Assembly: GCF_000751775.1 (NCBI RefSeq)
Contig: NZ_CCRF01000045.1
Location: forward strand, 62,001-126,000
DNA: 64,000 nt
Reading direction: 5' to 3'
Source: Caldibacillus thermoamylovorans
GTDB taxonomy: Bacteria > Bacillota > Bacilli > Bacillales > Caldibacillaceae
Both the position numbers and the translations under genes were made by a program. A model generated the notes under the pieces. The model saw nothing but the letters and a program-made list of their open reading frames with translations. It did no database searches and had not been told where the DNA came from. Below are positions 1-64,000 of this stretch, one piece after another (positions within the stretch are counted from its first letter, which is position 1; each line of letters starts with the position of its first letter).

Positions 1-183
1 ACATTAAAGAATATATAAATTTGGACGCCCAAGTTTTCTTTATTCTAATAGCACTTCTCTATTTTTATGGTATGATTGTACAAAGGTAATCATTGCTCGG
101 GTAACATCATTCGTGACATGCAATTCATCTAAAATTGAATCAACCTTTTTGAAAAGAAACTTTCAGTGAAAAGAGGTAAAAAC
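1..183. other. non-coding left edge before coaBC
   Basis: No reading frame of useful length is seen in the first 183 bases. In related genomes rpoZ lies just upstream of coaBC, but no omega-subunit coding sequence is recognisable here. The only clear signal is an AAGAGGT ribosome-binding site just before the coaBC start at 184. No promoter with both boxes could be supported. Confidence 0.5.
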
Positions 184-1383
184 ATGCAGAAAAAAGTATT
201 GTTGTGTGTATCCGGCGGAATTGCTGCATATAAAGCCGTCCAGTTAACAAGTAAACTAACGCAAAATGGTTTTGATGTGAAAGTAATGATGACAGGAAAT
301 GCGACAAAATTTGTTACGCCTTTATCTTTTCAGGCGATTTCCCGCAATGATGTATATACAGATACTTTTGATGAAAAAGACCCGGCAAAAATTGCTCATA
401 TTGACTTAGCCGATTGGCCGGATGTCATTATAATTGCACCGGCGACAGCGAATATCATTGGAAAATTGGCAAACGGGATTGCAGATGATATGGTATCGAC
501 GACTTTACTCGCTACAGAGAAACCTGTATTTATTGCACCGGCCATGAATGTTCATATGTATAATCACCCCGTTGTCCAAGAAAATATAGCGCGTTTGAAA
601 TCATTCGGATATCATTTTATCGAGCCGAGTGAAGGTTATTTGGCTTGCGGGTATGTTGGCAAAGGAAGGCTTGAAGAACCTGAAATCATTGTTGAGCATG
701 TAAAAACATTTTTTGTTCAAAACAAGCAACAATTTTTACGAGGAAAGACGGTGTTAATTTCCGCCGGTCCAACCCGAGAAAAGATTGATCCGGTTCGTTA
801 TTTATCTAATTATTCATCGGGAAAGATGGGCTATGCGATTGCCGAAGTGGCGCAACATTTGGGGGCAAATGTGATCCTTATTTCCGGTCCGGTGAGCCTG
901 GAAGTGCCCGTCGGAGTACAGATCATCCGGGTTGAAAGTGCTGAGGAGATGTATGAAGCGGTTCTGCAGTATTTTGATGAAGCCGATATTGTTATTAAGT
1001 CTGCCGCTGTCAGTGATTACCGGCCGAAAAAAATCTTACAACAAAAGATGAAAAAACAATCACAGGAACTTGTCATCGAATTGGAACGTACAGTCGATAT
1101 TTTAGCAGAATTAGGAAAAAGGAAAAAGGCTCAATTTTTAATAGGGTTCGCTGCTGAAACGAATCATGTTGAAGAATACGCGAAACAAAAATTACAGAGT
1201 AAAAATGCGGATATGATCGTCGCCAATAATGTCATGCAAGAAGGGGCCGGGTTCGGAACGGATACGAATATAGTAACCTTTTATAAAGCGAACAATGAAA
1301 AGAAACAATTTCCTAAATTAACGAAACATGAAGTCGCATATGAAATTTTAAAAGAAGCATATGAAGCAAAAAAGGGCGAGTAG
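184..1383 (+). CDS. coaBC: bifunctional CoaBC: phosphopantothenoylcysteine synthase/decarboxylase
   Basis: Cytosolic flavoprotein that joins cysteine to 4'-phosphopantothenate (CTP-dependent CoaB half) and decarboxylates the product to 4'-phosphopantetheine (CoaC half) in coenzyme A synthesis. The N-terminal half has the flavoprotein SGGIAAYK start, the PAMN motif at residues 119-122 and a conserved cysteine at 155 in the substrate-clamp segment. The CoaB half begins near residue 190 with SAGPTREKIDPVRYLSN and the SSGKMG stretch. Its 399 residues fit the family. The ATG at 184 is preferred over an in-frame GTG at 166 because AAGAGGT lies at the right distance from it. It opens a run with priA, whose start lies 1 base after this stop codon. 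Confidence 0.95.
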   Translation: MQKKVLLCVSGGIAAYKAVQLTSKLTQNGFDVKVMMTGNATKFVTPLSFQAISRNDVYTDTFDEKDPAKIAHIDLADWPDVIIIAPATANIIGKLANGIADDMVSTTLLATEKPVFIAPAMNVHMYNHPVVQENIARLKSFGYHFIEPSEGYLACGYVGKGRLEEPEIIVEHVKTFFVQNKQQFLRGKTVLISAGPTREKIDPVRYLSNYSSGKMGYAIAEVAQHLGANVILISGPVSLEVPVGVQIIRVESAEEMYEAVLQYFDEADIVIKSAAVSDYRPKKILQQKMKKQSQELVIELERTVDILAELGKRKKAQFLIGFAAETNHVEEYAKQKLQSKNADMIVANNVMQEGAGFGTDTNIVTFYKANNEKKQFPKLTKHEVAYEILKEAYEAKKGE

Positions 1384-1384
1384 T

Positions 1385-3811
1385 ATGAATAGAATTGCAA
1401 GTGTAATCGTTGATGTACCAACCGCACAAACGGATCGGTCATTTGATTATTTGATTCCTGATGAATTAAAGGATAATTTGGAAGTGGGCATGCGCGTCAT
1501 TGTCCCTTTTGGTAACAGGCAGGTTCAAGGTTTTGTTATTGCTTTTAAAGAAACATCCACCGTGTCCGGTTTAAAAGAAATTATCGAACCAATGGATATT
1601 GAACCTGTTCTTAATCAGGAACTTTTACAGTTGGGGGAATTTTTGGCTAATGAAACACTTTGCTTAAAAATTTCCGCCTATCAGGTCATGTTGCCTCCTG
1701 CGTTAAAAGCAAAGTATGACAAATATATAACGTTAGCGAAGGATCGAGAAATCGGGGAATTGCCAAAGGAACTGGAACCTCTCTTTTTGAAACAGAAAAA
1801 AGTAAACTGGAAAGACGCGGAAAAGCTCGTACCATCATCCTATTTGTATCGACAAGCACGGGCAGGTTTATTTGATGTTTCATATGAAATTAAAAATAAA
1901 GGAAATAAAAAGAAAAATATTTACTATGTGCCGTTTTCGGATCAAGCTCAATTTTTAAATAAACTAAATCAATTGAACCTTACCGGTAAAAAGCAGTTAC
2001 AAGTAGTGAATATATATTTGCAAGATTTTGCCCCGCATACGGTAAAACAGATTGAAACAAAAGTTCCCAACGCCCGTTCATCATTAAATCAACTGGTTAG
2101 TAAAGGTCTGTTGAAAAAAGAAGAGTATGAGGAATATCGTGACCCTTATCAAAATAAAAAATTTCAAGAAACGAAAGCATTGCCTTTAACAGATGAACAA
2201 GAACTTGTCATCAAGCCAATTCTTGATTCGATTGAACATTCCACCCATGAAGTGTTTCTGCTTCACGGTGTAACAGGCAGCGGTAAAACAGAAGTATATT
2301 TACAGTCGATTGAAAAGGTCATGAAGAATGGAAAAGAAGCCATTGTCCTTGTTCCGGAAATTTCTCTTACCCCGCAAATGGTAGAACGTTTTAAAGGAAG
2401 ATTTGGAAACAAAGTAGCTGTCCTCCATAGCGGGCTATCGCTTGGTGAAAAATATGACGAGTGGCGGAAAATTCAGCGAAAAGAAGTACAAGTCGTCGTT
2501 GGTGCCCGTTCGGCAATATTTGCTCCGTTTGAAAATATCGGGATTATTATTATTGATGAAGAACATGAGACAAGTTATAAGCAGGAAGACAATCCCCGTT
2601 ACCATGCAAGGGATGTGGCGATTGAACGGGGGAAAAATCATCATTGTCCTGTCGTCTTGGGCAGTGCGACACCGTCCTTGGAATCTTTCGCCAGAGCTCA
2701 AAAAGGGGTATATCACCTATTAACTATGCAAAAACGAATGAACAATTCCCAACTGCCTGTTGTCGAAATTGTTGACATGCGGGAGGAACTGAGAACGGGA
2801 AATCGCTCAATGTTTTCTACTGCTTTGTTGGAAAAAATGCGGTTGCGCCTGGAAAGATCTGAACAGATTGTCTTAATGTTAAATCGCCGGGGCTATTCAT
2901 CTTTTGTTATGTGTCGAAACTGCGGTTATGTGTTAAAATGTCCAAATTGCGATATTTCCTTAACCTATCATAAAGTGACTGATCAAGTAAAATGCCATTA
3001 TTGCGGTTTTGAGATGCGTACGCCTAAACAATGTCCGGAATGTTCGAGCAATCATATTCGCTTTTTTGGTACCGGGACACAAAAAGTAGAAGAAGAGCTT
3101 GGAAGAATTTTACCGGAAGCCCGGGTCATTCGAATGGATGTTGATACAACCACCAGGAAAGGATCACATGAAAAATTGTTGACAGCTTTTCAAGAAAAAA
3201 AAGCAGATATTTTACTGGGAACACAAATGATTGCGAAAGGACTTGATTTTCCCAACATTACTTTAGTGGGGGTATTATCGGCTGACAGCTCTCTACATAT
3301 TCCGGATTTCCGATCAAGCGAGAGAACTTTTCAATTGCTGACACAAGTAAGTGGCCGGGCCGGGCGTCACGAATTGCCCGGAGAAGTCATTATTCAAACA
3401 TATACACCTGAACATTACAGTATTAATTTTGCGAAAGAACATGATTATTTAACATTCTACCAGTATGAAATGATGATAAGAAAACGCGGGCAATATCCAC
3501 CGTTTTATTACTTAGCACTGATCAATGTGAGCCATGAAAACTTGCAATATACGTATACGGTCATAGAAAAAATTACTTCATTTGTTCGGGGACAACTTGC
3601 AGACGGAAAAGGAGAAACCCTCATCCTTGGTCCGGCAGTCTCACCGATTCTAAAAATCAAAAATAGATATCGTTATCAGTGTTTGATAAAATACAAAAAT
3701 GAACCGAACCTAATCTCAACATTAAAGCAGGTATTGGAACATTTTCAGGAAGATCAAGTCAAACGAGGTCTTCATATATCAATTGATTTAAATCCTTATT
3801 CAATGATGTAA
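1385..3811 (+). CDS. priA: PriA, primosomal replication restart helicase
   Basis: Superfamily 2 3'-5' DNA helicase that recognises stalled forks and D-loops and reloads the replicative helicase. An N-terminal DNA-binding domain is followed by the helicase core with Walker A GVTGSGKT (residues 295-302) and a DEEH box at 391-394. A cysteine-rich zinc-binding insert runs from Cys510 (CRNCG, CPNC, CHYCG, CPEC), and the C-terminal helicase half carries QVSGRAGR. The ATG at 1385 gives a start aligned with the MN-x-AxVIVDV beginning of Bacillus PriA; an upstream in-frame start at 1361 would lie inside coaBC. In B. subtilis def lies between priA and fmt, but here only 20 bases separate them. Confidence 0.96.
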   Translation: MNRIASVIVDVPTAQTDRSFDYLIPDELKDNLEVGMRVIVPFGNRQVQGFVIAFKETSTVSGLKEIIEPMDIEPVLNQELLQLGEFLANETLCLKISAYQVMLPPALKAKYDKYITLAKDREIGELPKELEPLFLKQKKVNWKDAEKLVPSSYLYRQARAGLFDVSYEIKNKGNKKKNIYYVPFSDQAQFLNKLNQLNLTGKKQLQVVNIYLQDFAPHTVKQIETKVPNARSSLNQLVSKGLLKKEEYEEYRDPYQNKKFQETKALPLTDEQELVIKPILDSIEHSTHEVFLLHGVTGSGKTEVYLQSIEKVMKNGKEAIVLVPEISLTPQMVERFKGRFGNKVAVLHSGLSLGEKYDEWRKIQRKEVQVVVGARSAIFAPFENIGIIIIDEEHETSYKQEDNPRYHARDVAIERGKNHHCPVVLGSATPSLESFARAQKGVYHLLTMQKRMNNSQLPVVEIVDMREELRTGNRSMFSTALLEKMRLRLERSEQIVLMLNRRGYSSFVMCRNCGYVLKCPNCDISLTYHKVTDQVKCHYCGFEMRTPKQCPECSSNHIRFFGTGTQKVEEELGRILPEARVIRMDVDTTTRKGSHEKLLTAFQEKKADILLGTQMIAKGLDFPNITLVGVLSADSSLHIPDFRSSERTFQLLTQVSGRAGRHELPGEVIIQTYTPEHYSINFAKEHDYLTFYQYEMMIRKRGQYPPFYYLALINVSHENLQYTYTVIEKITSFVRGQLADGKGETLILGPAVSPILKIKNRYRYQCLIKYKNEPNLISTLKQVLEHFQEDQVKRGLHISIDLNPYSMM

Positions 3812-3831
3812 ATGTAAGGTGAAAGGAATGG

Positions 3832-4785
3832 ATGAAAATGGTAAAAGTTGTTTTTATGGGTACACCAGATTTTTCCGTACCGATTCTCAACCGGCTATTA
3901 ACAGACGGCTATGAAGTGATTGGTGTTGTAACCCAACCGGATCGTCCTGTTGGTCGTAAAAAAACGATGACACCGCCACCGGTTAAGATTGCGGCAGAAC
4001 AACACGGCATTCCTGTTTTTCAACCGGAAAAACTGCGGGATGAAGCATCACTTCAGGCTATATTAAATTTAAATCCGGATTTGGTCATTACTGCGGCATA
4101 TGGTCAAATTTTACCAAAAAAATTGCTTGATGCTCCAACATACGGTTGTATCAATGTCCATGCTTCCTTACTGCCCGAGTTAAGAGGCGGAGCCCCCATC
4201 CATTATGCCATTATTCAGGGAAAAGAAAAGACAGGGATTACGATTATGTATATGGCTGAAAAATTAGATGCCGGCGACATTTTAGCGCAAACGGTAGTAC
4301 CCATTGCTGAAAGAGACACGGTTGGTACCCTTCATAATAAACTTAGTGAAGCAGGGGCCGATTTATTAAGTGTTACGTTACCGAAACTGTTAAACGGAGA
4401 GATTACACCAATCAAACAAGATGATCGTGAAGCCACTTTTGCCCCAAACATAAAACATGAGCAGGAAAAAATTGATTGGCATAAGACCGGAGAAGAAATT
4501 TATAATCACATTCGCGGTCTCAACCCGTGGCCGGTTGCGTATACGACATTAGACGGGAAACCGATTAAAATTTGGTGGGGCGAAAAACAGCCGCGTCCAA
4601 AGATCGAACAGCCCGGGACTATTGTTGCCGTTGAAAAGGACGGATTTATCGTGGCAACCGGAAATTCAACCGCTATTAAAATTACTGAACTACAACCTGC
4701 GGGAAAAAAACGAATGCCGGCCGCACAATTTTTACTTGGAAAACCTGATTTAGAAAGAAGTATACTGGGGGTAGAAGATGAGTAA
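3832..4785 (+). CDS. fmt: methionyl-tRNA formyltransferase
   Basis: Formylates the amino group of initiator Met-tRNA using 10-formyl-tetrahydrofolate, the step before bacterial translation initiation. The catalytic set Asn108, His110 and Asp146 lies in the [16 protein letters not shown] and KLDAGD motifs, followed by a C-terminal tRNA-binding OB-type domain (roughly 205-317). AAAGG stands 5 bases before the ATG at 3832; an in-frame ATG at 3838 is a possible alternative. The last 8 bases overlap rsmB. The usual neighbour def (peptide deformylase) is not in this window. Confidence 0.96.
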
Positions 4786-6118
4786 AAAGGTAAGGGAAGC
4801 GGCTCTGGATATCCTGGAATTTGTTGAAAAAAACGGAGCTTACAGCAATCTTGTTTTAAACAATACGATCAATAAAAACAAATATTCCAGTATGGATGCC
4901 GCCTTATTAACAGAACTTTGTTACGGAACATTGCAGCGGCAAATAACCCTTGATTTTTTTCTCAATCCTTTTATTAAAAAACAAAAGCGGATTGATTCCT
5001 GGGTACGACAATTGTTACGATTATCTGTCTATCAAATGGTCTATCTTGATAAAATACCGGATCATGCCATTATTAATGAAGCTGTTCAAATTGCTAAGAA
5101 GCGGGGGAATAAAGGTATTAGCGGCTTTGTTAACGGAGTCTTACGATCTGTTCAAAGAGAAGGTGTTCCTCCTCTTGCCGCCATTCAAGATTCAATCGAA
5201 CGTCTTTCAATTGAAACAAGTCATCCGAAATGGCTGGTTGAGCGATGGGTTCAACAATATGGTTTTGAAAAAACAAAGCAAATGTGTGAAGAAAATGTAC
5301 GGCCGGCAAAACAAACCGCTCGCATCAATGAGTGGAAAACGAATATTGATTATGTGATTGAATCCCTTGGTAAGGAAGGAATTTCGGTTGAAAAAAGCTC
5401 TTCTATTCCGGTGGCGGTAAAAGCAGATAAAGGTAATTTCGTTCACTCCCTCGCATTTCAAAACGGTTTACTAACGATGCAAGATGAAAGTTCCATGATT
5501 GTTGCGTATGTGGTGGCACCGGAAAAAGGAGAAAAAATCCTAGATGCTTGTGCTGCTCCCGGTGGAAAGACGACACATATGGCTGAAAGAATGGAAAATA
5601 CCGGAGAAATTATCGCCTTAGATCTGCATGAGCATAAAGTGAAACTGATTAATCAAAATGCGGCAAGACTTGGATTAACGAATATTCGAGCAAAGCAAAC
5701 GGACAGTCGCCAAATGGGGACCCATTTTGAGAAAGAATCCTTTGATCGTATATTAGTTGATGCGCCTTGTTCAGGATTCGGAGTACTGAAAAGAAAACCG
5801 GATGTGAAATATACAAAAACTGAAAAAGATATTAAAAATTTAACAAAACTGCAATTGGAGTTATTAAACCAAGCTGCCCCTCTTGTCAAACCGGGAGGAA
5901 TATTGGTATACAGTACATGTACAGTTGACCAAGATGAAAATCAGAGCGTAACGGAAAAATTTTTAGCCGAACATCCGGATTTTGCAGGCGATGAAACAAT
6001 TTACGAGCGGGTTCCGCAAGCGATTAGACCGTTTGTACACCATCATGAGATCGAAATTTTGCCACAGTATTTAAAAAGTGATGGTTTTTATATTGCATGC
6101 TTTCAAAAGAAGGTGTAA
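4778..6118 (+). CDS. rsmB: 16S rRNA m5C967 methyltransferase RsmB
   Basis: AdoMet-dependent methyltransferase that makes m5C967 (E. coli numbering) in 16S rRNA. Residues 1-140 form a NusB-like RNA-binding domain. The Rossmann-fold catalytic part has the AdoMet loop [10 protein letters not shown] (256-265), and two catalytic cysteines lie in APCSG (Cys331) and STCT (Cys381). Length (446) is typical. The ATG overlaps the end of fmt, which suggests coupled translation. In B. subtilis rlmN follows; here only 67 bases separate rsmB from prpC and no rlmN remnant is seen. Confidence 0.95.
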
Positions 6119-6185
6119 CTTTTGAAATAGAAGGTATAAAATGAAGATAAATAAACTGGTTAAGGCATATGAACGAGGTGAAATT

Positions 6186-6965
6186 ATGAAGGTTGTCCAA
6201 CGTACGGATCGAGGAAAAGTAAGAAATCACAATGAAGATCACGTAGGTATTTTTACAAATCATTCAGGACATCTGTTGGCGGTGGTTGCTGATGGCATGG
6301 GTGGCCATTTAGCCGGAGATGTTGCTAGTAAAATGACAATTGAGTTAATTCAAGACTTGTGGGACAACAATGCGCCGAATACAGAAGTCCCGGACCAAAC
6401 GGAAATGTGGTTCCAACAAGCCATTCAAGAGATCAACGAAAAAATATACACCTATGCCAACGAAAATCCTGAATGTAAAGGAATGGGCACTACTTTAGTT
6501 GCCGCTTTATGCACAAATAAATTTGTCTCTATCGCACATATTGGTGATAGCCGCTGTTACATATTAAATGAACATGGATTTCGTCAATTAACTGATGATC
6601 ACTCATTAGTCAATGAACTGGTCAAAAGTGGACAAATTTCAAAAGAAGATGCTGAACACCATCCACGGAAAAATGTATTACTAAGGGCATTGGGGACAGA
6701 ACCATCTGTTACCATTGACACAATTACCGTTGATTTTGATATAGGTGATTATTTGATTCTTTGTACGGATGGTTTGTCTAATAAAGTATCTGATAAAGAA
6801 ATTGCCGAAATTCTTAGTTTGGATGAAAAATTGGAAGATAAGGCAGATCAATTGATTCAACTGGCCAATGATAATGGGGGCGAAGATAATATAACACTGG
6901 CAATCATACATAACAGCGAATGCGAGAAAGCAGGTGATAATTCATGCTCATTGGCAAGCGAATAA
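6186..6965 (+). CDS. prpC: PP2C-type Ser/Thr protein phosphatase PrpC
   Basis: Metal-dependent phosphatase that opposes the kinase PrkC encoded next. PP2C motifs occur in order: RNHNED near the N-terminus, VADGMGGH, HIGDSR, TDDHS, CTDGLSNKV and the closing GGEDNIT. The aspartates that hold the two metal ions are all present. The ATG at 6186 is chosen because GAGGTG lies just upstream and because family members start with the equivalent of MKVVQRTDRGKVRNHNED; an earlier ATG at 6141 lacks a good ribosome site. It overlaps prkC by 22 bases, so kinase and phosphatase are made together. Confidence 0.95.
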   Translation: MKVVQRTDRGKVRNHNEDHVGIFTNHSGHLLAVVADGMGGHLAGDVASKMTIELIQDLWDNNAPNTEVPDQTEMWFQQAIQEINEKIYTYANENPECKGMGTTLVAALCTNKFVSIAHIGDSRCYILNEHGFRQLTDDHSLVNELVKSGQISKEDAEHHPRKNVLLRALGTEPSVTIDTITVDFDIGDYLILCTDGLSNKVSDKEIAEILSLDEKLEDKADQLIQLANDNGGEDNITLAIIHNSECEKAGDNSCSLASE

Positions 6966-8896
6966 ACGATCGATATAAGATCATCGAATATATTGGCGGG
7001 GGAGGTATGGCCAACGTATATCTTGCTCGTGATATGATTCTCGAGAGGGATGTAGCCGTCAAAGTTTTACGACTCGATTTAGCCAATGATGATGAACTTA
7101 TTCGCCGCTTTCATCGTGAAGCACAATCTGCCACAAGTCTTGTTCATCCGAATATCGTTAATATTTATGATGTCGGTGAAGAAGACAACATTTATTATAT
7201 TGTCATGGAGTATGTTGATGGAGAAACCTTAAAACAATATATCCAAAATCATTTTCCCATACCCATTGAAAAGGTCATAGATATTACACTGCAAATCACA
7301 TCGGCAATTAGTCATGCACATCAAAATAATATTATCCATCGAGATATTAAACCGCAAAATATTTTGATCGATAAAAAAGGAAATGTGAAAATAACGGATT
7401 TTGGTATTGCAGTTGCCTTGACATCAACAACGATTACCCAAACGAATTCCGTGTTGGGAACTGTTCATTATATCTCTCCTGAGCAAGCTCGGGGCGGAGT
7501 AGCAACAAAAAAATCTGATATTTACTCTTTGGGCATCGTTTTATTTGAGTTATTAACAGGCAGACTTCCATTCTCAGGTGAATCGGCAGTTTCCATCGCA
7601 CTGAAACATTTGCAAACTGAAACTCCTCATCCGCGAAGTTGGAATCCGTCCATTCCACAATCTGTTGAAAATATTATTTTGAAGGCGACGGCCAAAGATC
7701 CGTTTTACCGATATGACGACATTGAAGAGTTTAAAGCTGATTTACTTACTTGCCTTGACCCGTCACGTATCAACGAGCCTCCATTTGTTTTACCTGTAGA
7801 TGAAGAAGCAACAAAAGTAATACCGGTTATAAAAGAACCAAAAGAATCAAAGGAAGAGCTTAAGATTGATAATGATTCGGGAAAAGATAAAGGAAAGAAA
7901 GATAAAAAGAAAAAAAAGGGAAATAAACAAAAACGAAAAAAATGGCCGTTTGTATTAATTTTCACTTCCCTACTTATTATTTTAATGGGTATTCTTGTAT
8001 TAACAACAGATGTTTTTGGTGCGAAAGACGTAAAAGTTCCCGATGTTCGCAATATGAAATTAGATGATGCCATTAAAGAACTGGAAAAAGCCAATTTTGT
8101 TATCGGTGATACGATTGAAAAGCCGGATGATAAGATTCGGGAAAATTACGTCTTAAAAACAAATCCAAAAGCAGGGAGTATGAAAGCGGAAGGCAGCAAA
8201 ATTACGATTTATGTCAGTACCGGGAAAGAAACAATAGAAATGGAAGATTATCGCGGAGAACAATTTGACGAGGTTCAAGCATTATTAACTGAACAAGAGT
8301 TAAATTTTAAAAGCATCGAGGTAAATGAAGAATACAGTGACAAGGAAGCAGGAATCATTCTTGATCAAAATCCCGCACCCGGTAAAAAGGTTGTTCCGGA
8401 AGATACCGATTTAGTTTTCACTGTAAGTAAAGGTGATCAAAGCATTTCACTAAAAGATTTAACGAATTATTCAACAGAAGATTTAAATTATTATATGAAA
8501 GCGACCGGTATCAATATAACAACGACAGAACAATACCATGATACGATTCCTAAAGGTAACGTGATTAGTCAAGACGTAAAACCCGGAACTTCTTTAAAAA
8601 AGGGTGCCACTGTCCATGTTGTTGTTTCAAAAGGAAAAGAAGAAAAACCGCCTAAAACGGTGACGATCGATATTTCCGTTGTTTATACAGGGAATCCGGA
8701 AGAAAAACAAGTACAACACGTGCAAATTTTTATAGATGATATGAATCATGACTTTTCAGTACCTTATGAAACATTTGATATGACAGAAACAACGAGGAAA
8801 AGATTTGATCTCGTGATTCAACCAAATTCAAGCGGCAGATATAAAGTTGTTATCGATAACCAAGTTGTTCAAGATCAAGTCGTTCCATATGAATAA
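6944..8896 (+). CDS. prkC: PASTA-domain Ser/Thr protein kinase PrkC
   Basis: Transmembrane kinase that senses muropeptides and related cell-wall signals, including during germination of spores in Bacillus. The cytosolic kinase domain (about 1-275) has the glycine loop IGGGGMANVY, Lys40, catalytic HRDIKPQN with Asp134, DFG and SPEQARG. A lysine-rich juxtamembrane linker is followed by one membrane helix near 333-355 and three extracellular PASTA repeats (about 360-575). A further beta-rich tail reaches residue 650. The start aligns with Bacillus MLIGKRI and has AGGTGA upstream. It lies in the prpC-prkC-rsgA run. Confidence 0.96.
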   Translation: MLIGKRINDRYKIIEYIGGGGMANVYLARDMILERDVAVKVLRLDLANDDELIRRFHREAQSATSLVHPNIVNIYDVGEEDNIYYIVMEYVDGETLKQYIQNHFPIPIEKVIDITLQITSAISHAHQNNIIHRDIKPQNILIDKKGNVKITDFGIAVALTSTTITQTNSVLGTVHYISPEQARGGVATKKSDIYSLGIVLFELLTGRLPFSGESAVSIALKHLQTETPHPRSWNPSIPQSVENIILKATAKDPFYRYDDIEEFKADLLTCLDPSRINEPPFVLPVDEEATKVIPVIKEPKESKEELKIDNDSGKDKGKKDKKKKKGNKQKRKKWPFVLIFTSLLIILMGILVLTTDVFGAKDVKVPDVRNMKLDDAIKELEKANFVIGDTIEKPDDKIRENYVLKTNPKAGSMKAEGSKITIYVSTGKETIEMEDYRGEQFDEVQALLTEQELNFKSIEVNEEYSDKEAGIILDQNPAPGKKVVPEDTDLVFTVSKGDQSISLKDLTNYSTEDLNYYMKATGINITTTEQYHDTIPKGNVISQDVKPGTSLKKGATVHVVVSKGKEEKPPKTVTIDISVVYTGNPEEKQVQHVQIFIDDMNHDFSVPYETFDMTETTRKRFDLVIQPNSSGRYKVVIDNQVVQDQVVPYE

Positions 8897-8923
8897 CAAT
8901 TAATATAATAAAAGGGTGATGCT

Positions 8924-9811
8924 ATGCAGGAAGGAAAAATAATTAAAGCATTAAGTGGTTTTTATTATGTGAAAACGGATGACGGTATTTTTCAATGTCG
9001 GGGAAGAGGTGTCTTTCGGAAAAATAAAAAAAATCCGTTAGTCGGGGATAATGTTGAATTTATTGCAGAAAACAGGCAAGAAGGATATATTCTCGATATA
9101 AAAGAGCGGGAAAATGAACTGGTTCGACCACCAATTGCCAATGTTGATCAAGCTATTCTCATTTTTTCTGCCAAAAATCCTGATTTTAACACAACACTAT
9201 TGGATCGTTTTTTAGTGTTAATCGAAGCGAACCACATTCGTCCGGTTATTGTCATTACAAAAATCGACCTTCTGAATGAACGTGAATTGGTTAACATGGA
9301 AAATTTTATCAATGATTATAAACAATTAGGCTATGAAGTTGCCCTTGCTTCTTCAACAAAAGGAGAAGGTATGCAACAATTTTTCCCGATCCTAAAAAAT
9401 AAAATTTCCGTTTTTGCCGGTCAATCCGGTGTCGGCAAATCATCTTTGTTAAATGCACTCCGGCCTGACTTGAAACTGGAAACGAATGCGATTTCCAAAC
9501 ATTTGGGGCGTGGCAAACATACTACTAGACATGTGGAATTATTGGAAATTGGCGGGGGCCTGGTCGCTGATACCCCCGGCTTCAGCTCATTGGAATTTAA
9601 AACCATTGAGGTGGAGGAATTGTCGTTCTTTTTTCCTGAAATGAAGGAACGTATCAATGACTGCAAATTTCGGGGTTGTCTCCATTTAAAAGAACCGGAC
9701 TGTGCGGTCAAAGAAGCTGTGAAAAATGGAGCTATTAAAGATTATCGCTATCAGCACTATCTATCCTTTTTAGAAGAAATCAGACAAAGAAAGCCGAGGT
9801 ATGAAAAATGA
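8924..9811 (+). CDS. rsgA: ribosome small-subunit GTPase RsgA (CpgA/YloQ)
   Basis: Circularly permuted GTPase that checks late 30S subunit maturation. An N-terminal OB-fold is followed by G motifs in permuted order: G4 TKID, then G1 GQSGVGKSS, then G3 DTPG. The C-terminal zinc site uses the DCKFRGCLH and DCAV cysteines and histidine. In B. subtilis it is a substrate of PrkC, which matches its position directly after prkC. Its stop overlaps the rpe start in an ATGA arrangement. Confidence 0.96.
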   Translation: MQEGKIIKALSGFYYVKTDDGIFQCRGRGVFRKNKKNPLVGDNVEFIAENRQEGYILDIKERENELVRPPIANVDQAILIFSAKNPDFNTTLLDRFLVLIEANHIRPVIVITKIDLLNERELVNMENFINDYKQLGYEVALASSTKGEGMQQFFPILKNKISVFAGQSGVGKSSLLNALRPDLKLETNAISKHLGRGKHTTRHVELLEIGGGLVADTPGFSSLEFKTIEVEELSFFFPEMKERINDCKFRGCLHLKEPDCAVKEAVKNGAIKDYRYQHYLSFLEEIRQRKPRYEK

Positions 9812-10470
9812 TCAAAATTGCACCATCGATATTGTCAGCTGATTTTTCAATTTTAGGGAAAGAAGTAAAAGATGTAGAAAAAGCCGGTGCGGATTATATT
9901 CATATTGATGTCATGGATGGTCATTTCGTCCCAAACATTACCATCGGACCGTTAATTGTTGAAGCAATAAGACCGGTCACCTCTTTACCATTTGATGTCC
10001 ATTTAATGATTGAAAATCCGGAAAAATATATTCAAAATTTTGTCCGTGCCGGTGCTGATATTATATCGGTTCATACAGAGAGTTGTCGACATCTCCATCG
10101 CACCATTTATCAAATAAAAGAGCAAGGGATAAAAGCCGGTGTTGTTTTAAATCCCGCGACTCCCGTAGAAATGATCCGTGATGTTTTAACAGATATCGAT
10201 TTAGTCTTATTAATGACAGTAAACCCGGGATTTGGCGGACAAACTTTTATACCTAATGTATTAAAAAAGATTGAACAAGTGAAGCGGTGGAAAGACGAGC
10301 AAAATTTAACATTTGAAATTGAGGTTGATGGCGGCATTAATGATGAAACCGCAAAACAGTGTGTGGAAAAAGGTGTAGACGTGTTAGTTGCCGGTTCTTA
10401 TATATTTAATAATAAAAACCGGGTACAAGCCATTGAGATGATTCGAACAAGAGTCAGTGAAGTTCAATGA
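9808..10470 (+). CDS. rpe: ribulose-phosphate 3-epimerase
   Basis: Interconverts ribulose 5-phosphate and xylulose 5-phosphate in the pentose phosphate pathway. TIM-barrel protein of usual length (220). Metal-binding and catalytic motifs are present: ILSADF, HIDVMDGHFVPN, DVHLMI, VNPGFGGQ and VDGGI. Four-base overlaps with rsgA upstream and thiN downstream indicate tight translational coupling. Confidence 0.96.
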   Translation: MIKIAPSILSADFSILGKEVKDVEKAGADYIHIDVMDGHFVPNITIGPLIVEAIRPVTSLPFDVHLMIENPEKYIQNFVRAGADIISVHTESCRHLHRTIYQIKEQGIKAGVVLNPATPVEMIRDVLTDIDLVLLMTVNPGFGGQTFIPNVLKKIEQVKRWKDEQNLTFEIEVDGGINDETAKQCVEKGVDVLVAGSYIFNNKNRVQAIEMIRTRVSEVQ

Positions 10471-11120
10471 TTGTACATATTGTTGCCGGTGGCCCGGAAC
10501 GATTCCTCACTGATTTTGAAGAGTATGAAACTGAAACAAAGATAAAGTGGATTGGTGTAGATCGAGGAACAAATTATTTAATGGAAAGAGGCATCCATCC
10601 GGATATGGCGATTGGCGATTTTGATTCCATCTCAAAAGAGACGCTTCATGCACTGAAAGATAAGAATATACATCTTCTAAAATATCCGTCAGAAAAGGAT
10701 GAAACCGATATGGAATTAGCTTTACAACATGCTTTAAAGCTGAAACCTGAAATCATTCGTATTTTCGGTGCAACCGGCGGAAGACTTGATCATTTTTTGG
10801 CAAACATTCAACTTTTTAGTGTTTCAGCTGAAAAAGACCCGTCTATTTCCATCATGATTATTGATCAAAAAAATGAAATAGAAATTAAAAATCCCGGTAC
10901 ATTTGAAATAAAGAAGTCTTCTGCTAAACCATATATTTCCTTTGTTCCCGTTACAAAAATGGTCGAAAATCTGACGTTGGAAGGCTTTAAATATCCTTTG
11001 AAAAATCGTCATATTTTTTTCGGATCGACATTATGTATAAGTAATGAACTTATTTATGATTTCGGTACTTATTCATTTACAAATGGCATATTATTAGTAA
11101 TAAGAAGTTGTGACGATTAG
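10467..11120 (+). CDS. thiN: thiamine pyrophosphokinase
   Basis: Transfers a diphosphate from ATP to thiamine to make the cofactor thiamine diphosphate. Family motifs are visible: GVDRGTNYL, GDFDS, the acidic DETDMELAL and GATGGRLDH. A C-terminal beta-sandwich completes the 217 residues. The ATG overlaps the rpe stop (ATGA). No thiamine riboswitch is seen upstream, as expected for this salvage enzyme. It is the last gene before spoVM. Confidence 0.94.
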   Translation: MIVHIVAGGPERFLTDFEEYETETKIKWIGVDRGTNYLMERGIHPDMAIGDFDSISKETLHALKDKNIHLLKYPSEKDETDMELALQHALKLKPEIIRIFGATGGRLDHFLANIQLFSVSAEKDPSISIMIIDQKNEIEIKNPGTFEIKKSSAKPYISFVPVTKMVENLTLEGFKYPLKNRHIFFGSTLCISNELIYDFGTYSFTNGILLVIRSCDD

Positions 11121-11177
11121 GAAAAACAAGCCTATTTTATTCATTGAAATGTACTTTTCGGATATATTGGGAATATG

Positions 11178-11206
11178 ATAGGGATATATTCGGATAGTCA
11201 TATGTC
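11178..11206 (+). promoter_or_regulatory. possible sigma-E promoter of spoVM
   Basis: An ATA element at 11178-11180 is followed after 18 bases by CATATGTC at 11199-11206, resembling the mother-cell sigma-E pattern (ATA, then CATACANT). It lies 38 bases before the spoVM start. In B. subtilis spoVM is transcribed by sigma-E. The match is partial. Confidence 0.4.
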
Positions 11207-11244
11207 TACGGATCCTATTGTTTGTATCGGGGAGGGAATATTCA

Positions 11245-11325
11245 TTGAAATTTTACACAATTAAATTACCTAGATTTCTTGGTGGGTTTATAAGAGCGAT
11301 ATTAGGTACTTTTAAAAAAGGATAA
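11245..11325 (+). CDS. spoVM: stage V sporulation protein M (26 aa)
   Basis: Tiny amphipathic helical protein that senses positive curvature of the forespore outer membrane and anchors SpoIVA for coat assembly. The translated peptide is 26 residues, beginning MKFYTIKLPRFLGG and ending GTFKKG, with the curvature-sensing Pro9 present. It is too short for ordinary gene calling. The start is TTG, placed 8 bases after GGAGGG. A hairpin terminator follows at 11347. Its presence shows the organism makes endospores. Confidence 0.95.
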   Translation: MKFYTIKLPRFLGGFIRAILGTFKKG

Positions 11326-11346
11326 GTAAGAAAAGATCACTTACTG

Positions 11347-11381
11347 AACCTTTGTTGGAATGAATCTGACAAAGGTTTTTT
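11347..11381 (+). terminator. terminator after spoVM
   Basis: AACCTTTGT (11347-11355) and ACAAAGGTT (11369-11377) form a perfect 9-bp stem followed by a T run. Confidence 0.8.
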
Positions 11382-11444
11382 CTTGTCTTTTTATTTATAC
11401 ATATTTCAGCTGTTGAACGCTAATTTTAATTTCAGTTGAAAAAT

Positions 11445-11475
11445 AAAAAGGACATCTTTTTGTGATGCCCTTTCT
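11445..11475 (-). terminator. terminator after rpmB
   Basis: On the minus strand GGGCATC pairs with GATGTCC (one G-U) around an ACAAAAA loop. A T-rich tract follows, just beyond the rpmB stop. Confidence 0.65.
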
Positions 11476-11478
11476 TTA

Positions 11479-11667
11479 TTAAACACGTTCAACCTTCCCG
11501 GATTTTAGAGCACGAGCAGAAACGTATACACGTTTTGGTTTCCCGTTTACTAAAATACGAACTTTTTGTAAATTAGCGCCCCATTTACGGCGATTAGCAT
11601 TCAGTGCGTGGGATCGTGCGTTACCAAAAGAAGCCTTTTTACCTGTAACAATGCATTTGCGAGCCAT
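11479..11667 (-). CDS. rpmB: 50S ribosomal protein L28
   Basis: Small basic ribosomal protein of the large subunit, 62 residues. It has the conserved start [20 protein letters not shown] and the [13 protein letters not shown] core. A single Cys5 is present and there is no CXXC zinc pair. It is the only clear minus-strand gene in the window, between spoVM and yloU, the same arrangement as in B. subtilis. AAGGAGGGG precedes the ATG. Confidence 0.96.
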
Positions 11668-11692
11668 TTATGTCCCCTCCTTACTTAAAACC

Positions 11693-11721
11693 GTTATACA
11701 ATATGAAAACGAATTGTTAAA
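11693..11721 (-). promoter_or_regulatory. possible sigma-A promoter of rpmB
   Basis: On the minus strand TTTAAC (11721-11716) and TATAAC (11698-11693) are 17 bases apart. The resulting leader would be very short, so another upstream start is also possible. Confidence 0.35.
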
Positions 11722-11777
11722 GATACTAAAATACTTTACCATATATTATACAATAATGCAACAGCTTGAAAAAGTGC

Positions 11778-11807
11778 TTGACATCTTGTTTCCGTTCACG
11801 TTTATAT
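11778..11807 (+). promoter_or_regulatory. sigma-A promoter of yloU-fakA
   Basis: A consensus TTGACA at 11778-11783 is followed about 17-19 bases later by a TTTATATTAT tract that supplies the -10 box. The yloU start lies about 90 bases downstream. Confidence 0.6.
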
Positions 11808-11892
11808 TATTAAGGGACAGCTTGTCTTTTAAAATGAGGATTGTTATAGTAAAATAAATCTAGCAGTTGAAACTGAAAAGGGGGAACCTGTC

Positions 11893-12255
11893 ATGTCCAT
11901 TGAAATGAAAACGAATTACGGACATATTGAAATCTCAAATGAAACCATTGCACAAATTTGTGGTGGTGCTGCTGTAGATTGTTACGGTATTGTAGGAATG
12001 GCTTCAAAAAATCAAATTAAGGATGGAATTTCAGAAATATTACGGAAAGAAAATTATTCAAAAGGCGTCATTGTAAGACAAGAAGATGACCTTACGCATA
12101 TCGATTTGTATATTATTGTTGGTTATGGAACAAAAATTTCTGAAGTTGCTCATAATGTTCAATCAAAAGTAAAATATGTACTTGAACAAACAATTGGTTT
12201 AAAAGCTGATTCTGTCAATATATTTGTCCAAGGTGTTCGGGTAACGAACCCGTAG
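11893..12255 (+). CDS. yloU: Asp23/Gls24 family protein YloU
   Basis: Alkaline-shock/Gls24 family protein of 120 residues, thought to be a cytosolic or membrane-associated envelope homeostasis factor. Its exact role is not established. The conserved core includes GHIEISNETIAQICGGAA near the start and the IVGYGTKISEVAHNVQ segment. AAGGGGG lies just upstream. It directly precedes fakA, a pairing widely conserved in Firmicutes that points to a link with fatty acid activation. Confidence 0.9.
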   Translation: MSIEMKTNYGHIEISNETIAQICGGAAVDCYGIVGMASKNQIKDGISEILRKENYSKGVIVRQEDDLTHIDLYIIVGYGTKISEVAHNVQSKVKYVLEQTIGLKADSVNIFVQGVRVTNP

Positions 12256-12272
12256 GTAAGGAGGAAAAATTA

Positions 12273-13946
12273 GTGTCTATTACTATGATAGATGGGAAAC
12301 GTTTTGCAGAAATGATCTTCTATGGAGCAAATCGTTTGTCTCAAAACGCTAAATATGTAGATTCTTTAAATGTCTTCCCTGTTCCTGACGGTGATACAGG
12401 TACAAACATGAATTTATCCATTCAGTCAGGGGCAAAAGAAGTTAGAAACAATATTGTGCCTCATGTAGGAAAGGTTGGGCAAGCTTTATCCAGAGGTTTA
12501 CTCATGGGTGCCCGCGGGAATTCCGGAGTGATTCTATCACAGCTATTTCGGGGTTTTGCAAAAGCGATCGAAGCGAAAGAATCACTTGACATAACAGATT
12601 TTGCTGAAGCACTTAATGCAGGAGTTACAACTGCATATAAAGCTGTTATGAAACCCGTGGAAGGGACGATACTTACAGTTGCCAAAGATTCCGCAAAAAA
12701 AGCTTTAGAGGTTAGCAAAACAACAACGGACATGACTGTTTTAATGGAAGAAGTCGTTAAAGAGGCAAAAGCATCATTAAAACGGACGCCCGAACTGCTA
12801 CCGGTTCTAAAAGAAGTCGGGGTTGTTGACAGTGGTGGGCAAGGTCTCGTTTTTGTTTATGAAGGATTTCTTGCTCAATTAAAAGGTGAAAAGGTTGATG
12901 AGCTGACAACTGCTGAGGTTTCAATGGATCAACTGGTCAAACAAGAACACCATAAAAGTGTGCAAGGCTTTATAAATACCGAAGACATTGTATACGGGTA
13001 TTGTACCGAATTCATGGTAAAATTTAAGGATAGTAAATTGAAAAATCACCCGTTTTCAGAGGAAAAATTTCGCAATGATTTAAGTGAATATGGTGATTCT
13101 CTTCTTGTTATTGCCGATGATCAACTTGCAAAAGTACATATTCATACAGAACAACCCGGTGTTGTTCTTACATATGGACAACAATACGGTGACCTTATTA
13201 ATCTGAAAATCGAAAATATGCGTCAGCAGCATACAACGATACTCGAAAATGACAAGGTGAATACTGTTCAGGAACAGCAAAAACAACCGTCAGAATACGG
13301 GATTGTAGCTGTTTCAATGGGAAGCGGTATTCGTGATCTTTTTAAAAGTATCGGGGCCGAAGTAGTGATTGAAGGCGGTCAAACGATGAATCCAAGCATC
13401 GAGGATATCGTGAAAGCTATTGAACAAGTGAATGCTGAAAAAGTTTTTATCTTACCAAATAACAAAAATATTATTTTAGCCGCTGAACAGGCAAGGGACG
13501 TTTGCGACCAGCAAGTAATTGTCATTCCTTCTAAAACAGTTCCTCAAGGGTTAGCAGCTTTACTTGCATTTAATCCGAGTGTAGATGCTGAAAAAAATGA
13601 AAAAGCAATGAATGATGCTTTGAAAACTGTAAAATCAGGTCAAATCACTTTTGCGATCCGTGATACGATGATTGATAACTTAACGATTAAAAAAGATGAT
13701 TATATGGGAATTGAAGAAGGCTCCATCGTTGTATCCAATCGTGACTTAAATGTTACTGCGAAAGAATTATTAAATAAAATGTTGGATGAAGATAGTGAGA
13801 TTTTAACAATCATCAAAGGTGAAGAAGCAACAGAAGAACAGACAAAAGCTTTAATCCAATTTGTTGAAGAAAAGTTTCCGGAAGTTGAAATTGAAATACA
13901 TGATGGAAAGCAGCCGCTCTATCAATTTATTTTTTCTGTGGAATAA
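12273..13946 (+). CDS. fakA: fatty acid kinase catalytic subunit FakA (YloV)
   Basis: Phosphorylates fatty acids held by a FakB carrier so that PlsY or PlsX can use them for phospholipid synthesis. The N-terminal DhaL-type kinase domain (about 1-200) has the Mg-ATP motif PVPDGDTGTNM and the GARGNSGVILSQ loop. A middle domain and a C-terminal DegV-like half complete 557 residues. The start is GTG with TAAGGAGG upstream. No fakB is in this window. plsX lies 4.5 kb downstream in the FapR operon. Confidence 0.93.
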   Translation: MSITMIDGKRFAEMIFYGANRLSQNAKYVDSLNVFPVPDGDTGTNMNLSIQSGAKEVRNNIVPHVGKVGQALSRGLLMGARGNSGVILSQLFRGFAKAIEAKESLDITDFAEALNAGVTTAYKAVMKPVEGTILTVAKDSAKKALEVSKTTTDMTVLMEEVVKEAKASLKRTPELLPVLKEVGVVDSGGQGLVFVYEGFLAQLKGEKVDELTTAEVSMDQLVKQEHHKSVQGFINTEDIVYGYCTEFMVKFKDSKLKNHPFSEEKFRNDLSEYGDSLLVIADDQLAKVHIHTEQPGVVLTYGQQYGDLINLKIENMRQQHTTILENDKVNTVQEQQKQPSEYGIVAVSMGSGIRDLFKSIGAEVVIEGGQTMNPSIEDIVKAIEQVNAEKVFILPNNKNIILAAEQARDVCDQQVIVIPSKTVPQGLAALLAFNPSVDAEKNEKAMNDALKTVKSGQITFAIRDTMIDNLTIKKDDYMGIEEGSIVVSNRDLNVTAKELLNKMLDEDSEILTIIKGEEATEEQTKALIQFVEEKFPEVEIEIHDGKQPLYQFIFSVE

Positions 13947-13957
13947 TTGTTATAACC

Positions 13958-13990
13958 AAAGGTCCTTTATTTCGGGACCTTTTTCTTTTT
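13958..13990 (+). terminator. terminator after fakA
   Basis: AAAGGTCC (13958-13965) pairs perfectly with GGACCTTT (13975-13982) and is followed by a T-rich run. Confidence 0.85.
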
Positions 13991-14097
13991 GTACTCATTT
14001 ACATTTGATTTTTCATATTAATATAATATGATTAGAAATGTATATAATTTATTTTATGTTGATTTTAAAGAATATGACCTACGAGGGAGGCATTCGT

Positions 14098-14760
14098 GTG
14101 AAATTCCGCAGTGTTTTTGATATTATTGGTCCAATTATGATCGGTCCATCCAGTTCGCATACAGCCGGTGCACTCCGGATTGGAAAAGTTGCCAGAAACT
14201 TGTTTGGTAGAAGACCCAAATGGGCACATATTCATTTGTATGGATCTTTTGCCGAAACTTATAAAGGTCATGGAACAGATGTTGCCATTGTCGGGGGTCT
14301 GTTAAATTTTGATACATTTGATGATAGACTTATCAGGTCTTTTGAAATTGCCAAAGAAGAAGGACTGGATTATGCATTTTTTATCGAACAAGGGATTCCC
14401 GACCATCCAAATACCGCAAAAATTGTAGTAGGCGATGAATTGGGTGAACTTGAAGTTGTCGGTATTTCTGTCGGTGGCGGGAAGATCGAAATAGCGGAAA
14501 TAAACGGATTTAAATTAAAATTAACCGGGGATAATCCTGCCATCGTCATTCTTAACAATGATCGGTTTGGTTGTATTGCTAATGTAGCTAATATCCTGGC
14601 AAAACATGAGATCAACATCGGCCATATGGAGGTTTCCCGGAAAGAAAAAGGGAAGTTGGCTTTAATGGTGTTAGAACTTGATGAAAATATTAATAACGAG
14701 ATAATGGACGAAATTCATGCATTACCGAATATCCTGCAAGTTGCGAGAATTGTAGAGTAA
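14098..14760 (+). CDS. sdaAB: L-serine dehydratase, beta subunit
   Basis: One half of the iron-sulfur L-serine deaminase, which converts serine to pyruvate and ammonia. The N-terminal part has SVFDIIGPIMIGPSSSHTAG, typical of the beta domain, and residues about 145-220 form an ACT-type domain (HEINIGHMEVSRKEKGKLA). The GTG at 14098 follows GAGGGAGG and aligns with Bacillus SdaAB (220 residues); an upstream ATG at 14038 would add an unsupported extension. It is paired with sdaAA after a 38-base gap. Confidence 0.95.
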   Translation: MKFRSVFDIIGPIMIGPSSSHTAGALRIGKVARNLFGRRPKWAHIHLYGSFAETYKGHGTDVAIVGGLLNFDTFDDRLIRSFEIAKEEGLDYAFFIEQGIPDHPNTAKIVVGDELGELEVVGISVGGGKIEIAEINGFKLKLTGDNPAIVILNNDRFGCIANVANILAKHEINIGHMEVSRKEKGKLALMVLELDENINNEIMDEIHALPNILQVARIVE

Positions 14761-14798
14761 CAGACAGCAAGAACTTACAAGAAGATAGGGGGATGTAT

Positions 14799-15680
14799 AT
14801 GCTTTTCAAAACAGTCCGTGATTTAGTTGAACTTGCGGAAAAAGAAAATAAAAAGATCAGTCATATTATGATTGAACAAGAAATGTTAGTAACAAAGAAA
14901 AGTCGTGAAGAAATTATTGCCCAAATGGATAAAAATCTTCAAATAATGGAAAATGCGGTTCAGAAAGGTTTGTCCGGGGTAACTTCACATTCCGGATTAA
15001 CCGGAGGCGATGCAGTACTTTTGCAAAAATACATTGAAAAAGGTAATCATTTATCAGGCGATTTGTTACTTCAAGCGGTAAGTATGGCGGTGGCAACAAA
15101 TGAAGTAAATGCGGCGATGGGAATGATTTGTGCAACGCCGACTGCCGGTAGCGCCGGGGTTGTTCCCGGAACATTGTTTGCTGTCAAAAATAAATTTCAT
15201 CCGTCTCGGCAAGAGATGATTGAATTTTTGTTTACTGCAGGTGCTTTCGGGTATGTTGTGGCCAATAACTCGTTTATTTCCGGAGCGGCTGGCGGTTGTC
15301 AGGCAGAGGTCGGTTCAGCGAGTGGAATGGCAAGTGCGGCAATTGTTGAGATGGCCGGGGGGACACCAAGACAATCCGCTCATGCAATGGCCATTACGTT
15401 AAAAAATATGCTCGGGTTGGTTTGTGATCCTGTTGCAGGACTTGTTGAAGTTCCGTGTATAAAAAGAAATGCGATGGGGGCAGCCAATGCAATTGTTGCC
15501 GCCGATATGGCACTGGCAGGAATTGAGAGTAAAATCCCTTGTGATGAAGTCATTGAAGCTATGTTTCGTGTCGGGAAGATGATGCCGTCCAGTTTGCGAG
15601 AAACAGCACAAGGCGGCCTTGCCGTAACGCCGACAGCCTTAAAAATTCAAAAAGAAATTCATGCCGGAGGAGAAAAATAA
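14799..15680 (+). CDS. sdaAA: L-serine dehydratase, alpha subunit
   Basis: Catalytic iron-sulfur subunit of serine deaminase. The signature GLTGGDA, CATPTAGSAG and the cysteine-bearing CDPVAGLVEVPC region supply the cluster and active site. The ATG at 14799 is preferred over one at 14793 because the AGGGGG ribosome site ends only one base before the earlier ATG. The resulting start MLFKTVRDLVE matches relatives. recG begins one base after its stop codon, with a ribosome site inside sdaAA. Confidence 0.94.
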   Translation: MLFKTVRDLVELAEKENKKISHIMIEQEMLVTKKSREEIIAQMDKNLQIMENAVQKGLSGVTSHSGLTGGDAVLLQKYIEKGNHLSGDLLLQAVSMAVATNEVNAAMGMICATPTAGSAGVVPGTLFAVKNKFHPSRQEMIEFLFTAGAFGYVVANNSFISGAAGGCQAEVGSASGMASAAIVEMAGGTPRQSAHAMAITLKNMLGLVCDPVAGLVEVPCIKRNAMGAANAIVAADMALAGIESKIPCDEVIEAMFRVGKMMPSSLRETAQGGLAVTPTALKIQKEIHAGGEK

Positions 15681-15681
15681 C

Positions 15682-17736
15682 GTGGGTGCAAGATTGAAAC
15701 AACCGGTAAGCATGGTAAAAGGAATTGGAACGGAAGCGGTACAATTACTGGCTGATTTAAACATTTACACGGTTGAAGATTTACTCATGTATTTTCCTTA
15801 CCGCTATGATGATAACCGGATTCGTGATTTGGCCGAAGTCGGGCATGATGAACGAGTCACTGTTGAAGGAAAAGTGATCAGTCAACCTTTACTTAGCTAT
15901 TACGGTCGTAAAAAATCACGATTATCGATCAAGATCATGGTTGAAAATTATGTGGTCACAGCTGTCTTTTTTAACCAGGCCTATTTAAAAAACAAAATCA
16001 ATATAAATGAGACGATTACTGTTACAGGAAAGTGGAATCGACACCGACAACAAATCTCTGTCATTTCTTATCACCTCGGTTCAACGATCCATACAAATGC
16101 CATTGATTTCCAACCGGTCTATTCAGTTAAAGGCAATTTAACCGTCAAAGGTTTGAAACGATTTATTCGCCTGACATTTGAGCAATTTGGAAATGAAATC
16201 GAAGAAACATTGCCCCCTCATTTGCTAAAACAATATCGTCTTTATTCATTAAAACAAGCCGTCCGGGCATTGCATTTTCCACAAAATGCATTGGATATAA
16301 AGCAAGGCCGCAGAAGGATTGTTTATGAAGAGTTTTTACTGTTTCAATTAAAAATGCAAGCTTTAAGGAAATTTGAGCGAGAAAATCAGCAAGGTGTAGA
16401 AATTCCCTACAAAAATGAATTATTAAAAAGATTTATTGCTGCATTGCCATATCCTTTAACAAATGCACAAAAACGAGTCATAAACGAAATTTTGAAAGAT
16501 TTACGGTCTCCGTATCGCATGAACCGTTTGCTCCAAGGTGATGTCGGTTCCGGAAAAACAGTTGTTGCCGCCGTCAGTTTGTATGCTGCTGTTACGGCGG
16601 GTTTTCAAGCTGCATTAATGGTACCGACAGAAATTTTAGCCGAACAACATGCGAATAGTTTACAAGCGATGTTTTCTCCATTTCATATACAAGTTGCCCT
16701 GCTTACCGGTTCAACAAAGAAAAAGGAAAGAGCAGAAATTTTGCAGGGATTACTTGACGGAACTGTTTCTATTGTGGTGGGGACCCATGCATTAATACAA
16801 GATGAAGTTAACTTTAGAAAATTAGGACTTGTCATCACTGATGAACAACATCGCTTCGGGGTGGAACAAAGACGAATTTTACGGGAAAAAGGTGAATATC
16901 CTAATTCTTTATTTTTGACCGCGACCCCCATCCCCCGAACGCTTGCCATTACGGCCTTTGGTGAAATGGATGTTTCAATCATTGATGAAATGCCTCAAGG
17001 CCGGAAAAAGATTCTTACGTATTGGGTAAAACCGAATATGTTTGAGCGAGTTTTGGCGATGATGGAAAAAGAACTTCAATCAGGTAGACAAGCTTATGTG
17101 ATTTGTCCGCTAATCGAGGAATCAGATAAATTGGATGTGCAAAATGCCATTGATGTACACGCCCAGCTTGTTCAATATTTTCGTGGCCGTTACCGAGTCG
17201 GGTTAATGCACGGCCGGCTCAGCTCGGATGAAAAAGACGATGTGATGAAATTGTTTAGCGAGAATAAAGTGCAGATTCTTGTTTCGACAACGGTTGTGGA
17301 AGTCGGTGTGAACGTCGCTAATGCAACCATGATGGTGATCTATGATGCGGAACGTTTCGGGTTGGCACAATTACATCAATTAAGGGGCAGAGTTGGACGC
17401 GCTGAACACCAGTCTTATTGTATTTTGTTAGCCGAACCGAAATCCGAAGTTGGGAAAGAACGGATGAAAATTATGACGGAAACAACGGATGGTTTTGTAT
17501 TGAGCGAAAAAGATTTAGAATTACGTGGACCGGGTGACTTTTTTGGTAAAAAGCAAAGCGGCTTACCGGAATTTAAAGTGGCAGATATGGTTCATGACTA
17601 TCGGGCTTTAGAAACGGCAAGACAAGATGCCTATCACTTGATTGAATCCCCTGCTTTTTGGAACGATCCTGAATATCTCTATTTACGAAACTATATTGTG
17701 GAGTCAGGCGTCATGTCCGGGGAAAAACTCGATTGA
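15682..17736 (+). CDS. recG: ATP-dependent DNA helicase RecG
   Basis: Fork-reversal helicase acting on stalled forks and recombination intermediates. An N-terminal wedge domain is followed by Walker A GDVGSGKT (Lys292) and DEQH at 387-390. The C-terminal motifs QLRGRVGR and FLTATPIPRT are also present. The chosen GTG at 15682 lies 9 bases after GGAGGAG and gives a start MGARLKQPVS comparable with relatives; an ATG at 15661 overlapping sdaAA has no ribosome site. The 684-residue length is normal. Confidence 0.95.
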   Translation: MGARLKQPVSMVKGIGTEAVQLLADLNIYTVEDLLMYFPYRYDDNRIRDLAEVGHDERVTVEGKVISQPLLSYYGRKKSRLSIKIMVENYVVTAVFFNQAYLKNKININETITVTGKWNRHRQQISVISYHLGSTIHTNAIDFQPVYSVKGNLTVKGLKRFIRLTFEQFGNEIEETLPPHLLKQYRLYSLKQAVRALHFPQNALDIKQGRRRIVYEEFLLFQLKMQALRKFERENQQGVEIPYKNELLKRFIAALPYPLTNAQKRVINEILKDLRSPYRMNRLLQGDVGSGKTVVAAVSLYAAVTAGFQAALMVPTEILAEQHANSLQAMFSPFHIQVALLTGSTKKKERAEILQGLLDGTVSIVVGTHALIQDEVNFRKLGLVITDEQHRFGVEQRRILREKGEYPNSLFLTATPIPRTLAITAFGEMDVSIIDEMPQGRKKILTYWVKPNMFERVLAMMEKELQSGRQAYVICPLIEESDKLDVQNAIDVHAQLVQYFRGRYRVGLMHGRLSSDEKDDVMKLFSENKVQILVSTTVVEVGVNVANATMMVIYDAERFGLAQLHQLRGRVGRAEHQSYCILLAEPKSEVGKERMKIMTETTDGFVLSEKDLELRGPGDFFGKKQSGLPEFKVADMVHDYRALETARQDAYHLIESPAFWNDPEYLYLRNYIVESGVMSGEKLD

Positions 17737-17797
17737 TTGAGAAACAGGTATTTTCGAAATGAAAGTTATGATCCTGAAGGCTTATTAAATTTTTTCC

Positions 17798-17826
17798 TTG
17801 CATTCTATTTTTTGCTTATATATACT
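17798..17826 (+). promoter_or_regulatory. sigma-A promoter of fapR operon
   Basis: TTGCAT (17798-17803) and TATACT (17821-17826) are separated by 17 bases. The FapR operator begins 4 bases after the -10 box, so a bound repressor would cover the transcription start. Confidence 0.8.
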
Positions 17827-17830
17827 ACTA

Positions 17831-17847
17831 TTAGTACCTAGTCATAA
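17831..17847 (+). promoter_or_regulatory. FapR operator
   Basis: The sequence TTAGTACCTAGTCATAA closely matches the FapR-box consensus (TTAGTACCT with an inverted half). It lies between the -10 box and the fapR start codon, so fapR-plsX-fabD-fabG should be autoregulated and relieved by malonyl-CoA. Confidence 0.88.
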
Positions 17848-17865
17848 AATCAGAGTGGAGTAAGT

Positions 17866-18447
17866 ATGAGACTAAATAAAAAAGAACGACAAAGGCTCTT
17901 AAAAGAAACCATTTTGGAAAATCCATTTGTTACCGATGAAGAATTGGCTGAAAAATTTTCAGTCAGCATTCAAACCATCAGGCTGGACCGGTTAGAGTTA
18001 AATATACCTGAACTTCGAGAACGTATTAAAAATGTTGCACAAAAGAATTTTTCAGAAGAAGTACGATCTTTACCAATTGAAGAAGTCATTGGAGAAATTA
18101 TTGACATCGAGCTGGATGAGCACGCTATTTCTCTATTGGATATTAAAGAAGAACATGTTTTTAAGCGAAATAACATTGCTCGTGGACATCATCTGTTTGC
18201 TCAAGCAAATTCCCTTGCCGTTGCCGTCATAAATGATGAATTGGCCTTGACGATAAAAAGTAATATTCAATTTATCCGCCAAGTGAAATTAGGGGAACGA
18301 GTTATTGCAAAAGCGAAAGTAGTAGAGAAAGAGATGGAAAAAGGAAGAACCGTTGTTCATGTGGAAAGTTTTGTGAATCACGAACTCGTATTTAAAGGTG
18401 AATTTCACATGTACCGTCCAAAACATAAAGAAGGTGTGCAAAAATGA
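17866..18447 (+). CDS. fapR: malonyl-CoA-responsive repressor FapR
   Basis: Transcriptional repressor of fatty acid and phospholipid synthesis genes; malonyl-CoA releases it from DNA. Residues about 5-60 form a DeoR-like helix-turn-helix ([19 protein letters not shown]), and the rest is a hot-dog-fold effector domain with the conserved [18 protein letters not shown] segment. Length is 193. Its own operator and promoter lie immediately upstream. The stop overlaps plsX by 4 bases (ATGA). Confidence 0.96.
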
Positions 18448-19433
18448 ATATAGCGATAGACGCAATGGGTGGCGATCATGCTCCTGAAGCAGTAATAAAA
18501 GGGACGCTTAAAGCGATCGAAAATTTCCCTGATTTACATATTACATTAATTGGCAATGAAAAAAAGATAAAACCATATCTTTCATCAAGCGACAGGATTC
18601 ACATGATTAATACAGAAGAAGTGATTTCAGGTGAAGACGAACCGGTCCGTGCTGTTCGCAGGAAAAAAGATGCATCCATGGTTTTAATGGCAAAAGAGGT
18701 TGCAGAAGGACGGTGTAACGCTTGTATTTCTGCCGGAAATACGGGAGCGTTGATGGCAAGCGGTTTGTTTATCGTCGGGAGAATTGATGGAATTGAACGT
18801 CCTGCCCTAGCACCAACATTACCGACGATTGACGGAAAGGGTTTTTTACTGTTAGATGTTGGTGCCAATGCTGATGCAAAATCGTCTCATCTTTTACAAT
18901 ATGCCTATATGGGTGCAATTTATAGCGAAAAAGTGCGGGGTATAAAAAATCCGCGGGTCGGTTTGTTGAATATCGGGACAGAGTCAAAAAAGGGCAATGA
19001 ATTAACTAGACAAGCATATGAATTATTAAGCAATGCGAAATTAAATTTTATCGGTAATATTGAAGCGAGAGAATTGATGAATGGTGTTTGTGACGTTGCC
19101 GTTACTGACGGTTTTACTGGCAATATGGTGTTAAAAACGATTGAAGGGACTGCATCATCTGTATTCAAAATGGTCAAAGAAGTATTGATGAGCAATTTCA
19201 AAACAAAAATGGCGGCAGCTGTCATTAAGTCTGATTTAGGAAAATTAAAAAGCAAAATGGACTACTCGGAATATGGAGGTGCTTCACTTTTCGGTTTAAA
19301 AGCACCTGTCGTAAAAGCACATGGTTCTTCGGATGAATTAGCTTTTTTCCATGCCATACGTCAAACAAGAGATATGGTAATGGGCGAAGTTCCTCTTAAG
19401 ATTGCTGAAGCAGTTAAAGACATAAGTAAATAA
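18444..19433 (+). CDS. plsX: acyl-ACP:phosphate acyltransferase PlsX
   Basis: Peripheral membrane enzyme that makes acyl-phosphate from acyl-ACP, the acyl donor for PlsY in phosphatidic acid synthesis. It begins [14 protein letters not shown] and has the [16 protein letters not shown] and AGNTGALMA motifs. Near the C-terminus is [18 protein letters not shown]. At 329 residues it is of usual size. It is translationally coupled to fapR and followed by fabD after 43 bases. Confidence 0.96.
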
Positions 19434-19476
19434 ATATTTATCTATTCAAAATGGAAATAGAGAAAGGAGCCGTTTC

Positions 19477-20424
19477 ATGGGGAAAATTGCATTTCTGTTT
19501 CCGGGACAAGGTTCCCAGACGGTCGGAATGGGGAAAGAACTTGCTGTGAGTGACCAGAAAGTGGCGGACATCTTTTCGAAGGCTGATAAAGCACTACAGT
19601 TTCCGCTTTCTTCGGTCATTTTTGAAGGACCAAAAGAAAAATTAACATTGACAACAAATGCCCAACCTGCGTTATTAACAACAAGTATTGCCATTTTGCA
19701 AAAGTTTACCGAGTTTAACATTAAACCTGATTTTGTTGCCGGTCATAGTTTGGGGGAATATACTGCACTTGTAGCAGCAAATGCTTTGTCCTTTACAGAT
19801 GGTGTCCAAATCGTTCATAAACGTGGAGAATTTATGGAAGAGGCGGTACCGCACGGGCAAGGAACAATGGCGGCAATATTAGGGATGGACCGCGAAAAAC
19901 TGACTGAAATAACGGAAAAAGTAACAGAAACGGTTGGGTCTGTTCAACTGGCTAATCTAAATTGTCCCGGACAGATTGTCATTTCAGGGACAAAAGATGG
20001 GGTCGATAAGGCTTGTGAGCTGGCTAAAGTGAACGGTGCGAGACGGGCCATTCCGTTAGAAGTCAGCGGACCTTTTCATTCCCGGTTAATGGAGCCGGCT
20101 TCAAACCGATTACATAAATTGCTGACGACTGTCAACATCCGAAATGCCGAGATTCCGGTCATATCAAATGTAACGGCAAAACCGGTCCAAGATGCAGAGG
20201 AAATAAAACAATTATTAGTTCAACAGTTGTTTTCACCGGTACTTTGGGAAGATTCCATTCGATATTTACTTGAAAATGGTGTAGATACATTTATTGAAAT
20301 TGGTCCGGGGAAAGTTTTAACCGGGTTGGTGAAGAAAATCGATCGTACCGTTCATACCTTTGCAATATTTGATGAAGAGAGTATCAATCATACGGTTCGA
20401 GAACTTGAAGGAGGGAAGTCATGA
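19477..20424 (+). CDS. fabD: malonyl-CoA:ACP transacylase
   Basis: Moves malonyl groups from CoA to acyl carrier protein to feed fatty acid elongation. The nucleophile Ser91 lies in GHSLGEY and the catalytic His201 in GPFHSRLM. The N-terminal LFPGQGSQ motif is present. The ATG has AGAAAGGAG upstream. Its stop overlaps the fabG start by 4 bases. Confidence 0.96.
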
Positions 20425-21164
20425 CTTTAGCTGGTAAAACCGCACTCGTTACAGGTGCTTCTCGGGGAATCGGGAAGGAAATTGCTTTGGAACTTGCAAG
20501 AAATGGAGCAAATATTGTCGTGAATTATGCCGGTAATACACAACTGGCTGAACAAGTGGCTGATGAAATTCGTTCAATTGGAAGAGAAAGTATAGCAATT
20601 CAAGCAGACGTGGCTAACAGTGAAGCAGTTGAACAAATGGTAAAAGAAACGGTGAACATGTTTGGCACACTTGATATTTTAGTAAATAATGCGGGAATTA
20701 CCAGAGACCAACTGCTGATGCGTATGAAAGAAAGTGATTGGGACGATGTCTTAAATACGAATCTTAAAAGCGTCTTTTTAACGACAAAAGCTGTTTCACG
20801 TCAAATGATGAAACAACGGAAAGGAAGAATCATCAATATTTCTTCGATTGTTGGCGTAAGCGGAAATGCCGGTCAAGCAAACTATGTAGCTGCTAAAGCA
20901 GGAATCATCGGCTTAACAAAAACGGCGGCAAAAGAATTAGCACCGCGTAATATTACTGTAAACGCCGTTGCACCCGGTTTTATCACAACGGATATGACTG
21001 ACAAATTACCGGAGGACGTAAAACAGGAGTTATATAAGCAGATTCCCTTGGCAAGACTTGGTGAACCGAAAGATATTGCCTATGTTGTTGCTTTCTTGGC
21101 ATCAGAGAAAAGCAGTTATATTACCGGTCAAACGATTCATGTAAACGGCGGGATGTACATGTAA
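20421..21164 (+). CDS. fabG: 3-oxoacyl-ACP reductase FabG
   Basis: NADPH-dependent short-chain dehydrogenase that reduces 3-oxoacyl-ACP in each elongation cycle. The cofactor motif TGASRGIG is at the N-terminus, NNAG is present, and the catalytic triad is Ser142, Tyr155 and Lys159. The 247-residue length is standard. It is the last gene before a hairpin that separates it from acpP. Confidence 0.96.
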
Positions 21165-21214
21165 TTTTAAAGATAAGAAGTTGGAATTTTCAGAGCTTGA
21201 AAAATTTGGATACT

Positions 21215-21252
21215 AGGGTAAAATTTTTTTAACTTACCCTTTATATTATTTG
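21215..21252 (+). terminator. possible weak terminator or attenuator between fabG and acpP
   Basis: AGGGTAA (21215-21221) and TTACCCT (21234-21240) form a 7-bp stem followed by an interrupted T-rich tract. It may partly uncouple acpP, needed in large amounts, from the upstream operon. Confidence 0.4.
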
Positions 21253-21288
21253 TCTATTTATATATAATACTTGAGGGGAGGTGAAGTA

Positions 21289-21522
21289 ATGTCGAACGTA
21301 CTGGAACGTGTAACGAAAATAATTGTTGACCGCCTTGGGGTTGATGAATCAAAAGTTACACCTGAAGCCACTTTTAAGGAAGATCTTGGTGCAGACTCCC
21401 TTGATGTAGTCGAATTAGTCATGGAACTAGAGGATGAATTTGGTCTGCAATTTTCTGATGAAGATTCAGAAAAGATTGTTACTGTAGGAGATGCTGTATC
21501 TTACATAGAAAGTAAACTTTAA
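21289..21522 (+). CDS. acpP: acyl carrier protein
   Basis: Small acidic carrier (77 residues) that holds growing acyl chains on a 4'-phosphopantetheine arm attached to Ser37 in the GADSLD motif. The ATG at 21289 is preceded by a strong GAGGGGAGGTG ribosome site; an in-frame upstream start overlaps that site and is rejected. A TATAAT at 21263 could be a -10 box but lies too close to the ribosome site to be convincing. A good terminator follows. Confidence 0.97.
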
Positions 21523-21581
21523 TTTGGAATACTTGTTGTAAATCAATCCAAGTGATTTATAATTAAATAGTATTGACGAAT

Positions 21582-21612
21582 ACACTTCACTTGTAAAAGT
21601 GAGGTGTTTTCT
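21582..21612 (+). terminator. terminator after acpP
   Basis: ACACTTCACTT (21582-21592) pairs with AAGTGAGGTGT (21597-21607), one G-U pair and a GTAA loop, followed by TTTTCT. Confidence 0.85.
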
Positions 21613-21844
21613 ATTGATTTAGGGATTTATTTTAAAAAACTCGGAATTGCAGATTCTGAAGAGTAAAGCGTGGTGCCTCTTCACAGAAACGTCATTTTTC
21701 GGTTATGATTTTAATAGTAACGATGCGTCTTTTGCGCCGTCTAAAGGAAAAAATCTTTGGCAAAAATAAAAGGTGAAAAAATATCTTTACGAGTATGACT
21801 TTGGTAGTCTAAACTTGATTGTATAAAACAAGAGGTGTAAATCA
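21613..21844. other. acpP-rnc intergenic region, no gene recognised
   Basis: Between the acpP terminator and rnc there are about 230 bases without a convincing gene. Short frames such as one from a GTG at 21604 (about 19 codons) lack support. A TATAAA box at about 21822 could belong to an rnc promoter, but no matching -35 box at proper spacing is clear. Confidence 0.5.
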
Positions 21845-22588
21845 ATGACAAAAATAAAACGGACGAAAGACATGAATAAAAACCAATTGGAAAATAAATT
21901 TAAAGAGTTTCAAGATAGGGTCGGTATCCATTTCCAAAATGAAGCTTTACTCGTACAGGCTTTTACCCATTCATCATATGTGAATGAGCATCGCAGAAAA
22001 AGAAGAGAAGATAATGAGCGCTTGGAATTTTTAGGGGATGCTGTTTTAGAATTAACGGTTTCCGATTTTCTCTATAAAACGTACCCGATGATGGAAGAAG
22101 GCGATATGACCAAGTTACGGGCGGCAATTGTTTGTGAACCTTCTCTTTTATCTTTTGCTCAGGAGTTAGACTTTGGTGATTTGATGCGCCTTGGTAAAGG
22201 CGAAGAATTAACCGGCGGAAGAAAACGTCCCGCATTACTTGCTGATGCTTTTGAAGCTTTTATTGGAGCCACCTATTTGGATCAAGGGTTGGAAACAGTT
22301 GTCAAGTTTTTAGAGAAGGTCGTTTTTCCTAAAATACTACAAGGTGCTTTTTCTCATGTGATGGATTATAAAAGCCAATTGCAAGAACTTGTTCAACGAG
22401 ATGGTTTGGGTACGCTTGAATATGAAATTCTCGCTGAAAAAGGCCCTGCACACAATCGAGAATTCGTTACACAAGTAAAATTAAATAATCAAAGCTTAGG
22501 TACGGGTGTTGGAAAATCAAAAAAAGAGGCTGAGCAAAAAGCAGCCCATATGGCGTTAACGAAACTGTCCAAAACGCCGGAATCATGA
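21845..22588 (+). CDS. rnc: ribonuclease III
   Basis: Double-stranded-RNA endonuclease for rRNA maturation, scRNA processing and turnover of antisense pairs. The N-terminal catalytic domain contains [14 protein letters not shown] and the second acidic site in [17 protein letters not shown]-terminal dsRNA-binding domain (about 170-243) ends with [21 protein letters not shown] precedes the ATG. smc follows after 23 bases, the conserved rnc-smc-ftsY order. Confidence 0.96.
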
Positions 22589-22611
22589 CAATAGTAGTTA
22601 GGAGGGGCTAG

Positions 22612-25600
22612 ATGTTTCTCAAACGTTTGGAATTAGTTGGTTTTAAATCTTTTGCGGAGAGAATTTCGGTCGATTTTGTTCCGGGTGTTACAGCCGTAGT
22701 AGGGCCAAATGGCAGTGGGAAAAGTAATATCACCGATGCGATTCGCTGGGTATTAGGAGAACAGTCTGCGAAATCATTGCGTGGCGGCAAAATGGAGGAT
22801 ATCATCTTTGCCGGAAGCGATACGAGAAAGCCGCTCAATTTTGCCGAAGTTTCGTTAACATTGGAAAATGAGGACCATTTTTTGCCGATCGATTACAATG
22901 AAGTGTGTATTATAAGAAGAATGTACCGTTCAGGTGAAAGTGAGTACTTTATTAATAAACAGCCATGTCGCCTGAAAGATATCGTCGATTTATTAATGGA
23001 TACCGGATTTGGAAGGGATTCTTTTTCAATTATTAGCCAAGGAAAAGTGGAAGAAATTTTAAACAGTAAATCCGAAGAAAGAAGAACGATCTTTGAGGAG
23101 GCAGCCGGTGTTTTAAAATATAAAACAAGGAAAAAGAAGGCTGAAGTGAAATTAAAAGAAACTGAAGAAAATTTGAACAGAGTTCGGGATATCATTCATG
23201 AATTGGAAGCTCAAGAGGAACCTTTAAAAATTCAAGCCTCCATGGCAAAAGATTACTTGCAAAAAAAAGATGAATTGCAACAATATGAAATCAGTTTGTT
23301 AGTGTATGAAATTGAACAGCTTCATGAAAAATGGGAAAAGCAGAAAAAGCAATTAGAAGAAAATAAAGATAAAGAGCTGGAATTATCTACGCAATTACAA
23401 TCAAAAGAAGCGAATGTGACCCGGTTGCGTGATCAAATGACAGCTTTGGATGAATCAATTGATCAACTACAACATTTGTTGCTGATTACGAGTGAAGAAT
23501 TGGAAAAATTGGAAGGGAAACGGGAAGTTTTAAAAGAGCGGAAAAAAAATGCCGATCAAATTCGAACCCAGCTCAAGCAGGCAATTGATGAAGGAGAACA
23601 AAAATTAATTGCACTTGATCAGGAAATTGCCATTTTGGAGCAGCAAAAAAATGAAACCAGCACAAGATTAAATGAAGAAAAGGAGAAATTGAAGGATTTA
23701 CAAAAATTATTGGCAGCGTATTCCGTTGATGTAGAAGAAAAAATCGAATCTTTAAAGAGTGACTATATTGAACTGCTGAACAAACAAGCTGCTATAAAAA
23801 ATGACCATCGTCATATTACCCAGCAATTAGAGCAACTTAAATTGAAGCAAGAACGACTTCGAAATGATAACCATAAGTATATTGCCGAAAGAAATGAAAT
23901 CCTTTTTAAAAAGGGTGAGTTGGAAAAACAACTTGCTAACTTGGAAAAACAAATTGACCTGACTGCCGGACAATTTCGGGATGAGCGAAATCAATTAGAG
24001 CAATTGACAAGACAATATGAAAAAGTTGAAAAAACATATTATCAAGCTCTTCAATATGTCCAACAGGCAAAGTCACGGAAAGAATTGCTGGAAGAAATGG
24101 AAGAAGACTATTCCGGATTTTACCAAGGCGTTAAGGAAATTTTGAAAGCAAAAGACCAGCTTCAAGGCATTGAAGGTGCTGTCGCAGAACTGATTAAAGT
24201 TAAAAAATCCTTTCAAGTGGCATTGGATGTTGCCTTGTCGAGCAGTCAACAGTATATTGTCGTTCAAACAGAAGAACATGCAAGACAGGCGATCAAGTTT
24301 TTAAAAGCTCATGGGTATGGACGAGCGACATTTCTTCCGTTATCTGTCATTCAACCGAAAGAATTACCAAAAAACATGCGAGAACGTCTGGAAACTCACC
24401 CAAGTTATATTGGCATCGCAGCTGAATTATTGGACTATGATCAAAAATATCAAAACATCATTCACAATCTACTCGGAAATGTAATTATCAGTAAAGATCT
24501 TCGCGGTGCAAATGATCTTGCAGCACTTTCCGGACATCGCTACCGAATCGTTACCTTAGAAGGGGATGTAGTGAACCCGGGTGGTTCCATGACCGGGGGA
24601 TCCTTAAAGAAAAATACCGGTTCATTATTAAGCCGAAAACTGGAACTTGATACCTTAAAACAAAAACTTGTCGAGATGGAAAACCAATGTACGAAACTTG
24701 AAAAGGATGTAAAAGTAAAAAAACACCTGATGAAGGAGAAAGAAGAAAAACTGCAAACCATTCAAAAAACAGGTGAAACACTCCGTCAACAAGAATTGCA
24801 ACTAAAGGATCAACTGAAAGAAATCCAGTGGAACGAAAAAAACATCCAGGAGCGGCTTACTTTATTTGATACGGAAGATGTTGCATACGATGAAGAAATA
24901 TCCGGCCTGCTGGACAAAAAGGCAGCGAATGAAAAAGTATTCGAGGAAATCAATGCGAAAATTGCGGAAACCGATCAATTAATTAACGAACTATCTGAAA
25001 AGCGAAACCTTGATCAATCGAAAAAAACGGATATTACCGAAGAAATAAATAATTTAAAAGTAAATATTGCCAAGATGGAAGAACAACTTCATCATGTGCT
25101 AAATCAACTCCAGACAAATAAAGAAAGACATGAAGAAATTCACAACCAACTAAAAAATAACCAAGAAGATTTGTCACTGCTAATGAAAGAAATGGAAACC
25201 GATCATTCCGGAGAAAACAAAATTGCCGAAGAAGCGAAACGAAAAGCCATGGAAAAAAATAAAACAATTGAACTAATTGCGGAGCGGCGAAAACAGCGGC
25301 TGGAATTTCAACAAGCATTGGAAGACTTAGAGCAGGAAGTAAAGGAGTTAAAACGGCAGCATAAAGGATTGACGCAAAGTTTAACGGATGAAGAAGTGAA
25401 GTTGAACCGGATGGATGTTGATCTTGAAAATCGATTAACGACATTAAGTGAAGAATATATGTTAACGTTTGAAAGAGCAAAAGAGCAATATCCAATGACG
25501 GTTGCTTATGAGGAAGCGAAGAAAAAAGTAAAATTAATCAAGTTGGCGATCGATGAATTAGGAACTGTCAATTTGGGTGCCATTGATGAATATGAAAGAA

Positions 25601-26169
25601 TATCAGAGCGATTAAAGTTTTTGACAGAGCAAAGAGATGATTTGCTATCGGCAAAAAATACATTGTTTCAAGTCATCGAAGAAATGGATGACGAGATGAT
25701 AAAACGGTTCAGTGAAACATTTACTGCCATCAAGTCACAGTTTGATTCCGTGTTTAAGTCGCTGTTCGGTGGTGGACGAGCTGAATTGAAATTAACAATG
25801 CCGGATGATTTATTGAATACAGGCGTTGACATTATCGCTCAGCCACCGGGGAAAAAATTACAAAACTTAGGTTTGTTATCCGGCGGCGAACGGGCATTGA
25901 CAGCAATCGCTCTTTTATTCTCAATTTTAAAAGTTAGACCGGTCCCGTTCTGTATTTTAGATGAAGTAGAAGCGGCCTTGGATGAAGCAAATGTATACCG
26001 TTTCGCCCAATATTTAAAACATTTCAGCAGTGAAACCCAATTCATCGTCATCACTCATCGGAAAGGAACGATGGAAGAAGCGGATGTATTATATGGTGTA
26101 ACCATGCAGGAATCAGGTGTATCCAAACTTGTTTCCGTTCGTTTGGAAGATACCGCAAATGTGGGCTAA
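22612..26169 (+). CDS. smc: chromosome condensation ATPase SMC
   Basis: Forms the DNA-loop-extruding condensin with ScpA and ScpB. Walker A GPNGSGKS has Lys37. Long coiled coils run from about 165 to 500 and 670 to 1010, separated by a hinge domain (about 515-665, with GGSMTGGS at its end). The ABC signature LSGGE is at 1089-1093 and Walker B ILDE ends at Glu1118. The full-length 1185 residues are uninterrupted. AGGAGGGG lies before the ATG. Confidence 0.97.
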   Translation: MFLKRLELVGFKSFAERISVDFVPGVTAVVGPNGSGKSNITDAIRWVLGEQSAKSLRGGKMEDIIFAGSDTRKPLNFAEVSLTLENEDHFLPIDYNEVCIIRRMYRSGESEYFINKQPCRLKDIVDLLMDTGFGRDSFSIISQGKVEEILNSKSEERRTIFEEAAGVLKYKTRKKKAEVKLKETEENLNRVRDIIHELEAQEEPLKIQASMAKDYLQKKDELQQYEISLLVYEIEQLHEKWEKQKKQLEENKDKELELSTQLQSKEANVTRLRDQMTALDESIDQLQHLLLITSEELEKLEGKREVLKERKKNADQIRTQLKQAIDEGEQKLIALDQEIAILEQQKNETSTRLNEEKEKLKDLQKLLAAYSVDVEEKIESLKSDYIELLNKQAAIKNDHRHITQQLEQLKLKQERLRNDNHKYIAERNEILFKKGELEKQLANLEKQIDLTAGQFRDERNQLEQLTRQYEKVEKTYYQALQYVQQAKSRKELLEEMEEDYSGFYQGVKEILKAKDQLQGIEGAVAELIKVKKSFQVALDVALSSSQQYIVVQTEEHARQAIKFLKAHGYGRATFLPLSVIQPKELPKNMRERLETHPSYIGIAAELLDYDQKYQNIIHNLLGNVIISKDLRGANDLAALSGHRYRIVTLEGDVVNPGGSMTGGSLKKNTGSLLSRKLELDTLKQKLVEMENQCTKLEKDVKVKKHLMKEKEEKLQTIQKTGETLRQQELQLKDQLKEIQWNEKNIQERLTLFDTEDVAYDEEISGLLDKKAANEKVFEEINAKIAETDQLINELSEKRNLDQSKKTDITEEINNLKVNIAKMEEQLHHVLNQLQTNKERHEEIHNQLKNNQEDLSLLMKEMETDHSGENKIAEEAKRKAMEKNKTIELIAERRKQRLEFQQALEDLEQEVKELKRQHKGLTQSLTDEEVKLNRMDVDLENRLTTLSEEYMLTFERAKEQYPMTVAYEEAKKKVKLIKLAIDELGTVNLGAIDEYERISERLKFLTEQRDDLLSAKNTLFQVIEEMDDEMIKRFSETFTAIKSQFDSVFKSLFGGGRAELKLTMPDDLLNTGVDIIAQPPGKKLQNLGLLSGGERALTAIALLFSILKVRPVPFCILDEVEAALDEANVYRFAQYLKHFSSETQFIVITHRKGTMEEADVLYGVTMQESGVSKLVSVRLEDTANVG

Positions 26170-26211
26170 AAAACGGGAAAGGTAAATTACAGTGCTAAGG
26201 GATGTGTGGCT

Positions 26212-27204
26212 ATGGGTTTTTTTGATAAGTTGAAAGAAAAATTGACGAAACAAACAGAAACGGTTACCGAGAAGTTTAAAGATGGATTAACAAAGACACG
26301 ACAAAGCTTTTCAGACAAAATGAATGATCTTGTTGCCCGCTATCGAAAAGTAGATGAAGATTTTTTTGAAGAACTTGAAGAAGTGTTGATTCAGGCCGAT
26401 GTTGGTTTTGATACAGTTTTGGAATTAGTCGATGAATTAAAAATGGAAGTGAAAAGACGCAATATCCAGGAAAGTTCACAAGTAAAAGAAATTATCGTGG
26501 AAAAATTAGTTGATATCTATGAGTCCGATGATGAACAAATTACTTCCTTAAATATTCAAGATAATGGTTTGACTGTCATTTTATTTGTTGGCGTTAACGG
26601 TGTGGGAAAAACGACGACCATCGGTAAACTTGCTTATAAATTCAAACAAGAGGGGAAGAAGGTGTTGTTGGCAGCCGGTGATACATTCCGAGCAGGTGCA
26701 ATTGAACAGTTGGAAGTGTGGGGCAAGCGGGTCGGTGTAGACGTCATTAAGCAAAATGAAGGGTCAGACCCTGCAGCGGTAATGTATGATGCTATTCAGG
26801 CTGCCCGGTCGCGTAAGGCCGATATTTTATTATGTGATACAGCCGGACGACTGCAAAACAAAGTGAATTTAATGAAAGAATTAGAGAAAGTAAAACGAGT
26901 TATTGAACGTGAAATCCCCGGTGCCCCGCACGAAGTACTGCTTGTTCTTGATGCGACAACCGGACAAAACGCAATGATCCAAGCGAAACAATTCAAGGAG
27001 GCAACTGATGTCACCGGTATCGTTCTTACCAAACTGGACGGCACAGCAAAAGGCGGAATTGTGATTGCGATTAGAAAAGAATTAAACATCCCTGTAAAGT
27101 TTGTTGGTCTTGGAGAAAAAATGGATGATCTGCAACCCTTTGATTTGGAACAATATGTATACGGTCTATTTGCAGGTTTGGCAGATGAAAACAAAGAAGA
27201 TTGA
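26212..27204 (+). CDS. ftsY: signal recognition particle receptor FtsY
   Basis: SRP-receptor GTPase that docks Ffh-ribosome complexes at the membrane. A short charged N-terminal segment replaces the long acidic domain of enterobacteria. The NG domain has GVNGVGKTT (Lys133), DTAGR and TKLDGTAKGG. The ATG at 26212 gives MGFFDKLKEK, matching relatives and sitting 10 bases after AAGGG; an in-frame GTG at 26206 is less likely. The spacer that follows carries a palindromic repeat-like region. Confidence 0.95.
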   Translation: MGFFDKLKEKLTKQTETVTEKFKDGLTKTRQSFSDKMNDLVARYRKVDEDFFEELEEVLIQADVGFDTVLELVDELKMEVKRRNIQESSQVKEIIVEKLVDIYESDDEQITSLNIQDNGLTVILFVGVNGVGKTTTIGKLAYKFKQEGKKVLLAAGDTFRAGAIEQLEVWGKRVGVDVIKQNEGSDPAAVMYDAIQAARSRKADILLCDTAGRLQNKVNLMKELEKVKRVIEREIPGAPHEVLLVLDATTGQNAMIQAKQFKEATDVTGIVLTKLDGTAKGGIVIAIRKELNIPVKFVGLGEKMDDLQPFDLEQYVYGLFAGLADENKED

Positions 27205-27205
27205 T

Positions 27206-27421
27206 GTTTCACCTTGCCCCGCATGAACGGGCACTAATCTCCTTCCTTAAGGATTAAGTCAACCAAGAAAGCAAAAGGAAGGAGGGAAGTGTCCGTAACA
27301 TGCCCGATTTGGTTCAACTAACCAGGAGCTGTCCAGAAAGCCAAAAATCAACCGAACCTATTCTTTTAGCAATAAAATTTTAGAAGTTGTACTATTAGGA
27401 TAGCCCCTGGAAGTTTCACCT
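27206..27421. repeat. palindromic intergenic repeat-like element between ftsY and ylxM
   Basis: The spacer is bounded by two exact 9-base copies of GTTTCACCT (27206-27214, 27413-27421). Inside, GGGCACT and CTCCTTCCTT (about 27229-27248) pair with AAGGAAGGAG and AGTGTCC (about 27275-27295) in a long stem. A second arm pair, CCAGGAGCTGTCC (27322-27334) and GGATAGCCCCTGG (27398-27410), is complementary with two G-U pairs. No coding frame fits. The layout resembles dispersed non-coding repeats of Bacillaceae. The second hairpin also resembles inverted ends of some insertion sequences, which is inference only. Confidence 0.6.
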
Positions 27422-27429
27422 ATTCCGGA

Positions 27430-27458
27430 TTGACATTTTCTTTTAAACTATGTAAGAT
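27430..27458 (+). promoter_or_regulatory. sigma-A promoter of ylxM-ffh
   Basis: Consensus TTGACA (27430-27435), a 17-base spacer and TAAGAT (27453-27458), 43 bases before the ylxM start. Confidence 0.7.
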
Positions 27459-27501
27459 TAGCGGTGTAAAGGTGTTTTGCTTAACAGTGGAGGGTGAAAC
27501 A

Positions 27502-27840
27502 ATGTTAGAAAAAACAACAAGAATGAATTATTTGTTTGATTTTTATCAAGATTTGCTCACTCCAAAACAACAAAATTACATGTCTCTTTATTATTTGGAC
27601 GATTTTTCCCTTGGAGAAATTGCAGAACAATTTGAAGTCTCAAGACAAGCGGTTTATGATAACATCAAGCGTACTGAAGCAATGCTGGAAGAATACGAGG
27701 ATAAACTACATCTTTATGAAAAATTCCTTATGCGGCAAAAAATGTTTAAAAAACTCTCCTCCTTATTGGAAAAACATATAAAAAAAGAGGAAAGCAAGGA
27801 AATTTTTGATGTTCTAAAGGAAATACAAGAATTAGATTAG
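27502..27840 (+). CDS. ylxM: YlxM, helix-turn-helix SRP-associated protein
   Basis: Small DNA-binding-like protein (112 residues) of the UPF0122 family. It has a sigma-70 region 4-type helix-turn-helix ([21 protein letters not shown]). Streptococcal homologues modulate SRP GTPase activity, and the gene is nearly always placed before ffh. The ATG at 27502 follows GGAGGGTG; an earlier in-frame ATG at 27430 overlaps the promoter and is rejected. ffh begins 11 bases after the stop. Confidence 0.92.
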
Positions 27841-27851
27841 GAGGTCGACCT

Positions 27852-29198
27852 ATGGCGTTTGAAGGATTAGCTGACAGGTTGCAGAAAACCATGCAAAAAA
27901 TCCGCGGTAAAGGAAAAGTTACCGAGGCGGATGTGAAAGAAATGATGAGAGAAGTCCGTCTTGCTTTACTCTATGCCGACGTCAACCTAAAAGTCGTTAA
28001 AGATTTTATCAAAAAAGTAAGTGAACGGGCAATTGGGCAAGAGGTAATGAAAAGTCTTACCCCCGGTCAACAAGTGATTAAAGTTGTTAAAGAAGAATTA
28101 ACTGAATTGATGGGTGGCGAACAAAGTAAAATTGCTGTCAGTCCAAAGCCTCCAACCGTAATTATGATGGTCGGATTGCAAGGGGCAGGGAAAACAACAA
28201 CTTCAGGGAAACTGGCTAATTTACTCAGGAAAAATTACAATCGAAAGCCGCTCTTGGTTGCCGCGGATATTTATCGTCCGGCCGCCATTAATCAGTTGCA
28301 AACGTTGGGAAAACAGCTTACTATGCCGGTTTTTTCTCTAGGTGATCAGGTGAGTCCGGTCGAAATTGCTGCGAAAGCGATTGAACATGCAAAAGCAGAA
28401 CATCATGATTATGTTTTAATTGACACAGCCGGTCGACTCCATATTGATGAAAACTTAATGGATGAATTAAAAAATATAAAAGAAGCGGTTAAACCGGATG
28501 AAATTTTTCTTGTTGTCGATGCAATGACCGGTCAAGATGCGGTGAATGTTGCAACGAGTTTTAACGATCAACTCGGTATTACCGGTGTAATTTTAACGAA
28601 ACTGGACGGGGATACAAGAGGCGGGGCAGCCCTTTCAATCCGGGCCGTTACGGGAAAACCGATTAAATTTGTCGGGATGGGTGAAAAAATGGACGCGCTT
28701 GAACCGTTTCATCCGGAACGAATGGCATCCCGAATTCTTGGTATGGGTGATGTTCTATCATTAATTGAAAAAGCACAAGCCAATGTCGATGAAGAAAAAG
28801 CAAGAGAATTAGAAAAGAAAATGCGATCCGCCTCATTAACATTGGACGATTTTCTTGAACAATTATCACAAGTGCGTAACATGGGACCGTTGGATGACTT
28901 GATTAAAATGTTGCCTGGGGCTAATAAAATAAAGGGGCTTAACAATTTAAAGATCGACGAAAAGCAAATAGCTCACGTTGAAGCTATCATTCGTTCCATG
29001 ACAAAGGAAGAAAAAGAACATCCGGAAATTATTAATGCTTCTAGAAGAAAACGAATTGCCAAAGGGAGCGGAAGAACAGTCCCGGAAGTAAATCGTTTGC
29101 TTAAACAATTTGAAGAAATGAAGAAAATGATGAAACAAATGAACAATATGACGAAAAAAGGCAAGAAAAAAGGCGGATTTAAATTACCATTCATGTAA
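27852..29198 (+). CDS. ffh: signal recognition particle protein Ffh
   Basis: SRP54-type GTPase that binds signal sequences and 4.5S/scRNA and delivers nascent membrane proteins to FtsY. The N and G domains hold GLQGAGKT (Lys114), DTAGR and TKLDGDTRGG. The M domain from about 300 ends in a methionine-rich helix and a basic tail (KKGKKKGGFKLPFM). AGGAGGTCGACC precedes the ATG. Length 448 is normal. Confidence 0.97.
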   Translation: MAFEGLADRLQKTMQKIRGKGKVTEADVKEMMREVRLALLYADVNLKVVKDFIKKVSERAIGQEVMKSLTPGQQVIKVVKEELTELMGGEQSKIAVSPKPPTVIMMVGLQGAGKTTTSGKLANLLRKNYNRKPLLVAADIYRPAAINQLQTLGKQLTMPVFSLGDQVSPVEIAAKAIEHAKAEHHDYVLIDTAGRLHIDENLMDELKNIKEAVKPDEIFLVVDAMTGQDAVNVATSFNDQLGITGVILTKLDGDTRGGAALSIRAVTGKPIKFVGMGEKMDALEPFHPERMASRILGMGDVLSLIEKAQANVDEEKARELEKKMRSASLTLDDFLEQLSQVRNMGPLDDLIKMLPGANKIKGLNNLKIDEKQIAHVEAIIRSMTKEEKEHPEIINASRRKRIAKGSGRTVPEVNRLLKQFEEMKKMMKQMNNMTKKGKKKGGFKLPFM

Positions 29199-29276
29199 TA
29201 TATAATTTGTTATCATCTTGCCTTTTGGAAAAAAATTTGCTAATCTATAAAAAGAATAGCTGTTAAGAAAAAATAC

Positions 29277-29305
29277 TTTACAAACAATTTATTTCTTGCT
29301 ATTAT
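29277..29305 (+). promoter_or_regulatory. sigma-A promoter of rpsP operon
   Basis: TTTACA (29277-29282), a 17-base spacer and TATTAT (29300-29305), 38 bases before rpsP. Confidence 0.7.
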
Positions 29306-29343
29306 ATCTACTTGTGTGAAACTATTTGGAGGTGCAATATATT

Positions 29344-29616
29344 ATGGCAGTAAAAATTCGTTTAAAACGTATGGGAGCAAAAAAATCTCCTTTTTATCGT
29401 ATCGTTGTAGCAGATTCACGTTCCCCTCGTGACGGACGTCAAATCGAAACAATCGGAACTTATAATCCGTTAACAGATCCGGCAACACTCGAAATCAATG
29501 AAGAGTTAGCCTTGAAATGGTTAAGAAATGGTGCAAAACCTTCTGACACAGTTCGGAATCTTCTTTCTAAAAAAGGTGTTTTAGAAAAATTCCATAATGA
29601 AAAATACGGTAAATAA
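29344..29616 (+). CDS. rpsP: 30S ribosomal protein S16
   Basis: Small-subunit assembly protein of 90 residues with the conserved start [20 protein letters not shown] and the DSRSPRDGR loop. The ATG at 29344 is used because GGAGGTG lies just upstream and the protein start matches the family; an earlier in-frame start at 29326 would overlap that site. It opens the rpsP-khpA-ylqD-rimM-trmD cluster. Confidence 0.97.
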
Positions 29617-29624
29617 GTGATATC

Positions 29625-29858
29625 ATGGAAAACTTGATCGAAACTATCGTCAAACCCCTTGTCGATTTTCCTGAGGACGTAAAAATTGATGTGGAAGAAA
29701 ATGAAAACCGCATTATTTACAAATTGAAAGTTAACAGTAAAGACATCGGGAAAGTTATCGGGAAACAAGGTAGAGTGGCAAAGGCGATTCGGACTGTTGT
29801 TTATGCTCATGCACATGCAACATTGAAGAAGAAGGTTTTTCTGGAGATCAGTGAATAA
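29625..29858 (+). CDS. khpA: KH-domain RNA-binding protein KhpA (YlqC)
   Basis: Single KH domain protein (77 residues) that with KhpB binds RNA and affects cell elongation in Gram-positive bacteria. The RNA-binding GKVIGKQGRVAKAIR loop is intact. It lies 8 bases after rpsP. A terminator stem begins inside its stop codon region, so transcription of later genes may be partly reduced here. Confidence 0.93.
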   Translation: MENLIETIVKPLVDFPEDVKIDVEENENRIIYKLKVNSKDIGKVIGKQGRVAKAIRTVVYAHAHATLKKKVFLEISE

Positions 29859-29892
29859 GGAGGGGGCCCATTAGGGAATTCCCTCCTTTTTT
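29857..29892 (+). terminator. terminator-like hairpin after khpA
   Basis: AAGGAGGG (29857-29864) and CCCTCCTT (29881-29888) form a perfect 8-bp stem followed by six T. The stem overlaps the last bases of the khpA stop codon. Confidence 0.75.
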
Positions 29893-29932
29893 CGTATATA
29901 GATTAAGATCAGGGAGGAGGGGAATTTTTAAC

Positions 29933-30319
29933 ATGCAAATAATAACCACCATAACGGTTAATCAAATATTAACCGAATCAAGTAAAAAACAGTTGTTTAT
30001 ATCCTTTCAAGAAAGAAGACAACAATTATTAAAGGAAATCGACCAACTGAAATTTGAAATGAAGCGTATGGAAAAAATGAAAAAATACCCTGTTTCCAGC
30101 ATAAATACATATTTTGAAAAAGAAATAGAGAAAAGAAAAGAGAAGGTAAAATTGCTAGAATTTCAAATAGAACAACTTGACCTTCTTCCTTTAGGCTCCG
30201 AATTAAAAGAGCGAGAGATACAAGGACTTATTGACGTTAATATTGGTGATAATTGGAATGAATCACTCCTTAACAGAAAAATTACTGTTAAAGATGGAAT
30301 TGTCGTAGATATAAAATAG
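29933..30319 (+). CDS. ylqD: YlqD family protein of unknown function
   Basis: A 128-residue protein of the YlqD family, found between khpA and rimM in Bacillus but without a known role. The centre (about 25-82) is rich in Lys, Glu and Gln and predicted coiled coil. The C-terminal part ([13 protein letters not shown]) may form a small beta domain. No signal peptide or membrane segment is seen. A strong GGGAGGAGGGG lies upstream. Its conserved place suggests a link to ribosome biogenesis, but that is only inference. Confidence 0.85.
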
Positions 30320-30330
30320 AGGTGATATGT

Positions 30331-30849
30331 TTGCAAACGTATTTCAATGTCGGCAAGATTGTTAATACCCACGGGATTAATGGAGAAGTACGAGTGATTT
30401 CCGTTACAGATTTTCCCGAACAACGCTATCAAAAGGGGGCAACCTTATATTTATTTTTACAAAATGCGAAGGAACCGATCTCTTTGACAATTAAAAATTG
30501 GCGACGTCATAAAAACTTTGATTTATTACAATTTGAAGGGTATACAAACATTAATGAAGTTGAAAAATTTAAAGGCGGATTATTAAAAATAGCGGCTGAT
30601 CAATTGGACCGACTGGAAGAAAATGAATATTATTTTCATGAAATCATCGGTTGCACGGTGAAAGGACCGGACGAAAAGGAATACGGGATCATTACAGAAA
30701 TCTTAACACCCGGTGCCAATGATGTTTGGGTGATTAAAGGTAAAGATCATAAAGAATACTACCTTCCCTATATTGAGGAAATTGTAAAAAAAGTGGATGT
30801 GAATGAAAAAGTGGTTTGGATTGAACCAATGGAAGGATTGTTTGATTAA
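30331..30849 (+). CDS. rimM: 16S rRNA processing protein RimM
   Basis: Assembly factor for the 30S head, working with S19. An N-terminal RimM domain ([16 protein letters not shown]) is followed by a PRC-barrel domain with [14 protein letters not shown]. The TTG at 30331 yields [11 protein letters not shown], aligned with relatives and placed 7 bases after GAGGTGAT; an in-frame GTG at 30322 sits inside that ribosome site. The stop overlaps the trmD start by one base (TAATG). Confidence 0.94.
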
Positions 30850-31583
30850 TGCGCATCGATATTTTAACGCTTTTTCCCAACATGTTTACAGGAGTTATCA
30901 ACGAGTCGATTTTAAAAAAAGCAATGGAATTAGGAAAAGTTCAGTACCATATAACAAATTTCCGCGATTTTTCCACGGATAAACATCAAGCGGTAGATGA
31001 TTATCCATATGGCGGCGGGGCAGGGATGGTTTTAAAACCGGAACCGATTTTCCATGCGGTTGAACATATTGAGAGCGTAACGAATTCATCACCAAGAGTG
31101 ATTCTTCTTTGTCCCCAAGGAGAGCGTTATACACAAAAGAAAGCGGAACAATTGGCAAGAGAGGAACATCTTTTATTTATTTGCGGACATTATGAGGGAT
31201 ATGACGAAAGAATCCGGGAAAATCTTGTAACCGATGAAATTTCCATCGGCGATTTTGTTTTAACAGGCGGTGAATTAGCTGCAATGGTAGTCGTTGATAG
31301 TATCGTCCGATTGTTACCGGGTGTTTTAGGTAATGAGGACTCACCTGTTCTTGATTCGTTTTCAACCGGGCTTTTAGAGCATCCCCATTACACAAGACCT
31401 GCCGAATTTCGCGGGATGCGAGTACCCGATGTACTTTTATCCGGTAATCATAAGCTTATTGATGAGTGGAGAAGAAAACAATCGCTGAAACGGACGCTTG
31501 AACGCAGGCCGGATCTGTTGGAATCCTATCCGTTAACGGAACAGGAAATTGAATGGTTAAACGAATTGAAACGAAACGGTTAG
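30849..31583 (+). CDS. trmD: tRNA m1G37 methyltransferase TrmD
   Basis: Essential SPOUT-class methyltransferase that makes m1G37 and prevents frameshifting. The start [13 protein letters not shown], the substrate region YGGGAGMV and the trefoil-knot motifs [11 protein letters not shown] and [11 protein letters not shown] are present. The length (244) is usual. It is translationally coupled to rimM. Confidence 0.97.
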
Positions 31584-31619
31584 TTGCAAGAAGAATACAA
31601 CAAAAAAATAAAAACTTTA

Positions 31620-31649
31620 TTGATTTACTACTATTCTGTGTGGTAATAT
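31620..31649 (+). promoter_or_regulatory. possible sigma-A promoter of rplS
   Basis: TTGATT (31620-31625) followed by TAATAT (31644-31649), 18 bases apart, leaving a leader of about 90 bases before rplS. Confidence 0.5.
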
Positions 31650-31690
31650 ATAACTTGTGGTTTTGGATATTGATCCATGCCTGTTATAAC

Positions 31691-31727
31691 GATGTTCCGC
31701 TGCAGTGAATTGTTCTGTATGAGCATC
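31691..31727 (+). promoter_or_regulatory. probable L19 leader hairpin
   Basis: GATGTTC (31691-31697) and GAGCATC (31721-31727) can close a stem over the TTCCGCTGCAGTG segment, 21 bases before the rplS start. Firmicutes rplS transcripts are known to carry an L19-leader structure thought to give autogenous control. Position and stem fit, but no covariance check was possible. Confidence 0.5.
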
Positions 31728-31748
31728 TGTTGGAAGGAGTTGATTCGA

Positions 31749-32093
31749 ATGCAAGGTATTATCGATGAAATTACAAAAGAGCAACTTCGCACAGACCTGC
31801 CTGCATTCCGTCCTGGTGACACTGTTCGTGTTCATGTTAAGGTAGTGGAAGGAAACCGGGAACGTGTGCAATTGTTTGAAGGTGTTGTAATCAAACGTCG
31901 TGGCGGCGGAATCAGTGAAACTTTCACTGTGCGTAAAGTTTCCTACGGGGTTGGTGTAGAACGGACATTCCCTCTTCATTCACCAAAAATCGTAAAACTT
32001 GAAGTGGTACGCCGTGGTAAAGTTAGACGCGCGAAACTATATTACCTACGTAATCTGCGTGGGAAAGCAGCACGAATTAAAGAAATTCTTTAA
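31749..32093 (+). CDS. rplS: 50S ribosomal protein L19
   Basis: Large-subunit protein at the subunit interface, 114 residues, nearly identical in pattern to Bacillus L19 ([36 protein letters not shown] and the KAARIKEIL end). The ATG at 31749 follows GGAAGGAG; an in-frame upstream ATG at 31677 would translate through the leader hairpin and is rejected. A strong terminator follows. Confidence 0.97.
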
Positions 32094-32116
32094 TAAAACA
32101 TTGCTGCTGATGCATG

Positions 32117-32149
32117 AAAAAAAGAGCTTGCCTACAAGCTCTTTTTTTC
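32117..32149 (+). terminator. terminator after rplS
   Basis: AAAAAGAGCTTG pairs perfectly with CAAGCTCTTTTT around a CCTA loop and ends in a T run. Confidence 0.92.
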
Positions 32150-32381
32150 ATCCTATCCACAAATTTGCTTATTTTAAAATACTTTTTTAAAATATTTAGA
32201 AGATGTTTATTGAAAATTTCCGATTGTTTAGCAACAATAAAAATTTTCCTTTGACCGTAAGTTTTTAGAAAATGGGCTTTTTAAGTCTAACCATTATATT
32301 TATTCTATAAAATAGTTATAATTAAGCATACATACAATTATAGAAGCTGAAAATTTTTTTGAGAAAAGAGAGGGCGTTCAT

Positions 32382-32909
32382 ATGGCAAAAAATAGTGAAT
32401 TATGGGAGTGGATAAAAATTCTCGTCTTTGCGGCTGCATTAACAGCAGTCATTCGTTTATTTCTTTTTACTCCAATTATCGTTGACGGTGAATCCATGAT
32501 GCCGACATTGGAGGATCGTGACCGGATGATCGTTAATAAACTATCATACAAAATAGGTGAGCCAAAACGTTTTGATATCGTTGTTTTCCACGCATCAGAA
32601 GAAAAGGATTATATAAAACGGGTCATCGGTCTTCCCGGCGAAACCATTGAATACAATAATGATACTTTATATGTTAATGGAAAAGCGATGGACGAGCCTT
32701 ATTTAGATGATTATAAAAAAGACTTGATAGGTGGAACGCTAACAGAACCTTTTACTGTAAAAGTTCCGGAAGGCTATGTGTTTGTTATGGGAGATAATCG
32801 CAGATACAGTAAAGACAGCAGACATATCGGTCCTGTACCAATTAATGAAATCCTTGGGAAAGCAAGTATTATTTACTGGCCTTTGGAAGAATTTCGTTGG
32901 ATTCATTAA
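32382..32909 (+). CDS. lepB: type I signal peptidase
   Basis: Membrane-anchored serine protease that removes signal peptides from exported proteins. One N-terminal membrane helix (about 10-31) is followed by the catalytic Ser38 in DGESMMPTL and Lys79 in YIKRVIGLPG. The VMGDNRRYSKDSRHIG box stands near the C-terminus. The 175-residue size fits Bacillus SipS-type enzymes; which paralogue it is cannot be said. GAGAGGGCG lies before the ATG. B. subtilis lacks a signal peptidase at this site, but other Bacillales have one between rplS and rbgA. Confidence 0.93.
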   Translation: MAKNSELWEWIKILVFAAALTAVIRLFLFTPIIVDGESMMPTLEDRDRMIVNKLSYKIGEPKRFDIVVFHASEEKDYIKRVIGLPGETIEYNNDTLYVNGKAMDEPYLDDYKKDLIGGTLTEPFTVKVPEGYVFVMGDNRRYSKDSRHIGPVPINEILGKASIIYWPLEEFRWIH

Positions 32910-32956
32910 AGAAGTGAACAACACCAGAGACTTTGTTTAGACTGGAGGGTGAGATT

Positions 32957-33844
32957 ATGTCGATCCAATGGTTTCCAGGCCATATGGCAAAAGCAAGAAG
33001 AGAAGTAACCGAAAAATTGAAATTAATCGATATTGTATATGAATTGATAGATGCACGCATACCTTTGTCTTCACGCAATCCAATGATTGATGAAATTATT
33101 AAACAGAAACCTAGAATTGTCTTATTAAATAAAGCAGATATGGCTGATGCAAAAAAAACGAAAGAATGGGTTTCCTATTTTCAAAAACAAGGCGTTGTCG
33201 CCATTCCAATTAATTCTCAATCGGGAGCAGGAATGGCAGCAGTCGTAACAACGACAAAACAAATCGTTAGTGAAAAGTTTGATAAAATGCGGGCAAAAGG
33301 AATAAAACCGCGTGCCATTAGAGCGATGGTCGTGGGAATACCAAATTCCGGTAAATCAACGTTAATCAATCGTCTGGCCAAAAAAAACATCGCCAAAACC
33401 GGAAATACTCCCGGTGTAACGAAAGCGCAGCAATGGATTAAAGTTGGAAAGGAAATCGAACTATTGGATACGCCCGGAATCCTCTGGCCAAAATTTGAAG
33501 ATCAACAGGTGGGCTTTAACCTTGCTTTGACAGGGGCCATTAAAGATACGATTTTAAACTTACAAGATGTTGCCGTTTTTGCTCTTCGCTTTCTGGAAAA
33601 AGAGTATCCGGATCGTTTAATGGAACGATATGGGTTTCATCATATTCCCGAAGAAATTGTTGAGATATTTGATGCCATCGGGACAAGAAGGGGATGCTTG
33701 GCGGGTGGAGGCATGGTTGATTATGATAAAACCGCAGAGGTGATTATCCGTGATATCCGTTCACTGAAACTTGGCCGCCTCACTTTCGAAATGCCACCTG
33801 AACAAATAAAAAAAGAGGGCCTGTCAAATGAAACAAACAATTAA
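32957..33844 (+). CDS. rbgA: ribosome biogenesis GTPase RbgA (YlqF)
   Basis: Circularly permuted GTPase needed for late 50S assembly. It opens with [16 protein letters not shown], has G4 LLNKAD, then G1 [12 protein letters not shown] and G3 DTPG, and a C-terminal helical domain. The ATG at 32957 follows GGAGGGTGAG; an ATG at 32933 upstream is rejected as it precedes the ribosome site. It overlaps rnhB by 17 bases. Confidence 0.96.
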
Positions 33845-34610
33845 AGAAATCGAAATGATTTTGCAATCTGTAACAGAACCAGATGACCCTTTTGTTAAAA
33901 AATGTCAGCAAGATGAACGGAAAGGTGTCCAAGCACTTCTCCAACGTTGGAAGAAAAAACAAGAAGAGTTAATGGCAGAGAAGCGGCGTTTTGAAAAAAT
34001 GATGGTATATGAAAAAGAAGCACAAAAGCAAGGTTTCCAATATGTTGCCGGAATTGATGAAGTAGGTCGAGGTCCGTTGGCAGGTCCGGTTGTTGCTGCG
34101 GCTGTTATTTTACCGGAAAATATATTTATTTCCGGAATTAATGATTCAAAAAAACTATCAAGCAAAAAACGTGAACAGTTATATCAAGAGATTAAAAACG
34201 AGGCGTTAGCTATCGGTATCGGTGTGGTTGGAGCCGATGTAATTGACGAAATCAATATTTATCAAGCGACAAAAAAAGCAATGAATATAGCAATTAACCA
34301 ATTATCAATTTTTCCTGACTTTCTTTTAATTGATGCAATGAAGATTGATACGCCTATTACCCAGCGATCATTAATAAAAGGTGATTCATTATCGGTGTCC
34401 ATCGCCAGTGCATCAATTATTGCAAAAGTTTATCGTGATCGGCTAATGATGGAATACAGTAAAAAGTATCCCGAGTATCAGTTTGAAAAAAATGCCGGTT
34501 ACGGAACCCGTGAACATATTCAAGCAATCCGTAAATTTGGTCCGACCCCCATTCATCGAAAGACATTCGCTCCGATAAAAGAATATATACATAACGAAAA
34601 TGAAAAATAA
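33828..34610 (+). CDS. rnhB: ribonuclease HII
   Basis: Removes ribonucleotides embedded in DNA. Catalytic Asp77 and Glu78 lie in [14 protein letters not shown], and further acidic residues in LIDAMK. The extra N-terminal region of about 70 residues is usual in Bacillus RNase HII. Its start lies inside rbgA, indicating coupling. Confidence 0.95.
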
Positions 34611-34633
34611 AGAAATTGATCGGGATGATGCAA

Positions 34634-35887
34634 ATGAACATCGATTCGATGCAATCAATTATACAATCAAACAAAAGATCGCAACTTGACCGAACTCCAG
34701 TTTTTAAACCGGGGCAAATTTTTTGTGGCAAAGTCCGGTATATTGATCCTTCTAATCATGCCATTATTCAAATTGGCGGAGAAAAAATAATCGCCAACAT
34801 CGAGGCTCCCCTCGACGTCCGAAAAGATTATTGGTTTGAAGTGGTTAAAACAGACGGAACCATTCAATTAAAAGTTTTGGATAATATCTCAAATAATGAT
34901 GCGTTTTTATCATTTTTACATTTACCGAAAACAAAATTGATGAATGAATTTTTACAACAATGGAAACAAATGAATTTTTCGTTTGAGAGAAATGTTCTAA
35001 CAAAAGTTGCCGATTGGATAAATCAAGTCAATGATATTCAAAAAGTTCTTGAGATCGTCCAGCAGATGGATAAACATAATTTACCGATGACGGATGTTGT
35101 ATTTCAAAGCTTATTATCCATGAAAAGCAGTCCCCCTTTATCGGTTCTTATTGAAAATTTGTATCAACAACTGAATCAAGATAGCCAGGCAAAGAACCTG
35201 CCCATTTTCCAAACCTTACAGCATTTATTGGGTAAAGATGATCCGAATATTGCTTTCTCTTTAAATGGGTCAGACGGGAATAAAATCCATCAACTTTTCC
35301 GCCAATTAAACACTTTGCTCGGCATGAACTATGAAGCATTAATAAATGGGGCAGAAATGAAAAATTTGCCATTAAAAGGTCAATTAATCCAACTATTGAC
35401 GATGGACGGGCTGCCTTTACCGGTAAAAAAAGAAGCGGAACAATTATTTCACAAAATTATAGGTACACAATTAGTCAATATCGAAAGCAACGGATTACTA
35501 CAAATGACTCTATCTCTTCCGCTTCCACTGGCTGAAAAAGTGATCGATGCGAATATCCATTGGCGTGGAAAAAAAACAGAAGATGGTAAATTAGATCCGA
35601 ATTTTTGCCTGATTATTTTTGATCTTCAAATGCCCAGTCTGGGAAAAATTGTGTCTCGCATGCAAGTCCAAAATAGAACAATCAACCTTTATATTTTTTG
35701 CGAAGATGACAAGATTGAACATCTTAGTCAACCATTTGTTGATTTATTAAAGGAAAACTTGAAAAAGCTAAACTATCAGCTCGCTGCAATTAAATTTGAA
35801 AAAATCGATGCCAACCGGCAAACAAATTCGGGGGAACAAAATCTTATTCCACCTGTGCAATCGGGAAGCTTGGATGTGAGAATATGA
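34634..35887 (+). CDS. ylqG: YlqG, large protein with FliK-like C-terminal region
   Basis: Poorly characterised protein of about 417 residues, conserved between rnhB and ylqH in Bacillus. No signal peptide or membrane helix is seen. An N-terminal beta-rich part (about 20-85, KPGQIFCGKVRYID) is followed by a glutamine-rich helical middle. Near the C-terminus MPSLGKIVSRMQVQNRTINLYIF and the helix DLLKENLKKLNYQ resemble the hook-length control domain of FliK (compare LKPEHLGTLKIELIQ at the end of fliK here). The start is uncertain: ATG at 34625, 34628 or 34634, or TTG 34616; 34634 best fits the weak GGGATGAT. It overlaps ylqH by 4 bases. Confidence 0.75.
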   Translation: MNIDSMQSIIQSNKRSQLDRTPVFKPGQIFCGKVRYIDPSNHAIIQIGGEKIIANIEAPLDVRKDYWFEVVKTDGTIQLKVLDNISNNDAFLSFLHLPKTKLMNEFLQQWKQMNFSFERNVLTKVADWINQVNDIQKVLEIVQQMDKHNLPMTDVVFQSLLSMKSSPPLSVLIENLYQQLNQDSQAKNLPIFQTLQHLLGKDDPNIAFSLNGSDGNKIHQLFRQLNTLLGMNYEALINGAEMKNLPLKGQLIQLLTMDGLPLPVKKEAEQLFHKIIGTQLVNIESNGLLQMTLSLPLPLAEKVIDANIHWRGKKTEDGKLDPNFCLIIFDLQMPSLGKIVSRMQVQNRTINLYIFCEDDKIEHLSQPFVDLLKENLKKLNYQLAAIKFEKIDANRQTNSGEQNLIPPVQSGSLDVRI

Positions 35888-36165
35888 AAAAAGAAGATGA
35901 ACGAAAAGAAGCAGTGGTTTTAAAATATGATGAAGCAGCAAATATTGCTCCTGTTGTGAAAGCAAAAGGGAGGGGTAAAATTGCCGAAAATATTATCCGT
36001 GAAGCCGCAAAACATAACATTCCCATTCACGAAGATGCAGCACTTGTAGAATTATTAGGGAAAATCAATATAAATGAAACAATTCCCGAAGAATTATATA
36101 AAGCTGTTGCAGAAGTACTCGCCTTTATTTATCAAATTGATAGGGTTCGAGAACGTGGAAAGTAG
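35884..36165 (+). CDS. ylqH: YlqH, FlhB C-terminal-domain-like protein
   Basis: A 93-residue protein that matches the cytoplasmic C-terminal part of FlhB: VLKYDEAANIAPVVKAKGRG aligns with the VALKYDE...VAKG segment of flhB in this window, and both end with the PEE-x-x-KAVAEVLAF/YVY/IY pattern. It lacks the membrane domain and the NPTH cleavage loop, so it corresponds to the FlhB fragment left after autocleavage. It is translated with ylqG by a 4-base overlap. Similar proteins (FlhX in other bacteria) can partly replace the FlhB C-terminal domain; a role here is inferred. Confidence 0.85.
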   Translation: MKKEDERKEAVVLKYDEAANIAPVVKAKGRGKIAENIIREAAKHNIPIHEDAALVELLGKININETIPEELYKAVAEVLAFIYQIDRVRERGK

Positions 36166-36299
36166 TCATGATCAAAAGTTTTAGCCATGAAAAAAGAAAC
36201 TTAAAGAAAGATATTTTTGCATAAAACTAGACAATATTTTCTGCATTATATTACAATTGGTATGCAACCTTATTTTTTTGTTTGACAGGAGGATGGAGA

Positions 36300-37463
36300 A
36301 TGAATATTCATGAATACCAAGGAAAAGAACTTCTCAGAAAGTATGGAGTTTCTGTTCCGGATGGTAAAGTTGCATTTACAGTTGATGAAGCAGTTCAAGC
36401 TGCAAAAGAATTGAACAGTAATGTCGTTGTTGTAAAAGCGCAAATTCATGCCGGTGGAAGGGGAAAAGCAGGCGGTGTGAAAATTGCGAAAAATTTAGAT
36501 GAAGTTCGTACATATGCGGGTGAGTTGCTGGGGAAAACCCTTGTTACCCATCAAACGGGTCCTGAGGGGAAGGAAGTTAAACGCTTACTCATTGAAAAGG
36601 GTTGCGATATCAAAAAAGAATATTATATTGGTATTGTTTTAGACCGTGCCACTTCAAGAGTGACTTTAATGGCATCCAGTGAAGGCGGTATGGAAATTGA
36701 AGAAGTAGCTGAAAAAACACCAGAGAAAATATTTAAAGAAACCATTGACCCGCTTATTGGTCTTGCACCATTCCAAGCAAGAAGGATTGCCTTTAATATT
36801 GGCATTCCGAAAGAGCTCGTCAATCAAGCTGTCAAATTTATGACCGGATTATACACGGTATTTGTAGAAAAAGATTGTTCCATTGCTGAAATCAATCCGC
36901 TTGTTATAACAGGCGACGGGAAGGTAATGGCATTAGATGCAAAATTGAATTTTGACAGCAATGCATTGTATCGTCATCCGGATATCCTCGAATACCGCGA
37001 TCTTGACGAAGAGGATCCAAAAGAGATTGAAGCTTCAAAATATGACTTAAGCTATATAAAATTAAACGGAAATATTGGATGTATGGTTAATGGAGCAGGT
37101 CTCGCCATGGCAACAATGGATATCATTAAATATTACGGCGGGGAACCGGCTAACTTCCTTGATGTCGGTGGCGGTGCAACGGCTGAGAAAGTTACGGAAG
37201 CATTTAAAATCATTTTGTCTGATAATAATGTCAAAGGAATTTTTGTCAATATTTTCGGCGGAATTATGAAATGCGATGTTATTGCAACCGGTGTCGTAGA
37301 AGCAGCAAAACAAATCGGTTTATCTGTACCGTTAGTCGTACGGTTGGAAGGAACAAATGTAGAATTAGGAAAAAATATTTTACATGAATCCGGCTTGAAT
37401 ATTGTTCCTGCCGAATCGATGGCAGATGGTGCACAAAAAATCGTGGATTTAGTTGGTAAATGA
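36300..37463 (+). CDS. sucC: succinyl-CoA synthetase (ADP-forming), beta subunit
   Basis: Beta subunit of the TCA-cycle ligase that makes ATP or GTP from succinyl-CoA. An N-terminal ATP-grasp fold starts [17 protein letters not shown], with [15 protein letters not shown] and the C-terminal CoA-ligase part NFLDVGGGA and [11 protein letters not shown]. The ATG at 36300 follows GGAGGATGG; an in-frame ATG at 36282 is rejected. It pairs with sucD after 57 bases. Confidence 0.97.
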
Positions 37464-37520
37464 TCATTTAGGGATTGCACGTGTAACAAACAGGACAATT
37501 GCGAAAAGTGGGGGAAAAGT

Positions 37521-38423
37521 ATGAGCGTTTTTATCAATAAAGACACAAAGGTGATTGTGCAAGGTATTACAGGGAAAACAGCACTTTTTCATACAAAACA
37601 AATGCTGGAATACGGGACAAAAATTGTCGGAGGTACTTCACCCGGTAAAGGTGGAACGGAAGTTGAGGGAGTACCTGTTTTTAATACAGTAAGTGAAGCT
37701 GTAAAAGCTACGGGAGCAAATGCATCAGTTATTTACGTTCCGGCTCCGTTTGCGGCCGATGCGATTATTGAAGCAGTCGATGCAGAATTGGATTTAGTTA
37801 TATGTATCACTGAACATATACCGGTTTTGGATATGGTTAAAGTGAAACGATATATGGAAGGGAAGAAGACACGTCTCGTCGGTCCAAACTGTCCGGGTGT
37901 CATTACCGCTGATGAATGTAAAATTGGTATTATGCCGGGATATATTCACAAAAAAGGACATGTCGGCGTTGTTTCCCGCTCCGGAACATTAACATATGAA
38001 GCCGTCCATCAGTTGACTCAGGCTGGTATTGGTCAAACAACCGCTGTCGGAATTGGTGGCGACCCGGTTAACGGCACGAATTTTATTGATGTGTTAAAAG
38101 CATTCAATGAAGATCCGGAAACATATGCTGTGATCATGATTGGGGAAATTGGCGGTACAGCGGAAGAAGAGGCGGCACAATGGATAAAGGCGAATATGAC
38201 AAAACCGGTAGTCGGCTTTATCGGTGGCCGGACAGCACCCCCTGGAAAGCGAATGGGGCATGCCGGTGCGATTATTTCCGGTGGTAAAGGTACGGCTGAT
38301 GAAAAAATTCGAGTCATGAATGAATGTGGTATACAAGTGGCTGATACTCCATCTGTTATTGGAGAAACACTAATTAACGTGTTAAAAGAAAAAGGTTTGT
38401 ACGAAAAATGTAAAACCCATTAA
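37521..38423 (+). CDS. sucD: succinyl-CoA synthetase, alpha subunit
   Basis: Alpha subunit that binds CoA and carries the phosphohistidine intermediate. The CoA site is at [14 protein letters not shown] and phospho-His247 lies in [11 protein letters not shown]. The 300-residue size is usual. A strong terminator follows immediately and overlaps the approach to dprA. Confidence 0.97.
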
Positions 38424-38436
38424 TTTATAACAAAAA

Positions 38437-38471
38437 GGACACCGCATTCTTGTGGTGTCCCCTATTTTTTA
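38437..38471 (+). terminator. terminator after sucD
   Basis: GGACACCGCA (38437-38446) pairs with TGTGGTGTCC (38451-38460), one G-U pair, followed by CCTATTTTTT. The dprA ribosome site begins directly after the T run. Confidence 0.88.
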
Positions 38472-38487
38472 TAAAGGAGTTGCTCAA

Positions 38488-39375
38488 GTGAAAGAAGTAA
38501 GTACGAGAGAGCGGTTAATTCATCTTCATGAATGTCGCGGGATTGGAGTTAAAACGATTTACAAAATGCTATCATATGATCCGACGTTAAAGTCGATCTA
38601 TTTCATGAGTCCCCATGATTTACGGGAACAATTCCAAATACCCTCACTATATGTTTCGTTATTTTTTAACGATCTTCATACAAAAAATATTTCTGAAATA
38701 TTATCCGATTATAATAAAAAACATATTACAATCATAACAATCGTTGATAAAGAATATCCATTTTTATTAAAACAAATTTATATGCCTCCATATGTTCTCT
38801 ATTGCCAGGGAGACACCGGGCTATTGCAGAAAAAAATGATAGCGGTGGTCGGTACACGAATCCCAACTGTTTACGGACTAAACGCAACGAGACTAATCGT
38901 GAAAGAGCTGGTGGAAAAGGACTTTATAATAGTAAGCGGTTTAGCTAAAGGTGTCGACTTTGAAGCTCATAAACAAGCTATCGCTGCAAACGGTAAGACA
39001 ATTGCAGTTTTAGGAAGTGGTTTTGAGCATATTTATCCTAGGGAGCATATTACTATGGCAGAAGAAATGAAAAATAAGCATTTATTATTAACCGAGTATC
39101 CGCCATATATAAAACCCCATAAATCTTATTTTCCGGCAAGAAATCGAATCATTAGCGGTCTTTCTCTTGGAACCCTTGTAATAGAGGCAAAGGAAAAAAG
39201 CGGATCGTTAATTACCGCACAATTCGCTTTGAATGAAGGAAGAGAAGTTTTTGCTGTTCCGGGTTCGATATTTTCGCCAACATCAAAAGGGACAAACTTA
39301 CTGATTCAAGAAGGGGCAAAACTGGTCATGTCAATTGAAGATATATTAACTGAATTTGAATATTCCTCTGATTAA
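38488..39375 (+). CDS. dprA: DNA-processing protein DprA (Smf)
   Basis: Loads RecA on incoming single-stranded DNA during natural transformation. An N-terminal helical part is followed by the Rossmann-like DprA core with VVGTRIPTVYG, VSGLAKGVDFEAH and GSGFEHIYPREH. Further downstream are FPARNRIISGLSLGTLVIEA and the AVPG motif. The GTG at 38488 follows AAAGGAG; an in-frame start at 38452 would lie within the sucD terminator stem and is rejected. A sucD-side promoter could not be found, so transcription may depend on read-through. Confidence 0.93.
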   Translation: MKEVSTRERLIHLHECRGIGVKTIYKMLSYDPTLKSIYFMSPHDLREQFQIPSLYVSLFFNDLHTKNISEILSDYNKKHITIITIVDKEYPFLLKQIYMPPYVLYCQGDTGLLQKKMIAVVGTRIPTVYGLNATRLIVKELVEKDFIIVSGLAKGVDFEAHKQAIAANGKTIAVLGSGFEHIYPREHITMAEEMKNKHLLLTEYPPYIKPHKSYFPARNRIISGLSLGTLVIEAKEKSGSLITAQFALNEGREVFAVPGSIFSPTSKGTNLLIQEGAKLVMSIEDILTEFEYSSD

Positions 39376-39465
39376 ATGTACGTTTCCAGTACATTTTACA
39401 TATAATCGGGTATATAATATGAAAAATGAAATTGAAAGGTTTTTCTGGAACTAATGACTTTCTTA

Positions 39466-39494
39466 TTGACAAATCATTAAATTATCTTTAATAA
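39466..39494 (+). promoter_or_regulatory. sigma-A promoter of topA
   Basis: Consensus TTGACA (39466-39471) and TAATAA (39489-39494) separated by 17 bases, about 165 bases before topA. Confidence 0.6.
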
Positions 39495-39660
39495 TAAGTG
39501 ATAGTTTATTGCTGGGAAGAAAATCCTTTCAAATGAACTTATTTTTGGAATATAAGGAGAAGGCTTTTCAAAACGTATAAACATATAATAAGAGGGAAAC
39601 AAATTAATTTGGAAGTTTCTAAATTAAAAGCAGTAGCGGAAACCTCTAAGGAGGATCTAT

Positions 39661-41736
39661 ATGTCAGATTATTTAGTGATTGTAGAATCACCAGCAAAAG
39701 CAAAAACGATTGAAAAATATTTAGGAAAAAAATATAAAGTGAAAGCATCCATGGGGCATGTCCGGGATTTGCCAAAAAGTCAAACCGGGGTTGATGTCGA
39801 TAATAACTATGAACCGAAATATATTACGATTCGGGGAAAAGGACCAGTCTTAAAAGAATTAAAATCAGCGGCAAAAAAGGCAAAAAAAATTTACTTGGCA
39901 GCTGACCCTGATCGTGAAGGTGAGGCAATTGCCTGGCATTTGGCACATACACTGGATCTCGATACAACATCCGATTGCCGGGTTGTTTTTAATGAAATTA
40001 CCAAAGATGCCATCAAAGAATCGTTTAAGCATCCAAGACCCATTAATATGGATTTGGTTGATGCTCAGCAAGCAAGAAGAATACTGGACCGGCTTGTCGG
40101 TTATAAAATCAGTCCGTTGTTATGGAAGAAGGTTAAAAAAGGTTTAAGTGCGGGCCGTGTTCAATCGGTTGCCGTCAAACTAATTATTGATCGAGAAAAT
40201 GAGATAAACAATTTTATTCCTGAAGAATACTGGACGATCAGTGGACAGTTCGAGTATGGAAATATAACTTTTCCTGCACAGTTTTTCGGGATTGGAAAAG
40301 AAAAATTGGAACTAAAGTCCGAACAAGAAGTGAACAAAATCCTATCACAATTGGATAAAAAAGAATTTCAAGTGAATTCAATTGTAAAAAGAGAAAGAAA
40401 ACGAAATCCGGCACCACCTTTTACCACTTCATCTTTACAACAAGAGGCAGCAAGAAAGTTAAATTTTCGGGCCCGAAAAACGATGATGATTGCACAACAA
40501 TTGTATGAAGGAATTGATCTTGGGAAAGAAGGATCTGTCGGATTAATCACTTATATGAGAACGGATTCAGTTCGTGTTTCGGAAACCGCTCAAAAAGAAG
40601 CAAAAGAGTTTATTACAGCTGAATTTGGCAAAGAGTATGCGGAACAAGTTGAAGTAAAAGGAAAAAAACAAGGGAATGTCCAAGATGCCCACGAAGCGAT
40701 CCGACCGACAAGTGTGATAAGGACGCCGAACAGCATAAAAGACTTTTTGTCCAGAGATCAATGGAAACTGTATAAACTTATTTGGGAACGTTTTGTGGCC
40801 AGTCAAATGTCCCCGGCAATCATGGATACGATGACGGTGGATTTAGTAAATGGGCAAGTCGTTTTTCGTGCGAATGGTTCTAAAGTGAAGTTTCAAGGTT
40901 TCATGAAAGTATATGTCGAAGCGACAGATGATAATCAAGAAACAAAAGATATTCTTCTTCCGGATCTAAAGGAAGGCGAGGTAATAAAAAATAAGGATAT
41001 CGAACCGAAACAACACTTTACCCAGCCACCGCCAAGATATTCAGAAGCCCGATTAGTGAAAACACTGGAAGAATTAGGGATTGGTAGACCTTCTACTTAT
41101 GCACCGACATTGGATACCATCCAAAAAAGGGGTTATGTATCCCTTGAAAATAAAAGATTCGTACCGACAGAACTGGGTGAAATTGTCATTCAACTTATGT
41201 CTGAATTTTTCCCTGAAATTATTAATGTGGAGTTTACCGCAAAAATGGAACGGGAACTGGATGAAATTGAAGAAGGAAAAGTCCAATGGGTTAAAGTCAT
41301 CGATGAGTTCTATAAAGATTTCAGGAAGTATTTAGAAAAAGCTGAATTGGAAATGGAAAAAATAGAAATCAAGGATGAATACGCAGGGGAAGATTGTGAA
41401 ATTTGCGGGAACCCGATGGTAATTAAAATGGGACGATTCGGGAAATTTATGGCTTGTAGCAATTTTCCCGATTGTCGAAATACGAAACCGATTATTAAAG
41501 AAATCGGTGTTCCTTGTCCAAAATGTAACAAAGGTCAAGTTATTGAAAGAAAAAGTAAAAAAAACCGCATCTTTTATGGTTGCAGCCGCTATCCTGAATG
41601 TGACTTCTTGTCCTGGGATAAACCGGTCGCGAGGCCATGTCCAAAATGTAACGGAATGCTGGTCGAGAAAAAGATTAAAAAAGGTGTACAAATCCAATGT
41701 ACGAATTGCGATTATAAAGAAAAACCACAAGAGTGA
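39661..41736 (+). CDS. topA: DNA topoisomerase I
   Basis: Type IA topoisomerase that relaxes negative supercoils. The Toprim domain begins [15 protein letters not shown] and has [11 protein letters not shown]. The active-site Tyr298 lies in LITYMRTDS. The C-terminal region has three four-cysteine zinc ribbons (starting CEICG, CPKCNKG and CPKCNGM). Its 691 residues match Bacillus TopA. AAGGAGGATC precedes the ATG. In B. subtilis trmFO follows; here a terminator and a repeat-bearing spacer do. Confidence 0.97.
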
Positions 41737-41761
41737 GTGTAAACTTGCTCTTTCTTTTTTT
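41729..41761 (+). terminator. terminator overlapping the topA stop
   Basis: AAGAGTGAGT (41729-41738) pairs with ACTTGCTCTT (41743-41752), two G-U pairs and a GTAA loop, followed by TTCTTTTTTT. Confidence 0.75.
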
Positions 41762-42196
41762 AGTATAAGAAAGTATAAAAATACAAGTAAATAACTTGGG
41801 ATTAGTTTTATTGTCTAGCTCCGAGCGCCAGCGACTAGCAAACTTCACTCCCCTCCACTACGATAAGTCAACATCGGCTCGTGCCTCGCCGTGTTTCCTT
41901 TATCTCATTGCGGGGCGCTCCAGTTTGTACGTCGCTAAGCGGGCGCTCTGCGCTTTTCTTACTTATAAGTTTTTTATGGATTCTAATTCATTAAAATAAT
42001 GGTTTGCTTTCCCTTTCAAAAAACTTTCAAAATTTAACGGTTATTATAGATTTTTTTTATGGACAAAATATATATATATGTGTAATAATGTTCAATGTTG
42101 CGTGTTGTCGAAAATTGACTCATTATCTGCTGAAATTGAAAACTTCTTTACAGCGTGAGGCTATTCAGAAATTTATGAATAAATCGTGAACACCTA
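41762..42196. other. topA-xerC intergenic region without a gene
   Basis: The whole topA-xerC spacer is 517 bases (41737-42253), far longer than its neighbours. It holds the topA terminator, a GC-richer repeat at 41811-41965, about 230 AT-rich bases and the xerC promoter. No remnant of trmFO, which lies here in B. subtilis, is recognisable. Confidence 0.6.
41811..41965. repeat. dispersed Bacillaceae-type palindromic repeat
   Basis: A GC-richer island beginning TTGTCTAGCTCC and ending GCGCTCTGCGCTTTTCTTA, a layout I recognise from dispersed intergenic repeats of many Bacillaceae genomes. GAGCGCC plus AGCGAC (41823-41835) can pair with GTCGCT (41931-41936) and GGCGCTC (41942-41948). Another GGGGCGCTCC lies at 41911. 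It does not encode a plausible protein. Copy number elsewhere cannot be seen from this window. Confidence 0.72.
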
Positions 42197-42225
42197 TTGC
42201 AATATTCAAAAATTTATGGTAGTAT
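42197..42225 (+). promoter_or_regulatory. sigma-A promoter of xerC-hslVU-codY
   Basis: TTGCAA (42197-42202), a 17-base spacer and TAGTAT (42220-42225), 28 bases before the xerC start. Confidence 0.65.
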
Positions 42226-42253
42226 GAAGTAGCCGCCTAAAGAGGTGAAACGG

Positions 42254-43150
42254 ATGGAAAATGTAAATTTATTGCTTAAGGAGTTCATCGAATATTTGCA
42301 GCTGGAAAAAAATTACTCACAACTCACGATCGACAGTTATGAACATGAATTGAAAACTTTTTTCATGTTCATGGATGAACAAGCTATTCCAAGCATTAAT
42401 GAGGTTACCCATCAAGATGCACGTTTATATTTAACCAAATTATTTGAGCAACGATTTGCAAAGAAAACGATTTCTCGAAAAATTTCAAGCATCCGTTCCT
42501 TCTTTAAGTTTTTAATGAGAGAATCTAAAGTAGACACGAATCCTTTTGCTCAAGTTTCCTTACCAAAATTGGAAAAAAAGCTTCCTGACTTCTTTTACGA
42601 AGAAGAACTTGAAGTTCTTTTTCAATCCGTTGACTGCTCAACACCAGCTGGTCAAAGGGACAAAGCTCTGCTGGAAATCATATATGCTACAGGTATACGC
42701 GTAAGTGAATGTGCCGGGATTAAGCTTAGTGATTTAGACCAACATTTATCGATTCTTCTTGTAAAAGGAAAAGGAAATAAAGAGCGCTATGTACCGTATG
42801 GAAAATTTGCCAATCAAGCAATTCACGAATATATTGAATATGGTCGTAAAAAACTGATGGGTAAACAAAACCATCCGTATCTTTTTGTGAACCAAAAGGG
42901 TACTCCCCTTACAGCAAGAGGTATTCGATATATTTTTGATGAAATGATCAAACAATCAGGAATGAATAAACATATTCATCCACATATGATCAGACATTCT
43001 TTTGCAACCCATTTATTGAACCGTGGCGCGGATTTACGAACGGTTCAAGAATTGCTCGGCCATTCTTCCATATCGTCTACTCAGACGTATACGCATCTTA
43101 CAAAAGAGCATTTAAAAAAAACTTATCTTGCACATCATCCGCGTGCTTGA
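42254..43150 (+). CDS. xerC: tyrosine recombinase XerC (CodV)
   Basis: With XerD resolves chromosome dimers at dif. An N-terminal SAM-like DNA-binding domain (LLLKEFIEYLQLEKNYS) is followed by the catalytic domain with Arg149, His244 and Arg247 in HMIRHSF, His270 in LGHSS and nucleophile Tyr279. The ATG at 42254 follows GAGGTGAAA. It heads the codV-clpQ-clpY-codY order known from B. subtilis. Confidence 0.96.
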   Translation: MENVNLLLKEFIEYLQLEKNYSQLTIDSYEHELKTFFMFMDEQAIPSINEVTHQDARLYLTKLFEQRFAKKTISRKISSIRSFFKFLMRESKVDTNPFAQVSLPKLEKKLPDFFYEEELEVLFQSVDCSTPAGQRDKALLEIIYATGIRVSECAGIKLSDLDQHLSILLVKGKGNKERYVPYGKFANQAIHEYIEYGRKKLMGKQNHPYLFVNQKGTPLTARGIRYIFDEMIKQSGMNKHIHPHMIRHSFATHLLNRGADLRTVQELLGHSSISSTQTYTHLTKEHLKKTYLAHHPRA

Positions 43151-43168
43151 GTAAAAGGAGGCATGGGA

Positions 43169-43711
43169 GTGGAACAATTTCACGCAACAACTATTTTCGC
43201 CATTCATCATAATGGCAAGGGTGCAATGGCTGGTGATGGTCAGGTAACTTTAGGGAACTCCGTTGTAATGAAACATACAGCTAGAAAAGTGCGGAGACTT
43301 TATGGCGGCAAAGTATTGGCAGGTTTTGCCGGCTCAGTCGCTGATGCATTCACTCTTTTTGAAATGTTTGAAGGAAAATTAGAAGAATTTAACGGGAACT
43401 TGCAAAGAGCCGCAGTGGAATTGGCGAAACTTTGGAGGAGTGACCGGGTATTACGAAAGTTGGAAGCAATGCTCATTGTCATGGATAAAAAGGAAATGCT
43501 ACTTATATCGGGCACAGGTGAAGTGATTGAACCGGATGATGATATTCTAGCAATTGGGTCCGGTGGAAATTATGCATTGGCTGCTGGAAGAGCGCTAAAA
43601 CAATTTGCCGGTGAAAGTCTGTCAGCTAAAGAAATTGCAAAAGCGTCCTTAGAGATCGCTGCAAACATTTGTGTTTTTACAAATGGAAACATTATTGTTG
43701 AAGAGATTTAA
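43169..43711 (+). CDS. hslV: HslV (ClpQ/CodW) peptidase subunit
   Basis: Proteasome-like peptidase that forms the HslVU protease with HslU. The core [23 protein letters not shown] and the [14 protein letters not shown] segment are clear. AAAGGAGG at 43154-43161 leaves only one base before an ATG at 43163 but 7 bases before GTG at 43169, so the GTG is preferred, giving [11 protein letters not shown]. The B. subtilis enzyme is described as an N-terminal serine protease ([11 protein letters not shown]), and that serine is absent here. The nucleophile could instead be a threonine exposed by processing. Confidence 0.92.
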
Positions 43712-43741
43712 CGACGGGGTTCATTTAAGGAGTGAAACAAA

Positions 43742-45160
43742 ATGGTTGAAATGAAAAAGTCTATTGAATTAACTCCGCGGCAAATAGTCGAGAGGTTAGA
43801 TCAATTTATCGTTGGTCAAACGGCGGCAAAAAGAGCTGTAGCCATTGCACTACGTAATCGATACCGAAGAAGTTTATTGCCTGACAAAATTCGTGATGAG
43901 ATTATTCCAAAAAATATTTTAATGATTGGTCCGACCGGTGTTGGTAAAACGGAAATAGCAAGAAGAATTGCCAAATTGGTAAAAGCGCCGTTCGTAAAGG
44001 TTGAAGCGACTAAGTTTACAGAAGTAGGCTATGTTGGACGTGATGTCGAATCCATGGTTCGTGACCTAGTGGAAACGAGCGTACGGTTAGTGAAACAAGA
44101 AATGATGCTACAAGTAAAAGAAAAAGCAGAAGAAAATGCAAATAATCGTCTTGTCGACATTCTCGTTCCATCCGGCAAAAAAGAAACGAATTTTAAAAAC
44201 CCGTTTGAAATGTTGTTTGGTAATAGCAGTCAACCGAATCAAGAGGAACAGTTGAAAAATGATTCAGATGAATTAAACAGAGCTGAAAAGAGAAGATTGA
44301 TCCGGGAAAAACTTGCGAATGGTGAATTAGAAGAGGAAATTGTTACCATCGAAATCGAAGAACAACAACCTTCCATGTTTGATATGTTTCAGGGGACCGG
44401 CATTGAACAGATGGGTATGAATATGCAGGATGCTCTAACTAGCCTGTTACCTAAAAAGAAAAAGAAAAGAAAACTGCCGGTAAAAGACGCACGAAAAATA
44501 TTAATTAATGAGGAAGCAAACAAACTTATTGATATGGATGAGGTTATCCAAGAAGCAATTTTCCGTGCTGAACAAACCGGTATCATCTTCATTGATGAAA
44601 TTGATAAAATTACCAGCAAAAGTTCAAATAATTCAGCTGACGTTTCCAGGGAAGGTGTACAGCGGGATATTTTACCAATTGTTGAAGGTTCAACCGTTGT
44701 AACGAAATATGGTCCGGTAAAAACGGATCACATATTATTTATTGCAGCAGGTGCGTTCCATACGGCAAAACCATCGGACTTGATCCCTGAGTTACAGGGA
44801 AGATTTCCAATCCGTGTTGAGCTCAATAAATTACTAATTGAAGATTTCATTCGGATTCTTGTTGAGCCGAATAATGCCATTATCAAACAATATGTTGCAT
44901 TATTGGAAACAGAAGGTATAAAAATAGAATTTTCTGACGATGCTATTCATAGAATTGCTGAAGTTGCATTTGAAGTAAATCAACAAACAGATAATATTGG
45001 AGCAAGAAGATTACATACAATCATGGAAAAATTACTTGAGGATCTCTCATTTGAGGCTCCTGAGATTTCGCTGGAGAAAATTGTAATAAATGCCCAATAT
45101 GTTGACGAAAAACTTGAAGTTATCGTAAAAGATAAGGATTTAAGTCGATTTATTCTCTAG
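43742..45160 (+). CDS. hslU: HslU (ClpY) unfoldase ATPase
   Basis: AAA+ hexamer that unfolds substrates and feeds HslV. Walker [10 protein letters not shown] has Lys69, Walker B is FIDEID, and sensor and arginine residues lie in [12 protein letters not shown]. The family's I domain insert spans about 110-245. The C-terminal [13 protein letters not shown]-type tail that docks in HslV is present. TAAGGAGTG precedes the ATG. Confidence 0.96.
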
Positions 45161-45237
45161 CAGTGCTTCAACACCTGCAATTTAGCAATGTCGAAATAAT
45201 ATTCAAAGCAAAATTCAAATTATTAGGAGGAAGAATA

Positions 45238-46014
45238 ATGGAACTATTATCAAGAACAAGAAAGATTAATGCAATGTTACAAAGCGCAGGAGCAAAACCA
45301 GTTAACTTTAAGGAAATGTCGGAAACCTTATGTGAAGTTATTGATGCAAATGTGTTTATCGTAAGCAGAAGAGGAAAATTATTAGGATATGCCATTACCG
45401 AGCAAATTGAAAACGATCGAATGAAACAAATGTTAGAAGATCGTCAATTCCCGGAAGAATATACAAAGAGTTTATTCAATGTTATTGAAACAACAGCAAA
45501 CATAGATGTAAACAGTGAATACACTGCATTTCCAGTCGAAAATAAAGAACTATTTAATACAGGTTTAACGACTATTGTACCAATTAACGGCGGTGGCGAG
45601 AGATTGGGAACATTAATTCTTTCCCGTTTAGGTCGTGAATTTAATAATGATGATCTGCTTTTAGCTGAATATGGTGCTACTGTTGTCGGTATGGAAATTT
45701 TACGCGAAAAATCGGAAGAAATTGAAGAAGAAGCACGCAGTAAAGCAGTTGTGCAAATGGCAATCAGTTCACTTTCTTATAGTGAATTAGAAGCAATTGA
45801 ACATATTTTTGAGGAATTAAACGGAAAAGAAGGTCTACTTGTCGCATCGAAAATTGCCGACCGAGTAGGAATTACCCGTTCAGTCATCGTCAATGCATTG
45901 AGAAAATTAGAAAGTGCCGGTGTCATCGAATCTCGTTCTTTAGGTATGAAAGGTACGTTTATTAAAGTATTGAACGATAAGTTTTTAGAAGAACTTGAAA
46001 AAGTTAGATCATAA
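45238..46014 (+). CDS. codY: GTP- and isoleucine-sensing global regulator CodY
   Basis: Represses stationary-phase, amino-acid, motility and competence genes when branched-chain amino acids and GTP are plentiful. A GAF effector domain (about 1-155) is followed by a winged helix-turn-helix ([24 protein letters not shown]). The ATG at 45238 follows TAGGAGGAAG; an in-frame start at 45163 adds a non-family segment. The protein has 258 residues. In B. subtilis CodY represses the fla/che promoter just downstream. Confidence 0.97.
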
Positions 46015-46036
46015 TAAATAAATTATTGAATGAAAG

Positions 46037-46119
46037 AGTGCGGCCATGCCTAGTTCTTTTTTCACAGGACATTATGTTCCTAGTGGATAAGAGCAGGAAG
46101 ATGGTCGCGCTTTTTCTTT
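46037..46119 (+). terminator. large hairpin terminator after codY
   Basis: AGTGCGGCCAT (46037-46047) pairs with ATGGTCGCGCT (46101-46111) with two G-U pairs, followed by a T-rich run. The long loop contains its own stem (CAC-AGGA with TCCT-A-GTG, about 46063-46085). Confidence 0.75.
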
Positions 46120-46171
46120 TTGAAATTTTTGTCACAATAGAAGGAAAATTACTATGATATGTCGAATAATA

Positions 46172-46216
46172 AAAAACAATGTCATTTTTTTTAGTAATAA
46201 TGGCATGATTTTTTTG
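46172..46216. terminator. possible bidirectional terminator upstream of flgB
   Basis: ATGTCATT (46179-46186) and AATGGCAT (46199-46206) pair with one G-U, flanked by an A run before and a T run after. It sits between the codY terminator and the fla/che promoter. Confidence 0.45.
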
Positions 46217-46230
46217 TTCACATAGGAAAA

Positions 46231-46248
46231 ATAGGTAGAATTACCTAT
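46231..46248. promoter_or_regulatory. dyad element upstream of fla/che promoter
   Basis: ATAGGTA and TACCTAT form a perfect 7-base inverted repeat around GAAT. It ends 20 bases before the -35 box of the promoter, a position that fits a protein-binding site. The binding protein is not known. Confidence 0.45.
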
Positions 46249-46268
46249 GAATATATTGGGACCTCTTA

Positions 46269-46297
46269 TAGACATTATCTACATTACGATTTAAAAT
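46269..46297 (+). promoter_or_regulatory. sigma-A fla/che promoter
   Basis: TAGACA (46269-46274) and TAAAAT (46292-46297) are 17 bases apart, 69 bases upstream of flgB. A sigma-D-like TAAA...GCGAAATT overlap is too poor to call. Confidence 0.65.
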
Positions 46298-46366
46298 AGA
46301 TGAAGAATGCGAAATTTGTCGTATATATGTGTTTTATGTCAATTTGATGACAAGGAGTAGACTGGG

Positions 46367-46768
46367 ATGAAAATATTTTCTGATACAATTTCTATTTTGG
46401 GTCAAGCACTGGATTACTCAACAACAAAACAAAAAGTTATTTCGCAAAATATTGCCAATGTTGACACGCCAAATTATAAGGCACAAGAGGTATTACCTTT
46501 TAAAACCGTATTAAAAAATGAGCTAAAAAACACAAATCACTTATCTGCACAAATAACAAACAATAAACATATACCCTTCCCACCTTCAGAAAATGGAACT
46601 GTAACAATTGTAAAAAATAATATCCAATATAATGAAAGCGGCAATAGTGTCGATGTCGATCAAGAAATGACAAAATTGGCGGAAAACCAAATTTATTACA
46701 ATGCATTAATCGATAGAATAAGCGGGAAGTTTCAAACGCTCCAATCGGTTATTAAGGGAGGAAAATAA
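46367..46768 (+). CDS. flgB: flagellar basal-body rod protein FlgB
   Basis: Proximal rod subunit that spans the peptidoglycan, exported by the flagellar type III system. The N-terminal IANVDTPNYKAQ motif and a C-terminal heptad-like helix are typical of the rod-hook family. Its 133 residues are normal. CAAGGAG precedes the ATG. First gene of the fla/che operon. Confidence 0.94.
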   Translation: MKIFSDTISILGQALDYSTTKQKVISQNIANVDTPNYKAQEVLPFKTVLKNELKNTNHLSAQITNNKHIPFPPSENGTVTIVKNNIQYNESGNSVDVDQEMTKLAENQIYYNALIDRISGKFQTLQSVIKGGK

Positions 46769-46770
46769 AA

Positions 46771-47214
46771 TTGTTTTCAGGTCTGAACATTACTTCCAGT
46801 GCATTGACAGCACAAAGATTACGGATGGATGTAATATCGTCAAATGTTGCCAATGTTGACTCTACCCGTGCAGAATACGTAAATGGCAGTTGGGTTCCTT
46901 ATCGCCGGAAAATGGTTGTTCTGGAACCAAAGGGTGAACAATTTTCAACTTTATTAAATAAGGCGATGAATAAAGATACGGTAACCTCGGGTGTAAAAGT
47001 TTCAAGAATTGTAGAAGACGAAACTCCTTATAAACTTGTTTATAACCCTGACCATCCTGATGCGAATGAAAATGGTTATGTACAGATGCCAAATGTGGAT
47101 CCTCTAAAGGAAATGGTTGATTTAATTAGTGCAACAAGATCTTATGAAGCGAATGTTACCGTCTTTAATGCTTCAAAATCAATGTTAGTTAAAGCATTGG
47201 ACATTGGAAAATAG
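46771..47214 (+). CDS. flgC: flagellar basal-body rod protein FlgC
   Basis: Proximal rod subunit. The start region SALTAQRLRMDVISSNVANVDS and the C-terminal ATRSYEANVTVFNASKSML motif are characteristic. It begins with TTG placed after AAGGGAGG, only 2 bases after flgB. Length 147. Confidence 0.94.
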   Translation: MFSGLNITSSALTAQRLRMDVISSNVANVDSTRAEYVNGSWVPYRRKMVVLEPKGEQFSTLLNKAMNKDTVTSGVKVSRIVEDETPYKLVYNPDHPDANENGYVQMPNVDPLKEMVDLISATRSYEANVTVFNASKSMLVKALDIGK

Positions 47215-47282
47215 GTATATGGTGAATGAATGATAGATACATAGTTTTTCGCTAGTAAAATCAAATTACGGAGGTGTTATTA

Positions 47283-47582
47283 TTGGCAATCAACCCGATT
47301 TCTCTGAATGTCGGTGCTGTTTCGGAGGCGAGTCATTCGGCAGTTACTCCGTATAAAGCGCAAAAAACATTCTCGAATTTTTTAAAGGATGCCATTAATC
47401 AAGTAAATGATGCTCAAATACAGTCTGACAACTTAACAAAGAAAATGGCTTTAGGAGAAAACGTAGAATTGCATGATGTTATGATTGCTTCCCAAAAGGC
47501 TTCCATTACATTACAGGCAACAATGGAAGTACGTAATAAAGTAGTTGAAGCTTACCAAGAAATTATGAGAATGCAAGTCTAA
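47283..47582 (+). CDS. fliE: flagellar hook-basal body protein FliE
   Basis: Joins the MS ring to the rod. The TTG at 47283 is chosen because GGAGGTG ends 6 bases before it; an in-frame GTG at 47274 lies inside that site. The C-terminal ASITLQATMEVRNKVVEAYQEIM signature is clear. Length 99. Confidence 0.93.
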   Translation: MAINPISLNVGAVSEASHSAVTPYKAQKTFSNFLKDAINQVNDAQIQSDNLTKKMALGENVELHDVMIASQKASITLQATMEVRNKVVEAYQEIMRMQV

Positions 47583-47638
47583 AAAGCAAAAGATATTTGA
47601 GGTACTTTAATTAAAAATCACTGTTCGGAGAGAGATAG

Positions 47639-49237
47639 ATGAAAGAAACGTTGCAAAACACAATAGAGAAAATAAAAAATAATTGGCAGGGGAAAACAAA
47701 ACGTCATAAGTTCCTTTTGATCGGTTCAATTATTTTATTTATTATAATTGTTTCTGTTCTTGTTTTTTTTACTACGAGAACAACGATGGTTCCTTTATAC
47801 AGTAATCTCACTCCAGCAGAAACAGGGAGCATAAAAGAGGCGCTAGATGCAAAAGGGATTCGATCTGAAATTACAGATGGCGGTACGACAATAAACGTAC
47901 CTAAAGAATCTGTTAACACATTACTTGTGGAACTGGCGGCAGAAGGAATTCCTAAAACAGGCAGTATCGATTACTCATTTTTTAGTGAAAACGCCGGGCT
48001 TGGCATGACAGATAATGAGTTTGATGTCATGAAATTGGATGCTATGCAAACCGAGCTGGCCAACTTGATTAAAAGCATTGACGGAATTAAAGATGCAAAT
48101 GTCATGATTACCCTTCCGGAAAATGGCATCTTTGTCAAGGACCAAAATGAAGAAGCTTCCGCATCAATTGTGTTAACAACAGAATCCGGATACGATTTTT
48201 CGGAAGGACAAATTAAAGCATTGTATACACTTGTATCAAAATCAGTACCAAACCTTCCTACTGATAATATCGTCATCATGGATCAAAATTTTGAGTACTA
48301 TGACTTAGAAAATGCAAAAAATTCTTCAAATGGAACAGATTTACAAAATCAATTTGCTGTTAAAAAAGAAATAGAACGTGATATACAACGGCAGGTTCAG
48401 AGCATGCTGGGTACGTTGATGGGTCAAAATAAAGTAGCTGTATCGGTGACGGCCGATATCGACTTTACACAAGAGAGCCGTGAAGAAAACCTAGTCGAAC
48501 CTGTTGATGAAGAAAATATGGAAGGAATTGCTGTCAGCGCTCAACGAATTAGTGAAACATACACAGGTGAAAATGCCGCAAACGGTGGCGTTCCACAAGC
48601 AGAAGATACCGGAGATACTTTGACCGGTTATACGGAAGGAACAACAGGTAATGGGGATTACGAAAAAACGGAAGAAACGATCAATTATGAAGTGAATAAA
48701 ATCCGTAAAGAAATTGTTGAAAGTCCTTTTAAAATTCGCGACTTGGGAATCCAAGTGATTGTTGAACCGCCAAATGCCAAAAGTCCCGATTCTGTTTCGA
48801 CGGAGGTAGAGCAAGCAATTCAGGATATGTTAAGCACAATTGTCCGTACATCGATTGATAAATCCGATAATAATGCTAATTTGACCGATGCGGATATTGA
48901 AAATAAAATTTCTGTCACTTTCCAACCGTTATTAGGAAAAGCGACGAATCCAAGTCAAACAACAGAAAGTAGTTTTCCTGTTTGGGGTTATATCGTTATC
49001 GGTATTCTTGCACTTGTGATTATTGTTTTACTCATTTTGTTTTTACGTAAACGACGGGAAGAACTAGAGGTTGAAGAAGAAGTTATTGAAACAAAACAAG
49101 AACCGCTATATGTTCCGGATTTAAATGAACCGAAAGAAACAGAAGAAATGATTAGAAAGAACCAAATTGAAAAGATGGCAAAAGAAAAACCAGATGAATT
49201 TGTCAAACTAATACGTACATGGCTTTCTCAAGAGTAA
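47639..49237 (+). CDS. fliF: flagellar MS-ring protein FliF
   Basis: Builds the membrane ring on which the motor and export gate assemble. Two membrane helices bracket the ring-building domains: about 25-46 and 447-468. The YscJ-like part has TMVPLYSNLTPAETGSIK. The C-terminal cytoplasmic end (KPDEFVKLIRTWLSQE) binds FliG. Length 532 is normal. It starts ATG after CGGAGAGAG. Confidence 0.95.
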   Translation: MKETLQNTIEKIKNNWQGKTKRHKFLLIGSIILFIIIVSVLVFFTTRTTMVPLYSNLTPAETGSIKEALDAKGIRSEITDGGTTINVPKESVNTLLVELAAEGIPKTGSIDYSFFSENAGLGMTDNEFDVMKLDAMQTELANLIKSIDGIKDANVMITLPENGIFVKDQNEEASASIVLTTESGYDFSEGQIKALYTLVSKSVPNLPTDNIVIMDQNFEYYDLENAKNSSNGTDLQNQFAVKKEIERDIQRQVQSMLGTLMGQNKVAVSVTADIDFTQESREENLVEPVDEENMEGIAVSAQRISETYTGENAANGGVPQAEDTGDTLTGYTEGTTGNGDYEKTEETINYEVNKIRKEIVESPFKIRDLGIQVIVEPPNAKSPDSVSTEVEQAIQDMLSTIVRTSIDKSDNNANLTDADIENKISVTFQPLLGKATNPSQTTESSFPVWGYIVIGILALVIIVLLILFLRKRREELEVEEEVIETKQEPLYVPDLNEPKETEEMIRKNQIEKMAKEKPDEFVKLIRTWLSQE

Positions 49238-49249
49238 GGAGGTGATTTT

Positions 49250-50260
49250 TTGGCTGAAAAAAAAGAATTGACCGGAAAACAAAAAGCCGCTATCCTTCTC
49301 ATCTCGCTTGGTCCCGACGTATCAGCATCTGTTTATAAATATTTAACAGAGGAAGAAATTGAAAAATTAACATTGGAAATTTCCACGATAAAAAATGTTA
49401 CAGCTGATAAGAAAGAAGAAGTTATTGAGGAATTCCATAATCTTGCCTTAGCTCAAGATTATATTTCACAAGGCGGGATCGGCTATGCAAAAATGATACT
49501 AGAGAAAGCTTTAGGAAGTGAGCAGGCAACAGCCATACTCAATCGTTTGACTTCAGCATTACAAGTGAGACCGTTTGATTTTGCCAGAAAAGCGGATCCA
49601 AATCAAATATTAAATTTTATTCAAAATGAGCATCCGCAAACGATCGCCTTAATTCTGTCCTATTTAGACGCTAACCAGGCAGCAACCATTTTGTCCAATT
49701 TACCTGAGGAAATGCAGGCGGATGTTGCTAGGAGAATAGCTTTAATGGACAGCACATCACCGGAAGTAATTTATGAGGTAGAACAAATTTTGGAACAAAA
49801 ACTTTCCGCAACATTTACGCATGATTATACGCAAACCGGTGGTATAGAGGCGATTGTGGAAGTATTGAACGGTGTCGATCGGGCGACAGAGAGAACAATA
49901 CTCGAAGGTTTGGAAAAGAAAGATCCTGAGCTGGCAGAGGAAATTAAGAAACGGATGTTTGTCTTTGAAGATATTGTCACTCTTGATAATCGTGCTATTC
50001 AAATGATTATTCGAGATTGCGAAAATGAAGACTTACTGCTTGCACTAAAAGTCGCCAGTGATGAAGTGAAAGAAATCATCTTTCGAAATATGTCAACACG
50101 GATGCGTGATACATTTAAAGAAGAACTTGAGATTATGGGGCCTGTCCGTTTACGTGATGTTGAGGAGGCACAAGGAAGGATCGTTTCGATCATTCGTGGA
50201 CTGGAAGAAGCAGGAGAAATCATTATTGTTCGTGGGGGAGGAGATGATATCATTGTCTAA
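49250..50260 (+). CDS. fliG: flagellar motor switch protein FliG
   Basis: Rotor protein that receives torque from the stator and binds FliF and FliM. The N, middle (EHPQTIALILSYL) and C-terminal domains (ending VRLRDVEEAQGRIVSIIRGLEEAGE) are complete over 336 residues. The start is TTG directly after AAGGAGGTGATTTT. The fliH start lies inside its last codons. Confidence 0.96.
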   Translation: MAEKKELTGKQKAAILLISLGPDVSASVYKYLTEEEIEKLTLEISTIKNVTADKKEEVIEEFHNLALAQDYISQGGIGYAKMILEKALGSEQATAILNRLTSALQVRPFDFARKADPNQILNFIQNEHPQTIALILSYLDANQAATILSNLPEEMQADVARRIALMDSTSPEVIYEVEQILEQKLSATFTHDYTQTGGIEAIVEVLNGVDRATERTILEGLEKKDPELAEEIKKRMFVFEDIVTLDNRAIQMIIRDCENEDLLLALKVASDEVKEIIFRNMSTRMRDTFKEELEIMGPVRLRDVEEAQGRIVSIIRGLEEAGEIIIVRGGGDDIIV

Positions 50261-51014
50261 CGTTGTTAAAAGAACCAATACAGATGAAATGGAAGAAAAA
50301 ATAACGATCCGTTTACTGACAATGAATCGTTCAAGACAACCACACGAAGAAACAGACGGTTCCATTCAACCTCTTCAAAATAATGAACAAATCGAAAAGG
50401 CTACTAAAGAAGCAAATTTAATTGTTGAACGTGCGAATCAAGAAGCAGAACAAATTCGCCGGCAAATAGAAAAAGAAAAACAGTTATTTGCCAAAGAAAA
50501 AGAGAAAATATACCAACAAGCTCATCATGAAGGTTATACAAAAGGAATTCAACTTGGTCAAGAAAAAGGTTATCGGAAAGTGGAAGAACTTATTCAATTT
50601 GCAAAGTCCATTGTTGATGATGCAAAGATTGAATATCAAAAATGTGTCGATAAATCCGAACAAACAATCTTGACTTTAAGTCTTAAAGTTGCTGAAAAAA
50701 TTCTTTGCTCAAGTTTACATGAAAATGAAGAAAGGTTTTTACCGTTAGTAAAAAAGGCAATTGATGAAGTGAAAAATTATAAAGAGGTTCAAATATATGT
50801 AAATCCGAGCCGTTACGCCTTACTTGTCAAGAAAAAAGATGAACTTTTGCCTCATTTTCATGATGGACAACTATATATTTATCCTGATGAAAATTTATCA
50901 GAAACGGGCTGTATTATTGAAACGGATGGATTACGGATGGATGTCGGCCTTGATACCCAACTCCGGGAAATAAAAAAGAAATTGTTTGAACTATTCATTG
51001 GTGATGAAGAATGA
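50253..51014 (+). CDS. fliH: flagellar export ATPase regulator FliH
   Basis: Holds the ATPase FliI at the export gate. It has a long acidic/glutamine-rich coiled-coil N-terminal half with repeated alanine and glutamate (about 45-115) and a C-terminal FliH domain. The TTG at 50253 (after GGAGGAGATG) is preferred to ATG at 50244, which is too close to the ribosome site; earlier in-frame starts lie deep in fliG. It overlaps fliG by 8 and fliI by 4 bases. Confidence 0.85.
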   Translation: MSNVVKRTNTDEMEEKITIRLLTMNRSRQPHEETDGSIQPLQNNEQIEKATKEANLIVERANQEAEQIRRQIEKEKQLFAKEKEKIYQQAHHEGYTKGIQLGQEKGYRKVEELIQFAKSIVDDAKIEYQKCVDKSEQTILTLSLKVAEKILCSSLHENEERFLPLVKKAIDEVKNYKEVQIYVNPSRYALLVKKKDELLPHFHDGQLYIYPDENLSETGCIIETDGLRMDVGLDTQLREIKKKLFELFIGDEE

Positions 51015-52333
51015 AAGCAATCGATTTAGTACATCATCTTGCAACCATTGATACTTACAAACGATACGGCAGGGTTAAACAAGTTGTGGGAATCATGATT
51101 GAATCAAAAGGACCGACTTGTTCGATTGGCGATATTTGTTACATTTATCCGAAAAGCGGCTCAGGGAAGAAAAAAATATTAGGAGAAGTCGTCGGGTTTA
51201 AAGACGAAAATGTCTATATTATGCCTTTTACAACGGTAAGTGATATTGCTCCTGGCTGGTTGGTAGAAAGTACGGAAAAACCTTTGGATATTAAAGTAGG
51301 GGATGCATTGATAGGGAATGTACTTGATTCCATGGGAAAACCATTGGATGGTTCGCTCCTCCCTGATAATTTACGTAGCTGGCCAACTGAACGAAAACCT
51401 CCCAATCCGCTTCATCGGCCGCCAATTACGAAACCGTTAGAAGTTGGTGTTCGTTCCATTGATGGCTTATTAACGATTGGAAAAGGGCAACGAATCGGTA
51501 TTTTTGCAGGTAGTGGAGTCGGGAAGAGTACATTGCTGGGGATGATTGCCCGAAATACAAAAGCAGACTTAAATGTAATAGCATTAATTGGTGAACGAGG
51601 TAGGGAAGTTCGAGAATTTATTGAACATGATCTCGGTCCAGAAGGATTAAAACGTTCGATTGTAGTGGCAGCGACAAGTGATCAACCTGCCTTGATGAGA
51701 ATTAAAGGTGCATATACAGCAACGGCAATAGCAGAATATTATCGCGACAAAGGTTTAGATGTGATGCTGATGATGGATTCCATCACCCGGATTGCGATGG
51801 CACAAAGAGAAGTAGGACTGGCAACCGGTGAACCACCAGCAACAAAAGGATACACGCCTTCTGTATTTTCCATGCTGCCCGTTTTACTGGAACGGACCGG
51901 TACTAATGCAAATGGATCCATTACGGCGATTTATACTGTACTCGTTGATGGTGATGATTTTAATGAACCAATTGCGGATACTGTTCGTGGGATATTGGAC
52001 GGACATATTGTATTAGACCGAAATTTGGCTAACAAAGGACAATACCCCGCCATCAATATCTTGAAAAGTATCAGTAGATTAATGAACTCTTTAGTCACAA
52101 GAGAGCATTTTGATGCGGCCAACCGTTTTAGAGATTTATTAAATACATATGAACAATCGGAGGATTTAATCAACATAGGTGCTTATAAAAAAGGCTCTTC
52201 AAAAGAAATCGATGAAGCCATTGAGTATTATCCAAAAATCATTTCATATTTAAAACAACGAACTGATGAAAAAATTTCAATGGAAGAAAGTATTACTCTA
52301 TTAAATAAACTTTTCGCAGGTGATTATCAGTGA
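51011..52333 (+). CDS. fliI: flagellum-specific export ATPase FliI
   Basis: F1-beta-like hexameric ATPase that drives substrate entry into the flagellar export gate. Walker A AGSGVGKST holds Lys172, with LIGERGREVREF and the Walker B LMMDSITR. Length 440 is standard. It is translated in coupling with fliH and fliJ (4-base overlaps on both sides). Confidence 0.96.
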   Translation: MKAIDLVHHLATIDTYKRYGRVKQVVGIMIESKGPTCSIGDICYIYPKSGSGKKKILGEVVGFKDENVYIMPFTTVSDIAPGWLVESTEKPLDIKVGDALIGNVLDSMGKPLDGSLLPDNLRSWPTERKPPNPLHRPPITKPLEVGVRSIDGLLTIGKGQRIGIFAGSGVGKSTLLGMIARNTKADLNVIALIGERGREVREFIEHDLGPEGLKRSIVVAATSDQPALMRIKGAYTATAIAEYYRDKGLDVMLMMDSITRIAMAQREVGLATGEPPATKGYTPSVFSMLPVLLERTGTNANGSITAIYTVLVDGDDFNEPIADTVRGILDGHIVLDRNLANKGQYPAINILKSISRLMNSLVTREHFDAANRFRDLLNTYEQSEDLINIGAYKKGSSKEIDEAIEYYPKIISYLKQRTDEKISMEESITLLNKLFAGDYQ

Positions 52334-52770
52334 AATTTACATTTAAACTGGAAAAACTTTTAGACTTGCGTGAAAAAGAAAAAGAAGAGCAGGTATTTAT
52401 GTATGAAAAAGCCATCCGTAAGTTTGAAGAAGTCGCAGAAAAGCTATATCACTTATTGAAGAAAAAGGAAGATATTGAACAACAGCAATTAAAAAAAATT
52501 GAATCCGGGGTCAGTATCCGGGAAATTCGTTTAGGACAACATTATTTATTAAATTTACAAAAAGAAATTGACAGCTACCAACAATTAGTCTTTCATGCCC
52601 GCAAACATATGCAGGAAGAGGAACAACGCCTGATTGAAAAAAATATTGAAGTTAAAAAAATGGAAAAGATGAAAAGCAAAGAATACGAAAAATTTCTCCA
52701 TTTTCTGGATGTGGAAGATCGTAAAGTAATGGACGAAATTTCTATGCAAATCGTGGCGAGGGAGAAGTAA
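52330..52770 (+). CDS. fliJ: flagellar export chaperone FliJ
   Basis: Coiled-coil chaperone-like protein at the centre of the FliI ring. Nearly the whole 146 residues are helical and charged, with LEKLLDLREKEKEEQ at the N-terminus. The start is GTG overlapping the fliI stop (GTGA). Confidence 0.9.
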   Translation: MKFTFKLEKLLDLREKEKEEQVFMYEKAIRKFEEVAEKLYHLLKKKEDIEQQQLKKIESGVSIREIRLGQHYLLNLQKEIDSYQQLVFHARKHMQEEEQRLIEKNIEVKKMEKMKSKEYEKFLHFLDVEDRKVMDEISMQIVAREK

Positions 52771-52777
52771 TGTCACA

Positions 52778-53377
52778 ATGAGAGAGGAAAATAAAACAAT
52801 GGAAGAAAACAAATCGGGAATTTTAAAGAAGCTATTTTATTTTGTCATCATCCCTTTTTTGCTTATTCTAACCATTGTTCTCATTATATCTACCGTTTCG
52901 GGATTGAATATTTTTCAGGAAGCAGCAAAAATACCTGTCATTGGAAGTTTGTTTTCTAGTAAGGATATGGCAACCACTTCAATAGAAGAATATGATCAGC
53001 AAATCAATAAACTTCAGGCCCAATTAAAAAATCAGGAAAAAAAGGTTGAAGATTTGCAGTCGGAATTAGAAAAGAAAGACCAAGAAATAGCAACTTTGCA
53101 AGAGGAAAAAGAAAACTTCGAAAACACTCAAGTGGAGCCGGGAAATGAAAATGTAAATGCAAATGATCAGAATGAAACAGATACGCAATGGAACGAAGTT
53201 ATCAAAACTTATGAAAAGATGAAACCACAAAGCGCCGCAAACATTCTTGCGCAGATGGATGAAACAACAGCTCTTAATATTATGACCGATTTAAAAGAGG
53301 ATACATTGGCACGGATTCTGGAAAAAATGCCGGTAGAAAAGGCTGCCAATTTTACCGCTAAATTAGCTAATCAATAA
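52778..53377 (+). CDS. ylxF: YlxF, MgtE-like intracellular-domain flagellar protein
   Basis: Membrane-anchored protein of the fla/che operon with a poorly known role in motility. A membrane helix at about 19-42 is followed by a coiled coil (about 65-110). The C-terminal helical repeat (KPQSAANILAQMDETTALNIM, then EKMPVEKAANFTAKL) resembles the MgtE N domain and the FliG middle domain. The ATG at 52778 is used; an in-frame ATG at 52799 also has AGAGAGG before it. Length 199. Confidence 0.85.
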   Translation: MREENKTMEENKSGILKKLFYFVIIPFLLILTIVLIISTVSGLNIFQEAAKIPVIGSLFSSKDMATTSIEEYDQQINKLQAQLKNQEKKVEDLQSELEKKDQEIATLQEEKENFENTQVEPGNENVNANDQNETDTQWNEVIKTYEKMKPQSAANILAQMDETTALNIMTDLKEDTLARILEKMPVEKAANFTAKLANQ

Positions 53378-53407
53378 AACTATGTAAACTTGAAAGGAGG
53401 TGAAAAC

Positions 53408-54751
53408 ATGATCAGTGTCTTAGGCAATTTGCAAGTTTTATTAACAAATCCGCAACAAAATCATGACCCGCTAGTTAGACAAGAGGGACAAGTCGGCAGT
53501 TTTGAACAGTTACTGGCTTTGTTTGCAAATCATTTACTTGAGGAAAATGCCAATCAAGGAAAGAATGTTAACCAAGGAAAGATGGTTTCATTTGAAGGAC
53601 TTGGCCAGAGGGAAGCAAGTGAAGATACGTCGATGAACTTGGAAGAGCTACTGGAATTTACTGGTATTGATGCAGATGATTTATTGACTTCAATCCTGAA
53701 TATCCTCGGTTTATTACTTAAAGAAACGAAGGATAATGGAACAGAAGACGAACAGATTCAAGAACAAATTCAACAACTTTTGGAAGAGGTAAAAAAAGAT
53801 CAAGGAAATCCTCAAGGTTTTGTGAATCTCTTACAATTAATGAACCAATTTGAGTTTTCTCAAGTTATCAGCTCGGAACAAAGTCAAGATTTTACAAATG
53901 TTGTTAAGACTGCCGTTGTTTTATATCGATTGTTAAATGATAATAAAAAACCGGGTTTCCTTACACAAGAGCAGGAAAAAATTATAAAAACCTTTTATCA
54001 AAATTTACAAGCAAATATGAAAAAATCGGATGTTATGCAATCGGCTTTTGCCAAGTTGGATACGGATAAAGGGGTTGAAGATCTTTCTGTGTTTAGAAGT
54101 AAGCAGCCCTATCTAATGATTCGGACCGTTGATATGAAGAGTTTCGGCGAAGCACCATCATCGCATATGATCAATAACAATGAAGTGATTGATGTCAGTG
54201 AACTGCCAAAAATTGGATCAGATGAAACCGGTCAAAATCAACAATTATCAGGAAAGCCAATAGAAGCGGGGACTGTCCAAACTCCTAACACAGGTGGTTC
54301 GCTTCAATTATTGGAAGGGAACAAGCCGGTCACGATGGAACGTTTTATAAAAGATTTTGAAACGATTTTAGCCAAAAGTAAATTTTACCAAAACGGTCAA
54401 GTACAAAAGTTGACTATCCAGTTAAAGCCGGAACATTTAGGCACATTAAAAATTGAACTCATTCAACAGCATAATGAACTTGTTGCAAAAATTATTTCGT
54501 CAACGACAAGTGCTAGAGAGTTATTAGAGTCGCAATCTCAAGCATTAAAACAAGCACTCGTGCAGCAAAATATCCCAATTAATCGGATTGATTTTCTTGA
54601 TGAAACCCAGCAGGAAGGATTCAATCATCAACAACCTAACCAAAACAACGATCATCCTGGATATGATCAGCATGAAGAAAAAGAAAATGAACATAATAAT
54701 GAAAATTTCATGGAAACTTTTAAGGCGACACTATTAAACTATGAAATTTAG
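53408..54751 (+). CDS. fliK: flagellar hook-length control protein FliK
   Basis: Secreted molecular ruler that tells FlhB to switch from hook to filament export. The long low-complexity glutamine- and asparagine-rich N-terminal part is followed by the hook-length control domain with IQLKPEHLGTLKIELIQ and LLESQSQALKQAL, ending in a hydrophilic HN-rich tail. The ATG at 53408 follows AAAGGAGGTG; an in-frame ATG at 53390 is rejected. Length 447. Confidence 0.92.
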   Translation: MISVLGNLQVLLTNPQQNHDPLVRQEGQVGSFEQLLALFANHLLEENANQGKNVNQGKMVSFEGLGQREASEDTSMNLEELLEFTGIDADDLLTSILNILGLLLKETKDNGTEDEQIQEQIQQLLEEVKKDQGNPQGFVNLLQLMNQFEFSQVISSEQSQDFTNVVKTAVVLYRLLNDNKKPGFLTQEQEKIIKTFYQNLQANMKKSDVMQSAFAKLDTDKGVEDLSVFRSKQPYLMIRTVDMKSFGEAPSSHMINNNEVIDVSELPKIGSDETGQNQQLSGKPIEAGTVQTPNTGGSLQLLEGNKPVTMERFIKDFETILAKSKFYQNGQVQKLTIQLKPEHLGTLKIELIQQHNELVAKIISSTTSARELLESQSQALKQALVQQNIPINRIDFLDETQQEGFNHQQPNQNNDHPGYDQHEEKENEHNNENFMETFKATLLNYEI

Positions 54752-54759
54752 GTGATTTC

Positions 54760-55398
54760 ATGACGAATACAATAGATTCAAGTTATTATTTATCAAATGC
54801 CAAACAGAGTTCTACTAATAATAATACATTGGGAAAAGATGCTTTTTTAAAGTTATTAGTAACCCAATTGCAAAACCAGGACCCGCTAAATCCAATGCAA
54901 GACCGTGAATTTATTGCCCAGATGGCAACCTTTTCCCAGCTCGAACAAATGATAACAATGAATCAGTCGATGGAAGAGTTAATTTCCGTTCAAAAGGAAC
55001 AGCAAATGCTTTCTTACCAATCTTTACTGGGAATGGAAGTTAAGTGGGATAAAATCACTTACCCTAGCGATGAAAAGGCTGAGCCAATTATCGAAAACGG
55101 GACAGGAATCATTACTTCAATAAAGTTTACCGAGGATGGTGTGAAATTATACTTGGAAGACGGTACAGAATTAACACCTAGTAATATTTCAGGGGTGTCG
55201 GTTCAAGAAAAGGGGAATCAACTTGCCAATGCAAGCAATCTCATAGGAAAAAAGGTTTCTTGGGAAGAAAAAGGTGAACTGCAATATGCCATCGTTCAAG
55301 CAGTAAGTCAAAAAGACGGGCAAATTTTTTATCAAGTAAATGATCAAACAGGAACGAAATTGACGATCGACCAAATTCTTTCAATCATGGTTGCTTAG
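54760..55398 (+). CDS. flgD: flagellar hook-capping protein FlgD
   Basis: Scaffold that caps the growing hook. The N-terminal signature LGKDAFLKLLVTQLQNQDPLNPM is exact for the family, with FIAQMATFSQLEQM next. The C-terminal beta part is short, as in Bacillus FlgD. Length 212. AGGTGATTTC lies before the ATG, 8 bases after fliK. Confidence 0.94.
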   Translation: MTNTIDSSYYLSNAKQSSTNNNTLGKDAFLKLLVTQLQNQDPLNPMQDREFIAQMATFSQLEQMITMNQSMEELISVQKEQQMLSYQSLLGMEVKWDKITYPSDEKAEPIIENGTGIITSIKFTEDGVKLYLEDGTELTPSNISGVSVQEKGNQLANASNLIGKKVSWEEKGELQYAIVQAVSQKDGQIFYQVNDQTGTKLTIDQILSIMVA

Positions 55399-55452
55399 GC
55401 GATCTTGAAAAATGATTCTCTGGAAATTAATCTGGAGTCAGGGGTTGATGAA

Positions 55453-55827
55453 ATGCAAATAAGAAATACATTTATTCCACCAATTGGTATCCAAAAATTG
55501 AATACAGAAAACAAAAGTAGAACGACAAATACGAATTTTGCCGACCATTTGCAAGAGGCGATAAAAAATGATACCAATTTAACCATTAGCAAACATGCGA
55601 AAACACGCATCGAACAAAGAAATATAGAAATTAGCTCGGAAGATTGGAAGAAAATTAGTGAAAAAGTAACCGAGGCGAAACAAATGGGTGTCAATGAATC
55701 ATTAGTTCTTTTAGACCATGCGGCTTTAATTGTCAGTGCAAAAAATCAAACGGTTATTACTGCAATGGACCGTAGTGAGACCAACTCACAAATTTTCACT
55801 AATATTAATGGAACCATTATTATCTAG
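55453..55827 (+). CDS. flagellar operon protein, TIGR02530-like
   Basis: Small conserved protein of flagellar operons, found between flgD and flgE/flgG in many Firmicutes and of unknown function. The core HAKTRIEQRNIEISSEDWKK and the C-terminal LVLLDHAALIVSAKNQTVITA segments are visible. A short disordered N-terminal stretch contains the hook-gene-like PPIGIQKL. The ATG at 55453 is preferred to TTG 55405, because GGGGTTGATGAA lies close to it. Length 124. Absent from B. subtilis at this position. Confidence 0.75.
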   Translation: MQIRNTFIPPIGIQKLNTENKSRTTNTNFADHLQEAIKNDTNLTISKHAKTRIEQRNIEISSEDWKKISEKVTEAKQMGVNESLVLLDHAALIVSAKNQTVITAMDRSETNSQIFTNINGTIII

Positions 55828-55829
55828 AC

Positions 55830-55881
55830 CGGCTGGACCTTCAAAAGGAAAGCCGAGCCTTGCTGATTGACTGAAGCAGGC
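55830..55881 (+). other. intra-operon hairpin pair before flgG
   Basis: Two stems occupy the 83-base spacer. CGGCT and CCTT (55830-55841) pair with AAGG and AGCCG (55845-55855); then GCCTTGCT (55857-55864) pairs with AGCAGGC (55875-55881) with one bulge. Neither has a T run, so they are more likely processing or stability elements than terminators. Confidence 0.45.
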
Positions 55882-55910
55882 AATTTGAAAATTGAAGGGA
55901 GAATTTATTT

Positions 55911-56744
55911 ATGCTTAGATCAATGTACTCAGGAATATCCGGTATGAAAAACATGCAAATCAAATTGGACGTAATCGGAAATAATATTGCGAATGTAAAC
56001 ACTTTTGGATTCAAAAAAGGTCGGATTACTTTCAAAGATGCAATGTATCAAACAATCGGTTCAGCTTCCGGGGGTACTGCTACCCGAGGGGGAATTAACG
56101 CGAAACAAGTTGGTTTAGGTTCAGAAATTGCTTCGATCGATACGATTCATACGGAAAGCAGTATGCAAAACACAAGTCGTCCACTAGATTTGGCGATTAC
56201 CAAGGGAGATGGCTATTTTGTCGTCAATGATGGCGGACAAGATTACTTTACCCGTGCAGGAAACTTTTATATCGATGAAACCGGCTTATTAGTAAATTCG
56301 GACGGCTTCAGAGTACAAGGGTTTAATCCTGAGACAAATGCAAGAGGAGATATTACAATCCCAAAACAAATTGATGAAGGAGGTAACTCCGTTGGGCTGC
56401 AAAGTATCAGCATTTCCCAAACCGGTGAAATTATTGCCCAGTATGAAAATGGAACAGTAAATACAATTAGTAATATCGCATTAGCAAGATTCAGCAATGC
56501 GGAAGGTCTCGACAAAGCCGGAGGAAACTTATATCAAAGTTCACCGAATTCCGGTGATCCTCAATTTGGAATTGGCGGTGGCGCATACGGTACAGTTGTT
56601 TCAGGTAAACTGGAAATGTCTAACGTTGATCTTTCCGAGGAGTTTACAGAAATGATTGTTGCCCAACGTGGTTTTCAAGCCAATTCCCGGATCATTACGA
56701 CTTCAGATGAAATTCTTCAAGAATTGGTTAACTTAAAACGTTAA
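55911..56744 (+). CDS. flgG: flagellar hook/rod protein of the FlgE/FlgG family
   Basis: Exported axial protein. The N-terminal SMYSGISGMKNMQIKLDVIGNNIANVNTFG motif and the C-terminal GFQANSRIITTSDEILQELVNLKR pattern are shared by hook and rod proteins. At 277 residues it matches the short hook protein that B. subtilis calls FlgE and others call FlgG; its place after flgD favours hook. AAGGGAG precedes the ATG. Confidence 0.9.
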   Translation: MLRSMYSGISGMKNMQIKLDVIGNNIANVNTFGFKKGRITFKDAMYQTIGSASGGTATRGGINAKQVGLGSEIASIDTIHTESSMQNTSRPLDLAITKGDGYFVVNDGGQDYFTRAGNFYIDETGLLVNSDGFRVQGFNPETNARGDITIPKQIDEGGNSVGLQSISISQTGEIIAQYENGTVNTISNIALARFSNAEGLDKAGGNLYQSSPNSGDPQFGIGGGAYGTVVSGKLEMSNVDLSEEFTEMIVAQRGFQANSRIITTSDEILQELVNLKR

Positions 56745-56772
56745 TCAGTAACGGAAAGATGTTAATAATTTA

Positions 56773-56823
56773 ATCAGGGGGGATAAGCCGGAGAAAATTT
56801 GGTTTCCCGGCAACCTCCTTGAT
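56773..56823 (+). other. strong hairpin upstream of swrD
   Basis: ATCAGGGGGG (56773-56782) pairs with CCTCCTTGAT (56814-56823) with two G-U pairs, and GCCGG (56787-56791) with CCGGC (56807-56811) inside it. There is no T run. It lies in the 122-base spacer between flgG and swrD. Confidence 0.55.
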
Positions 56824-56866
56824 AACCATAAATAGATTTTAGAAAAGAAAAGTTTGGTGAGTAATT

Positions 56867-57097
56867 TTGATAAAGTTAACGAGATTAAACGGGAATACAT
56901 TTTATTTAAATGCTTTCTTAATTGAAACGGTCGAGTCATTTCCTGATACTACCATCCTTTTGACAAATGGAAAAAGGTATGTTGTAAGTGAAGATGCTGA
57001 GACGCTCGTTTCTTTGACAAAACAATTTTATCGGGATATCCGGATGATTACAATAGATCAACGGAAGGAGGAAACCGGTCTTGAAAAAAACAGTTAG
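56867..57097 (+). CDS. swrD: swarming motility protein SwrD (YlzI)
   Basis: Small protein (76 residues) of the FlbD family that raises flagellar motor power and is needed for swarming in B. subtilis. The conserved IKLTRLNG...FYLNAFLIE and PDTTILLTNGKRYVV segments are clear. The start is TTG after GGTGAG. It overlaps fliL by 17 bases. Confidence 0.9.
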   Translation: MIKLTRLNGNTFYLNAFLIETVESFPDTTILLTNGKRYVVSEDAETLVSLTKQFYRDIRMITIDQRKEETGLEKNS

Positions 57098-57503
57098 ACT
57101 GCTCCTGATATTTATGTCGGTTGTAATCATTGCTCTTGCTGTTGGTCTTTACTATTTTTTTATGAAAGGAACTGAGGCTGCGGGTGGCAAGCCGACAGCA
57201 GATGAAATAGTAGAGAATTCAGTAGAAATCCCTGAAATTACCACAAATTTGTTAAACGGTGATTATATTCGTATCTCTTTTACGATTCAAACGGATGGTA
57301 AAAAAGCGAAAGAAGAATTAGAAAAGCGAAACTTTCAAGTGGAAAATGTAATTATAAAAAAATTATCCGGTTTAGAAGCGAAAGATTTGGAAGGGACGGA
57401 AGGGAAAGTAAAATTGGAAAACGACTTAAAAGAAAGTTTAAGTGAATCTATGGAGGAAGGTAAAATCATCCAAGTTTACATTACCTCGACAATCATCCAA
57501 TGA
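57081..57503 (+). CDS. fliL: flagellar basal body-associated protein FliL
   Basis: Single-pass membrane protein that supports stator function. A membrane helix (about 6-28) is followed by a periplasmic-side domain of about 110 residues. The start is TTG after AAGGAGG, inside the end of swrD. Length 140. Confidence 0.92.
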   Translation: MKKTVRLLLIFMSVVIIALAVGLYYFFMKGTEAAGGKPTADEIVENSVEIPEITTNLLNGDYIRISFTIQTDGKKAKEELEKRNFQVENVIIKKLSGLEAKDLEGTEGKVKLENDLKESLSESMEEGKIIQVYITSTIIQ

Positions 57504-57572
57504 ATCTATTAATATCCTATAGCAAAATTTATAACTTCATTGAAAAATATCTGATGGCTGGAGGTGACAAAC

Positions 57573-58574
57573 TTGCCATCCGGTGAGATACTTTCCCAAA
57601 GTGAAATCGATGCGTTACTTTCTGCTTTATCTACTGGTGAAGTAAATGCAGAAGAAATCAAAAAAGAAGAAGAAGAAAAAAAGATTCGTACTTACGATTT
57701 CAAACGGGCGCTCCGTTTTTCAAAAGAACAAATTCGCAGTTTAACGAGAATTCATGATAATTTAGCCCGACTTTTAACCACTCATTTCTCGGCAAAACTG
57801 CGGACGTATGTTCATGTTGAAGTCGCAAGTGCCGATCAAATTCCATACGAAGAGTTTGTTCGGTCCATTCCGAAAATGACCGTTTTATATTTATATGAAG
57901 TTCCTCCACTAGAGGGAAGATTATTGATAGAGATTAATCCAAATATTGCTTATGCCATGCTTGACCGGATTTTAGGCGGAATGGGAACAAGTATAAATAA
58001 AATTGATCAATTAACCGATATTGAAACGAAAATTATGACGAATTTATTTGAAGTTGCATTTGAACAATTACAGGAAGCATGGGAAACCGTTACACATATT
58101 AATCCTGTCTTACAAAGCTTTGAAGTAAATCCGCAATTTTTACAAATGGTTTCTCCTAATGAGACGGTTGTTGTCATTTCTTTAAATACAGTAATTGGAG
58201 AAACGAGCGGGATGATTAATATTTGTATTCCTCATATTGTGTTGGAACCAATTATCTCAAAATTATCGGTTTCTTATTGGATGCAAACAGAAAAAAAACA
58301 AGCAGAGCCGGAAAAACTTCTTGCCCTAAAAAGACATTTAAAACATACTCAATTACCGGTTATTGCTGAATTAGGTCAGTCGGAAATAACGATTGAGGAA
58401 TTTTTAAATTTAACGGAAGGTGACTGTATTGAATTGAATAGAAAAATAGACCAACCGATAATCATAAAGGTGGAAGGAAAACCGAAATTTTTAGCACAGC
58501 CCGGAAAAATAAATAATAAATTGGCTGTCCAAATACTTGAAGAATTGAAGGAGGGAGATGAGAATGATGAATGA
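57573..58574 (+). CDS. fliM: flagellar motor switch protein FliM
   Basis: Switch-complex protein that binds CheY-P. The N-terminal CheY-binding EILSQSEIDALLSAL, the CheC-like middle part and a C-terminal SpoA domain are present. The TTG at 57573 gives a start matching B. subtilis FliM and lies 6 bases after GGAGGTGA; an in-frame GTG at 57564 falls inside that site. Length 333. It overlaps fliY by 11 bases. Confidence 0.95.
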   Translation: MPSGEILSQSEIDALLSALSTGEVNAEEIKKEEEEKKIRTYDFKRALRFSKEQIRSLTRIHDNLARLLTTHFSAKLRTYVHVEVASADQIPYEEFVRSIPKMTVLYLYEVPPLEGRLLIEINPNIAYAMLDRILGGMGTSINKIDQLTDIETKIMTNLFEVAFEQLQEAWETVTHINPVLQSFEVNPQFLQMVSPNETVVVISLNTVIGETSGMINICIPHIVLEPIISKLSVSYWMQTEKKQAEPEKLLALKRHLKHTQLPVIAELGQSEITIEEFLNLTEGDCIELNRKIDQPIIIKVEGKPKFLAQPGKINNKLAVQILEELKEGDENDE

Positions 58575-59775
58575 TGGAATGCTCTCCCAGGAAGAAATCG
58601 ATGCTTTATTAAATGGAACAAAAGATACAGAAGAAGATACCCAATCACATTCGTCAGATGAAGAGAAAATTTTATCTCCCGTGGAAAAAGATGCCTTAGG
58701 GGAGATCGGTAATATATCATTCGGGAGTTCTGCAACAGCCCTTTCAACCTTGTTAAATCAAAAGGTGGAAATCACAACTCCTCATGTTTCCGTAATAAGG
58801 AAAAATCAGTTGGTTGAAGAATTTCCAAAACCTTATGTTGCCATCGCCGTCGATTACACAACCGGATTTCTCGGTTCAAATGTGTTGGTGATTAATCAAT
58901 ATGATGCCAGTGTCATCGCAGACTTAATGTTAGGCGGAACCGGACGGGATGTTGATTCGGAAATTGGTGAATTGCAACTGAGTGCCGTTCAAGAAGCAAT
59001 GAACCAAATGATGGGAAGTGCCGCAACGAGCATGTCGACCATTTTTCATAAACGGGTCGAAATTTCACCGCCAATTGTTGATTTATTAAATATCCCGGAA
59101 GGAAAAGGAACAGATAGTTTACCCACGGATGACTACTTGGTTAAAGTTTCTTTTCGCTTAATTGTGGGGGATTTAATCAATTCTTCTATTATGCAACTAT
59201 TACCGCTCCCATTTGCAAAAAGCTTAGTTTCTGATTTAATGCATAGTTCAGCAGAAGAAGCATCAGCGACGGTAATGGTTGATGATGTCACGGACTTAGA
59301 ACAAAAAGAAGAAATGTCTCAGCAGGTACCTAATCCGATGTACGGAAATACAGGGGGAGAAACTCCATTGCATTCTTACCAAGAGGAGTCACACTTGCAA
59401 AGGGACCCGGTAACATTTGGACATGCCGGACATTTGGAAACGGACGAGCGGAAAAAACATGTACAACCGGCAGTGTTTTCCGATTTTTCGCCAGTTCATA
59501 CAACCGAAGAAGAAAGCAGAAATTTACAAATGTTGTTTGATATTCCTTTACAAGTGACTGTTGAATTGGGAAGAACAACAAAAGTAGTGAAAGAGATACT
59601 GGAAATGTCATCAGGTTCAATAATTGAATTGGATAAATTAGCCGGGGAGCCGGTAGATATACTTGTTAACGGTAAATTAATTGCCAAAGGTGAAGTAGTA
59701 GTCATTGAGGAAAATTTTGGTGTTCGGATCACTGATATTATTAGCCAATCCGACAGAATCAAAAACATGAAATAG
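58564..59775 (+). CDS. fliY: flagellar switch phosphatase FliY
   Basis: FliN-type switch protein that also removes phosphate from CheY-P. The N-terminal LSQEEIDALLNG and two CheC-type active segments (EIGNISFGSSATALS and EAMNQMMGSAATSMS) precede a variable linker (about 240-310). A C-terminal FliN SpoA domain ends with ENFGVRITDI. The ATG at 58564 lies 9 bases after AAGGAGG; ATG 58558 is too close to that site. Length 403. Confidence 0.94.
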   Translation: MMNDGMLSQEEIDALLNGTKDTEEDTQSHSSDEEKILSPVEKDALGEIGNISFGSSATALSTLLNQKVEITTPHVSVIRKNQLVEEFPKPYVAIAVDYTTGFLGSNVLVINQYDASVIADLMLGGTGRDVDSEIGELQLSAVQEAMNQMMGSAATSMSTIFHKRVEISPPIVDLLNIPEGKGTDSLPTDDYLVKVSFRLIVGDLINSSIMQLLPLPFAKSLVSDLMHSSAEEASATVMVDDVTDLEQKEEMSQQVPNPMYGNTGGETPLHSYQEESHLQRDPVTFGHAGHLETDERKKHVQPAVFSDFSPVHTTEEESRNLQMLFDIPLQVTVELGRTTKVVKEILEMSSGSIIELDKLAGEPVDILVNGKLIAKGEVVVIEENFGVRITDIISQSDRIKNMK

Positions 59776-59793
59776 TATCAGGGGAGGATTCTT

Positions 59794-60156
59794 ATGTCAA
59801 AGAGAATACTGATTGTTGATGATGCAGCATTTATGAGAATGATGATTAAAGATATTTTGGTAAAAAACGGTTATGAAGTTGTAGGTGAAGCTAGCGATGG
59901 TGCACAAGCCGTTGAAAAATTTAAGGAACTTAATCCGGATCTTGTGACATTGGATATTACAATGCCTGAGGTGGATGGAATTGCTGCATTAAAACAAATT
60001 CGCGCAATTGATCCAAATGCAAAAGTCATTATGTGCTCAGCAATGGGGCAACAAGCTATGGTGATTGATGCCATTCAAGCCGGTGCAAAAGATTTCATCG
60101 TTAAACCTTTCCAAGCTGACCGTGTCTTGGAAGCTATTAAAAAGACATTATCTTAA
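59794..60156 (+). CDS. cheY: chemotaxis response regulator CheY
   Basis: Receives phosphate from CheA at Asp54 and signals to the FliM/FliY switch. The acidic pair in IVDDAAFM, Asp54 in TLDITMPEVDG and Lys104 in IVKPF are intact. There is no output domain (120 residues). GGGGAGG precedes the ATG. It lies between fliY and fliO as in B. subtilis. Confidence 0.96.
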   Translation: MSKRILIVDDAAFMRMMIKDILVKNGYEVVGEASDGAQAVEKFKELNPDLVTLDITMPEVDGIAALKQIRAIDPNAKVIMCSAMGQQAMVIDAIQAGAKDFIVKPFQADRVLEAIKKTLS

Positions 60157-60168
60157 ATTGGAAAATAA

Positions 60169-60197
60169 AACCGTTATTCTCGATTCCAATAATGGTT
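60169..60197 (+). other. hairpin between cheY and fliO
   Basis: AACCGTTATT (60169-60178) pairs with AATAATGGTT (60188-60197), one G-U pair and a 9-base loop. No T run follows. Confidence 0.4.
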
Positions 60198-60250
60198 ATT
60201 TGAATATTTCATTGTTTCATTTTCTGAAAGTAGGTGGCAGCTCGAAAATT

Positions 60251-60934
60251 ATGAATCGGATGAAAAGCGCCCTTTTAATCATTTTAATTATGACTTCATC
60301 CCTCTTCAATGTGGATGAAATGACTGTTCAAGCAGAAAGAAATGTCAATGACAGTGTTTATGAATATTTTCAGCAGCAGGATGAAGGAGCAGATCAAGAA
60401 AAGACCGAGAATAAATCGCTGCCCCCAAAAAATGAAACAGCTGAAGCTCCTTCGCAAAAAGTTGGTGTAACGGCATGGGATATCGTGAAGACCATTTTTA
60501 TGTTGGTCATTGTTATTGGCATGTTATTTGGATTGTTGAAATGGCTGCAAAAGAAAAACAATGTATCCCCTTCTGTACAAACAATGAAAAATTTAGGCGG
60601 AACCAATTTAGGCGGGAATCGGTCTGTTCAAATGATTAAAGTGGGGAATTCAATTTTGGTGGTTGGTATCGGTGAAAATGTAGAGCTTTTAAAGGAGATC
60701 AATGATGAACAAGAAGTAAACATGATTATTGACCAATTTCATAACCGTATGGAGCAAATGGTCAAGCCCCAAGACATGATTTCAAAATTGACAGCTCATT
60801 TAAAGACAAAAAAAGAAAATGCCGAGGAAAATCAATCATTTAAAAAAGAATTGGAAAAGCAATTGCATGGTATCGCCGAAAAGAGAAGGAAAGCATATGA
60901 AGAGAATGTGGAGAAAGGGTTTAAAGATAAATGA
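60251..60934 (+). CDS. fliO: flagellar export protein FliO (FliZ)
   Basis: Assists assembly of the FliP-Q-R export gate. An N-terminal signal-like segment (MKSALLIILIMTSSLF) is followed by an acidic linker. A membrane helix lies at about 81-100 (TIFMLVIVIGMLFGLLKWL) and a cytoplasmic domain carries GGNRSVQMIKVGNSILVVG. The start is ATG 60251, or possibly 60260; AGGTGG lies somewhat far upstream. It overlaps fliP by 4 bases. Confidence 0.85.
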   Translation: MNRMKSALLIILIMTSSLFNVDEMTVQAERNVNDSVYEYFQQQDEGADQEKTENKSLPPKNETAEAPSQKVGVTAWDIVKTIFMLVIVIGMLFGLLKWLQKKNNVSPSVQTMKNLGGTNLGGNRSVQMIKVGNSILVVGIGENVELLKEINDEQEVNMIIDQFHNRMEQMVKPQDMISKLTAHLKTKKENAEENQSFKKELEKQLHGIAEKRRKAYEENVEKGFKDK

Positions 60935-61596
60935 ATGAGTTTATGTCTTTATTTAATAATAGTGACCCGGAAACAGTATCAACATCAGTAAAGCTGTTAC
61001 TTCTCTTAACGGTTTTAACAATTGCACCAAGCATTTTAATCATGGTGACTTCTTTTACGAGAATTGTTATTGTATTATCATTTGTCAGAACGGGTCTCGG
61101 TACGCAACAAACTCCGCCAAACCAAGTGATTATCGGGTTAAGTTTATTTATGACATTTTTTATTATGGCTCCGACATTCAGTCAAGTAAATGATGAAGCA
61201 CTAAAGCCTTTATTTAATAATGAAATCAATTTAGAAGAAGCCTATAGTAAAGCGGTAGTACCATTTAAAGAATTTATGAGTAAATATACGAGACAGGAAG
61301 ATCTTGCGTTATTTTTAGAATATACCGGAGCGGAACCTCCCGAGTCGGTTGAGGACATTCCGTTATCAGCATTAGTTCCGGCATTTACCATCAGTGAATT
61401 AAAAACCGCATTTCAGATTGGTTTCATGATCTTTATTCCATTTCTCGTCATTGATATGGTGGTTGCAAGTGTCCTGATGTCGATGGGGATGATGATGTTA
61501 CCGCCGGTTATGATTTCACTGCCTTTTAAAATATTATTATTTGTTTTGGTAGATGGTTGGCATTTGGTTGTTAAATCATTGTTGCAAACTTTTTAA
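60931..61596 (+). CDS. fliP: flagellar export gate protein FliP
   Basis: Core membrane protein of the type III export gate. The family signature TSFTRIVIVLSFVR and the C-terminal DMVVASVLMSMGMMMLPP helices are present. Four membrane segments fit the 221 residues. It is translated in coupling with fliO. Confidence 0.96.
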   Translation: MNEFMSLFNNSDPETVSTSVKLLLLLTVLTIAPSILIMVTSFTRIVIVLSFVRTGLGTQQTPPNQVIIGLSLFMTFFIMAPTFSQVNDEALKPLFNNEINLEEAYSKAVVPFKEFMSKYTRQEDLALFLEYTGAEPPESVEDIPLSALVPAFTISELKTAFQIGFMIFIPFLVIDMVVASVLMSMGMMMLPPVMISLPFKILLFVLVDGWHLVVKSLLQTF

Positions 61597-61610
61597 GAAG
61601 GTGAACATAG

Positions 61611-61880
61611 TTGACTAGTGAATCAGTAATTACATTGGCAGAACAAGGAATTTATTCAATTTTAATTGTTTCGGGGCCGCTTCTCCTTATTGCATTGGTT
61701 GTCGGTTTAATTATTAGTATTTTCCAAGCGACCACGCAAATACAAGAACAAACATTAGCATTTGTTCCTAAAATCTTGGCGGTATTATTGGGAATGATTG
61801 TATTTGGACCCTGGATGGTCAGTCACATGGTTCAATATGCGGAAAATATCTTTTCAAATTTAACTAGATTTGTAGGTTGA
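61611..61880 (+). CDS. fliQ: flagellar export gate protein FliQ
   Basis: Small gate protein (89 residues) with two membrane helices. The central FQATTQIQEQTLAFVPK motif is characteristic. The start is TTG, with AAGAAGGTG upstream. Confidence 0.95.
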   Translation: MTSESVITLAEQGIYSILIVSGPLLLIALVVGLIISIFQATTQIQEQTLAFVPKILAVLLGMIVFGPWMVSHMVQYAENIFSNLTRFVG

Positions 61881-61884
61881 TTCA

Positions 61885-62658
61885 ATGGAAGTGTTGCTTA
61901 CTTCTATCCCTGTTTTTTTATTAGTCTTTATCCGAGTATTATCATTTTTTCTCGTTATACCGATTTTTTCATATCGAACCATCCCTGCTCGAGTGAAAAT
62001 TGGTCTGGCTCTTTATCTTGCTTATGTTATCGTCTTTACAATTGATACCGATCCGATTGAGTTCGATATGGTATATATTCTGTTAGTTATAAAGGAAGCA
62101 ATTGCCGGTATTGCACTGGGACTTATTGGTTACATTATTTTATCAGCTGTCCAAATTGCAGGTGGGTTTATCGACTTTCAAATGGGTTTTGCCATTGCCA
62201 ATGTGATTGATCCGCAAACCGGGGCTCAAAGTCCGATTTTAGGACAATATTTATATATTTTTGCATTCCTATTCTTATTATCGGTTAACGGTCATCATTT
62301 ATTAATAGATGGAATATATCAAAGTTATCAATTTATCCCGATTGATCAACCATTTTTACATTTTGGCGATGAAAACACAGTCAAATTGATTGGAAAAGTT
62401 TTCTCAGCGATGTTTATCATCGGTTTTCAAATGTCGGTTCCTGTTGTAGCCAGTCTGTTCTTGATTGATGTCGCTTTAGGTATCGTAGCGAGAACTGTTC
62501 CGCAAATGAATATTTTTGTCGTTGGCTTTCCTGTAAAAATTTTAGCAGGCATTATCATTCTTTTCATTGTTATGGGGACAATGATTTTTTCAGTCAAAAG
62601 TCTATTTGAACTATTGCTTTATTCATTGCGAGACTTGATGTCACTGCTTGGCGGCTAG
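61885..62658 (+). CDS. fliR: flagellar export gate protein FliR
   Basis: Polytopic gate protein that forms the export channel with FliP and FliQ. About six hydrophobic helices lie across 257 residues; the IPARVKIGLALYLA and VGFPVKILAGII motifs are typical. It lies 4 bases after fliQ. Confidence 0.95.
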   Translation: MEVLLTSIPVFLLVFIRVLSFFLVIPIFSYRTIPARVKIGLALYLAYVIVFTIDTDPIEFDMVYILLVIKEAIAGIALGLIGYIILSAVQIAGGFIDFQMGFAIANVIDPQTGAQSPILGQYLYIFAFLFLLSVNGHHLLIDGIYQSYQFIPIDQPFLHFGDENTVKLIGKVFSAMFIIGFQMSVPVVASLFLIDVALGIVARTVPQMNIFVVGFPVKILAGIIILFIVMGTMIFSVKSLFELLLYSLRDLMSLLGG

Positions 62659-62734
62659 CAAATAACTAATAGGAAACGGGCACAGTTTTTCACTTGTGTT
62701 TGGTCTGCTTGTTTTCATCAAAGGAAGATATCGA

Positions 62735-63811
62735 ATGTTAAAAGTGGATTTGCAATTTTTTGCGGAAGAAAAAACGGAAAAAGCGACCCCGAAAAAGCGT
62801 CAAGATGTACGAAAAAAGGGTCAGACCGCGAAAAGTCAAGATGTCAATACAGCTATTATTTTACTGGCAGTCTTTTTTGTTCTTTTATTTACAGGTTCAA
62901 ATATGCTGGAAGGTTTGAATCGCATTTTTTATCAAACTTTTGAAGAATATGTGTTTCAAGAAGTGACAACGAATACGATTGAAACAATAACGCTGGATTT
63001 GTTTCAGGAAATTTTCATGCTGGTAGGTCCGGTTATGTTGGCCGGATTTATAGCCGCATTACTGGCCAATTATATTCAAGTTGGGTTTATTAGTACAACA
63101 GAACCTTTGAAAATGAAGTTGGAAAAAATCGATCCGATCAAAGGATTTAAAAGAATTATTTCATTACGGGCTTTGGTTGAATTATTGAAATCAATTTTAA
63201 AAGTAGTCGTCATCGGTGCAATTGCTTTTGCTTTTTTATGGACTCATTTGAAGGAAATTCTTGGCCTTATTTTTAAATCGGCAGGAGCAAGTTTATCGGT
63301 TGTCGGTTCCATTACGGTAAAAATGGGTTTGTTTGCAACAGGGGGCCTGTTATTTTTGGCATTGCTGGATTATATGTATCAAAAATATGATTTCGAAAAA
63401 AGTATCCGTATGTCAAAACAAGATATTAAAGAAGAGTTTAAGAATACAGAAGGGGATCCGTTAATTAAGTCAAAAAGAAGACAGCGGCAAAGAGAAATTG
63501 CCTTTCACCGAATGATGCAGGAAATTCCGACCGCCGATGTCGTCATCACGAATCCTACCCACTATGCTGTTGCACTGAAATATGATGAGAGTAAAATGGA
63601 TGCACCTTTTGTAGTTGCCAAAGGTGTGGACTATTTGGCACAAAAAATAAAATATGTTGCAAAAGAAAACGGGGTCGTCATGATTGAAAACCGGCCATTA
63701 GCCAGAAGTCTTTATCACCAAACTGAAATTGGTCAGGCGATACCGGAAGAGTTTTTTAAAGCAGTTGCTGAAGTATTAGCATATGTATACCGGTTAAAAA
63801 AGAAAGTATAA
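62735..63811 (+). CDS. flhB: flagellar export switch protein FlhB
   Basis: Export-gate protein that changes substrate specificity from hook to filament after autocleavage. The N-terminal EKTEKATPKKRQDVRKKGQ, four membrane helices and the cleavage loop NPTH (Asn273-His276) are present. The C-terminal domain resembles ylqH. The ATG at 62735 follows AAAGGAAG; an in-frame start at 62696 is rejected. Length 358. Confidence 0.96.
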   Translation: MLKVDLQFFAEEKTEKATPKKRQDVRKKGQTAKSQDVNTAIILLAVFFVLLFTGSNMLEGLNRIFYQTFEEYVFQEVTTNTIETITLDLFQEIFMLVGPVMLAGFIAALLANYIQVGFISTTEPLKMKLEKIDPIKGFKRIISLRALVELLKSILKVVVIGAIAFAFLWTHLKEILGLIFKSAGASLSVVGSITVKMGLFATGGLLFLALLDYMYQKYDFEKSIRMSKQDIKEEFKNTEGDPLIKSKRRQRQREIAFHRMMQEIPTADVVITNPTHYAVALKYDESKMDAPFVVAKGVDYLAQKIKYVAKENGVVMIENRPLARSLYHQTEIGQAIPEEFFKAVAEVLAYVYRLKKKV

Positions 63812-63860
63812 AGAAATAGAACATGGTCGTTTTTTACTTATTTAGATAGGGGAGTAAGGA

Positions 63861-64000
63861 ATGAAACTAAAAGATTTATCTGTTGTTTTTGGTGTCATAC
63901 TTATTATTGTAATGCTTATTATTCCATTGCCGCCGGGAATGCTGAGCTTTTTAATTATCGTGAATATTTCCTTGGCTTTGCTTGTTCTTTTAGTGACGAT
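63861..64000 (+). CDS. flhA: flagellar export protein FlhA, N-terminal fragment at window end
   Basis: The first 46 codons are visible: MKLKDLSVVFGVI, then hydrophobic helices with IPLPPGMLSFLIIVNISLALLVLL, the usual FlhA beginning. GGGGAGTAAGGA precedes the ATG. The rest of the gene lies beyond the window, so the entry is partial only because of the edge. Confidence 0.9.
   Translation, partial: MKLKDLSVVFGVILIIVMLIIPLPPGMLSFLIIVNISLALLVLLVT

Follow-up and report, generated by a model that had tools for sequence, protein, structure and literature searches.

YlqG and YlqH (FlhX): a co-inherited pair of FliK- and FlhB-related proteins encoded outside the flagellar operon

The substrate specificity switch formed by FliK and FlhB is the textbook checkpoint in the assembly of the flagellum and of the injectisome. 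In a stretch of 64,000 nucleotides of Caldibacillus thermoamylovorans DNA (assembly GCF_000751775.1, contig NZ_CCRF01000045.1, positions 62,001 to 126,000; referred to here as the window), two overlapping genes, ylqG and ylqH, raise the question of whether a second copy of this FliK-FlhB interaction is encoded away from the flagellar genes, as suggested by an original prediction made from the sequence. The comparisons described here indicate that the pair is an old and widespread two-gene unit, which probably tunes the flagellar export switch. Many bacteria carry such a second copy of exactly two switch parts, those of FliK and of the FlhB tail, with a different head domain. The pair is widespread and hardly studied: a functional study of it was not found in the literature searched (most subscription papers lie outside it), where the names ylqG and ylqH are met in passing.

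The ylqG gene (34634..35887, plus strand, stop codon included) codes for a protein of 417 residues when read from the ATG at 34634, the mechanically defined open reading frame starting at a TTG at 34616 and having 423 codons. The ylqH gene (35884..36165, plus strand), also referred to as FlhX, codes for 93 residues. The ylqG stop codon and the ylqH start codon overlap by four nucleotides, ATGA (35884..35887, plus strand), which bears out the coupling of the two genes that had been noticed. The pair is flanked by rnhB and sucC. For the region between 30 and 64 kb of the window, the gene order, which we take from the B. subtilis order to be trmD-rplS-lepB-ylqF-rnhB-ylqG-ylqH-sucC-sucD-dprA-topA-xerC-hslVU-codY and then flgB, fits the translations of the open reading frames. 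The flagellar operon starts with flgB at 46367, about 10 kb downstream of the pair, such that the pair is indeed located outside this operon, with housekeeping genes around it. The canonical fliK, used for comparison, is found inside the operon (53390..54751, plus strand) and its product ends with LNYEI; the canonical flhB (62696..63811, plus strand) carries the NPTH motif. No injectisome genes were noticed among the open reading frames between 30 and 64 kb of the window, and scans of positions 33600-36500 gave no excess of promoters (8, compared with a shuffle mean of 9.8) or of terminators (2, compared with 2.4).

As judged from its sequence, YlqH is a stand-alone C-terminal domain of FlhB, without the membrane part and without the NPTH motif, and can be described as a 'pre-cleaved' FlhBCCD. 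It matches the Pfam family Bac_export_2 (PF01312) at profile positions 262-335 of 335 only (E 8.4e-19), and this range, together with its length of 93 residues, agrees with the original assignment of YlqH to the part of FlhB that follows NPTH. The match to the NCBIfam family flhB_rel (TIGR00789) has a score of 94 bits (E 4.2e-27), below the curated cut-off of 117 bits, which is strict, since a match over this cut-off is found in only 2 of 299 genomes of the phylum. In the alignment with the FlhB of the window (40% identity), in which the sequence patterns initially seen as common to both proteins are real, YlqH starts just ahead of the residues that come after NPTH, and does not itself have this autocleavage site. 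The NP.H motif is absent in all 65 FlhX sequences that were collected, whereas NPTH is present in 30 of 30 FlhB sequences. The FlhX sequences retain conserved sites of the FlhB tail, namely, Ala-Pro, Ile-Pro and Val-Ala-Glu; an aspartate is found in place of the asparagine of the FlhB 'EN', and the tyrosine of LARALY is missing. A FastTree tree separates 67 FlhX from 34 FlhB sequences with no misplaced tip (support 0.86), the tips including relatives that are 46-62% identical to YlqH in place of the window YlqH. Because there is no autocleavage site, YlqH resembles an already-cleaved tail and not a self-cleaving switch.

The C-terminal domain of YlqG is a diverged FliK switch domain that is nearly missed by Pfam, and YlqG is therefore better annotated as a FliK relative than as a hypothetical protein or a glycosyl transferase. 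The domain (35555..35806, plus strand; residues about 308-391) is defined by a weak Flg_hook match, by profile-profile alignment with FliK and by structural matches to PscP and FliKC. When considered as a single sequence, the resemblance to FliK that had been proposed is weak: the match to Flg_hook (PF02120) covers residues 329-394 with 14 bits (E 0.046), not reaching the cut-off of 29.8 bits, and the Flg_hook search of the source genome finds the canonical fliK only. Among the 31 sequences of the YlqG set (A2), consisting of the window and 30 of 32 Bacillales loci (the truncated L099 and the broken L101 were left out), 13 match Flg_hook at E<=1, the best at 2.1e-5; DUF6240 is matched by 6 of the 31, with a best E of 3.7e-4. 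When considered as a profile, the resemblance stands, as the hhalign comparison of the C-terminus of these 31 relatives with canonical FliK has a probability of 72, an E of 3.4e-5 and a score of 37.1, compared with 14.0 for the reversed profile and at most 18.7 among 30 profiles with shuffled columns.

This relationship is also seen via the FlhX partners of other Bacillota. For the partners, 27 of 30 loci were used, 4 of the order of the window and 23 others; left out were L063 and L065, which gave no FlhX start, and L051, which gave a wrong upstream open reading frame. YlqG aligns with the profile of the partners from other Bacillota up to the last residue (probability 98.7, E 2.5e-16, score 104.5, compared with 17.4 for the reversed control), and the partner profile aligns with canonical FliK with a probability of 97.3 and an E of 2.3e-11. 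As an independent step, 101 genomes of the phylum were searched with Flg_hook; once the best match of every genome is set aside, 37 matches are left, which are spread over 36 genomes (E 4.6e-13 to 7.9e-4). Of these secondary matches, 19 are above the Pfam cut-off, and at least 34 of the 37 are on the same strand as, and at most 1.2 kb from, an FlhX gene among the FlhX matches listed. A secondary match occurs in 36 of the 63 FlhX-positive genomes, as opposed to none of the 38 other genomes; for the 27 FlhX-positive genomes without it, including the source genome, either the partner is missed by Flg_hook or there is none. In a FastTree tree, 78 FlhX partners and 31 canonical FliK sequences are again separated with no misplaced tip (support 0.97).

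The last five residues of YlqG provide a further point of comparison. The pentapeptide LDVRI (35870..35884, plus strand) follows the pattern h-[DN]-h-x-h, which is common to most canonical FliK C-termini and which was drawn up after the sequences had been seen. The form with aspartate ends all 31 YlqG sequences, as well as 4 of 4 further YlqG sequences of the same order, and is preceded by a variable linker. Elsewhere, 19 of 23 partners fit the pattern and 4 do not, and of the canonical FliK sequences, obtained from 29 of 30 loci (L132 gave none), 23 of 29 fit, with either D or N, and 6 do not. E. coli FliK ends with GVDIFA, and YlqG relatives often end with GVDIRI. Only 3 of 350 background C-termini fit, all three being YlqG copies or remnants. 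The pattern is not kept in the FlhX partners of Pseudomonas and Cupriavidus discussed below. In PMC13344023 the C-terminal five residues of FliK from Salmonella are proposed to act on FlhBCCD, the loss of FlhBCCD at the switch is reported as FliK-dependent, and FliK is argued to work via the removal of the FlhB tail. When compared at the level of sequence, YlqG keeps both FliK parts that are reported to act on FlhBCCD, namely, the switch domain and the last residues.

YlqG was described as ruler-like, and this does not agree with the structure predicted for its N-terminal region. In the AlphaFold2 model (calculated from the alignment of 31 sequences; mean pLDDT 83), a disordered start is followed by an OB/S1-like barrel (34697..34891, plus strand; residues about 22-86, block mean pLDDT 85-93), by helices (residues 88-280), by a β-rich domain with one helix (residues 283-390), which is the FliK-type switch domain (T3S4/Flg_hook), and by a disordered tail with the conserved pentapeptide. 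Residues 21-200 are predicted to be folded, with block mean pLDDT values of 85-96, whereas the N-terminus of a FliK-type ruler would be mostly unfolded, and structural comparison of the barrel part with VIA-align gives rows of mostly OB/S1-type folds (Z 5-5.9). The first 150 residues are conserved across the phylum, as found by hhalign (probability 99.3, E 2e-20, score 131, compared with at most 12.4 in 20 shuffles) when using 34 of 37 upstream open reading frames (L173, L174 and L183 were dropped), of which 32 fit the motif after it was loosened at its last residue. At the position of the FliK ruler, the prediction for YlqG therefore shows an OB-like barrel and a helical domain. For the C-terminal domain, the top Foldseek match is the switch domain of PscP (5CUK), which is weak (probability 1.00, E 0.022, TM 0.51 by target), and the probabilities for FliKC (2RRL) are 0.94 and 0.97; no Foldseek match of the YlqG models is found at E 0.001 or better. 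VIA-align superimposes the whole model on 2rrl with a Z of 5.4 (68 residues, rmsd 2.6), and the switch domain alone on 5cuk with a Z of 5.6 (72 residues, rmsd 2.6) and on 2rrl with a Z of 5.5 (81 residues, rmsd 4.5), with unrelated folds tied or higher, up to a Z of 6.8. The predicted fold is thus compatible with a FliK-type switch domain without being proof of it. A search of the solved structures with the YlqG sequence profile gave nine weak and apparently unrelated matches (best E 0.011).

The two genes are inherited as one unit. A search with the YlqG profile gave 32 Bacillales loci, at all of which FlhX comes directly after ylqG; the overlap of four nucleotides is present in 31 of these, the exception being L101, where ylqG is broken. 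At this locus (Bacillus coahuilensis m4-4, 5923-7608), ylqG is spread over three overlapping frames next to an intact FlhX gene, being either a pseudogene or the result of a sequencing error. Within 150 genomes of the order of the window, 135 have both genes, none has FlhX only, 2 have YlqG only and 13 have neither (Fisher p 6e-17, for genomes that are not phylogenetically independent). Both YlqG-only genomes (G078 and G147) hold decayed copies: in G078 both ylqG and FlhX are decayed and FlhB and FlhA are intact. In G147 (L146, 12822-13484), the ylqG remnant has the N-terminal barrel region and ends with LDLRI, without the switch domain, and no FlhX was seen downstream of this remnant; the genome still has FlhB and FlhA. 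In three other genomes (G031, G039 and G113), each with FlhA, sucC comes next after rnhB and the pair is not detected in the interval, and in six further FlhB-positive, FlhX-free genomes the rnhB-sucC stretch lies outside the 20 kb examined. The possibility that the pair is a relic or a chance arrangement was rejected, given that 135 of 150 genomes have retained the two genes jointly, that the gene order is the same at most other loci and that the pair also occurs in two Pseudomonadota records.

Outside the order of the window, 40 further FlhX loci were considered, and a FliK-like partner, as detected with its own profile, is adjacent in 39 of them, being upstream in 35 and downstream in 4 (L173, L174, L184 and L186), with none at L183. 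Twelve of these loci (L148-L159) also contributed to the partner profile, and the partner is found at 27 of the 28 others; 16 of these 28 already had a second Flg_hook match, and 11 of the remaining 12 have the partner. The rnhB gene is upstream in 9 of the 40 loci. At three of the 40 (L173, L174 and L184), the order is flipped, with FlhX preceding the FliK-like gene, and the pair is directly upstream of flgB-flgC-fliE-fliF. Some loci and genomes show further variation: at L179 there are two FlhX genes (3951-4247 and 6675-6965) within about 3 kb, one of which follows a FliK-like open reading frame of more than 1300 residues, and four Bacillota genomes (G191, G198, G236 and G425) have two or more FlhX genes. 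In a Bacillus velezensis record (L192:1301-3004, NZ_CP083716.1), a YlqG relative is annotated as 'glycosyl transferase', apparently a misannotation; it ends with VDVKI, overlaps FlhX by four nucleotides and is located between rnhB and sucC.

The distribution of the pair follows that of the flagellar export genes. In the survey of 299 genomes of the phylum, FlhX is found in 184 of 250 FlhB-positive genomes and in 0 of 49 FlhB-negative ones (p 2e-24, for genomes that are not phylogenetically independent). The count of 184 consists of 183 genomes with two or more TIGR00789 matches and one (G175) in which FlhX is accompanied by a fragment of FlhB; no TIGR00789 match is found in the 49 FlhB-negative genomes, two of which have weak fragments (G176, 5.5e-4; G370, 4.5e-12). 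In the genome surveys (150, 299 and 397 genomes) a second match was counted as FlhX, and among those listed for the phylum, 145 of 150 are in frames shorter than 170 residues. The survey of the order covers 397 genomes: FlhB is present in 378, 18 have neither gene and one (G059) has FlhX without FlhB; the FlhX counts of this survey are to be read as 'at least', since at most 5 candidates per genome were scored, and 10 of the 18 genomes with neither gene are from one genus and so not independent. The G059 pair is at the usual site (L135, C28:38000-42679) on a contig that ends inside sucC. This genome, which lacks both FlhA and FlhB, is 99% complete with an estimated contamination of 7%; the pair may reflect a recent loss of flagellar genes or a foreign contig. 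The pair is thus rare, and not frequent as would have spoken against the original prediction, where flagellar export genes are lacking (0 of 49 genomes in the phylum; 1 of 19 in the order, G059). FlhX is not seen in 66 of the 250 FlhB-positive genomes of the phylum and in 35 of the 378 of the order, which have a single match, and therefore flagella do not need FlhX. Two genomes (G071 and G131) have unusually low-scoring FlhB and FlhA and neither FlhX nor YlqG, and other genomes of their family lack the export genes; these two possibly have a replaced, foreign flagellar system.

The pair is also found beyond the phylum. In a P. aeruginosa record, a protein annotated as 'FliK' (Flg_hook 67 bits) is encoded by a gene that FlhX overlaps by four nucleotides, beside ccm genes, and in Cupriavidus sp. 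EM10 an overlapping pair (four nucleotides; Flg_hook 59 bits and Bac_export_2 61 bits) is located beside fliD. These Pseudomonadota pairs came from a plasmid search whose matches were mostly FlhB and of which 5 of 38 records were examined; relatives of YlqG itself were not found on plasmids at E 1e-5 (tblastn). From the trees and the recurrence of the pair, ylqG and ylqH look like one old duplicated unit, although the domains are short and the pair may also have been transferred between phyla.

With somewhat better than even odds, ylqG and ylqH encode an accessory module for substrate switching at the flagellar type III export gate, for which we infer the following mechanism. YlqG and YlqH would be translated together and would bind each other as proposed for FliKC and FlhBCCD; FlhX would take the place of FlhBCCD in the gate, and YlqG would hold, deliver or remove FlhX. 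In this manner, a gate that has lost the original FlhB tail to ejection by FliK may be given a new one, or early (rod/hook) export may be held or restored. Because several flagellated lineages lack both genes, the pair would be an optional modulator. A bolder form of this proposal, which we regard as doubtful, is that of a reset unit, in which FlhX escorted by YlqG refills the tail site after the once-per-hook ejection by FliK, taken as irreversible, such that the switch would be reversible in much of Bacillota and some Pseudomonadota. If true, the gate would return to early export, for example for rebuilding a broken hook or rod, and the refilling of the emptied site by FlhX thus bears on the question of whether the switch is reversible. 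The weak Pfam and structural matches of YlqG, the 27 FlhX-positive genomes with no second Flg_hook match, the FlhB-positive genomes without FlhX and the departures from the terminal pattern count against the accessory module. The same holds for two further observations, namely, the location of the pair in a housekeeping neighbourhood (rplS-lepB-ylqF-rnhB-...-sucCD) and not in the flagellar operon, and its presence in G059 without FlhA and FlhB. Both would fit a function that is independent of the flagellum, in which the barrel, whose structural matches (residues 22-86) are mostly of the OB/S1 type, interacts with RNA or with a partner related to the ribosome, the FliK- and FlhB-like parts being a binding module reused near rplS-ylqF-rnhB. 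The housekeeping neighbours are shared in the order of the window, and rnhB recurs at the 9 of 40 loci noted above. However, the near absence of FlhX from FlhB-negative genomes of the phylum and of the order is not in agreement with this function, and elsewhere the pair is next to flgB (3 of 40 loci), fliD (Cupriavidus) or ccm (Pseudomonas), and therefore the rnhB neighbourhood is not the conserved feature; we consider a flagellum-independent role improbable, more so than the cytosolic role that is discussed next.

It is also conceivable, if unlikely, that FlhX never enters the gate and acts with YlqG as a decoy, titrating free FliK or substrates in the cytosol and thereby preventing early switching. 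The lack of the membrane part, the retained tail positions and the terminal FliK pentapeptide of YlqG are all compatible with this, and the housekeeping location could make the unit available before the flagellar genes are on. A decoy of FliK would not need its own, tightly co-inherited FliK-like partner gene, however, and Wand et al. 2006, by the title, reportedly present H. pylori HP1575 as a 'spare part' that allows export after deletion of the FlhB tail, which argues against a purely cytosolic function. The same title, together with the optional distribution, the overlap of four nucleotides and the tight co-inheritance, would suit a simpler scheme, to which we give the least credence, in which FlhX simply serves as an extra tail for FlhB, YlqG acts as the chaperone or stabiliser of FlhX, and no regulatory switch is involved; against this, YlqG retains the switch domain of FliK type and the terminal five residues, and does not have a generic chaperone fold.

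When the proposed accessory switch module is compared with the known systems, YlqG has in common with FliK (PF02120; 2RRL) the C-terminal switch domain, as detected by profile, and the terminal h-[DN]-h-x-h residues; it differs in its predicted OB-like barrel and helices in place of the ruler and in that its gene is paired with FlhX, away from the flagellar operon. FlhX has in common with FlhBCCD (PF01312) the conserved core, including Ala-Pro, Ile-Pro and Val-Ala-Glu; it differs from FlhB by the lack of the membrane part, of NPTH and of the LARALY tyrosine, and forms its own group in the tree. A stand-alone FlhB tail is also known from Helicobacter (HP1575, flhB2), Campylobacter (Cj0848c) and the flhX-fliK genes of Nitratiruptor, here likened by name and not by sequence. 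In the literature, HP1575 is listed as flhB2 (PMC2864241), flhX is given as Cj0848c in a list (PMC4894983), the Nitratiruptor flhX-fliK pair is located outside the main flagellar cluster (PMC9321776) and FlhX is described as absent from some actinobacterial classes (PMC10746217). The difference is in the YlqG partner, which is unrecognised by Pfam and misnamed in the B. velezensis record. In the injectisome, the corresponding proteins are PscP/YscP (5CUK), acting with PscU/YscU, and Foldseek ranks PscP first for the C-terminal domain of YlqG (E 0.022); the ylqG-ylqH pair, however, tracks FlhB, and the FlhB encoded in the window is flagellar.
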